39,344 nt of DNA from Acetobacteraceae bacterium (GTDB lineage: Bacteria; Pseudomonadota; Alphaproteobacteria; Acetobacterales; Acetobacteraceae): the NCBI GenBank assembly GCA_019750465.1, contig JAIEOP010000012.1, positions 1-39,344 of the forward strand, given 5' to 3'. How positions within the stretch are numbered: position 1 is the first letter of the stretch; each line of letters begins with the position of its first letter. The notes under the pieces were generated by a model, which searched no databases, was not told the origin of the DNA, and was given only the letters and a program-made list of their open reading frames with translations. A program made the position numbers and the translations under genes. Positions 1 through 39,344 of this stretch are shown here, piece after piece.

Positions 1-83
1 GACTTGCCGAGCAAACGCCGATCCCACAGCCATTCCGGCCGTCACGCTGGCAGCGTGTGAGAAATGCGGGCTAGGGCCGTGCC

Positions 84-641
84 ATGGCGGGGGCGGATGG
101 CGAGTGGGAGGGCTGGATGGCGGCGGCGCAGGCCGGCGACGCCCGCGCCTATGACCGCCTGCTGCGTGCCTGCCTGCCTTTCCTGCGGGCGGTGGTGCGG
201 CGGCGCATCCTCGACCCGAGCGAGGCCGAGGACGCGGTGCAGGACGCGCTGCTGACCATCCACCAGCTGCGCGCGGCCTATGAGCCAGCGCGGCCGATCC
301 GCCCCTGGCTGGCCGCGATCGCCGAGCGCCGGGCGATCGACCGGCTGCGCCGCCACGGTCGCCGCCAGGGCCGGGAGACACCAATTGAGACATTCGGCGA
401 AACCTTGGCCGCCCCTGCGGCGAATACGGCGGAGCAGCGCCTGGAAGCGGCGCGGCTGCGCGAGGCGGTGGCGGAGCTGCCGCCGGCCCAGCGCACCGCG
501 CTCGTGCTGGCGAAGCTGGAGGACCTCTCCCTGGCCGAGGCCAGCGCGCGGTCCGGGATGTCGGTGGGCGCCCTGAAGGTGGCGACGCACCGGGCGGTGA
601 AGACGCTGCGCAAGCGGCTGGGCGGCGGCGCGGGAGACTAG
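84..641 (+). CDS. ECF-type RNA polymerase sigma factor
   Basis: A 185-residue sigma-70 family protein of the short extracytoplasmic-function class. Region 2 lies at about residues 25-80, with the 2.2-like stretch DAVQDALLTIHQ. Region 4 lies at about 125-175 and includes ELPPAQRTALVLAKLEDLSL followed by a helix-turn-helix. Regions 1 and 3 are absent, as expected for ECF factors. The ATG at 84 gives a normal family length; no strong ribosome-binding site or consensus promoter is seen in the 83 bases before it. The next gene starts 9 bases after the stop and encodes an NrsF-like membrane protein, so the pair forms a sigma/anti-sigma module that probably responds to an envelope or metal/redox signal. 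The target promoters cannot be read from this window. Confidence 0.93.
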   Translation: MAGADGEWEGWMAAAQAGDARAYDRLLRACLPFLRAVVRRRILDPSEAEDAVQDALLTIHQLRAAYEPARPIRPWLAAIAERRAIDRLRRHGRRQGRETPIETFGETLAAPAANTAEQRLEAARLREAVAELPPAQRTALVLAKLEDLSLAEASARSGMSVGALKVATHRAVKTLRKRLGGGAGD

Positions 642-650
642 GGACGGGAT

Positions 651-1310
651 GTGGTGCAGACCGAGGATCTGATCGGCGACCTGGCCGCGGGGCTGCGCCC
701 GGTGCGGCGCATGCCCGGCCCCGGCGTGCAGGCGGCGCTGTGGCTGGCCGGCGCGGCGGCGGCGATCGGCGTCGCGGTGCTGCTGCATGGCCTGCGCCAG
801 GACCTGGTGGCGCGGCTGATGCTGCCGCAGGAGGGCGCGCAATGGCTGGCCGCGCTGGCCACCGGCATCGCTGCCGCCTTCGCGGCCGCCATGCTGGCGC
901 GGCCGGACCGCTCGCCCCGCTGGGCGCTGCTGCCGCTGCCCTTCGCCCTGGCCTGGGCGGCCATGCTGGGCCTGGGCTGCCTCGAGGACATGGTGCGCCT
1001 CGGCGACCGCGCCCTGCAGCCGCGGCTCAGCATGGGCTGCATCCGCTTCATTCTCGGGCTCGGCATCCCGCTGGGGGCGGGGCTGCTGCTGCTGCTGCGC
1101 CATGCCGGCCCCGTGCGGCCGACGCCGGTGCTGCTGCTGGCGGGGCTGGCCTCGGCGGCGCTGTCCTCGGCGGGGCTGACCCTGTTCCACCACCTGGATG
1201 CGGCGCTGGAGGTGCTGGTCTCGCACGGGCTGGCGATCGCGCTGGTGGCGGTGCTCGGGCGGGCATTGGGGCGGCCGCTGCTGATGCGGGCACCGGTGGC
1301 GGCCGGCTGA
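651..1310 (+). CDS. NrsF-like (DUF1109) membrane anti-sigma factor
   Basis: A 219-residue protein with about six hydrophobic membrane segments spread from residue 27 to 205. This is the size and topology of the NrsF/DUF1109 family, which holds a cognate ECF sigma factor at the inner membrane. The start is GTG, preceded by the purine-rich stretch gggacggg that overlaps the end of the sigma gene. In characterised NrsF proteins conserved cysteines sense metal or redox stress. Here cysteines are seen at C110 and C130; a further cysteine I expect near residue 180 (from memory of the family) is not visible, which may alter sensing. Co-transcription with the sigma gene is almost certain from the 9-base gap. 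The family call rests on topology plus position beside the sigma gene. Confidence 0.85.
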   Translation: MVQTEDLIGDLAAGLRPVRRMPGPGVQAALWLAGAAAAIGVAVLLHGLRQDLVARLMLPQEGAQWLAALATGIAAAFAAAMLARPDRSPRWALLPLPFALAWAAMLGLGCLEDMVRLGDRALQPRLSMGCIRFILGLGIPLGAGLLLLLRHAGPVRPTPVLLLAGLASAALSSAGLTLFHHLDAALEVLVSHGLAIALVAVLGRALGRPLLMRAPVAAG

Positions 1311-1347
1311 TCCCGGCGCAACCCGCGAGAGGCGCGCCGCGTCGTCC

Positions 1348-2073
1348 ATGGTCATGATCGCCGGCATGATCGAGGACACCGTTGCCGCGCTCGACTGGGC
1401 GCGCATCGAGGCCGAGCTGGAGGGCCATGGCGCGGCCGCCACCGGCGTGCCGCTGCTGCCGTCGGCGGAGTGCGCCGCCCTGGCCGCGCTCTACGCGGCG
1501 GAGAACGGGTTCCGCAGCCGCATCATCATGGCCCGGCACGGCTTCGGCCGCGGCGAGTACAGATACTTCGCCGAGCCCCTGCCGCCCCCTGTCGCGGCGC
1601 TGCGGGCGGCGCTCTACCCGCGCCTGGCGCCGCTGGCGAACCGCTGGGCGCAGGCGCTGGGCGAAGCGCGGCGCTACCCTGCCGACCTCGCGGCCTTCCG
1701 TGCCGAGTGCCACGAAGCCGGCCAGGCCCGGCCGACGCCGCTGCTGCTGCGCTACGGTGCCGGCGACTACAATTGCCTGCACCAGGACATCTACGGCCCG
1801 GTCGCCTTCCCCCTGCAGGTCGCGGTGCTGCTGTCCGCCCCGGGGCGCGACTTCACCGGCGGCGAATTCGTGCTGACCGAGCAGCGGCCGCGCATGCAGT
1901 CCCGCGCCGAGGTGGTGCCGCTGGCGCAGGGCGAGGCGGTGGTCTTCGCCACCCGGCATCGGCCCGTGCAGGGCTCGCGCGGCACCTACCGCGTGGCGCT
2001 GCGCCACGGCGTCAGCCGGCTCCGCGGCGGGGAGCGGTTCACGCTGGGGGTGATCTTCCACGACGCGGCGTAG
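1348..2073 (+). CDS. 2OG-Fe(II) oxygenase of the PF09859 type
   Basis: A 241-residue Fe(II)/2-oxoglutarate-dependent oxygenase. The metal triad is visible as H145 and D147 in NCLHQDIYGP and H204 in ATRHRPVQG. R215 or R219 in TYRVALRHGVS is placed to bind 2-oxoglutarate. The block from about residue 155 to 240, including GGEFVLTEQRPRMQSR, closely resembles the family Pfam names Oxygenase_NA (PF09859), predicted to act on damaged nucleic acid; that substrate is a family annotation, not shown here. ATG codons at 1354 and 1366 are alternative starts, and the one at 1366 may be the true one because the first six residues look dispensable. The gene lies 37 bases after the anti-sigma gene and may be read through from it. 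Confidence 0.85.
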   Translation: MVMIAGMIEDTVAALDWARIEAELEGHGAAATGVPLLPSAECAALAALYAAENGFRSRIIMARHGFGRGEYRYFAEPLPPPVAALRAALYPRLAPLANRWAQALGEARRYPADLAAFRAECHEAGQARPTPLLLRYGAGDYNCLHQDIYGPVAFPLQVAVLLSAPGRDFTGGEFVLTEQRPRMQSRAEVVPLAQGEAVVFATRHRPVQGSRGTYRVALRHGVSRLRGGERFTLGVIFHDAA

Positions 2074-2079
2074 CTGCTA

Positions 2080-2101
2080 CCCTCGCGCAAAGCCGCGAGG
2101 G
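2080..2101 (+). promoter_or_regulatory. hairpin covering the ribosome-binding site of the ThDP enzyme gene
   Basis: The arms ccctcgcg (2080-2087) and cgcgaggg (2094-2101) are perfectly complementary around a 6-base loop. The second arm contains gaggg, the best Shine-Dalgarno match for the ATG at 2108. Folding would therefore hide the ribosome-binding site. It could equally act as a weak terminator for the oxygenase gene that stops at 2073. Function is inferred from sequence alone. Confidence 0.5.
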
Positions 2102-2107
2102 AACGCC

Positions 2108-3874
2108 ATGCCGGTCTTCGATGACGCCAAGCCCGCCGTCGCCGCCGGCGGCAATGCCACCGTCGCGCTGCGCCTGGCCGAGGGGTTCCGCCGCCACGGC
2201 GTGACGCTCACCTTCGGCCAGTCCCTGCCCAGCGCCTTCCACCTCGCCTGCCCGGCCGTCGGCATCGAGCAGAAGCCCTACCGGCAGGAGAATGCCGGCG
2301 GCGCCATGGCCGACGGCTATGCCCGCATTGCCCGCAAGGTCGGCGTCGTCACCGCGCAGAACGGCCCGGCCGCGACCCTGCTGGTGGCGCCGCTGGCCGA
2401 GGCGCTGAAGGCGAGCGTCCCCGTCCTCGCCCTGGTGCAGGAGGTCACGCGCGACAGCGTCGACCGCAACGCCTTCCAGGAGCTGGACCACCTGGCGATG
2501 TTCGCGCCCGTGGCGAAATGGGTGCGCCGCCTGGATCGCGCCGATCGCCTCGATGACTACGTGGACATGGCCTTCACCGCCGCCGCCTCCGGCCGGCCCG
2601 GCCCGGCGGTGCTGCTGGCGCCGGCCGACCTGCTGACCGAGACGGCGGCCGCCCGCGCCGCGCTGCTGCGGCCGCGGGTGATGTCGCTCGGCGACGTGCC
2701 GCTGGACCGGACCGTGGCGGACCCCGTCGCCGTCGATGCGGCGGCGGATGCACTGGCGGCGGCCGAGCATCCGCTGGTCGTGGCGGGCGGCGGCGTGCTG
2801 ATGTCGGGCGCCATGCCGGAGCTGCGCGCCTTGCAGGACGCTGCGCACCTGCCGGTCGCCACCACCGTCATGGGCAAGGGCGCGGCGGACGAGACGCATC
2901 CGCTGACCCTCGGCATCGCCGGCTACGTGATGGGTCAGGGGACGCGCACCCACGCGCTGCGCCCGATGGTGGAGCGCGCCGACGTGGTGCTGCTGGTCGG
3001 CACCCGCACCAACCAGAACGGCACGGACAGCTGGCGGCTGTTCGGGCCGGAGACGCGCTTCATCCACCTCGACACCGATCCGATGGAGATCGGGCGGAAC
3101 TACGAATCGCAGCGCCTGCTCGGCGATGCCAAGCTGACCCTGGGCGCGCTGGCGGCGGCACTGAGAAAGCGCGACCTTGGCCGGCGCGCCGCCGCCCGGC
3201 CGGCGGTGGAGCGCGAGATCGCCGCCTCCGTCGCCGCCTGGCACGCGACCATGCAGGGCCTGCTGGCGCGCGACGCGCCGCTCTGCCGGCCGGAGCGCGT
3301 GATGGCGGAGCTCGATGCGCTGATCGGGCCGGAGGACGTGGTGGTGGCGGATGCCTCCTACGCCTCCATCTGGATCGCGAACTACCTGACCGCGAAGCGG
3401 GCGGGGCAGCGCTTCCTGACGCCGCGCGGCATCGCCGGCCTCGGCTGGGGCCTGCCGATGGCGATCGGCGCGCAGGTGGCGCTGGCGGAGATGGGCAGCG
3501 CGGGGCGCGTGGTGTGCCTCTGCGGCGATGGCGGCTTCGCGCATTCCTGGGCCGAGCTGGAGACGCTGCGGCGGCTGGAGCTGCCGGTGACGGTCATCGT
3601 GCTGAACAACGGCATCCTCGGCTACCAGAAGCACGCCGAGGAGGTGCGCTTCGGCGAGCACACCATCGCGGTGAACTTCGCCGCCGTGGACCACGCCGCC
3701 ATCGCGCGCGCCTGCGGCGTCGCCGGCGTGCGGGTGGAGGGCGGCGCCGCCATCGCCCCGGCGCTGCGCGACGCGCTGGATGCGCGGGCGCCGGTGCTGC
3801 TGGACGTGATCACCGACCCCGACGCGAAGCCGCCGATCTCGGCCTTCGCCGGGCATTACCCGGAGCCGTTCTGA
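2108..3874 (+). CDS. ThDP-dependent acetolactate synthase-like enzyme
   Basis: A 588-residue thiamine-diphosphate enzyme of the acetolactate synthase/benzoylformate decarboxylase superfamily. The N-terminal PYR domain has the cofactor-activating glutamate E61 in YRQENAGGAMADGYAR. The central domain covers roughly residues 200-340. The C-terminal PP domain carries the ThDP/Mg motif starting GDGG at 473 and ending in N500-N501. Length is normal for the family. There is no ilvN-type regulatory subunit, and the neighbours are an alcohol dehydrogenase and SDRs, so a catabolic decarboxylase, lyase or transferase is more likely than branched-chain amino acid biosynthesis. The substrate cannot be decided from sequence. 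It probably begins an operon, since the next gene starts one base after this stop. Confidence 0.88.
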   Translation: MPVFDDAKPAVAAGGNATVALRLAEGFRRHGVTLTFGQSLPSAFHLACPAVGIEQKPYRQENAGGAMADGYARIARKVGVVTAQNGPAATLLVAPLAEALKASVPVLALVQEVTRDSVDRNAFQELDHLAMFAPVAKWVRRLDRADRLDDYVDMAFTAAASGRPGPAVLLAPADLLTETAAARAALLRPRVMSLGDVPLDRTVADPVAVDAAADALAAAEHPLVVAGGGVLMSGAMPELRALQDAAHLPVATTVMGKGAADETHPLTLGIAGYVMGQGTRTHALRPMVERADVVLLVGTRTNQNGTDSWRLFGPETRFIHLDTDPMEIGRNYESQRLLGDAKLTLGALAAALRKRDLGRRAAARPAVEREIAASVAAWHATMQGLLARDAPLCRPERVMAELDALIGPEDVVVADASYASIWIANYLTAKRAGQRFLTPRGIAGLGWGLPMAIGAQVALAEMGSAGRVVCLCGDGGFAHSWAELETLRRLELPVTVIVLNNGILGYQKHAEEVRFGEHTIAVNFAAVDHAAIARACGVAGVRVEGGAAIAPALRDALDARAPVLLDVITDPDAKPPISAFAGHYPEPF

Positions 3875-3875
3875 C

Positions 3876-4907
3876 ATGCTCGCCCTGCGCAAGACGACCC
3901 CGGGCTTCGGCCTCGAATTCCAGGAGGTGCCGGCAGCCCCGCCACCCGGCCCCGGCGAGGTGGTGCTCAAGGTCGAGGCCGCGGGCATCTGCGGCTCCGA
4001 CGTGCACGCCTATGAATGGACCGGCGGCTACGAGTTCATGACCGACCGCATGCCGGTGACCATGGGCCATGAGTTCAGCGGCCGGGTCTGGCGCGTCGGC
4101 ACCGGCACCGGCTTCCGGGGTGGCGAGCGGGTCTGCGTGATTCCCATGGTGGCCTGCGGCGCCTGCGCGAATTGCCGCGCCGGCGATGCGCGCAACTGCC
4201 TCTGCCGCCAGGGCATCGGCCTGACCGTGGATGGCGGCTTCGCCGCCGAGGTGCGCGTGCCCGCCGCCTGCTGCGTGGCGCTGCCCGATGCCGTGGATGC
4301 CGAGCTCGGCGCGCTGGTGGAACCGCTGGGTGTCGGCGCGGAGGCGGTGCTGACCGGCGCGGTGGGGCTCGGCGACACCGTGCTGGTGATGGGGCCCGGC
4401 ACGATCGGCCAGGCCATCGCGCTGTTCGCGCGCCGGGCCGGCGCGGCGCGGGTGATCATCTCCGGCCGCGCCGATGCGCCGCGCTTCGATGTCTGCCGCG
4501 CGCTGGGGTTCGAGGAGCTGATCGACGTGGCCGAGGCGCCGCTGGTCGGGCAGGTGCTGGCGGCGACCGGCGGGCGGCCCGTGGACGTCGTGCTGGAGGC
4601 GACCGGCGTGCCCGCCACGCTGAACGACGGGCTCGGCGTGCTGAAGAAGGGCGGCGCCTGCGTGGTGGTGGGCATCCACGCCGGGGCGGTGACGCTGCCG
4701 CTGACCGATTTCGTGCGCAACCGCCACCAGCTCCGGGCCAGCCACGGCGCGGAGCGGCGCACCTGGGACCGCGTGGTGGCGCACCTCGCCCGCGACCCGG
4801 AGGGCTTCCGGCCGATGATCACGCACCGCATGGCGCTGGACCGCGGGCTGGAAGGATTCGAGCTGGCGCGGCAGCGCGCCGCGAGCAAGGTGATCCTGGC
4901 GCCATGA
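3876..4907 (+). CDS. zinc-dependent medium-chain alcohol dehydrogenase
   Basis: A 343-residue medium-chain dehydrogenase/reductase of the sorbitol/threonine/butanediol dehydrogenase type. Catalytic zinc ligands are C39 (GICGSD), H65 and E66 (GHEFSG), with E149 in LVEPLGVG. Structural zinc cysteines are C94, C97, C100 and C108. The nucleotide-binding loop GPGTIG is at residues 173-178. The ATG follows the preceding stop by one base, and the gene ends in an ATGA overlap with the next SDR, so the three genes should be co-translated. The enzyme likely oxidises a secondary alcohol or polyol, or reduces the ketone made by the ThDP enzyme next door; the exact substrate is unknown. Confidence 0.9.
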   Translation: MLALRKTTPGFGLEFQEVPAAPPPGPGEVVLKVEAAGICGSDVHAYEWTGGYEFMTDRMPVTMGHEFSGRVWRVGTGTGFRGGERVCVIPMVACGACANCRAGDARNCLCRQGIGLTVDGGFAAEVRVPAACCVALPDAVDAELGALVEPLGVGAEAVLTGAVGLGDTVLVMGPGTIGQAIALFARRAGAARVIISGRADAPRFDVCRALGFEELIDVAEAPLVGQVLAATGGRPVDVVLEATGVPATLNDGLGVLKKGGACVVVGIHAGAVTLPLTDFVRNRHQLRASHGAERRTWDRVVAHLARDPEGFRPMITHRMALDRGLEGFELARQRAASKVILAP

Positions 4908-5761
4908 ATGCGAACACCGATCGTGTCGCGCCGGAAGGCGCGCGGGACAGGGTCGCGCCGGAAGGCGCGCGGGACAGGGTCGCGCCGGAAGGCGCGCGGG
5001 ACAGGGTCGCGCCGGAAGGCGCGCGGGACAGGGTCGCGCTGGTCACCGGCGCGGCACGCGGCATCGGCGCCGCCTGCGCGGCGAAGCTGGCGACGCTCGG
5101 CCATCCCGTGGTGCTGGCGGACGTGATCCCGGAGGTGGAGGGCACCGCGGCGGCGCTGCCGAACGCGCGCGCCATCCGCCTCGACGTCGCCGATCCGGCG
5201 GCCGTCGCCGCGCTGCCCCAGGCGTTGGACGACTGGTGGGAGCGGCTCGGCATCGTCGTGAACAATGCCGGCATCTCGCCGAAGGTGGATGGGCGGGCGC
5301 GGCCGATCCGCGAGATGCCGCTGGAGGAGTGGAGCCGCGTCCTCGCGGTGAACCTCACCGGCGCCTTCCTCGTCTCGCAGGCCTGCATCCCGCCGCTGCG
5401 CGCGCGGCGCTGGGGACGCGTGGTGATGATGACCAGCCAGGCGGCGCGCGGCAAAAGCGTGATCGCCGCGGCGCACTACGCCGCCGCCAAGACCGGGCTG
5501 ATGGGCTTCGCGCGCAGCCTGGCGAGCGAACTCGGCCCGGACGGCATCACGGTGAACAGCGTGGCGCCCGGGCGCATCGACACGCCGATGGCGCAGGGCG
5601 CGGCGGCGGGGGTGAACGATGCCTTCCTCGCGCAGATCCCGCTGCGCCGGATCGGCACGCCGGAGGAGGTGGCGGAGGTGGTGGCCTTCCTCGCCTCCGA
5701 CGCCGCCGGCTATCTCAGCGGCGCGACGATCGACGTGGGTGGCGGCAGCTTCATGCCGTAG
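4904..5761 (+). CDS. SDR family oxidoreductase with a repetitive N-terminal extension
   Basis: A 285-residue classical short-chain dehydrogenase. The ATG at 4904 overlaps the stop of the alcohol dehydrogenase gene (ATGA). Residues 7-42 are four exact copies of the nonapeptide RVAPEGARD, encoded by the 27-bp repeat array described separately. The normal SDR fold starts right after it with RVALVTGAARGIG at 43-55. The NNAG motif is present, and the catalytic residues are S178, Y192 and K196 (YAAAK). The protein ends in a GGGSFMP tail. Without the array it would be about 249 residues, the usual SDR size, so the insert is extra and probably disordered. It is likely an NAD(P)-dependent partner in the same pathway as the two genes upstream. 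Confidence 0.9.
   Translation: MNANTDRVAPEGARDRVAPEGARDRVAPEGARDRVAPEGARDRVALVTGAARGIGAACAAKLATLGHPVVLADVIPEVEGTAAALPNARAIRLDVADPAAVAALPQALDDWWERLGIVVNNAGISPKVDGRARPIREMPLEEWSRVLAVNLTGAFLVSQACIPPLRARRWGRVVMMTSQAARGKSVIAAAHYAAAKTGLMGFARSLASELGPDGITVNSVAPGRIDTPMAQGAAAGVNDAFLAQIPLRRIGTPEEVAEVVAFLASDAAGYLSGATIDVGGGSFMP
4925..5032 (+). repeat. four perfect 27-bp tandem repeats inside the SDR gene
   Basis: Units lie at 4925-4951, 4952-4978, 4979-5005 and 5006-5032, all identical, with the first 6 bases of a fifth copy at 5033-5038. Each unit begins gtcgcgccgg and contains the small hairpin gcgcc-ggaa-ggcgc. Since 27 is a multiple of three, gain or loss of copies keeps the reading frame and changes the protein by nine residues. 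Perfect identity at every position suggests recent expansion by slippage or unequal exchange. Confidence 0.97.
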
Positions 5762-5764
5762 CCC

Positions 5765-5794
5765 GTGGGGAAGGGAGCGAACTCGCTTCCCCAC
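5765..5794 (+). terminator. terminator-like hairpin after the first SDR gene
   Basis: Four bases after the SDR stop, gtggggaag (5765-5773) pairs perfectly with cttccccac (5786-5794); the loop can form a further small stem. A pyrimidine-rich stretch containing cctttt follows about 10-15 bases later, not a classical immediate T-run. It may end transcription or reduce read-through into the second SDR gene at 5850. Confidence 0.5.
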
Positions 5795-5849
5795 ACCCCG
5801 ACCCTCCTTTTCTGCCCTTTCACGTGCCGCGGGCAACGGAGTGCCACCG

Positions 5850-6590
5850 ATGAACCAGCTCGATCTCAAGGGCCAGGTCGCCGTCGTCACCGGCGGCGCA
5901 CGCGGCATCGGCCTCGCCGTGGCGGAGCGCGCCACGGCCTCGGGCGCGCGCTGCGCCGTCTGGGACGTCGACCTCGCGGAGGCCGAGGCGGTGGCGAAGC
6001 GCCTCGGCGGCTTCGCCGCGCAGGTGGACGTGACGGATGACGGCGCCGTCGCCGCCGCGCTGGCGGCGACCGAGGCGGCGCTCGGCCCGGTCGGTATCCT
6101 CGTCGCCAATGCCGGCATCACCGGGCCGAACGCGCCGGTGGAGGACTACCCCATCGACGCCTGGCGCCGGGTCATCGAGATCGACCTCACCGGCGTCTTC
6201 CTGTGCTGCCGCGCCGTGGTGCCGGGCATGCGCGCGCGGAACGCCGGCCGCATCGTCAACATTGCCTCCATCGCCGGCAAGGAGGGCAACCCGAACGCCG
6301 CGGCCTACTCGGCGGCGAAGGCAGGGGTGATCGGCTTCACCAAGTCTCTGGGCAAGGAACTCGCCGCCACCGATGTCCGGGTGAACTGCGTGACGCCGGC
6401 GGCGGCGAAGACCGACATCTTCAAGCAGATGACCCAGGCGCAGATCGACTACATGCTCTCCAAGATCCCCGCCGGCCGCTTCGCCGGCGTCGGGGAGATC
6501 GCCGCCCTGGTCTGCTGGCTGGCGAGCCCCGATTGCAGCTTCTCGACGGGCGGCGTGTTCGACGTCTCCGGCGGGCGGGCCACCTACTAA
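5850..6590 (+). CDS. SDR family oxidoreductase (FabG-like)
   Basis: A 246-residue classical SDR. It has TGGARGIG at residues 14-21 for NAD(P) binding, NAG at 87-89, and the catalytic set S140, Y153, K157 (YSAAK). It ends in the usual GGVFDVSGGRATY segment. Length is standard. The acidic residue D39 or D41 after beta-2 (WDVDLAEAEA) favours NAD over NADP. The start at ATG 5850 places the Rossmann strand at the expected distance. It lies 88 bases after the previous SDR, with a hairpin in between, and is the last gene of the plus-strand cluster. Its stop codon abuts the hairpin element at 6590. FabG-like sequence does not imply fatty acid synthesis here; a catabolic dehydrogenase is likelier from the neighbours. 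Confidence 0.92.
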   Translation: MNQLDLKGQVAVVTGGARGIGLAVAERATASGARCAVWDVDLAEAEAVAKRLGGFAAQVDVTDDGAVAAALAATEAALGPVGILVANAGITGPNAPVEDYPIDAWRRVIEIDLTGVFLCCRAVVPGMRARNAGRIVNIASIAGKEGNPNAAAYSAAKAGVIGFTKSLGKELAATDVRVNCVTPAAAKTDIFKQMTQAQIDYMLSKIPAGRFAGVGEIAALVCWLASPDCSFSTGGVFDVSGGRATY

Positions 6591-6748
6591 TACCAACGCG
6601 CGTTGATGTTGACACATCAACGCCCCTCAGACGCCGGGCGCCGCGCATCCGCGCGGCTTGGCTTCGCGCCATTGGGCGCGGGCCGCGTCCGCGGCCTCGG
6701 CGCGCCATCTGGCGCGCCGCATGGGTCAGCCTTTGACCGAGTTGGTAT
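6590..6748. repeat. hairpin-array element with terminal inverted repeats
   Basis: The segment is bounded by ataccaac (6590-6597) and its inverted copy gttggtat (6741-6748). Inside are consecutive stems: gcgttgatgt/acatcaacgc with loop tgac (6600-6623), gccgcgc/gcgcggc (6640-6657), cgcgcc/ggcgcg (6665-6680), ggccgcg/cgcggcc (6681-6696), ggcgcgcc/ggcgcgcc (6699-6718) and ggtca/tgacc (6724-6738). The first 38 bases recur without a mismatch at 39276-39313. It sits between two convergent genes and supplies the last codons of the dsbA-like gene. It looks like a REP- or MITE-like dispersed element that may also act as a two-way terminator; the element class is inference. Confidence 0.75.
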
Positions 6749-7538
6749 AAGCAGCCAGCAGCCCCCGCTCGCGAAGGATGCCGAGCGCCTGGCGCAGCGC
6801 GTTGGCCATGGCTTCCGGCGGCATGGCGCCGGAGAACAGCACATGCCCGGCCAGCGCAAAGGTCGGCACGCCGGAGAGGCCGAGCTGACGGAAGCCGGCA
6901 TCCTCGGCCAGCACCTTTGCCTCGCCGGCATCGCTGGCCAGGTGGTTGGCGACGGCCGGCGCATCCATCCCTGCCGCGCCGGCAATCGTGGCAAGCTCGG
7001 CCGCGTCGCCGATGTCGCGCCCGTCCTGGAAATAGGCCCGGAACAGCGCCTCCACGACGCGGTCCTGCAGCGCCGGCCCGCCCTCCTCGCCGGCCAGCGC
7101 GATCAGGCGGTGCGCGGGCACGGTATTCGGCGTGCGCAGCATCCGGTCGTGCCGGAACTCCAGCCCCGCCGCGGCACCGGCGGCGGCGACCTGCGCGTCG
7201 AGCGCGCGCGACCGCGCCTCGCTGCCGAACTTGGCGGCGCGGTACTCGGCCCGCGCCACGCCCTCGCGCGGCATGTCGGGGTTGAGCTGGAAGGGGCGCC
7301 AATGCACCTCGAAGCGCTCGCCATCCTCGGCGCCCAGGCTGGCCATGGCGGCCTCCATGTTGCGCTTGCCGACCCAGCACCAGGGGCAGATGGCGTCGGA
7401 GACGATGTCGAGCCGCACGGCGGGGCGGGCCGTGGCGCCCGCCGGCAGCAGCATCGGCCCGGTGCTGCTGCCGGGAACCTCGCAGCCGTCCGGTCCGCAG
7501 AGGGCTGCGGTGCCGTCCCCGGTGACGCGGTCTTCCAT
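6726..7538 (-). CDS. DsbA family oxidoreductase (FrnE-like)
   Basis: A 270-residue protein of the FrnE/2-hydroxychromene-2-carboxylate isomerase branch of the DsbA superfamily. The redox motif is C51-P-W-C54 in DAICPWCWVGKRNME, followed by the helical insert and the cis-proline region GVPTFALAG near residue 235. There is no signal peptide, so the protein is cytoplasmic, as FrnE proteins are. The start ATG at 7538 has a ggagcgg ribosome-binding site. Residues 1-40 form an extra leader holding a second cysteine pair, C14 and C19, in LCGPDGCE. The last residues, AYTNSVKG, are encoded inside the hairpin element. It is divergent from pobA. Likely role: thiol-disulfide or glutathione-linked redox chemistry; substrate unknown. 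Confidence 0.88.
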   Translation of the reverse strand: MEDRVTGDGTAALCGPDGCEVPGSSTGPMLLPAGATARPAVRLDIVSDAICPWCWVGKRNMEAAMASLGAEDGERFEVHWRPFQLNPDMPREGVARAEYRAAKFGSEARSRALDAQVAAAGAAAGLEFRHDRMLRTPNTVPAHRLIALAGEEGGPALQDRVVEALFRAYFQDGRDIGDAAELATIAGAAGMDAPAVANHLASDAGEAKVLAEDAGFRQLGLSGVPTFALAGHVLFSGAMPPEAMANALRQALGILRERGLLAAYTNSVKG

Positions 7539-7590
7539 GGCTCCGCTCCTCTGATCCTGCGGCGGTAGAGTCGGGGCGCGGCGGGCCGGA

Positions 7591-7608
7591 CGCAAGCCCG
7601 GGCTTGCG
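7591..7608. promoter_or_regulatory. 18-bp perfect palindrome between dsbA-like gene and pobA
   Basis: cgcaagcccgggcttgcg is a perfect 18-base palindrome, 50 bases upstream of the pobA start and 52 bases upstream of the divergent dsbA-like start. Its position in a 120-bp divergent intergenic region fits a repressor or activator operator. No regulator gene is adjacent, so the cognate protein is unknown. Confidence 0.45.
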
Positions 7609-7658
7609 GCACGCCGGCCGGCCTGCGATTGCCGGGGCTCGGGCGGGAGGGCGGGGCC

Positions 7659-8834
7659 ATGCGCACCCAGGTCGGAATCATCGGCGCCGGGCCGGCGGGG
7701 CTGCTGCTGGCCCAGCTGCTGCACCTGCGCGGCATCGAGAGCGTGGTGCTGGAGGCGCGCTCCCGCGACCACATCGAGACCCGCATCCGTGCCGGCCTGC
7801 TGGAGGGGGGAACGGTCGACATCCTCACCGCCGCCGGCGCCGCCGATCGCCTGCACCGCGAGGGCATGCTGCATGAGGGGCTGGAGCTGCGCTTCGGTGG
7901 CGAGGGCCACCGCATCCCGCTGACGGAGCTGACGGGAAAGCACGTCACCATCTACGGCCAGCAGGAGGTGGTGAAGGACCTGGTCGCGCTGCGCCTCGAC
8001 CAGGGCGCGCCGCTGGTCTTCGAGGCGGGGGGGGTCGCGGTGCACGGCATCGACTCTGGCCGGCCGCGCATCACCTGGGTGGAGAACGGCGCGGCGCGCA
8101 GCCTGGAGTGCGACATCATCGCCGGCTGCGACGGCTTCCACGGCATCTGCCGCGACAGCTTCCCGCCCGGCGCGCTGAGCCTCTACGAGCGGGTCTATCC
8201 CTTCGCCTGGCTCGGCATCCTCGCCGAGGCGCCGAACGTGCACCACGAGCTGATCTACGCGCGGCACGAACGCGGCTTCGCGCTGGCCACCATGCGCACG
8301 CCGATGCTGACGCGCCTCTACCTGCAATGCCGTCCCGACGAGGACCTGGCCGCCTGGCCCGATGCGCGCATCTGGAAGGAGCTGCACGCGCGCCTGGCGC
8401 GGCGCGACGGCGGGAGCCAGGTGAAGGAGGGGAGGATCGTGCAGCGGGGCGTCACCGCCATGCGCAGCTTCGTCGCCGAGCCGATGCGGAGCGGCCGCCT
8501 GTTCCTCGCCGGCGACGCCGCGCACATCGTGCCGCCGACCGGCGCCAAGGGCATGAACCTGGCGGTCGCGGACGTGTGGTACCTGACCCAGGCGCTGGAG
8601 GCATTCTACGCCGGCCGCGGCATGGCGGCGCTCGACGGCTATTCGGCGCGCTGCCTGGCGCGCATCTGGAAGGCGCAGCGCTTCTCCTGGTGGATGACCT
8701 CCATGCTGCACCGCTTCGATGCCGGCGACGCCTTCGAGCACAAGGTGCAGGTTGCCGAGCTGGACTACATCTGCGGCAGCGAGGCGGGGATGCGCACGCT
8801 GGCGGAGAACTACGTGGGCCTGCCGCTGGACTGA
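7659..8834 (+). CDS. pobA: 4-hydroxybenzoate 3-monooxygenase
   Basis: A 391-residue flavoprotein of class A aromatic hydroxylases, matching PobA in length (about 390-394). It has GAGPAG at residues 9-14 for FAD, the RIRAGLLEGGTVDIL segment typical of PobA near residue 45, a DG motif in GCDGFHG, and the second FAD motif GDAAHIVPPTGAKGMNLA at 285-302. It converts 4-hydroxybenzoate to protocatechuate using NAD(P)H and O2. ATG 7659 is chosen because the FAD-binding strand begins at residue 4, and the purine-rich ggagggcgggg precedes it. No protocatechuate ring-cleavage genes are in the window, so the downstream pathway must be elsewhere. It is divergent from the DsbA-like gene, with an 18-bp palindrome between them. 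Confidence 0.94.
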   Translation: MRTQVGIIGAGPAGLLLAQLLHLRGIESVVLEARSRDHIETRIRAGLLEGGTVDILTAAGAADRLHREGMLHEGLELRFGGEGHRIPLTELTGKHVTIYGQQEVVKDLVALRLDQGAPLVFEAGGVAVHGIDSGRPRITWVENGAARSLECDIIAGCDGFHGICRDSFPPGALSLYERVYPFAWLGILAEAPNVHHELIYARHERGFALATMRTPMLTRLYLQCRPDEDLAAWPDARIWKELHARLARRDGGSQVKEGRIVQRGVTAMRSFVAEPMRSGRLFLAGDAAHIVPPTGAKGMNLAVADVWYLTQALEAFYAGRGMAALDGYSARCLARIWKAQRFSWWMTSMLHRFDAGDAFEHKVQVAELDYICGSEAGMRTLAENYVGLPLD

Positions 8835-8878
8835 TCCGCCCGCGCGCCGCAGCATCCGCGGCGCGGAGGGATCGCGCC

Positions 8879-9466
8879 ATGCTCCTCGCCTTCGAGACCA
8901 CCGAGGACGCTGCAGGATTGGGTGGAGCGGACGTGGCGCCGCCACCCTCGGCGGTGCCGCGCATCGCGGACGGCACGCTGGCGCCGGCCTCCGACATGCT
9001 CGGTGCCTTCCCGCGCATTCCCCGCGCGCGGGTGCCACGCTTCGCCAACCCGATTGCGGCGGTGACCGATCCGGTCGCGGGCGCTCGCGCGCCTGAGGAT
9101 GCGTGGCGCCCGCTGGTGCCGGCGGTGGATGGCGACGGCAACGAGCGCTGCGGCGTGCTGCTGCCCGACATCGCCGCGCCGCGCGGCACCTACACGGGCT
9201 GGAACCCGTATGCTGGGGAAGGGCTTGCGGGCGAGCTGGCGGACCGCGAGGGCAGCCTGTTCGCCTTCGCCGCGGCCCGCGCCGAACGCGAGGCCGCAGG
9301 CGATCCACGGCCCTCGATCGAGGAGCGCTGGCCGTCGCGCGCGGCCTGCATGGCCGCGGTGCGCAGGGCGGCGGAGGCGCTGCTCCGCCAGCGCCTGCTG
9401 CTGCCCGAGGACGTTGCCGCAGGCATCGCGGCGGCGGAGGCTGCGCCGGGGTTCACCGCGGCCTGA
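8879..9466 (+). pseudogene. C-terminal remnant of an alpha/beta-hydrolase-domain protein
   Basis: The readable frame of 195 residues matches only the C-terminal part of the large alpha/beta hydrolase domain proteins that I associate with Pfam PF20091. The recognisable blocks are PPPSAVPRIADGTL near residue 22, VPAVDGDGNERCGVLLPDIA near 80, GTYTGWN, and EREAAGDPRPSIEERW near 140. The N-terminal several hundred residues, including the nucleophile elbow, are missing. Just before the PPPS block another frame reads LQDWVERT (8910-8933), which fits the expected family sequence, so a frameshift lies near 8931. The ATG at 8879 probably opens a chance extension. It overlaps the end of the convergent PQQ dehydrogenase gene by 14 bases. 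Decayed gene most likely; a short expressed product cannot be excluded. Confidence 0.7.
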
Positions 9467-11552
9467 CGCTGTCCACCGTGGCGAGGACGAAGGCCCGGAT
9501 CTGCCCGAGCTCCGCCTCGCTCAGCCGCCCCTGGAAGCTCGGCATGCCGTGCTGGAGATAGGTGTTGCCGAGTACCAGCGCCGGCATCGCCTCCATCGTC
9601 TCGCGCGTCGAGTAGCCGAGGTTCGGCACGTTGCCGCCGTTGTTCACCCCGGGCACGCCGTGGCAGCCGGCGCAATTCGCCACGTAGAGGCCGGTGCCGG
9701 GCGCCACGTCATCCTGCCGGAAGGCGATGCCGGAGACGAGCGGCCGCCGCTCCGCCTGCACCGCCGCCGGCATCGCCGCCGTGGCGCCGACGCGGAAGGC
9801 ATAGACCCGACCCGGCGAGACGCGGTCCGTCGCGCGCTGCACGATGCCGAAGACGCCGCCCCAGCCCACCGCGACGGCGACGTATTGCTGCCCGTCCACC
9901 TCGAAGGTCGATGGCGCGGCAACCACGCCGGAGCCGACCGGCACCTCCCAGATCGTGCGGCCGTCGCGCGCGTCATAGGCGACGAAGCGGCCATCCGCCG
10001 TGCCCTGGAACACCAGGTTGCCGGCGGTGGTCAGGGTGCCGCCGTTCCAGGGCGCGCCGAGGTCGCGGCGCCAGGCCTCGCGCTGCGCCACCGGGTCCCA
10101 GGCGATCAGCGCGCCGAAGGGCTGCGCCTTGGGCGGCGTCGCGTTCAGGAAGTAGCCGAGGTTCCAGCCCGTGCCGCTCTGGAAGCGACCCGGCGACACC
10201 ACGTTCATCCGCCACTCGCGGTCCGGCGTCAGGGTCAGCGGCACGCCCTGCACCGGCATGTAGGCGAGGCCGGTCTGCGGGTTGAAGGACATCGGGTGCC
10301 AGTTGCGCGCGCCATAGGCGGTGGGGATGGCCTCGAAGGGCTGGTCCGGGCTGCGGGCGGCGGGGTTCTCGATGGGCCGCCCCTCGGCATCGTAGCCGGT
10401 GGCCCAGGTCACCTCGACGAAGTTGCGCGCGGAGATGAAGCGGCCGTCGGTGCGGTCGATCACGTAGAAGAAGCCGTTCTTCGGCGCGTGCAGGATCACC
10501 TTGCGCGGCTGGCCCGCGATGGTGAGGTCGGCCAGGATCATCGGCTGGGTCGCGGTGTAGTCCCAGGTCTCGCCCGGGACATGCTGGTAGTGCCAGACGA
10601 ACTCGCCGGTCTCGGGCCGCAGCGCGACGATCGAGTGCAGGTAGAGGTTGTCGCCGCCCGCCGGGCTGCGCAGGTTGCGGTTCCAGGGGCTGCCGTTGCC
10701 GGTGCCGACGTACATGAGGCCCAGCTCGGGGTCGTAGGTCATGCTGTCCCACATCGTCCCGCCGCCGCCGGCCTCCCACCAGCGGCCGGCGGGGTCCCAG
10801 GTGCGCAGCGCGCGCGCCATGGACGCATCCTCGGGCGGGTCGGCGGGGTTGCCGGGCACGGCGAACCAGCGCCATTTCTGCCTGCCGGTCTCGGCATCGT
10901 AGCCGGTGAGATAGCCGCGCACGCCGTACTCGGCGCCGCCATTGCCGATGATCACGGTGTCCGCGAAGACGCGCGGCGCGCCGGTGACGGTGTAGGGCCG
11001 CGCCCGGTCGGTGATGGTGTCGCGTTCCCAGGCCCTGGCCCCGGTCGCGGCGTCGAGCGCGAACAGGCGGCCGTCATAGGAGGCGACATAGACCTTGCCG
11101 CGGTGCACGGCGACGCCGCGGTTCACCACATCGCAGCAGCCGCGTGCGCCGTATTCGCGCGGCACCTCGGGGTCGAAGCTCCAGAGCCGCGCGCCGGTCC
11201 GCGCGTCGATCGCATGCACCACGGACCAGGAGGCGGTGACGTACATCACGCCGCCGACCACCACGGGCGTCGCCTGCACGCCGCGGCGCGAGCCGAGGTC
11301 GTAGGACCAGGCGAGGCCGAGTTGCGCGGCATTCTCCGTGGTGATGCCGGTGAGCGGGGAGAAGCGGTTCTCGCTGAAGTTCAGCCCGTAGCTCGGCCAG
11401 TCGCGGCCGGTGGCGGCGTTCCGGCGGATGAAGTCGGCATCGACCCGGGCGGTGGCGGCGCGGAGCTGGTCCGGAGTGGGCGGCGCCTGCGCGGCGGCGG
11501 GGGACACGGCCGCAAGGGTGGCCGCGGCGAGCAGGGCCCGGATGCGCGTCAT
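9453..11552 (-). CDS. PQQ-dependent dehydrogenase with C-terminal cytochrome c
   Basis: A 699-residue periplasmic quinohaemoprotein dehydrogenase. Residues 1-22 are a Sec signal peptide ending AAAQA. An eight-bladed propeller domain follows, with repeated W-type docking motifs, the vicinal cysteines C139-C140 (GCCDVVNRG) that sit on PQQ, and the catalytic aspartate D269 in GTMWDSMTYDPE. A cytochrome c domain holds C627-A-G-C630-H631 and a later methionine-rich helix (HGMPSFQG). This is the layout of type II quinohaemoprotein alcohol dehydrogenases, which pass electrons from an alcohol or related substrate to the respiratory chain. The start ATG 11552 has a ggggag ribosome-binding site. The second aspartate typical of lanthanide-type enzymes is not seen next to D269, so calcium is the likelier metal. 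Substrate unknown; it lies downstream of hyuB. Confidence 0.92.
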   Translation of the reverse strand: MTRIRALLAAATLAAVSPAAAQAPPTPDQLRAATARVDADFIRRNAATGRDWPSYGLNFSENRFSPLTGITTENAAQLGLAWSYDLGSRRGVQATPVVVGGVMYVTASWSVVHAIDARTGARLWSFDPEVPREYGARGCCDVVNRGVAVHRGKVYVASYDGRLFALDAATGARAWERDTITDRARPYTVTGAPRVFADTVIIGNGGAEYGVRGYLTGYDAETGRQKWRWFAVPGNPADPPEDASMARALRTWDPAGRWWEAGGGGTMWDSMTYDPELGLMYVGTGNGSPWNRNLRSPAGGDNLYLHSIVALRPETGEFVWHYQHVPGETWDYTATQPMILADLTIAGQPRKVILHAPKNGFFYVIDRTDGRFISARNFVEVTWATGYDAEGRPIENPAARSPDQPFEAIPTAYGARNWHPMSFNPQTGLAYMPVQGVPLTLTPDREWRMNVVSPGRFQSGTGWNLGYFLNATPPKAQPFGALIAWDPVAQREAWRRDLGAPWNGGTLTTAGNLVFQGTADGRFVAYDARDGRTIWEVPVGSGVVAAPSTFEVDGQQYVAVAVGWGGVFGIVQRATDRVSPGRVYAFRVGATAAMPAAVQAERRPLVSGIAFRQDDVAPGTGLYVANCAGCHGVPGVNNGGNVPNLGYSTRETMEAMPALVLGNTYLQHGMPSFQGRLSEAELGQIRAFVLATVDSVRPR

Positions 11553-11742
11553 GGCGTTTCTCCCCTGGCCGCGGCGCGTGCGGTGCGGCCTGGCGGGCAG
11601 GCTATCAGGGGCAGTTGCGCGGATTCAACCGGGACGTGTGGCGCGGGCGATCACGCGTCAGGGGGGAACGATGGGATCGGCGCCATGATGGCGCTGCGGC
11701 CGTGCCGAAGGCGGATGATCCCGAGGCGGTCGCCTGCAGCCC

Positions 11743-13413
11743 TCAGGCATCCACGCCGTAGAGCCGCCGCGCCGCCTCCGGGCTGACCAGCCCGTCGGCC
11801 ACGTCGCGCCGGACCAGGGCGGGGTCGCGTGCCTGCGGGTCGCCCATGCCGCCGCCGCCGGGCAGCAACAGCCGCAGCCGCCGCCCCTTTGGCACCACCT
11901 GGAATCCCTTGGTGCGCAGCGGCGTGCCGTTGGCGTCGTTCAGCCCGACCCAGCCCGCCGCGCCGTCGCCGCCGCCCTCGCGGCCCTTCGGCGGATTCGC
12001 CACGCGGTCGAAGATGGCGTTCACCGCGAACTCGGCATCGCCCTTGGCGCCGATCTCCATCACCTGGCCGAAGCCGCCGCGGGTGCGGCCGGCGCCGGCG
12101 CTGTCGGGGCGCAATTCCTTGCGCCAGAAGATCACGGGCGCGACGTTCTCGGTCGCCTCCACCGGCATGGTGCGCACGCCGGAGGGGAAGGCGATGCCGT
12201 CCAGCCCATCCTTCGCGGGCCGCGCGCCGGTGCCGCCGGAATTGAAGGTGATGATCTCGAAATCCTCGACCTCCGCGGCCTGGCCGGAGACCTGCGACCC
12301 GCCGCGCAGCGGCGGGTTCCACAGCGCCGAGGAGCCTTCCGCGTTCACCCGCCCGGGCACCGCCTGGTGCAGGCAGCCCATCATCAGGTCGGGCAGCAGC
12401 TGCCCCACCACGTGGCGCACGCTGACCGGGTAGGGCCGCGGCGCGTTCAGGATGCAGCCCTCCGGGATCATCATGTGGAAGGGCGAGAGCGAGGCCCAGT
12501 TGTTCGGGATCTCGGGCGCGACCACGCACTTGATGCCGAAGCAGGAATAGGCCCGGCAATAGGCCGGAGGCACGTTGATGCCGCGCGTCGAGAGCCCCGA
12601 GGTGCCGGCGTAGTCCACCTCGATGCGGTCGTCGTGGATGGTCATGGCGGCGTTCAGCGTGACCGGCGCCTCGTAGCCGTCGGACCGGATCCAGGCACGG
12701 AAGGTGCCCTTCGGCAGCTTCCGGATCTCGTCGATGGTCGCGCGCAGGCTGCTTTCGAAGATGAACTCCGCCAGCGGGTCGAGGCTGTCCATGGCGAACT
12801 CGTCCAGCATCTCCACCAGCCGCCTGGCGCCGGCGTCGTTGCAGGCGCACAGGGAGTAGATGTCGCCCTCCAGCTCCACCGGCGTGCGGCTGCCGACGCG
12901 GATGAAGTCGAAGAAGGTCTCGTTCGGCACGTTGCGGTCGAAGCACTTCACGATCGGGATGTAGAGGCCTTCCTCGAAGACCGAGCGCCCCTCGGGGCCC
13001 ATGCCGAGGCCGCCGATGTCGATGATGTGCGCGGTGTTGGCGAACAGGCCGACGATGCGCCCGTTGCGGAAGGCCGGCGTGACCACGGTGAGGTCGTGCA
13101 GGTGGCCGGTGCCGAGCCAGGGATCGTTGGTGATGTAGTGGTCGCCGGGCTGCATGGTGTGGGCCGGGAATTTCGCCAGGAAATGCCCGACGCTCTCGGC
13201 CATGGAGTTCACATGGCCCGGCGTGCCGGTGACGGCCTGCGCCAGCATGCGGCCCTCCAGGTCGAAGATGCCGGCCGAGAGGTCGCCGGCCTCGCGCACC
13301 GTGGTGGAGAAGGCGGTGCGGATCATGGTCTGCGCCTGTTCCTCCACCACGGCGATCAGGCGGTTCCACTGGATCTGGCGCTGGATGGTGGCGAGGGGGG
13401 TATTCACGATCAT
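11743..13413 (-). CDS. hyuB: hydantoinase B/oxoprolinase family protein
   Basis: A 556-residue HyuB-type subunit. Family blocks seen are FSTTVREAGDLSAGIFD near residue 40, the metal-site segment TNDPWLGTGHLHDLTVV near 120, the HIIDIGG block, and the glycine-rich C-terminal LLLPGGGGMGDPQARDP. HyuB pairs with HyuA in ATP-dependent N-methylhydantoinase/5-oxoprolinase-type enzymes or related carboxylases. I start it at ATG 13413 (MIVNTPLATIQ), where family similarity begins; a longer reading back to 13497 adds only residues that overlap the upstream gene. The stop codon of the GIY-YIG gene overlaps this ATG (ATGA), so translation is coupled to it. Its partner hyuA is 1.7 kb upstream, separated by a vapBC/GIY-YIG cassette, which is unusual. 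Confidence 0.9.
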   Translation of the reverse strand: MIVNTPLATIQRQIQWNRLIAVVEEQAQTMIRTAFSTTVREAGDLSAGIFDLEGRMLAQAVTGTPGHVNSMAESVGHFLAKFPAHTMQPGDHYITNDPWLGTGHLHDLTVVTPAFRNGRIVGLFANTAHIIDIGGLGMGPEGRSVFEEGLYIPIVKCFDRNVPNETFFDFIRVGSRTPVELEGDIYSLCACNDAGARRLVEMLDEFAMDSLDPLAEFIFESSLRATIDEIRKLPKGTFRAWIRSDGYEAPVTLNAAMTIHDDRIEVDYAGTSGLSTRGINVPPAYCRAYSCFGIKCVVAPEIPNNWASLSPFHMMIPEGCILNAPRPYPVSVRHVVGQLLPDLMMGCLHQAVPGRVNAEGSSALWNPPLRGGSQVSGQAAEVEDFEIITFNSGGTGARPAKDGLDGIAFPSGVRTMPVEATENVAPVIFWRKELRPDSAGAGRTRGGFGQVMEIGAKGDAEFAVNAIFDRVANPPKGREGGGDGAAGWVGLNDANGTPLRTKGFQVVPKGRRLRLLLPGGGGMGDPQARDPALVRRDVADGLVSPEAARRLYGVDA

Positions 13414-14339
13414 TGAGAGGTCTCCGGCAAAGCTGCTGATGCCTGTTTGCTGCTCACCCATTGCGCATAGGTGCGACCGGTGCGCACATGCACCCACTCG
13501 TTCGGTCCTCGGGAATTCCGTCCCGCGATCAAACCACCTGCCGCCGAGGTGCTGCCGACGGCAAAGTCGCGCGTCAGCCGCAGCACGCTGCCTGTTGCAT
13601 CAGGCACGAGGATGCCCTCGGCCCGTGCCCTCGCGCGGAGCGTCCTGATGCTTTCGGCGCAGCCGGGCGTTTCATCAAGCCGCGCTTGGCTTCCTTCAGG
13701 CAGCACGAAGTCGTCAAGCGCGACCCGCATCTGCGCACTGAAGCGGGCCTCTCCGACGTAGCGAAAGAGCGCGTCGTCCGTGTCAGTGTTGGTCTCGACA
13801 TTGGACGCGCGGTCGCTGCTGCGCCGTGTGGTGGATGTCGATCGGAAGGCCGGGAAACCGAGCGTCTCGGCTAGCGTCGCGACATCTGCCGCGAACTGTT
13901 CCGCGAAGGCCGTGTCGCCCTCATCGAGGTCGCCGGGACCTGATCGATCAGTCAGAAGAGATGCGCGGGCGGCAGCACGCACTCGCTCCGTGAGAAGATG
14001 TTCCGAGCGCCGCGCATGCGCCTTGTTGAAGATCGCATCGGAGCTGAACGCGACGACGAGTTGGCGCCACTCCGCCTTGTCCATCGCGTGGTGCTGCCCG
14101 TTGAAGCGTCGAGCTACCGCATCGCATTCGCCGACATAGATCGCCTCCCCGCCATCGTCGAAGACCTGGCCGTAGAGAAAGTAGACGGCAGTCCGTCGAG
14201 CTTCCGAACGCCCAAGCAGCTTATCGATCGACGACACTGGGCAGGCGATCAGCTTCGTCGTGCGGCCCGCGATCTCGGCAGTGCGCAGTCCGTCGGGGTC
14301 GCCTTCCAGCAGGGTCAGCCGGATCAACTGCGTCGACAT
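13410..14339 (-). CDS. GIY-YIG nuclease family protein with DUF4357-like C terminus
   Basis: A 309-residue protein. The N-terminal 45 residues (IRLTLLEGDPDGLRTAEIAG) match the leader found in GIY-YIG/DUF4357 proteins. The GIY-YIG domain follows, with AVYF at 51-54 standing for GIY, YVG at 68-70 for YIG, R77/R78, and E113 in KAHARRSEHLL as the metal-binding glutamate. A DUF4357-like module, GRNSRGPNEWVHVRTGRTYAQW, is near residue 280. ATG 14339 was chosen because similarity starts there. It begins 22 bases after vapC, and its TGA overlaps the hyuB ATG. Base composition is visibly less GC-rich than that of its neighbours, consistent with transfer. The role of this family is not settled; defence or DNA repair is plausible but unproven. 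Confidence 0.85.
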   Translation of the reverse strand: MSTQLIRLTLLEGDPDGLRTAEIAGRTTKLIACPVSSIDKLLGRSEARRTAVYFLYGQVFDDGGEAIYVGECDAVARRFNGQHHAMDKAEWRQLVVAFSSDAIFNKAHARRSEHLLTERVRAAARASLLTDRSGPGDLDEGDTAFAEQFAADVATLAETLGFPAFRSTSTTRRSSDRASNVETNTDTDDALFRYVGEARFSAQMRVALDDFVLPEGSQARLDETPGCAESIRTLRARARAEGILVPDATGSVLRLTRDFAVGSTSAAGGLIAGRNSRGPNEWVHVRTGRTYAQWVSSKQASAALPETSQ

Positions 14340-14361
14340 GGATTGCCTGATCCGGAAGCGA

Positions 14362-14805
14362 TCACGGGCTCGGTTCGAGCTCGAACCGCCGCAGCCCGCA
14401 GTGCTCGGCGAAGGGCTCGAAGTCGCGGTCGCCGTGCAGCAGCGGCACGGAGCGGGCGATGCACCAGGCCGCGATGAGGCAGTCCACGGCCTTGCGCACG
14501 GACACGCCCCGGCGGCGCAGCGCACGGTAGTGGTCCGCAGCGGCGAGCGCCGTCTCCGTGCCTCCAATCGCCACTTGGGGAAACGCGAGCAGCACGGCGC
14601 GGGTCCGGTCGTGCTGCCGGTCGTCCACGATGCCGCGCAGCACCTCCAGCAGGACGAGGTCGCCTACCAGGATATGCGCAGGGTCGTCCTCACCGGCATC
14701 GGGATCAAGCGCAACAAGCAGCCGGCGGAGCGCGCCCACCTCAGATGTCGCGATACCGCGGAAGTGGTCGATCCAGACCGAGCTGTCCACAAAGACGGCG
14801 TTCAA
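14362..14805 (-). CDS. vapC: VapC-type PIN-domain toxin ribonuclease
   Basis: A 147-residue PIN-domain protein. The acidic metal-binding set is visible: D7 in VFVDSSVWIDHF, E54 in LVLLEVLRGI, D108 in RKAVDCLIAAWC and D126 in LLHGDRDFEPFA. VapC toxins cleave tRNA or rRNA when freed from VapB. The start is taken as TTG 14805, because the PIN fold begins with the next residues and the codon overlaps the vapB stop (TTGA), the usual coupled arrangement. A longer reading from an ATG inside vapB would add 18 unrelated residues. It is co-directional with vapB upstream and the GIY-YIG gene 22 bases downstream. Confidence 0.93.
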   Translation of the reverse strand: MNAVFVDSSVWIDHFRGIATSEVGALRRLLVALDPDAGEDDPAHILVGDLVLLEVLRGIVDDRQHDRTRAVLLAFPQVAIGGTETALAAADHYRALRRRGVSVRKAVDCLIAAWCIARSVPLLHGDRDFEPFAEHCGLRRFELEPSP

Positions 14806-15014
14806 CGGCGCGGGCGCGCCAGCGTATCGCGGCGCTCGGCATCCAGATCGCCTTCCCAATCCACCTTGCCGAAGAGGTCGAGCGCGCTCGCCTGACGCTT
14901 GCGGCGCGCGAGGAGGCGGAGCGCCGCCTCAACGGTTTCACGCTTGGTCGTGAGCCCGCTCGCCGCCATGGCCTCCGCCATCAGCCGATCATCGATCTCG
15001 ATATTGGTCCGCAT
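14802..15014 (-). CDS. vapB: VapB-type antitoxin (DUF2191 family)
   Basis: A 70-residue protein whose sequence follows the short VapB family PF09957: MRTNIEIDDRLMAEAMAASG as a ribbon-helix-helix DNA-binding part, TTKRETVEAALRLLARRK, then GKVDWEGDLDAER as the toxin-wrapping tail. It would neutralise VapC and repress its own promoter. ATG 15014 has a ggag ribosome-binding site five bases away. A candidate operator dyad lies 11-39 bases upstream. Its stop overlaps the vapC start. The gene starts 92 bases downstream of the hyuA stop in the same direction, so it can be read both from its own promoter and from the hyu promoter. Confidence 0.93.
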   Translation of the reverse strand: MRTNIEIDDRLMAEAMAASGLTTKRETVEAALRLLARRKRQASALDLFGKVDWEGDLDAERRDTLARPRR

Positions 15015-15024
15015 CGGCGCTCCG

Positions 15025-15053
15025 TGTGTATTAACTCCACAAGGTTATACACA
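15025..15053 (-). promoter_or_regulatory. candidate vapBC operator/promoter
   Basis: tgtgtat (15025-15031) and atacaca (15047-15053) form a perfect 7-base inverted repeat with a 15-base spacer, and the match extends inward if one base is bulged. This is the only AT-rich patch in the hyuA-vapB gap, and it contains TATAAC- and TAATAC-like -10 candidates on the minus strand. Placement directly upstream of vapB fits autoregulation by a VapBC complex. Confidence 0.55.
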
Positions 15054-15106
15054 TCTTGCGCGTGCCGCAAGCAGAATGCGGCAGCCGACGCCGTCAATCC
15101 GAATCG

Positions 15107-17175
15107 TCAGGCGTCACGCATCAATTCCAGATATCCCAGCCCATCCATCCGGCACGTCCATCCGGCGCCGACCAGCGTGCTGGTCTCATCCTCCGCGACG
15201 ATGCAGGGGCCGGACAGCACCGCGCCCGGCGCGATCGCCGCGCGGGCGAAGACCGGCCACGCCGCCACCTCGCCCGTCACCGTGTCGCGCACCATCTGCG
15301 CGCGGATCGGTGCGGGGCCGGGGGCCGGGACCACATCGGCGACCGGCTCGATCGCCTCGGTCAGCGTCGCCACCGTCACCGCGAAGCTCAGCACCTCCAC
15401 GTCGCTGCCCGGCACGGGGCGGTCGTAGAAGCGGGTGTACTCCACGTCGTAGAGCGCCCGGATCTCCCGCACGTCCGCCTCCGTCAGGTCCCGCGCGGGC
15501 AGCGGCACCGCGATCTCGTGGCCCTGGCCGACATAGCGCATGTAGGCGAGCCGTCCTTCCGTGGTGGGCGCGCCGAAGCTGCCCTGCGCCACCACGCCTG
15601 CCGCCTCGGCCGCCATTGCGCCGAGCAGCGCGTTCACCGCCGGCACGTCGAAGCTGCCGAAGCGCTGGTACAGGCTCCGCACCACCTCATAAGCCACCGG
15701 CGCGCGCAGGAAGCCGATGGCGCTGCCGACGCCCGCGCCGGTCGGCACCAGGATGCGCCGCACGCCCAGCTTCTCCGCCACGCGACAGCCGTGCACCGGT
15801 CCGCCGCCGCCGAAGGCGATGATGGTGCGCCCCTCGAAGCCCTTGCCGCTCTCGATGGCGTGCACGCGCGCGGCATTCGCCATGTTCTCATCGACCATCT
15901 CGACCACGCCGAGGGCGGCCATCTCGGCGGAAAGCCCAAGCCGCCCGCCGATCGCGGCGGCCAGCGCATCCCGCGCCGGCTCCGGGTGCAGGCGCAGCGC
16001 GCCGCCGGCGAAGTGCTCCGGGTCGTAGCGGCCAAGGGCGAGGTTCGCGTCCGTCACCGCCGGCCGCGTGCCGCCGCGGCCGTAGCAGGCCGGGCCGGGA
16101 TCGGCGCCGGCGCTCTCCGGCCCGACATGGATCAGCCCCATGGCGTCCACATGCGCGATCGACCCGCCGCCCGCGCCGATCTCCACCATCTCGATGACGG
16201 GGATGCGAAGCGGCAGGCCGGAGCCCTTCCGGAAGCGCCCGACCCGCGCCACCTCGAAGCTGCGGCTGGCCTGCGGCCGGTAGTCGTCGATCATGCAGAT
16301 CTTCGCCGTGGTGCCGCCCATGTCGAAGGACAGCACGCGATCGAGGCCGCGCTGCCGCGCCACATGCGCCGAGAAGATCGCGCCGCCGGCCGGCCCGCTC
16401 TCCACCAGCCGGATCGGGAAGCGGGCCGCCGTCTCCAGCGTGGTCAGCCCGCCGCCCGAGAGCATCAGGAACAGCGGGCAGCCGAGGTCCATCTCCCGCA
16501 GCCCGCTCTCCAGCCGGCGCAGGTAGCTGGCCATCAGCGGCTGGACGTAGGCGTTGGCGACGGTGGTGCTGAACCGCTCCCACTCGCGCATCTCCGGCGA
16601 GACCTCGCTGCTCAGGGAGACCGGCACCTCCGGCCAGAGCTCGCGCAGGATCGCCGCCGCGCGGCGCTCATGCGCCGGGTTCACGAAGGCATGCAGGAAG
16701 CCGATGGCGACGCTCTCGATGCCCGCGGCGCGCATGAAGGTGACCTGCGCCGCCACCTCCGCCTCATCGAGTGGCAGCAGCACGCGGCCGGTGTTGTCGA
16801 GCCGCTCGGTCACCGGCAGGCGCCAGCGGCGCGGCACCAGCGGTTCGGGCAGCTCGATGTTCAGGTCGTACTGGTCGTAGCGGCTCTCGTTGCCGAGGGC
16901 GAGGACGTCGCGGAACCCCTCCGTGGTCAGCAGCGCCGTGCGCGCGCCCTTGCGCTCGATGATTGCGTTGGTGGCCAGCGTGGTGCCGTGGATCGCCAGG
17001 GCGATGTCGGCGGGCGCCAGCGCCGCCGCGGCCAGCACCTGCCGCACGCCCTCCAGCACGCCCTGCTCGGGTGCGGCGGGGGTGGTGAGGACCTTGGCCG
17101 TCCAGCGCCGCTCGTCGCGCTCGACGGCGACGTCGGTGAAGGTGCCGCCGATATCGACCGCCAGTCTTGCCGCCG

Positions 17176-17179
<4 letters not shown>
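15107..17179 (-). CDS. hyuA: hydantoinase A/oxoprolinase family protein
   Basis: A 690-residue HyuA-type subunit with the actin-like ATPase signature VDIGGTFTDVAVE at residues 8-20. Further family blocks are HGTTLATNAIIERKG near 65, the phosphate-binding GGPAGG-like SGPAGGAIF near 275, DMGGTTAKICMI near 290, and AFGGGGPVHGC near 445. With HyuB it forms an ATP-dependent amide-opening enzyme (hydantoin or 5-oxoproline type) or a related carboxylase. The start is GTG 17179, overlapping the M20 hydrolase stop as GTGA, which couples the two. The partner hyuB does not follow directly; a toxin-antitoxin/nuclease cassette intervenes. The carbamoylase-like M20 gene upstream favours a hydantoin or cyclic ureide substrate. 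Confidence 0.92.
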
Positions 17180-18441
<1,262 letters not shown>

Positions 18442-18539
18442 GCCGGTTCTCCTGCGACGCCTCGCTACGCCGATGACCCGCTTCCGGGCAAGGCGGCGCG
18501 GATCATGCCACGATCCCACCACCCCGTCCCCGTGGCGGG

Positions 18540-19331
18540 TCAGAGCATGCTGCGCACGCGCCCGCCATCTACGCGGATCATGCTGCCGGTGATGTAGCCA
18601 CCCTTCTCGGAAGCAAGAAATGCGCCCATCGGCCCGTAATCCGCCGGAACGCCGAGGCGCCGGGCGGGAATCTCCTCCGCCGCCTTGGCCAGCGCGTCCT
18701 CGTAGGAGATGTTGAGCTGCCGCGCGCGCTGCGTGGTGGAGGTGGTGACGCGGTCGGTCAGGATGGTGCCCGGGGCGAGCACGTTCATCGTCACACCATC
18801 CTTCGCCACCTCGCCGCTCAGCGTCTTCAGCCAGCCCCAGATCGAGGCCCGCAGCGTGTTGGACAGCGCCAGCGTCGGGATCGGGTGCTGCATGCCGGTG
18901 CTGCCCACCACGATGATCCGCCCCCAGCCCTGCGCCCGCATCGCCGGCAGCAGCAGGTTGGCGATGCGGATCGGCGAGACCACGATGTTCTGGAACCAGG
19001 CGACCAGGTCGCTCTCCTGCATCTCGCTGGCGGTGCAGAGCGGCGGGCCGCCATGGTTCAGCACCAGGATGTCGACGCCCCCCATGGCGGCGACGGCGGC
19101 CTTGGCCAGCGCGTCCATGTCCGTCCCGTTGCCGACGTCGGCGACCACGCCCCGCGCGCTGGCGGCGCCGGCCGCCTTCAGCTGCGCCGCCGCCTCGTCC
19201 AGCCGTCCCTGGTCGCGGCCGCTGATCACCAGCGCGGCCCCTTCGCCGGCCAGGGCATCGGCGATCGAGCGGCCCAGCCCCTTGGTGCCGCCCATGACCA
19301 GCGCGCGGCGGTCCTTCAACCCGAGATCCAT
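18540..19331 (-). CDS. SDR-fold protein lacking the YxxxK catalytic motif
   Basis: A 263-residue short-chain dehydrogenase fold. The cofactor loop GGTKGLG is at residues 14-20, LNHGG stands where NNAG is usual (91-95), and S144 is in the expected place. The usual YxxxK is replaced by S157-N-T-L-R161 (LALSNTLRASIWGWLKTL). I have seen this SNxxR pattern in a divergent SDR subgroup, so it is a family trait, not local damage; its chemistry is not established. The C-terminal GGYITGSMIRVDGGR block is normal. The gene precedes the M20 hydrolase by 98 bases and probably leads the hyu transcript. It is divergent from the D-2-hydroxyacid dehydrogenase gene across a 123-base gap. Confidence 0.85.
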   Translation of the reverse strand: MDLGLKDRRALVMGGTKGLGRSIADALAGEGAALVISGRDQGRLDEAAAQLKAAGAASARGVVADVGNGTDMDALAKAAVAAMGGVDILVLNHGGPPLCTASEMQESDLVAWFQNIVVSPIRIANLLLPAMRAQGWGRIIVVGSTGMQHPIPTLALSNTLRASIWGWLKTLSGEVAKDGVTMNVLAPGTILTDRVTTSTTQRARQLNISYEDALAKAAEEIPARRLGVPADYGPMGAFLASEKGGYITGSMIRVDGGRVRSML

Positions 19332-19382
19332 GGTGCCTGCTCCTCCCTGGCGGAAGCGGGAACCCTGACTGCGCGGCTGTCT

Positions 19383-19410
19383 GCTGGCAAGTCGGCCGCT
19401 GGCAAGTCGG
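19383..19410. repeat. 13-bp direct repeat in a divergent intergenic region
   Basis: gctggcaagtcgg occurs at 19383-19395 and again at 19398-19410, a 15-base period. The pair lies between the divergent SDR and D-2-hydroxyacid dehydrogenase starts. It could be a tandem operator or a simple duplication. Confidence 0.6.
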
Positions 19411-19454
19411 GGCGGTGCTGGGTATGAGCACGGGCACCAGGGGAGTTTCCACGC

Positions 19455-20435
19455 ATGGCCAAGCCCGTCCTGCTCGTCACCCGCACGCTGCCCGCCGCCA
19501 TCGAGGCGCGCGCGGCGCGGGACTACGACGCGCGGCTGAATGCCGATGACGCGCACTGGGCGGCGGGCGGGGCGGAGATCGCGCGGCGCGCGGCGGGCTG
19601 CTGCGCCGCCGGCATCCTCGGCGCGGCCGGGGACGGGCTCGACGCCGCCTGCATCGCCGCCCTGCCGGACAGCGTGCGGATCATCGCCACCTTCAGCGTC
19701 GGCACCGACCATATCGACCTGGCGGCGGCAAAGGCGCGCGGCATCGTCGTGACCAACACGCCGGAGGTGCTGTCCTTCGCCACCGCCGAATGCGCCTTCA
19801 CCCTGCTGCTGATGGCCGCGCGCCGCGCCGGCGAGGGCGAGCGGATGCTGCGTGCCGGGCGCTGGGCGGGCTGGGCGCCGACGCAACTGCTCGGCGTGAC
19901 GCTGCAGGGCAAGCGGCTCGGCATCCTCGGCTTCGGCCGCATCGGGCGGGAGGTGGCGCGGATGGCGCGCGGCTTCTCGATGGAGGTGCATTACCGCGAC
20001 GTGCAGCGCCTGCCGGCGGAGCTGGAGGGGGACGCGACCTGGCACGACACGGATGAGGGGTTCCTCGGCGCGATCGACATGCTGTCCATGCATGTCCCGG
20101 GCGGGGCGGGCACGCGGCACTGGCTGAACGCGGCGCGCCTGGCCAGGATGAAGCGCGGCGCGATCGTGGTGAACAGCGGCCGTGGCCCCTCGGTGGACGA
20201 CGCGGCGCTGATCGCGGCGCTGCGCTCCGGGCACATCCGCGCCGCGGGGCTGGATGTCTACGACGGCGAGCCGCGGGTGAATCCCGGCTACCTGGCGCTG
20301 GAAAACGTGGCGCTGCTGCCGCATCTCGGCAGCGCGACGGAGGAGACGCGCCAGGCGATGGGCGAACGGTGCCTCGAGAACCTGGACGCGGTGCTGCTGC
20401 GCGGCGAGGCGAGGGCGCCGCAGCAGGTGGCGTAG
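19455..20435 (+). CDS. D-2-hydroxyacid dehydrogenase (glyoxylate/hydroxypyruvate reductase type)
   Basis: A 326-residue NAD(P)-dependent enzyme of the D-isomer-specific 2-hydroxyacid dehydrogenase family. The Rossmann motif GFGRIG is at 159-164. The catalytic set is R243 (VNSGRGPSVDD), E272 (DGEPRVNP) and H290 (LLPHLGSATEETR). FSVGTDHIDLAAA at 80-92 is the usual substrate-loop block. The arginine in HYRDVQR after beta-2 suggests NADPH preference. Likely substrates are glyoxylate, hydroxypyruvate or another 2-keto acid. ATG 19455 lies 10 bases after a ggggag motif. Its stop faces the EAL protein gene across 36 bases, with no clear hairpin between them. Confidence 0.92.
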   Translation: MAKPVLLVTRTLPAAIEARAARDYDARLNADDAHWAAGGAEIARRAAGCCAAGILGAAGDGLDAACIAALPDSVRIIATFSVGTDHIDLAAAKARGIVVTNTPEVLSFATAECAFTLLLMAARRAGEGERMLRAGRWAGWAPTQLLGVTLQGKRLGILGFGRIGREVARMARGFSMEVHYRDVQRLPAELEGDATWHDTDEGFLGAIDMLSMHVPGGAGTRHWLNAARLARMKRGAIVVNSGRGPSVDDAALIAALRSGHIRAAGLDVYDGEPRVNPGYLALENVALLPHLGSATEETRQAMGERCLENLDAVLLRGEARAPQQVA

Positions 20436-20471
20436 CGCCGCCGTTGCCGTTGCGTCAGCGGGCGGGGCGGG

Positions 20472-22106
20472 TCACAGGCTGCCCGGCAGCCGCCCCGGCC
20501 TGCCGAAGAGCCAGCCCTGGCCGTAGCCGACGCCGAGCGCCAGCATGGCCGCCGCCTCGGCCTCGGTCTCGATGCGCTCGGCCACCACCTCGGCGCCGAC
20601 GTTGCGCGCGAGATCGACCATGGAGGCGACGAAGCCGCGGTCCTGCGCACTGGTCAGCGCCGCCTGCACGTACTGCCCGTCGATCTTCACGTAGTCGACG
20701 CGGAAGGCGCGCAGGTAGCGGAAGGCGGCCGCGCCGGCGCCGAAATCGTCGATGCAGAGCGGCATGCCGAGTTCGCGCAGCGCCTCCATCGTGCGCACCG
20801 CCTCGGCCTCCTCCTCGATCTCGGCGGTCTCGGTGATCTCGATGAGCAGGCGCGGCACGAGGCTGGGCTCGGCCCGCAGCATCGCCAGCAGCCGGTCGCG
20901 GAAGGCAGGGCTCTGCAGCGACAGGCCCGAGAGGTTGCAGGCGATCTGCGCGCCATCCGCCTTGCGCGCCGCCTCGGCGCAGGTCTCCACCACGGCCCAG
21001 TCGAGATCCTCGGAGAGCCCCACCGTCTCGGCGAAGGTGACGAATTCCTGCGCGCCGGCAGGGCTGGCGCCGCCCGGGGTGGCGACCGGGCGCAGCAGCG
21101 CCTCGAAATGGTGCACGCGGCGGTCGGCCAGGCCCACGATCGGCTGGAAGGCCAGGCGGAAGCGGCGTTCCGCGATCACCACGCGCAGGGCCTCGGCCCG
21201 TTCGCAGGCCTGGGCGACGAAGCCGGCGAGGCCGCCGGCGAAGCCATCCTCCGCCATGGCGCGGCCGCCGCCGCGGGCGAAGGCGCCGAGGGCGTAGCGC
21301 AGCGCCCGCGTGGCCTGCAGCGGCGAGAGCCCGCCGGAGTCCAGTGGCAGCGTCGTGGTCGCCACCGCGGCCTGCAGCCCGCCCTGCTGCGCCACCGCCT
21401 CGATGGCGGCGGCGATGCGGGTGAAGTCGTCGGCGGTGCGCGAGAGCACGCCGTAGCGGCCCGCCGCCAGCTCCCCGGCGAAACCGCCGCCGGCGACGCT
21501 GTCCGCCAACGCGGCGGCGATGCGCCCGGCCAGCTCGGGCCGCGGTGTCAGCGGACCATCCGGCCCCTCGAGTTCAAGCAGACCCATGGTTGCCGGCGGG
21601 CCGCCGGCGCGCAGCTCGGCCTCGAGCGCCTGGCGCAATCCGCTGGCGCCGGGCAGGGCAGCGGGCGATGCATCGGCGTCGAGCGGCATGGCGGAGAAGG
21701 TGAGGCAGAGCCGGTCGCCGCCGCCCGGCAGCCCGTTCAGGCGAAGCCCGGCCACCCCCATGGCCGTGGCGCCGCCATCGCGCAGCGGGAAGCAGGTGGG
21801 CGGCAGGCGGTCCCGCGCGTGCAGCATGTCGAGGGCGCGCGCGAAGCCGGGGCGGCTTGACGGCGCGACGAGGTCGGTGACGGGGCGGCCCATCCAGGCG
21901 CCGGGCGGCTCCCCCAGGCGGCGCTCGAAGGCGCCGGCGGCGAAGGTGATGCGGCCCTTCGGCGTGATCTCCACCAGCAGGTCGGCGGCGGTGAGGGCGA
22001 AGACCAGGAAGCGTTCACGGTCCAGCAGCGCGCGCTGCAGCGGGGCCATGGTCGCCGTCTCGCCTGCCATTCCCCGCATCCGCTCCATACCGCGCGACCG
22101 CAGCAT
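20472..22106 (-). CDS. PAS-(degenerate GGDEF)-EAL cyclic-di-GMP phosphodiesterase
   Basis: A 544-residue cytoplasmic signalling protein. Residues about 30-140 look like a PAS domain (LVEITPKGRITFAAGAFERRLGEP in two blocks). Residues about 160-300 resemble a GGDEF domain whose signature has decayed to AAGRYG. Residues 310-540 are an EAL domain with every catalytic residue in place: E335 (EALLR), N391, E423 and E426 (EITE), D453-D454 (DDFG), K474, E510 and Q530 (YGQGWLFGRP). It should hydrolyse c-di-GMP to pGpG under control of the PAS signal. The start at 22106 is uncertain: ATG codons at 22088, 22079 and 22070 are alternatives and none has an ideal ribosome-binding site. No transmembrane segment is seen. 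Confidence 0.88.
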   Translation of the reverse strand: MLRSRGMERMRGMAGETATMAPLQRALLDRERFLVFALTAADLLVEITPKGRITFAAGAFERRLGEPPGAWMGRPVTDLVAPSSRPGFARALDMLHARDRLPPTCFPLRDGGATAMGVAGLRLNGLPGGGDRLCLTFSAMPLDADASPAALPGASGLRQALEAELRAGGPPATMGLLELEGPDGPLTPRPELAGRIAAALADSVAGGGFAGELAAGRYGVLSRTADDFTRIAAAIEAVAQQGGLQAAVATTTLPLDSGGLSPLQATRALRYALGAFARGGGRAMAEDGFAGGLAGFVAQACERAEALRVVIAERRFRLAFQPIVGLADRRVHHFEALLRPVATPGGASPAGAQEFVTFAETVGLSEDLDWAVVETCAEAARKADGAQIACNLSGLSLQSPAFRDRLLAMLRAEPSLVPRLLIEITETAEIEEEAEAVRTMEALRELGMPLCIDDFGAGAAAFRYLRAFRVDYVKIDGQYVQAALTSAQDRGFVASMVDLARNVGAEVVAERIETEAEAAAMLALGVGYGQGWLFGRPGRLPGSL

Positions 22107-22207
22107 GACGGTGCGAGATGAAGGAAGGCTTGATCGGCGGCGCAACCTCCCCGCCGCGGCCTTCAGGAGGGCAGGTGCGCCGACGCCTCCCCTGGACGGA
22201 AAGCGCC

Positions 22208-22747
22208 TCAGGCCGCGGCGTCGACCAGCGTGTCCTCGGCGTCGAGCATCGCCGCCGTGGCATGCAGCACGGCGGCGATGCGCACCGCGACCTGCACGGC
22301 CTCCTTGCCGATGCCGTGCTGGAGCAGCGCCTGCTCGTGGCTTTCCATGCACATGCCGCAGCCGTTGATGGCGGAAACGGCGAGCGACCAGAGCTCGAAA
22401 TCCGCCTTCTCCACGCCCGGCCTGGCCATGACGTTCATGCGCAGCCGCGCCGGCATCCGGGCGTAGTCGCCGGGCACGAGGTGGGTGAAGCGGTAGTAGA
22501 TGTTGTTCATGCCCATCACGGACGCGGCCGCCTTCGCCGCGGTCAGCGCCTCCGGCGCCAGCGCCGGCGCGAACTCGGCGGTGACCGCACGGATCACCTC
22601 GGCGTTCCGCGTGGCGATGGCCGAGGCGATGAAGGCGCCGGCGCGCTGCTGCGCGGTCAGCGCCGGCTCGGTCGCCAGGCTGCCGAGGTTGAGCTTCTGG
22701 TCGCGCGCATAGTCGGGCAGGCGGTTGCGCAGGGCTTCGAGGGACAT
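22208..22747 (-). CDS. ahpD: alkyl hydroperoxidase AhpD-like protein
   Basis: A 179-residue carboxymuconolactone decarboxylase-family protein of the AhpD type. The active residues fall at E118, C130, C133 (CGMC) and H137, the same numbers known for mycobacterial AhpD. AhpD recycles oxidised AhpC using lipoamide/dihydrolipoamide systems, standing in for AhpF. ATG 22747 gives the standard length. It is the second gene after ahpC in the same direction, separated by 156 bases that hold two GC hairpins, so it may be partly uncoupled from ahpC. No ahpF is seen, which fits reliance on AhpD. Confidence 0.92.
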
Positions 22748-22863
22748 GGGTGGGTTCCGAGAGGCGATGGGAACAGGCGTCCCTCCCCTCGCGGAGCGGG
22801 GGAGGACAGGAGGGGGGCGGTAATGCAGGGGTGGGAGCGGTTGCACAGCCACCCCCACCCTGA

Positions 22864-22890
22864 CCCTCCCCTGCGCGACGCAGGGGAGGG
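22864..22890 (-). terminator. strong GC hairpin between ahpC and ahpD
   Basis: ccctcccctgcg (22864-22875) and cgcaggggaggg (22879-22890) form a perfect 12-base stem with a 3-base loop, 13 bases after the ahpC stop. There is no T-run. An imperfect relative sits near 22782-22803 (cctcccc/gggggagg). The pair may stabilise the ahpC mRNA 3' end or reduce read-through into ahpD; it could also be a dispersed intergenic repeat. Confidence 0.55.
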
Positions 22891-22903
22891 GACGGGGCGG
22901 GAC

Positions 22904-23479
22904 CTACGCTGCCGCCTTGAACAGCACGTCCGGGTTCAGCGTGCTCTTGCCCTTCTCCCAATTGCAGGGGCAGAGCTCGTCGGTCTGCAGCGCATCCAGC
23001 ACGCGCAGCACCTCCTGCGGGTTGCGGCCGACGTTCAGCCCGTTCACCGCGGCCCACTGGATGGTGCCGTCCGGGTCGACGATGAAGGTCGCGCGCAGCG
23101 GCACGCCCGCCGCCTTGTCCAGGATGCCGAGCGCCGAGGACAGCTCGCGCTTGATGTCGGCCAGCATCGGGATCGGCAGGTCGCGGATGTCGTCATTGTG
23201 CAGCCGCCAGTTCAGGTGCACGAACTCGCTGTCCGTCGAGACGCCGTAGACCACCGCGTCGCGATCCGCGAACTCGCCGGCCAGCTTGCCGAAGGCGGCG
23301 ATCTCGGTCGGGCAGACGAAGGTGAAGTCCTTCGGCCAGAAGAACACGACCTTCCACTGTCCGGCGTCGGTCTCATGGGTGATGTCGGTGAAGGACCTGC
23401 CGGGGCCTTCCAGGCCCTCTGGCCCGGGCTTCACGGCGGTGAGGGAGAAGGCGGGGAATCTGTCGCCAACAGTCAGCAT
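22904..23479 (-). CDS. ahpC: alkyl hydroperoxide reductase C (peroxiredoxin)
   Basis: A 191-residue typical 2-Cys peroxiredoxin. The peroxidatic cysteine is C56 in DFTFVCPTE. The resolving region is C170-P-C172 (ELCPCNWEKG), with a GKSTLNP tail, the AhpC arrangement used with AhpD partners. It reduces H2O2, organic peroxides and peroxynitrite. ATG 23479 is chosen because MLTVGDRFPAFSL is the usual AhpC N terminus; a reading back to 23545 adds 22 residues with no family likeness. A LysR-type dyad lies about 100 bases upstream. The gene is followed by ahpD and preceded by katG, making an OxyR-type peroxide defence block. Confidence 0.95.
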   Translation of the reverse strand: MLTVGDRFPAFSLTAVKPGPEGLEGPGRSFTDITHETDAGQWKVVFFWPKDFTFVCPTEIAAFGKLAGEFADRDAVVYGVSTDSEFVHLNWRLHNDDIRDLPIPMLADIKRELSSALGILDKAAGVPLRATFIVDPDGTIQWAAVNGLNVGRNPQEVLRVLDALQTDELCPCNWEKGKSTLNPDVLFKAAA

Positions 23480-23781
23480 CGCTTGGTCTCGCTCCTGGCA
23501 GTGCGGGGCGCGGGCCGGCGGTGCGGCCTCGCTGCACCGCAACATGGGTGCGCGGCCAAGAGTGGTCTAATGAATAATATCATACGATTTGATCGGACGC
23601 GCCGATCCTTGCGGCGCCGAAGCTCGCCTCGGTTGCGACCCCGCTACCCCGGAGACGTGAAACGGCGCGCCGGTTCGCCCGGTGCGCCGCCCCAGAGCCA
23701 CATCTCCCGCGATCCGACGATCTCCGGCCGGATCTGCGGAGGCCGCCGGACAGCCCGGCCGCCCCCGCCCTGCCGCCGACC
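23480..23781. other. 302-bp gene-free region between katG and ahpC
   Basis: This stretch holds the presumed ahpC promoter. A conspicuous AT-rich patch at about 23564-23603 stands out from the GC-rich surroundings and includes the dyad annotated at 23579-23593. Closer to katG there are only short imperfect GC dyads and no classical terminator. No open frame with family likeness was recognised. Confidence 0.7.
23579..23593 (-). promoter_or_regulatory. candidate OxyR site upstream of ahpC
   Basis: On the minus strand the sequence reads ATC-N9-GAT inside an AT-rich patch, about 100 bases before the ahpC start. The spacing fits the LysR-family T-N11-A rule and matches the GTC-N9-GAC dyad in front of oxyR (26242-26260). 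The shared core is TC-N9-GA. The regulator is inferred from the adjacent oxyR gene. Confidence 0.4.
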
Positions 23782-26260
<2,479 letters not shown>

Positions 26261-26265
26261 GATCA

Positions 26266-27210
26266 ATGATTCAGGTTGCCTCGCCCCAGCAGCTCCGCTA
26301 CCTGACGGCGCTTGCCGATCATGGCCATTTCGGCCGGGCCGCGGCGGCCTGCGCGGTGACGCAATCCACCCTCTCGGCCGGCATCATCGCGCTCGAACGC
26401 GGGCTCGACGCGCACCTGCTGGAGCGCGGCGTGCCGACCAAGCGACCGATCTTCACGCCCCTCGGGATGGAGGTGGTGGCGCGCGCCCGCATCGCGCTGG
26501 CGGCGCTGGAGGCGGTGACGGAGACGGTGGCCGCGGCGCGCGACCCGTTGAGCGGGCCGCTGCGCTTCGGGGTGATCCCGACCATTGGCCCCTTCCTGCT
26601 GCCGCGGCTGATGCCGATCCTGCGCGGGGCCTTCCCGCGGCTGCGGCTCTGGCTGCGCGAGGACCAGACGGAGCGGCTGGTGGCGCAGCTCGATGCCGGG
26701 CGGCTCGACCTGCTGCTGCTGGCGGTGCCCTGCCTCTGCGGCGCGGCGGAGACCCTGCCGATCGCCGCCGACCCCTTCCTGGCCGCGCTGCCCGTCGGGC
26801 ACCGGCTGGCGGCGCGGGATCGCGTGCCGGTCGCGGCGCTCTCGGCCGAGCGGCTGCTGCTGCTGGAGGACGGGCACTGCCTGCGCGAGCAGGCGATGGA
26901 TGCCTGCGGCCTGCCGCGCGGCATGGCGGCGGCGGCGACGGGCGAGGACGGTTTCGCCGCGACCTCGCTGCACACGCTGGTGCAGATGGTGGCCGGCGGC
27001 CTCGGCGTGACGCTGCTGCCGCGGGTGGCGGTGGAGGCCGGCGTTCTGGCCGGCGCGCCGGTGGAGGTGCGGCCGCTGGAACCCGCCACCCCCGGCGAGG
27101 CGCCGCCGGCGCGCACCCTTGCGCTGGCCTGGCGCCCGCGCAGCCCGCGCGCCGCCGAGTTCCGCAACCTGGCGCCGGCGATCGCGGAGGCGGTGGGCGG
27201 CGGCGGCTGA
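26266..27210 (+). CDS. oxyR: LysR-type peroxide sensor OxyR
   Basis: A 314-residue LysR-type regulator. The winged helix-turn-helix spans about residues 5-65 (FGRAAAACAVTQSTLSAGI). The sensing loop carries C205 (EDGHCLREQA) and C214, spaced nine residues apart exactly as C199 and C208 of E. coli OxyR, so the disulfide switch should be intact. VPCLCGA at 154-160 holds two further cysteines of unknown role. Genomic position between divergent katG and near ahpCD supports the call. ATG 26266 has cagga upstream and sits directly after the candidate operator. Confidence 0.93.
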   Translation: MIQVASPQQLRYLTALADHGHFGRAAAACAVTQSTLSAGIIALERGLDAHLLERGVPTKRPIFTPLGMEVVARARIALAALEAVTETVAAARDPLSGPLRFGVIPTIGPFLLPRLMPILRGAFPRLRLWLREDQTERLVAQLDAGRLDLLLLAVPCLCGAAETLPIAADPFLAALPVGHRLAARDRVPVAALSAERLLLLEDGHCLREQAMDACGLPRGMAAAATGEDGFAATSLHTLVQMVAGGLGVTLLPRVAVEAGVLAGAPVEVRPLEPATPGEAPPARTLALAWRPRSPRAAEFRNLAPAIAEAVGGGG

Positions 27211-27282
27211 GCGCGCAGCCGGGATTGCCGCCCGGCCCGGCCCTCGCTACCTGCGATCCTGGACGCAGGAGGAAAGGGCGGC

Positions 27283-28521
27283 ATGGACGGTCTCACGGCG
27301 GAACAGGCGGCGCTGCGCGCCCGCGCCCGCGAGCTCGCGCAGGAGGCCGCCGCCGGGGCCGCCGAAACCGACCGCACCGAGCAGTACCCCTGGCCCATGG
27401 TTCGCCGCATGACCGAGGGGGGTTTCCTCGGCATGACCATCCCCCGCGAATGGGGCGGGCCGGGCCTGTCCTATTTCGACGCGGTGCTGGTCATCGAGGA
27501 ATTCTCGCGCGCCTGTGCGGTGTGCGGCCGCATCGCGGTGGAGGCCAACATGGGCGCGCTCGGCGCCGTCATGGCCTATGGCACGCCCGAGCAGAAGCGC
27601 CTCGCCGCCGACCTGGTGCTGGCCGGCGACAAGCCCGCCATCCTCATCACCGAGCCCGACGCCGGCTCGGCCGCCTCCGAGATGGCGACGCGTGCCGTGC
27701 GCCGCGGCGACACCTGGGTGATCGACGGCGTGAAGCACTGGATCACCGGCGGCGGCGTCTCCCGCCTGCACCTCATCTTCGCGCGCGTCATCGAGGATGG
27801 GCAGGAACGCGGCATCGGCGGCTTCCTGGCCGTGCGCAACGCCGAGGGCGATCCGCGCGGCCTGGTGGTGCACCGCCGCATCCCGTCCATGGGCCTGAAG
27901 GGCATGCCGGAGGCGGAGATCCGCCTGGAGGGCCTCGAGGTGCCGGATGCCATGGTGCTGCGCCCGCCCGGCGGCTTTGCCCGCGGCTTCGGGCGGCTGA
28001 TGGATGCGTACAACGGCCAGCGCGTCGGCGCGGCGACCGTGGCGCTGGGGTTGGCCGCCGGCGCCTACGACCACGCGCTGCACTTCGCCCAGGCGCGGCG
28101 GCAGTTCGGCCGGCCGATCGCGGAATTCCAGGGCCTGTCCTGGATGCTCGCCGACATGTCGATCAAGCTGGAGGCCGCCCGCGCCCTGGTCTGGCGCGCC
28201 GCGCGCAGCGCCGGCCCAGGGGGCGGGCATCCCGGCTTCCCGGACCGGCTGGCCGCCGCCCAGGCCAAGGTGCTGGCCGCCGACACCGCCATCGAGGTCA
28301 CCAACGCCGCCCTGCAGGTCTGGGGCGCCGCCGGCTACTCGCGGGAAAACCCGATGGAGCGGTACCTGCGCGACGCCCGCATGTTCGCCATCGCCGGCGG
28401 GACGGCGCAGGTGCTGCGCACCCAGGTGGCCGAGGGGATCCTCGGCCGCAAGCTGCCGCAGACCCGCGACGGGTTCCTCAAGCTGGCGATGGCCGAGGCG
28501 ACGAAGCTGGCGGCCGAGTAA
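27283..28521 (+). CDS. acyl-CoA dehydrogenase-fold protein, desulfinase-like active site
   Basis: A 412-residue flavoprotein of the acyl-CoA dehydrogenase superfamily, with LITEPDAGSAASE near 122-134, the FAD region QFGRPIAEFQ and a normal C-terminal helix. The two known catalytic-base positions lack glutamate: the C-terminal EGT motif is GGT (AIAGGTAQVLR), and the alternative position is Q246 (YNGQRVG). R83 is in CGRIA. The pairing of a glutamine at 246 with an arginine near 84 is what I recall for 3-sulfinopropanoyl-CoA desulfinase of Advenella, an enzyme with this fold that removes sulfite without net oxidation. That specificity is inference; an ordinary acyl-CoA dehydrogenase of another subtype is possible. 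ATG 27283 follows aggaaag. It lies 72 bases after oxyR with no CoA-transferase gene nearby. Confidence 0.88.
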   Translation: MDGLTAEQAALRARARELAQEAAAGAAETDRTEQYPWPMVRRMTEGGFLGMTIPREWGGPGLSYFDAVLVIEEFSRACAVCGRIAVEANMGALGAVMAYGTPEQKRLAADLVLAGDKPAILITEPDAGSAASEMATRAVRRGDTWVIDGVKHWITGGGVSRLHLIFARVIEDGQERGIGGFLAVRNAEGDPRGLVVHRRIPSMGLKGMPEAEIRLEGLEVPDAMVLRPPGGFARGFGRLMDAYNGQRVGAATVALGLAAGAYDHALHFAQARRQFGRPIAEFQGLSWMLADMSIKLEAARALVWRAARSAGPGGGHPGFPDRLAAAQAKVLAADTAIEVTNAALQVWGAAGYSRENPMERYLRDARMFAIAGGTAQVLRTQVAEGILGRKLPQTRDGFLKLAMAEATKLAAE

Positions 28522-28529
28522 TGGCGCTG

Positions 28530-28755
28530 TCAAGCGGCGCGATGATTGGGGCTGTAGGGCTGGTCATCTGTGAGCATGGCCCAGAGGACGTTGGTGCGCT
28601 GCCGTGCGAGGGCGATGAGGGCCTGTGTGTGGTGTTTTCCCTCGCGCCGCTTGCGGTCGTACTAGGCGCGGCTTTCGGGGTGGTTGGCGAAGGCGGAGAA
28701 GGCGCTGAGGTAGAGGATGCGCTTGAGGTCGCGTCGCCGCGGTGGGCGCACCCAG
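28530..28755 (-). pseudogene. C-terminal fragment of an IS110-type transposase, minus strand
   Basis: Read on the minus strand, the segment gives RDLKRILYLSAFSAFANHPESRA, then an in-frame TAG (28662-28664), then YDRKRREGKHHTQALIALAR and QRTNVLWAMLTDDQPYSPNH up to a TGA at 28530. This is the C-terminal end of the IS110/IS116/IS902 transposase group, where YYDRKR is expected, so TAC has probably mutated to TAG. The N-terminal DEDD catalytic part is absent. The remnant begins 8 bases after the acyl-CoA dehydrogenase stop and abuts a second, oppositely oriented remnant. Confidence 0.8.
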
Positions 28756-28905
28756 GTGGTGAACGCGCTGCGCGGGCATGCCGCCGAGTTCGGGGTGGTG
28801 GCGCTGCGGGCGGCGGTGGCGGCCGGGGCGAAGGCGCTGATCGAGCTGCTGGGGCGGCAGATCGAGCAGCTCGATGAGGAGGTGAAGGCGCTGGATGCGC
28901 AACTG

Positions 28906-28937
28906 CTGGCGCTGCACAAGGCTGGCGCTGCACAAGG
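28906..28937. repeat. 16-bp tandem duplication in the transposase remnant
   Basis: ctggcgctgcacaagg is present twice, at 28906-28921 and 28922-28937, without mismatch. Removing one copy restores LLALHKESALS in one frame, so the duplication itself caused the first frameshift. Confidence 0.95.
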
Positions 28938-29103
28938 AGAGTGCCCTGAGCCGGCTGCTGGCCGGCGTGCCGGGGGCCGGGCGGCTGACCGCGATCAGCC
29001 TGGCGCTGACGGTGGATGCGGCGCAGTTCCGCTCCGGGCGGCATTTCTCGGCCTTCCTCGGCCTGACGCCGAAGCCGCACTCGACGGGGGGCAAGACCCG
29101 GCT

Positions 29104-29129
29104 CGGGGGGATCAGCCGGGGGGATCAGC
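29104..29129. repeat. 13-bp tandem duplication in the transposase remnant
   Basis: cggggggatcagc occurs at 29104-29116 and 29117-29129. Removing one copy restores LGGISKAGTTRLR in one frame, so this duplication caused the second frameshift. Confidence 0.95.
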
Positions 29130-29342
29130 AAGGCCGGCACCACGCGCCTGCGCACCCTGCCGGTGATCGGCGCCGGCGCGGTGATCCGCCACGCCCGGCC
29201 CGGCAGCCGCCAGGCCAGCGATTGGCTCCCGGGATTGCTGGCGCGCAAGCCGCGCCAGCTCGCGGCGGTGGCGCTGGCCAACAAGATGGCCCGCATCCTC
29301 TGGGCCATGATGTCGCGCGGCGAGGCCTGCCGCGCGGCGCCG

Positions 29343-29691
29343 CAGGTGCGGGAGGGCAATGAGGAGAAGATGGCATTCGGGCACGTCGAGCGCGGGTCAA
29401 CCCCGAGTTCCGGTGGCCCTCGGAGGCCGTTTGCCCGTTCCGGACCCGCGCGCGAAACCCATCCGGGCCAGCGGCCGCCGTGCCGCGCCACAAGGCCGGA
29501 CACACGACCGCAAACGCACCGAACGCCAGAAACCTCCCAAACACCCCCTTGCACCAAAGGGGCCGTCCACACACGCTTTCCGCAGGCGCCGCACCTGTCG
29601 TGCCCACGCCGCCGTGCCGCCCGCGCCCGCGGCCAGCGCAGCGCCTGCGTGTCCTTCGTGGCGTCCCGGCCTTCGTGCCGAAGCCCCGGCC
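29343..29691. other. 349-bp region without a recognisable gene
   Basis: This stretch lies between the transposase remnant and the tldE stop. It is GC-rich but less regular in codon structure than its surroundings. A small hairpin, cccctt/aagggg with a 6-base loop, is at 29545-29562 and could be a weak end point for the minus-strand tldE transcript. The left part may be leftover IS DNA. No family likeness was seen in any frame. Confidence 0.6.
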
Positions 29692-31047
29692 CTACGCCCC
29701 CGCCAAGGTCAGCCCCTCGATCCGTACCGTCGGGCTGTCCGTTCCGCGGCGGAATTCCAGGTCGTCCGCCGGCGTCAGGTGCAGCAGCATCTCGGCCAGG
29801 TTGCCTGCGATGGTGATCTCGCTCACCGGCTCCGCCAGCGCCCCGCCGCGGATCATGAAGCCGGCGGCGCCGCGGCTGTAGTCGCCGGTCACCCCGTTCA
29901 CGCCCATGCCGATCAGCTCGGTCACGTAGAGCCCCTCGCGGATATCGGCCATCAGCGCCGCCGGCGTCACGCTGCCGGCCGCCAGCCAGAGGTTCGTCGG
30001 TCCCGGCCCGGGCGGCCCGCCGGTGGAGCGGCCGGCATGCCCCGTGCTCGCCATGCCGAGCTGGCGCGCGCTGCGCCAGTCCAGCAGCCAGGTTGTCAGC
30101 ACCCCGTCCTCCACCACGGCGCGGCGCTCGCCCTTCATGCCCTCGCCGTCGAAGGGGCGGGAGCGCAGGCCGCGGCGCCGCGTCGGGTCGTCGAACACGG
30201 TCATGCCGGCCGCCATCACGCGCTGGCCCATGCGGTCCTTCAGGAAGGAGGTGCCGCGCGCCACCGCCGCGCCGTTGATGGCGCCTGCAAGGTGGCCGAG
30301 CAGCGAGCCGGCCACGCGAGGGTCGAAGACCACGGGGATGCGCGCCGTGGCCGGCCGCCGCGGGTTGAGGCGGCGCACCGCCTGCTCGCCGGCGCGCCGG
30401 CCGAGGGCGGCGGGATCGCGCAGGTCGGCCATGTGGATGGCGGTGGAGTAGTCGTAGTCGCGCTCCATTCCCGTGCCGCTGCCGGCCAGGGCGGTGGCGC
30501 TGATGGAATGGGTGGTGCGGCGATAGGCGCCGGCGAAGCCGTTGCTGCCGGCGAGCGCATAGGTGGTGCGCGACCACCCGGCCTCCGCGCCCTCGGAGTT
30601 CGTCACGCCCGGCACCGCCAGGGCGGCGTCCTCGGCCGCCGCGGTGCGCTCGATCAGCGCCTCCGCGCCCGGCTCGGTCGGGTCCTCCAGCTCCAGCGCC
30701 ACGGCAAGGAGCCCATCGGGCGCCGCGGCGAGGCCGATATAGGGATCCTCCGGCACCACCTTCGCCATGGCCACGGCCCGTTCGGCCAGCGCGGCGAAGC
30801 CCGCGGGATCGGCGCTGGTGGTGGAGACGATGGCCTGGCGCAGCCCGCCCCCCTGGCCCACCAGCACCCGCAGGCCGAGGCCGAATTCCTCCGAGCGTTC
30901 GAGCTGCTCGATCTTGCCGAGCCGCCGCTGCACGGCGAGCGAGGCGGAGGCGATCAGCAGCGCATCGGCCGCGTCGGCGCCTGCCTTGCGCGCCGCCGCG
31001 ACCAGCCCCTGCAGGCGTTCGAGATGCCCTGCGTCCCCGGCGTTCAT
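29692..31047 (-). CDS. TldE/PmbA-type metallopeptidase subunit
   Basis: A 451-residue member of the TldD/PmbA family. The N-terminal ADAADALLIASASLAVQRR region, the central MERDYDYSTAIHM segment near residue 200, and the C-terminal GNLAEMLLHLTPADDLEFR block near 420 match the PmbA/TldE side of the family. TldE pairs with TldD to make a metalloprotease that trims peptides such as microcins and antitoxins. The HExxxH motif of TldD is absent, as expected for the non-catalytic partner; tldD itself is not in the window. ATG 31047 overlaps the M16 peptidase stop (ATGA), so the two are translationally coupled. Confidence 0.88.
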   Translation of the reverse strand: MNAGDAGHLERLQGLVAAARKAGADAADALLIASASLAVQRRLGKIEQLERSEEFGLGLRVLVGQGGGLRQAIVSTTSADPAGFAALAERAVAMAKVVPEDPYIGLAAAPDGLLAVALELEDPTEPGAEALIERTAAAEDAALAVPGVTNSEGAEAGWSRTTYALAGSNGFAGAYRRTTHSISATALAGSGTGMERDYDYSTAIHMADLRDPAALGRRAGEQAVRRLNPRRPATARIPVVFDPRVAGSLLGHLAGAINGAAVARGTSFLKDRMGQRVMAAGMTVFDDPTRRRGLRSRPFDGEGMKGERRAVVEDGVLTTWLLDWRSARQLGMASTGHAGRSTGGPPGPGPTNLWLAAGSVTPAALMADIREGLYVTELIGMGVNGVTGDYSRGAAGFMIRGGALAEPVSEITIAGNLAEMLLHLTPADDLEFRRGTDSPTVRIEGLTLAGA

Positions 31048-32309
31048 GCGGCGAGCGTCTCCGCGACGGCAGCGATGTGCGGCACCTTCCCCGCGGGGCC
31101 GAGCACGGCCAGCGTCGGCGTCGCCCGGAACGCACGGACGGCCGCCTGCTGCACCTGCTCCACCGTGACGGCGGCGATCTTCGCCTTGGTCTCCTCCACC
31201 GGAACGACGCGGCCATGCACCTGGATCTGCCGGGCGAGCTGCTCGGTGCGGCTGCCGGTGCTCTCCAGCGACATCAGCAGGCTGGCGCGGAACTGCGCCT
31301 TGGCGCGGTCCAGCTCCTCCTGCGTGACTTCGCGCTGCACCTTGCGCAGCTCCTCGAGCGTGACGGGCATCAGCTCCGCGGCCTCCTTCTCGCCGGTGCC
31401 GGCATAGATGGCGAACAGGCCGCCATCCATGAAGGGATGCGCGAAGGAGTAGATGGAATAGACCAGGCCGCGCTTCTCCCGGATCTCCTGGAACAGGCGG
31501 GACGACATGCCGCCGCCGAGCAGCGTGCTCAGCAGCAGGGTCGGGTAGTGCAGCGGGTCCCTGTAGGCCGTGCCGGGGAAGCCGAGCACGATGTGCACCT
31601 GGTCGAGGTCACGCTCCTCGCGGAACTCGCCGCCGCCGTAGTGCGCGCCATGGGCCGCGTCGGGCGCCACCGCGGGCAGGCCGGCGAAATGCGTCTGCAC
31701 GAGATCGAGCACGTGGTCGTGGTCGAGCGCGCCGGCGGCGGCCACCACCATGCCGCCCGGGCCGTAGTGATGGCGCATGTAGCCGGTCAGCGCCTCGCGC
31801 TTCATGCCCTTGATCACCTCTTCCGTGCCGAGCGTCGGGCGGCCCATGGGCTGGTCGGGGAAGGCGGTGGCCTGGAAGTGGTCGAAGATGATGTCGTCCG
31901 GCGTGTCGTTGGCCTGGCCGATCTCCTGGAGGATGACGCCGCGCTCGCGCTCCAGCTCCTCCGGGGCGAAGGTGGAATGCGTCAGGATGTCGCCGATGAT
32001 GTCGGCAGCGAGGCCGAGATCCTCCTTCAGCACCTTCACGTAGTAGGCGGTGGTCTCGCGTGCCGTGTAGGCGTTGAGGTGTCCGCCCACGTTCTCGATC
32101 TCGCGGGCGATGGCGGCGGCGTCGCGCCGTTCCGTGCCCTTGAAGGCCATGTGCTCGAGGAAGTGGGAGACGCCGTTCTCGGCCGCGCGCTCGTGTCGCG
32201 TGCCGGCAGCGACATAGGCGCCGAAGGAGACGGTCTCCACGCGCGGCATGTGCTCGGAGACGACGGTCAGGCCGTTGGGCAGGCGGGTCAGGCGGATGGC
32301 GTCGGACAT
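31044..32309 (-). CDS. M16 family zinc peptidase (processing-peptidase type)
   Basis: A 421-residue peptidase of family M16, similar to the mitochondrial processing peptidase beta subunit. The inverted zinc motif HxxEH is H49-F-L-E52-H53 in GVSHFLEHMAFKGT, with the third ligand glutamate near residue 129 in LERERGVILQEI. The glycine-rich loop LLGGGMSSRLFQEIREK near residue 285 is typical. No signal peptide is apparent from ATG 32309. A longer reading back to 32522 crosses the DUF29 remnant and has no family likeness. In many alphaproteobacteria this gene follows thrC closely; here an ATPase gene and a broken DUF29 gene lie between them. Confidence 0.92.
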   Translation of the reverse strand: MSDAIRLTRLPNGLTVVSEHMPRVETVSFGAYVAAGTRHERAAENGVSHFLEHMAFKGTERRDAAAIAREIENVGGHLNAYTARETTAYYVKVLKEDLGLAADIIGDILTHSTFAPEELERERGVILQEIGQANDTPDDIIFDHFQATAFPDQPMGRPTLGTEEVIKGMKREALTGYMRHHYGPGGMVVAAAGALDHDHVLDLVQTHFAGLPAVAPDAAHGAHYGGGEFREERDLDQVHIVLGFPGTAYRDPLHYPTLLLSTLLGGGMSSRLFQEIREKRGLVYSIYSFAHPFMDGGLFAIYAGTGEKEAAELMPVTLEELRKVQREVTQEELDRAKAQFRASLLMSLESTGSRTEQLARQIQVHGRVVPVEETKAKIAAVTVEQVQQAAVRAFRATPTLAVLGPAGKVPHIAAVAETLAA

Positions 32310-32412
32310 CGGGAACCTTGTGGGGGGCGCGCCGGGCGGAGGCGCGGCGTCATCGGGAGCACAATGTGAGGCGGCGGGCGGTCTCCCGCCAGGGGCGAGG
32401 GGGCGGCGGGGA

Positions 32413-32886
32413 TCAGGCGCCGCCGCCGATCGCTTCCTCCAGGGTGCGAAGGTCCGTGGCCTCGTCCACCAAATCGGCCAGGCTGAGGGAGCACTCCTCT
32501 GCGGCGGGTTACGGCGGGACATCGCCGTCCTGTGCGAGGACGAGGCGCCTTGCTGTCCGGAAGAGGTCCCCGACCGGGATGCTGCGTGCCACGCTCGGCC
32601 GAGAGCGGGCCTGCGCCTGCAGGAGGAAGGTGCCGGACTCGCCGCGCCAGTGCGACGCCGTGCTGCTTTCGGGCCGTCGGGTGATCTTCAGGGCACGGAT
32701 CATGGCCCGAGGAAGCAGGGAAGAACCCGCCGCGACCTCGGAACTGCCCGACCCCTCGATCTCCTCGATCGCGTGCCCCCGGTCGAGGCCGTTCACCCGC
32801 TCGCCGGCCGCGTGCCGGCGCAGGCGCTCCGCCTGCTGGCGGGACCAGGTCACGATGTCGATGTGGTAGAGGGTGTCGTCGGGCAT
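32413..32886 (-). pseudogene. interrupted DUF29 family gene
   Basis: From ATG 32886 the frame encodes a DUF29-type protein: LYHIDIVTWSRQQAERLRRH, then LDRGHAIEEIEGSGSSEV, then HWRGESGTFLLQAQARSRPS and GDLFRTARRLVLAQDGDVPP. A TAA at 32509-32511 stops it after 125 residues. The same frame then continues for 31 sensible residues, ECSLSLADLVDEATDLRTLE and EAIGGGA, to a TGA at 32413. The tail resembles the normal DUF29 C terminus, so the TAA looks like a recent nonsense change. The usual LGRSE motif is degraded to GSGSSE. DUF29 has no known function. A truncated 125-residue product could still be made. Confidence 0.7.
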
Positions 32887-33008
32887 GGCGGGCTCCGCCC
32901 CCTCCCCCTCCCCCGAGGCCGGGCCGGGGCGGCGTCGACCGTTGTCCCGATCTGGCCCGCCGGAACCCGGCCATCGTGCGGACTGCCCCGGCAGCCGCGC
33001 CTTGCGCG

Positions 33009-34436
33009 TCAGCCCCGGTTCAACCGGAAGCTGCCGCGCGTGCTGCCTAGCCGCACGCCGGGCTCGATGATGCGGGTGTAGCGGGCGGTGCCGGTCAGGA
33101 CGTCGCCCGAGATCGTGCCCTCCAGCTCGGTCGCGAAGGGGTTCCGGCCCATCATCAGGGTGCCGGAGGCAACGAGCCGGCCGTCGCGGGAGAGGCGGCC
33201 GGCAAGCTGTCCTGCGCCGATGAGGCCGCCATGGGCCGCGAACCGCACCGTCACCAGGTCCCCAGGCCCGGCGCGGTTCACCGCGATGCGGAGCACGCCG
33301 CTGCGACCGAGCGTCTCGTTGAAGGTGGTTCCGTGGAAGGTTCCAGGCTTCGACGGGGCCTCCCCTCCGCCGAGGTGCACCGCCGCGCGTCCCGGCTGGG
33401 CGGGATCGGTGGCGAGCGGGCTGGCCGCCCGGCTGCGATCCACCTCCGGGGACGGGTCGCGCGGGATCGGGGCGGCCGTGCCAGCGGCGGTGGCAGGCGC
33501 GGCTCCCGTGGTCGGGGTGGCGACGAGGGCCGGAGCAGCTCCCTCGGACGGCGCACGACCGTATTCCTCGCCGGAGAGGTGCAATGCCCTTGGGAACACG
33601 AACCATCCCGCCAGCGCCAGCGCCAGGGGCAGGACCGGCAGGACCAGCAGCGGTGCCTGCCGTCGCCACCACGGCGCCGACGATGATCGGCGTGCCGCCA
33701 CCGCCAGCGCACCCTGCGGGGGGCTGCGTCGCAAGACGACAGGATCGGCTTGCGCCATCGTGCTGGTCCCGTCCGCGTCGTTTCCCCGGCGCTCGGCCTC
33801 GGCGGCGGCCTCAACGTGGCGGGCTTCCACGCGTGGCGACCCGTCTCGCCTGGCACGAAGCAGCGATGCCCGGCCCAGCACGTTCAGCTGGTGCGGGAGG
33901 CCTCCGGAGAGGGAAGCCAGGGCGGCGACCGCCGCCGCGTCGAAGAGATCCGGCGGATTTCCTGCCTCGGCCAAGGTCGAGGCGACGAACTCCTCCACCT
34001 CGGCGGGGCAGAGCGGCGGCAGCCCCACGGCGGCGACCCGGACGGGCAGGTTTCTGACACGCGGCGCGGCGGGCGGCAGGACCGCAAGCACTGTCATGCC
34101 GCCCGCCAGCACGAGCAGGCGGAGCGCCGTATCGTCGAGCGCATCGGCGCTGTCCACCAACCGCACCGTGCCGTGACCGACCGGCCGTGGCGCCGCCTCG
34201 CCGGGCCCGCCGAGACGAACATCCAGGCCGCCGGCGCGGAGAAGGCGTTCCAGATCCCGCAACAGCAGCGTCTTGCCCGCACCGCTCTCGCCGATGATCG
34301 CCGCGTGCCAGCCCGCGGCAAGGGCCTCCAGCACCGTCCGGCGGGCCTGCTGCCGGCCGGCGTACTCGAACGCGCGTTCAGGCGGCACCTGCGGGTCGAA
34401 TGGCAGGACCGGTCCGACCTTCGAGATCTGGCTCAA
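33009..34436 (-). CDS. ExeA-like AAA ATPase with transmembrane segment and exported C-terminal region
   Basis: A 475-residue protein. Residues 1-215 form an ExeA-type P-loop ATPase: Walker A GESGAGKT at 49-56, a Walker B-like strand TVRLVDSADAL at 90-100 (D followed by S where E is usual), and the sensor-2-like SGGLPHQLNVLGRASLL near 178-193. W256-W257-R-R leads into a single membrane helix at about 261-281. Residues 282-345 are a proline/alanine-rich linker. Residues 360-475 are a beta-rich domain (FHGTTFNETLGRSGVLRI) that would lie in the periplasm. The start is TTG 34436 with aaggg upstream; no nearby ATG keeps the ATPase intact. ExeA proteins work in secretion or cell-wall passage. No type II secretion genes are nearby. 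Function uncertain. Confidence 0.75.
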   Translation of the reverse strand: MSQISKVGPVLPFDPQVPPERAFEYAGRQQARRTVLEALAAGWHAAIIGESGAGKTLLLRDLERLLRAGGLDVRLGGPGEAAPRPVGHGTVRLVDSADALDDTALRLLVLAGGMTVLAVLPPAAPRVRNLPVRVAAVGLPPLCPAEVEEFVASTLAEAGNPPDLFDAAAVAALASLSGGLPHQLNVLGRASLLRARRDGSPRVEARHVEAAAEAERRGNDADGTSTMAQADPVVLRRSPPQGALAVAARRSSSAPWWRRQAPLLVLPVLPLALALAGWFVFPRALHLSGEEYGRAPSEGAAPALVATPTTGAAPATAAGTAAPIPRDPSPEVDRSRAASPLATDPAQPGRAAVHLGGGEAPSKPGTFHGTTFNETLGRSGVLRIAVNRAGPGDLVTVRFAAHGGLIGAGQLAGRLSRDGRLVASGTLMMGRNPFATELEGTISGDVLTGTARYTRIIEPGVRLGSTRGSFRLNRG

Positions 34437-34570
34437 GCGATGCCCTTGCGTGCGTTGTCAGGATCTCCGCCGTTGCGGCGGCCGCACGTCCCGAACGCGC
34501 CAAGACGGAAAAGGCGGCACGATGACGGGTTCGCTCACGCTCGCGATCCGTCGAACCGTTGAGCGCCGCG

Positions 34571-34606
34571 CCAGATCGGACCCCAGATCAGACCCCAGAT
34601 CAGACC
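34571..34606. repeat. three 12-bp tandem repeats
   Basis: Units ccagatcggacc (34571-34582), ccagatcagacc (34583-34594) and ccagatcagacc (34595-34606) lie in the 286-bp gap between thrC and the ExeA-like gene. One base differs in the first unit. No gene was recognised in this gap. Confidence 0.9.
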
Positions 34607-34722
34607 ATGGCCAGGGGCCACGTGCGGCGGCGAGGCGCCCGCGCCTCCCGCATGCAGCCGCGGCGGGCGGCGAACCGCATCGTCCCAACTCACGCCCAAG
34701 GCAGGATCCTGGCGGGGCGGCC

Positions 34723-36132
34723 TCAGCGGTTCCGCCATGTGTGGCTGCGTACGAAACCCTCAACCTGGCTGAGATCGGCCGGCATCACGGCGAAGCGCTC
34801 CTCCCGCCCGAACAGGTCGCCGAGGCGGGCGGGCAGGGGCGGGCGGATGCCGGTGGCTTGTTCCACCGCATCCGGAAATTTCGCAGGGTGCGCGGTCGCG
34901 GCAACCACCACCGGGACGCCGGGATCCTCCGGCGCAAGCCCCGGCACCCGCGCGGCGGCGGTGCCGATGGCGGTGTGCGGGTCGGCGAGGTAGGCCTGGC
35001 CCTGCCAGAGGCGGCGGATCTCGGCCAGCGTGCCGGCGTCGTCCAGGGTGGAGCCGCGGAACAGGGCCGTGGCGTCGCGCCAGGCAGCATCCGGCACAGG
35101 CATCCGCCCCTCGGCGCGGAAGCGGCGCATCTGCTCCGCAGTTGCCGCGGCATCGCGGCCGAGCAGCTCGAACAGCAGGCGCTCGAAATTCGAACTGACC
35201 TGGATGTCCATGCTGGGCGAGAGGCTGGGCTCCACCGGGCGCATGGTCATGTCGTTGGCGGCGAGGAACCGCGCCAGGATGTCGTTGCGGTTGGCGCCGA
35301 TGATCAGGCGCTCGATCGGCAGGCCCATGCGCCGCGCGGCCCAGGCGGCCAGGACGTTGCCGAAATTGCCGGTGGGCACGCTGAACGCCACGGGCCGGTC
35401 GGGTGCGCCGAGCGCCAGCGCCGCGGCGGCGTAGTAGGGGATCTGCGCGGCGATCCGCGCCCAGTTGATGGAGTTCACCGCCGAGAGGTTCATCTCGCGC
35501 CGGAAGGTCGCATCGTTGAACATCGCCTTCACCAGGTCCTGGCAGGCGTCGAAATCGCCTTCGACGGCGATGTTGGCGACGTTGTCGGCCACCACGGTGG
35601 TCATCTGCCGGCGCTGCACGGCGCTGGTGCGCCCGTGCGGATGGAGGATGACGATGTCGATGCGGTCGCGATCGCGGCAGGCCTCGATGGCGGCCGAGCC
35701 GGTGTCGCCGCTGGTCGCGCCGACGATGGTGATGCGCTCGCCACGCTTTGCCAGCACGTGCTCGAAGAGCTGGCCCAGAAGCTGCAACGCCACGTCCTTG
35801 AAGGCCAGCGTCGGGCCGTGGAACAGCTCGAGCGCGAAGGTCCGGCTGTCGAGCTGCACCAGCGGTGTCACGGCCGGGTGGCCGAAGCCGGCATAGGCGG
35901 CACCAGTCATGGCGCGCAGGTCGGCAAAGGCGATCTGGTCGCCGGTGAAGGGGTGGATCAACCGTGCCGCGAGTTCCGCATAGGGCAGGCCGCGCAGCGC
36001 ACGCCATTCGGCGGCGGAGAGGATGGGCCAGGTCTCGGGGACGAAGAGGCCGCCGTCTTCGGCCAGTCCGGCGAGCAGGACGGCTTCGAAGTCGCGGGGC
36101 GGGGCCTCGCCCCGGGTGGAGAGATAGCGCAT
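34723..36132 (-). CDS. thrC: threonine synthase
   Basis: A 469-residue PLP enzyme of the long threonine synthase class found in Gram-negative bacteria. MRYLSTRGEAPPRDFEAVLL is the standard N terminus. The PLP lysine is K112 in HGPTLAFKDVALQLLG, ATSGDTGSAA at about 139-148 binds phosphate, and SVPTGNFGN near 260 is the second signature. It converts O-phosphohomoserine to threonine. ATG 36132 is clear. The preceding 224 bases, back to the PLP-lyase gene, hold its promoter; no attenuator-like leader peptide was recognised. Downstream lie the ExeA-like gene and then the M16 peptidase. Confidence 0.95.
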   Translation of the reverse strand: MRYLSTRGEAPPRDFEAVLLAGLAEDGGLFVPETWPILSAAEWRALRGLPYAELAARLIHPFTGDQIAFADLRAMTGAAYAGFGHPAVTPLVQLDSRTFALELFHGPTLAFKDVALQLLGQLFEHVLAKRGERITIVGATSGDTGSAAIEACRDRDRIDIVILHPHGRTSAVQRRQMTTVVADNVANIAVEGDFDACQDLVKAMFNDATFRREMNLSAVNSINWARIAAQIPYYAAAALALGAPDRPVAFSVPTGNFGNVLAAWAARRMGLPIERLIIGANRNDILARFLAANDMTMRPVEPSLSPSMDIQVSSNFERLLFELLGRDAAATAEQMRRFRAEGRMPVPDAAWRDATALFRGSTLDDAGTLAEIRRLWQGQAYLADPHTAIGTAAARVPGLAPEDPGVPVVVAATAHPAKFPDAVEQATGIRPPLPARLGDLFGREERFAVMPADLSQVEGFVRSHTWRNR

Positions 36133-36356
36133 GGCGGGGGATTAACCCGACCGGGGCGCAGAGGGGAGGGCGGGGCGCCGGCCAGCGATCGGCAGCCGCC
36201 TGGCCCGGTGCAGCCTCCGACCGGATGGAACGCGCATGCGTCACCCATATCGTCGACCAGCCGCGCCTTTGCGGCCCGTCGCGAAGCTCTCCGAGCGCCC
36301 GGCCTCCCAACGCGAAATCCGGGAGCGACGGGCATCGGCATGACATGCGCCAGGCT

Positions 36357-37616
36357 TCAGTAGGTCCGCGCTTCCGCCGCCACCCGGGCCGTCGTGGCAC
36401 CGCCGCGCGCCTCCTCGACAGCGGCGCGCAGGTCCGCCAGGTATTCCTCGGCCACCTCGGCGTGCACGGGGTTCAGGTGCAGGTGCATCCCGTCCGGCTG
36501 CTGCTGCCGGCCCGGCAGCCAGCCGCGCGCATCCAGCGCGGCCGCCACCTTGCCGATGTCCAGCGCCGGGTCGGTGGCGCGATAGACGAACAGCGACAGG
36601 TCGGAGGGTTCCAGCACCGAGAGGCCCTGGATGCCGCCGATGCCCTCCGTCATCGTCCGCTTCGCCGCCATGATGCGGCGCGCGCAGTCGAGGTAGCCCT
36701 CCTCGCCGAGGTAGTTCATCACCGCCCAGGCGGCGGCCACGGCGCCGCCGGGCCGCGTGCCCTGCGAGGTGTAGGCGGCATAGGGCCCGCGCTGCCAGGC
36801 GCGGCTCTCGAAGCGGTGCAGCCCGCGCAGTGCCTCCTCCCGCAGCAGCAGCAGGGACGCGCCCTTCGGCGCCATGCCGTGCTTGTGGATGTCGGCCGAG
36901 ATGGCGGTCACGCCCGGGACGCGGAAATCCCAGTCCGGCACCGGGTGGCCGAGCCGCGCCACGAAGGGCGAGAGGAACCCGCCGACGCAGGCGTCCACGT
37001 GCAGCCAGAGGCCCTGCTGCTCCGCCAACGCGCCGAGCGCCGGGATCGGATCGAAGACGCCGAAGGGGTAGCAGGGCGCGGAGCCGACGATCGCCACCGT
37101 CCCGGCATCGATGGCGCGCGCCATGGCGGGGACATCCGCGCGGAAATCCTCGCCCACCGGGATGCGCCGTGATTCCAGGCCGAGATACCAGCAGGCGCGG
37201 TCGAAGGTGAGGTGGGCGCTGTCGGGGATGACGATGTTGCCGCGCCCCGGCGCCAGGCCGCGCCCTTTCCGCGCCCGCTCCCGCGCCGCCAGCATCGAGA
37301 GGAAGATGCTCTCCGACCCGCCGGAGGTGAAGGTGCCCCCCGCCGCGTCGGGCGCGTTCATGAGGCCGAGGCCCATGCCCACCACCTCCTCCTCCAGCCG
37401 CTTCAGGCTCGGGAAGGCGCGCTGGCCGAGGTTGTTCTCGGTCCAGAAGGCCTTGTAGGCCTCCTGCTGCACGCGGTGCAGCGCCTCATCGAGGTAGTAG
37501 AAGTACACGGCCATGCGGCCGCGCCGCCAGGAATAGTCGGCGGCCTTGGCGGCTTCCAGCTCGGCGCTCAGCGCGTTCCAAGGGCGGCCCGTGGCGGGGA
37601 TGGCGGGGCGCGGCAT
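36357..37616 (-). CDS. PLP-dependent decarboxylase/lyase (sphingosine-phosphate lyase-like)
   Basis: A 419-residue fold-type I PLP enzyme of the group II decarboxylase family, closest in pattern to sphingosine-1-phosphate lyase-like and tyrosine/glutamate decarboxylase-like proteins. GTFTSGGSESIFLSMLAAR at 94-112 binds the PLP phosphate, the aspartate pairing with the ring nitrogen is D208 in HVDACVGGF, and the Schiff-base lysine is K245 in SADIHKHGMAPKG. Length fits the family. It could decarboxylate an amino acid or cleave a phosphorylated long-chain base; sequence alone does not decide. It follows the Bug solute-binding protein gene by 70 bases in the same direction. Confidence 0.85.
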   Translation of the reverse strand: MPRPAIPATGRPWNALSAELEAAKAADYSWRRGRMAVYFYYLDEALHRVQQEAYKAFWTENNLGQRAFPSLKRLEEEVVGMGLGLMNAPDAAGGTFTSGGSESIFLSMLAARERARKGRGLAPGRGNIVIPDSAHLTFDRACWYLGLESRRIPVGEDFRADVPAMARAIDAGTVAIVGSAPCYPFGVFDPIPALGALAEQQGLWLHVDACVGGFLSPFVARLGHPVPDWDFRVPGVTAISADIHKHGMAPKGASLLLLREEALRGLHRFESRAWQRGPYAAYTSQGTRPGGAVAAAWAVMNYLGEEGYLDCARRIMAAKRTMTEGIGGIQGLSVLEPSDLSLFVYRATDPALDIGKVAAALDARGWLPGRQQQPDGMHLHLNPVHAEVAEEYLADLRAAVEEARGGATTARVAAEARTY

Positions 37617-37686
37617 GCGTGGGTTCTCCCGGTCTTGCCGGGGCAGTCTCGCATGCCGCGCCGGGCGATGTCAGGCTGGCCGCTGC

Positions 37687-38661
37687 TCAGTCCGCGTAGG
37701 CCCCCGCCGCCTCGATGATCGGCCGCCAGCGCGCGATCTCCTCGACGAAGAAGCGGCGGTGGAAGGCAAGGCCCTGGCGGTCCGGCGTCGGCACGTCGGT
37801 CAGCAGGGTGGCGAAGCGTTCGACCAGCTTCTCGTCCTGCAGCGCCGCGCCGATCGCCGCCGAGATCCGCTCCTGGATCGGCTCCGGCGTGCCTGTGGGC
37901 GCGTAGACGCCGTGCCAGGTGGACATCAGGATGGAGGGGAAGCCGGTCTCCGCCGTGGTCGGCACGTCCGGCAGGCCCGGCAGGCGCTGCGGCGTGCTCA
38001 CGGCGAAGACCTTGATGCGGCCCTGGCGGATGTGGGGCACGGTATTGGTCGCCTGGTCGCAGAGCAGGTCGATGCGGTCCGCCAGGACCTCGCTGATGGC
38101 CGGGCCGGTGCCGCGGAACACCACCGTCGTCGCCCGTGCCCCCGCCGCCTGCTGCAGCAGCAGGCCGCAGAGGTTGGCCGCCGAGCTGAGGCCGGCGGTG
38201 GCGAGGTTCAGAGTCTCGCCCTCGCGCTTCACCGTCGCCATCAGCTCCGCCATGGTCCGGGCCGGGAAATTCGGCCGCGACACCACCGTCATCGCCGCGT
38301 CCGAGACCAGGCCGAGCGGCGCGAAGGCCCCAGGCATGGCGAAGGGCAGCCGGCGGTAGAGCGTCGCCGCGGCGGTCAGGCCGACATTCTGGTTCATCAG
38401 CGTGTAGCCGTCGGGCCGGCTGTTCACGAGCTTCTGCGGCGCGACGAGGGAGCCGCCCGTCGCCTCGACCACCACCGGCTGCGGCAGCTGCCGCCCCATC
38501 GCATCCGCGACGATGCGGGTGATGGTGTCCGTGGGGCCCCCGGCGGCGCCGGCGGAGATGATGGTGACAGGGCGGGTGGGGTAGTCGCCCTGGGCGCGGG
38601 CGATGGCGGGGGCGAACAGCGTCGCGGCGAGAACGGCCCGGCGGCTGGTGCTTGCGGTCAT
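37687..38661 (-). CDS. Bug family periplasmic solute-binding protein
   Basis: A 324-residue tripartite tricarboxylate transporter receptor (TctC/Bug) protein. The signal peptide is MTASTSRRAVLAATLFAPAI followed by ARA, with a twin-arginine-like SRR. The mature protein starts near QGDYPTRPVTII and has the Bug landmarks AGGPTDTITRIVADAMG, the GGSLVAPQKLV loop and PDGYTLM. These proteins capture carboxylates or other small organic acids. No TctA/TctB membrane genes are beside it, which is common for the many orphan Bug genes of Betaproteobacteria and Acetobacteraceae. ATG 38661 was chosen because the signal peptide starts there. Ligand unknown. Confidence 0.93.
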   Translation of the reverse strand: MTASTSRRAVLAATLFAPAIARAQGDYPTRPVTIISAGAAGGPTDTITRIVADAMGRQLPQPVVVEATGGSLVAPQKLVNSRPDGYTLMNQNVGLTAAATLYRRLPFAMPGAFAPLGLVSDAAMTVVSRPNFPARTMAELMATVKREGETLNLATAGLSSAANLCGLLLQQAAGARATTVVFRGTGPAISEVLADRIDLLCDQATNTVPHIRQGRIKVFAVSTPQRLPGLPDVPTTAETGFPSILMSTWHGVYAPTGTPEPIQERISAAIGAALQDEKLVERFATLLTDVPTPDRQGLAFHRRFFVEEIARWRPIIEAAGAYAD

Positions 38662-38744
38662 GGCGTTCCTCGGTGTTGGCCCCGGCTGGGGCGACGGTGC
38701 CTTGCAGTATGCCGTCTGGCCCGATCCGGCGGAACGCCTGAGGC

Positions 38745-39251
38745 TCAGGGAGCGGGGCGCGTCGCCGCGAGGGCCGCGGCGGAGAGCCCGGCCGCGACGG
38801 TCGCCGCCACCGCCCGCAGGTCGTTCCACGCCGTCCAGGGGTCGGAATAGGTGCGCCGGGCCGCCGCGGGATCCGCCGGCGCGGCGGGACCGAGCGCCGC
38901 CAGCGCCTCGTTCATCGGCAGGTTCACCGCGAAGGTCACCGCGACGACCCCGCCGCCATAGACGGCCGCGGCAGCGAGCGACATCCCGCCTGCCCGGCGC
39001 GGCGGCGCCTCGCCCCCGGCGAGACAGGCCAGCCCCGCGGCGAGCGGCAGCAGGAGCGCGCCGAAGAAGACGGCGGCGAACACCGGGCTGCGGATCACAG
39101 CGTTGGTGCCCGGCATGGCTCGGATAGCCGCCGCGGGCGGCGCGGCGTCGAGCCCGGGCATGACGGATATCGAGTAGGCATAGGAGAATCCCGCAGCCAA
39201 CCCCCCGGCCAGCAGCGCGAACGCCAGCAGGAGGAGCCGCAGGCCGCGCAC
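38745..39251 (-). CDS. DUF1772 family membrane protein
   Basis: A 168-residue inner-membrane protein with four hydrophobic segments at about 5-28, 55-80, 90-110 and 145-163. YAYSISVMPGLDAAPPAAAI near 24-43, NAVIRSPVFAAVFFGA near 50-65 and FAVNLPMNEALAALG near 107-121 are typical of DUF1772, the family that includes anthrone oxygenase-like proteins. The start is GTG 39251, preceded by gggag at a good distance. It lies 83 bases upstream of the Bug protein gene in the same direction. The 38-bp repeat sits just upstream of this gene. Biochemical role unknown. Confidence 0.8.
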   Translation of the reverse strand: MRGLRLLLLAFALLAGGLAAGFSYAYSISVMPGLDAAPPAAAIRAMPGTNAVIRSPVFAAVFFGALLLPLAAGLACLAGGEAPPRRAGGMSLAAAAVYGGGVVAVTFAVNLPMNEALAALGPAAPADPAAARRTYSDPWTAWNDLRAVAATVAAGLSAAALAATRPAP

Positions 39252-39275
39252 GCGCGGCTCCCGCCCAGCCGCCTC

Positions 39276-39313
39276 ATACCAACGCGCGTTGATGTTGACA
39301 CATCAACGCCCCT
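39276..39313. repeat. second copy of the 38-bp repeat with hairpin
   Basis: This is a perfect 38-base match to 6590-6627, including ataccaac at its left end and the hairpin gcgttgatgt/acatcaacgc with loop tgac (39286-39309). It lies upstream of the DUF1772 gene start at 39251. The sequence after it differs from that in the first copy, so the GC-hairpin array is not repeated in the 31 bases left before the window ends. Confidence 0.95.
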
Positions 39314-39344
39314 TGTAAGTCTCGCTCACCGGCCTTCCCCCATG

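Follow-up and report, generated by a model that had tools for sequence, protein, structure and literature searches.

A miniature inverted-repeat element with TNA target duplications and a conserved multi-hairpin core between two convergent genes of an Acetobacteraceae bacterium

The window analyzed here comprises 39,344 nucleotides of an Acetobacteraceae draft genome (contig JAIEOP010000012.1). In its left part, a short-chain dehydrogenase gene and a DsbA-like gene converge on an insertion bounded by short inverted repeats and duplicated TAA trinucleotides (Table 1). The first-pass annotation, made from the sequence alone, had placed a 159-bp element here between ataccaac and gttggtat. Both of these sequences are present, but the unit proper measures 157 bp (positions 6591 to 6747), since the outermost bases belong to the TAA duplications. 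Further left in the window, at positions 4925 to 5039, a 27-bp unit is repeated in tandem without mismatch (4.3 copies, 100% match) and reads in frame as DRVAPEGAR repeats on the N-terminal side of a short-chain dehydrogenase open reading frame.

Table 1. Positions of genes, element parts and predicted hairpins in the window
Feature	Position	Strand	Remarks
Short-chain dehydrogenase gene (PF00106/PF13561)	5850..6590	+	Ends in duplicated TAA
Target duplication TAA, left copy	6588..6590	.	Also the stop codon of the short-chain dehydrogenase
MITE	6591..6747	+	157 bp; 12 identical copies with TNA flanks
Left terminal inverted repeat TACCAAC	6591..6597	+	Subterminal TGACACAT at 6610-6617
Leader hairpin hp0 (GCGTTGATGT-TGAC-ACATCAACGC)	6600..6623	+	Fold; same design in other genera
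Conserved core CCCTCAGACGCCGGGCG-hp1-CTTGGCTTCG-hp2-hp3	6624..6700	+	77 nt; alignments A1 and A2, models R1 and R2
Helix A, 6633-6638 (GCCGGG) with 6657-6662 (CTTGGC)	6633..6662	+	Two conserved G-U positions
hp1, inside helix A	6641-6646 with 6651-6656	+	
hp2, 6665-6670 with 6675-6680	6665..6680	+	Fold, covariation
hp3, 6681-6686 with 6691-6696	6681..6696	+	Fold, covariation
hp4, 6698-6706 with 6711-6719	6698..6719	+	Length and sequence vary between copies
hp5, right end, 6724-6728 with 6734-6738	6724..6738	+	Differs in subfamily B
Right terminal inverted repeat GTTGGTA	6741..6747	+	
Target duplication TAA, right copy	6748..6750	.	
DsbA-like gene (PF01323)	6726..7538	-	Codons 6726-6749 (YTNSVKG and stop) come from the insertion (duplicated TAA and element end)
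TCA (39274-39276) and left end of longer related element	39274..39344	+	First 37 element bases as in the MITE, then TGTAAGTCTCGC...; contig ends

A genome-wide count of copies, proposed as a check in the first-pass annotation, was made in the host draft genome (6.04 Mb, 522 contigs). At least 12 perfect full-length copies were found, the window copy included (identical over 159 bases), and at least 23 copies were near full length, the 12 perfect ones among them (at least 98% over 157 to 159 bases). Alignments with E < 1e-12 numbered at least 42, including a few cases in which a single copy was split in two, for about 40 strong matches; as 40 of 332 candidates were scored, all of these counts are lower bounds. 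Beyond the near-full-length copies, partial and variant copies also occurred. The terminal pattern TNATACCAACKC matched the host genome 87 times, compared with no matches for the reversed control. Among 29 complete sequences compared, there were 12 identical 157-mers, several near-identical sequences, shorter forms of 114 to 145 bp without some of the internal hairpin sequence, and a subfamily with a different right end (CAACAACTCGGCGCGTTGGTA), hp5 being different in subfamily B. The 157-bp form is thus short and lacks a transposase gene, the longest open frame that enters it from either end having 54 codons.

The 23 near-full-length copies were chosen regardless of their flanks, and when these were read by eye, identical TNA on both sides, a TACCAAC start and a GTTGGTA end were observed in 21. 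The two exceptions were L002, with TCA and TCG, and L019, with an altered left end. In a second count in the host genome, the middle base of TNA agreed at 27 of 29 sites (chance probability, 1.3e-14); the script demanded a left-hand TNA and a right-hand TNA or TCG at each site, so that only the sameness of the middle base tests duplication, and 5 of the 34 loci supplied had no such pair. For units outside the host genome, where TNA was not demanded, identical trinucleotides were found at both ends in 19 of 24, with 35 further left ends for which no right end was found. The base next to the TNA target was C or G in 27/29 cases before it and in 25/29 after it, as read by eye in a GC-rich genome.

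One clean case of an empty site, the comparison that the first-pass annotation had also proposed, was provided by the copy on host contig 107. A transposase-like gene is split by this copy, with the break at the duplicated TAA; the relative of the gene in G001, the one other genome of the genus compared here, matches HTH_Tnp_1. The site is uninterrupted in three relatives, two in the host genome (C354, 94%; C281, 88%) and one in G001 (C228, 88%). A second site, on contig 169, aligns across the junction in another genome (G025) at 73%, with gaps. On host contig C413, two units stand in tandem, of which the second carries the MITE and the first has an unoccupied TAA target. Given the copy number, the TNA duplications, the terminal repeats and the unoccupied site, the unit at 6591 to 6747 is a miniature inverted-repeat transposable element (MITE), and the dispersed non-autonomous element that had been listed as one of three options is the one borne out.

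An exact 38-bp recurrence had been noted within the window, and it was reproduced at 6590 to 6627 and 39276 to 39313, with none expected by chance. The second occurrence had been taken as a part of the same element; the left end is indeed common to both, but the 38-mer at 39276 is the start of a different, longer element whose body lies outside the assembly. At seven contig ends, the right edge of the window among them, about the first 38 bases are those of the MITE and are followed by TGTAAGTCTCGC. Many host contigs end 60 to 80 bases inside an element, as is expected when an assembler meets a longer repeat. The longer element is possibly the autonomous parent of the MITE.

A duplicated TNA target is a feature of IS5-family (IS1031-type) elements. 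The TNA duplication of the MITE fits this family but is insufficient for membership, and with MITE ends forming the termini of none of the 25 PF01609 loci in the incomplete host draft assembly, the MITE was not assigned there. Neither an autonomous copy nor a transposase gene with MITE ends was found in that assembly. A search of 16 relatives with the terminal pattern returned MITEs in some and no autonomous element, and among the retrieved loci, the few long pairs with matching ends resembled chance or the ends of two copies. A plasmid collection and a contig scan with the window's own end gave no match. At host C396:3697-4362, a truncated PF01609 transposase fragment adjoins a MITE remnant that breaks off at the core start, and the fragment lies outside the boundary of the remnant. 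We infer that a DDE-type transposase supplied in trans would recognize the TACCA... ends with subterminal TGACNCAT and would insert the MITE at a TNA target, leaving behind the 3-bp duplications that are observed.

Because TNA covers TAA, TGA and their complements, an insertion into a stop codon would leave that gene intact. Of 29 insertions in the host genome, 11 coincided precisely with a predicted stop codon, more than the 20 among 183 TNA sites of the window that were intergenic or on a stop would lead one to expect (binomial, 1.4e-4), a comparison based on crude gene calls with slightly different settings for each set, in which target choice and selection against other insertions are not separated. 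In the window, the insertion would have struck overlapping convergent stops, leaving the dehydrogenase with its TAA and letting the frame of the DsbA-like gene run into the element. That the right end of the element encodes the last residues of the DsbA-like protein had already been noticed, and this held: the protein ends in LRERGLLAA followed by YTNSVKG, whereas its same-genus homologue in G001 ends in LREKGLIAA. The DSBA domain match stops short of the seven added residues, at residue 248 of 270, and with the flanks joined in the absence of the MITE, the frame would meet an overlapping TAG immediately after LLAA. In G001, a gene of 640 amino acids separates the relatives of the two flanking genes, so that the comparison amounts to support from protein ends and not to a strict orthologous empty site for the window copy. 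Judged from these sequences, the MITE insertion lengthened the DsbA-like protein by seven residues. TNA duplication at stop codons is a simple route into dense genomes, one that can do little harm and add short protein tails.

The six consecutive stems previously described were also predicted by folding, as six consecutive hairpins within a closing stem of the terminal inverted repeats. The RNA fold of the 159 bases had an energy of -98.2 kcal/mol, compared with -73.1 +/- 3.9 for 200 dinucleotide shuffles (z -6.5, 0/200 as good), and the DNA fold of the same bases gave z -6.6. Within this structure, a core was recognized that is shared with other genomes and has the layout CCCTCAGACGCCGGGCG, variable hairpin, CTTGGCTTCG, two more variable hairpins and mostly then a fourth. 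Element bases, mostly 35 to 112, recur in 55 of 299 genomes of the family. Model R1 of the core gave 54 matches at E <= 0.01 in the host genome and was matched in 24 of 150 family genomes (18 of 102 genera), with seven genomes reaching at least 27 matches. Model R2 was matched in 30 of 385 alphaproteobacterial genomes, representing 25 of 277 genera and, by our own count, 19 families. The host is included in each of these totals, and copy numbers are lower bounds, with about 27 candidates scored per genome in the R1 family scan and about 12 in the R2 class scan. Among the matches listed, hosts of the core were Falsiroseomonas, Neoroseomonas, Roseomonas, Roseococcus, Rhodovarius, Azospirillum, Sphingomonas, Qipengyuania and Croceicoccus, and the core was also present on 17 IMG/VR contigs. 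Units complete from terminal repeats and TNA duplications to leader hairpin and core were found in further genera and families, and several of them carry TGACNCAT close to the tip. Terminal repeats were absent around many cores elsewhere, so that mobility by the MITE route is supported for the complete units.

We therefore read the whole, with a probability of about 0.86, as a recently amplified MITE that is moved in trans, inserts at TNA and carries a conserved multi-hairpin interior likely transcribed as an mRNA 3'-end structure. The interior is a module with compensatory stems that is also found in many copies without recognizable terminal repeats, and the core would most likely be transcribed at the 3' ends of neighboring mRNAs. 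The best-placed competitor is that the sequence is primarily a structured RNA (3'-UTR) element selected at the RNA level, for which the MITE ends are a mere vehicle and whose fold protects or punctuates mRNA 3' ends or binds a protein via the invariant blocks. We hold this only tentatively, as the less probable account, although the structured RNA option raised in the first-pass annotation gained weight from the compensatory changes described below.

In alignment A1 (31 sequences), changes on both sides were seen in 12 of 22 predicted pairs. Alignment A2 (52 sequences), which adds Azospirillum, Kiloniellales, Sphingomonadales and one Rhodospirillales metagenome-assembled genome (MAG), had 95.2% of its cells paired, and 201 cells were changed on both sides, compared with 77.1 +/- 5.2 after shuffling; the covariation score was 0.393, compared with 0.049 to 0.072 for slid partners. 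Of the five measures, two separated less sharply from the shuffles, with 14 pairs with change on both sides against 12.6 shuffled (33/500 shuffles as high) and 31 further pair types against 26.1 (7/500 as high). A1 holds 31 of 35 cores, 11 loci having been left out by hand, and A2 holds 52 of 61 loci, 9 having given no pattern match, and core conservation is for this reason overstated to some degree. The core stems change in a strongly compensatory way, as the first-pass annotation had suggested checking, and this favors selection of the RNA. So does the polarity given to one strand by the invariant block and by the two G-U positions of the helix GCCGGG/CTTGGC, which suggest that the strand bearing CCCTCA is the folded one; that helix, however, is nearly invariant and varies too little for covariation to test it. 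Selection on hairpin DNA during transposition, or exchange between copies, could also keep the stems paired. In searches of Rfam, window positions 6400 to 6950 scored at best 19.1 bits against a gathering threshold of 70, and none of seven loci of relatives scored above the gathering threshold. A known Rfam RNA was ruled out by these scores, and the lack of a family speaks against the structured RNA account.

Change at orthologous sites was examined in 12 pairs of loci with similar flanks, host-genome MITE loci being left out. The core differences per 75 bases, counted without gaps, were 0, 0, 1, 2, 3, 13, 19, 24, 43, 46, 49 and 52, and the flanks of the five least-different pairs were 91 to 97% identical. 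One of these five is an orthologous site in three species of one genus, where the core was identical at 90/90 bases with flanks differing by 3 to 7%; the four further pairs had 0 to 3 core differences in 75 with flanks 94 to 97% identical. Both observations favor an RNA under selection, as does the pair that differs at 13 bases, with flank identities of 96% and 91%, in which, by our own reading, ten of the 13 make up five compensated pairs; conversion from another copy would explain this pair as well as point changes would. Against it, the six most-different pairs (19 to 52 of 75) indicate uneven constraint, although their flank matches are more distant or one-sided and some may not be orthologous. 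Together these pairs suggest constraint on the core at some sites but not all.

The position of cores relative to genes was read from loci of the family. Of 71 loci, 3 had no pattern match and 8 were not counted, including repeats of another locus, which left 60, and 38 of these had two clean neighbors according to a rough gene caller. The neighbors were convergent at 21 loci, tandem at 16 and divergent at 1, a bias toward gene 3' ends and away from divergent promoters, and the rarity of divergent neighbors agrees with a 3'-UTR role. Between tandem genes, however, the two orientations of the core were found 8 and 8 times, unlike the pattern of a strand-specific mRNA element, and a placement of cores co-oriented behind stop codons was ruled out by this equality. 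At three loci (L192, L197, L198), a reverse-oriented core has its end, GAGG, shortly ahead of a possible ATG start, where it could serve as a ribosome-binding sequence. A sigma-70 promoter at the element was ruled out.

The other readings fared worse than that of a MITE with a conserved interior. A bidirectional intrinsic terminator between the convergent genes, a further option of the first-pass annotation, would accord with the strong GC hairpins at this location and with the T-runs bordering some copies in other genomes. It was weakened by the finding of no intrinsic-terminator-like site at 6400 to 6950 and by the spread of the sequence as a mobile unit that is also found inside genes, and we consider it improbable. 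A REP-like element moved by a Y1/RAYT transposase is less probable still: the sequence is palindromic, extragenic and of high copy number, with tandem arrays in some genomes, but Y1_Tnp (PF01797) was detected in 0 of 10 carrier genomes, mostly drafts, with the control positive in 5 of 14 known genomes, and the MITE instead shows duplicated TNA targets and inverted repeats at its termini. Chance GC-rich structure plus one duplicated 38-mer, conceivable in a high-GC host, is refuted by the approximately 40 strong matches, the fold z of -6.5 and the covariation, and the outcome that the first-pass annotation had tied to it, only two copies and no covariation, is contradicted on both counts.

Among described elements, the nearest to the MITE were compared by their published descriptions. 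ERIC (IRU, RU-1) of enterobacteria is an intergenic element of about 127 bp with 7-bp terminal repeats, target duplication and a structured transcript, and fusions extending the C terminus of a protein are described (PMC2229807, PMC2759123). The MITE resembles ERIC in its 7-bp terminal repeats, target duplication and C-terminal protein extension and differs in duplicating TNA where ERIC has TA at its termini, a comparison of descriptions and not of sequences. The MITE is moreover GC-rich and alphaproteobacterial, and its core also occurs without terminal repeats. The CIR elements of Caulobacter and Brucella are intergenic repeats of alphaproteobacteria whose two-arm RNA fold is phylogenetically conserved (PMC2229807); their conserved GANTC does not occur in the window element and was seen in 2 of 52 cores, and membership was ruled out by this test. 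The same source presents Correia/NEMIS as a MITE with a structured transcript and RUP as a MITE proposed to be driven by IS630-Spn1 (PMC2229807), and these differ from the present MITE in their hosts and in having TA at the termini, again by description and not by sequence. The CGTC-tagged REPs are palindromes of 20 to 40 bp found mostly in alphaproteobacteria, with no known transposase, and are reported missing from Acetobacteraceae (PMC3733652); the MITE differs from them in being a unit of 157 bp with several hairpins, terminal repeats and a target duplication. In kind, the element is a MITE with a structured interior, closest to ERIC, NEMIS and CIR, with the CGTC REPs as the nearest alphaproteobacterial palindromes. 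Among the matches listed in the open-access literature, there was no recognizable description of the MITE or its core.

Most bacterial MITEs are, to our knowledge, restricted to a small set of related species, and a fold backed by compensatory change across families is rare among them. One core in 19 sampled families, with or without mobile ends, is unusual for such elements, and its distribution lets one ask whether selection on the fold serves the element or the host. A speculative extension, which we think doubtful, is that of a class-wide mobile RNA module, in which an RNA-selected core would be carried through Alphaproteobacteria on MITE ends, landing by TNA in stop codons as a portable 3'-UTR cassette that outlives its terminal repeats.

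Several further arrangements of the core were observed in other genomes. Co-oriented tandem arrays of cores with a spacing of about 98 to 115 bp were seen at L131, L138, L149 and L365. At L203, L211, L213 and L218, which come from several genomes, the core is immediately preceded by a separate palindrome that has ATACCAGCGG...CCGCTGGTAT-like ends and a short T-run. The uncultured Rhodospirillales MAG C5coas_bin-2163 holds a sister MITE with TACCATCG ends in very many near-identical copies, often at contig ends (e.g., L237, L242, L295). At L243:836-921, the core starts about 14 bases past a tRNA-Leu gene.
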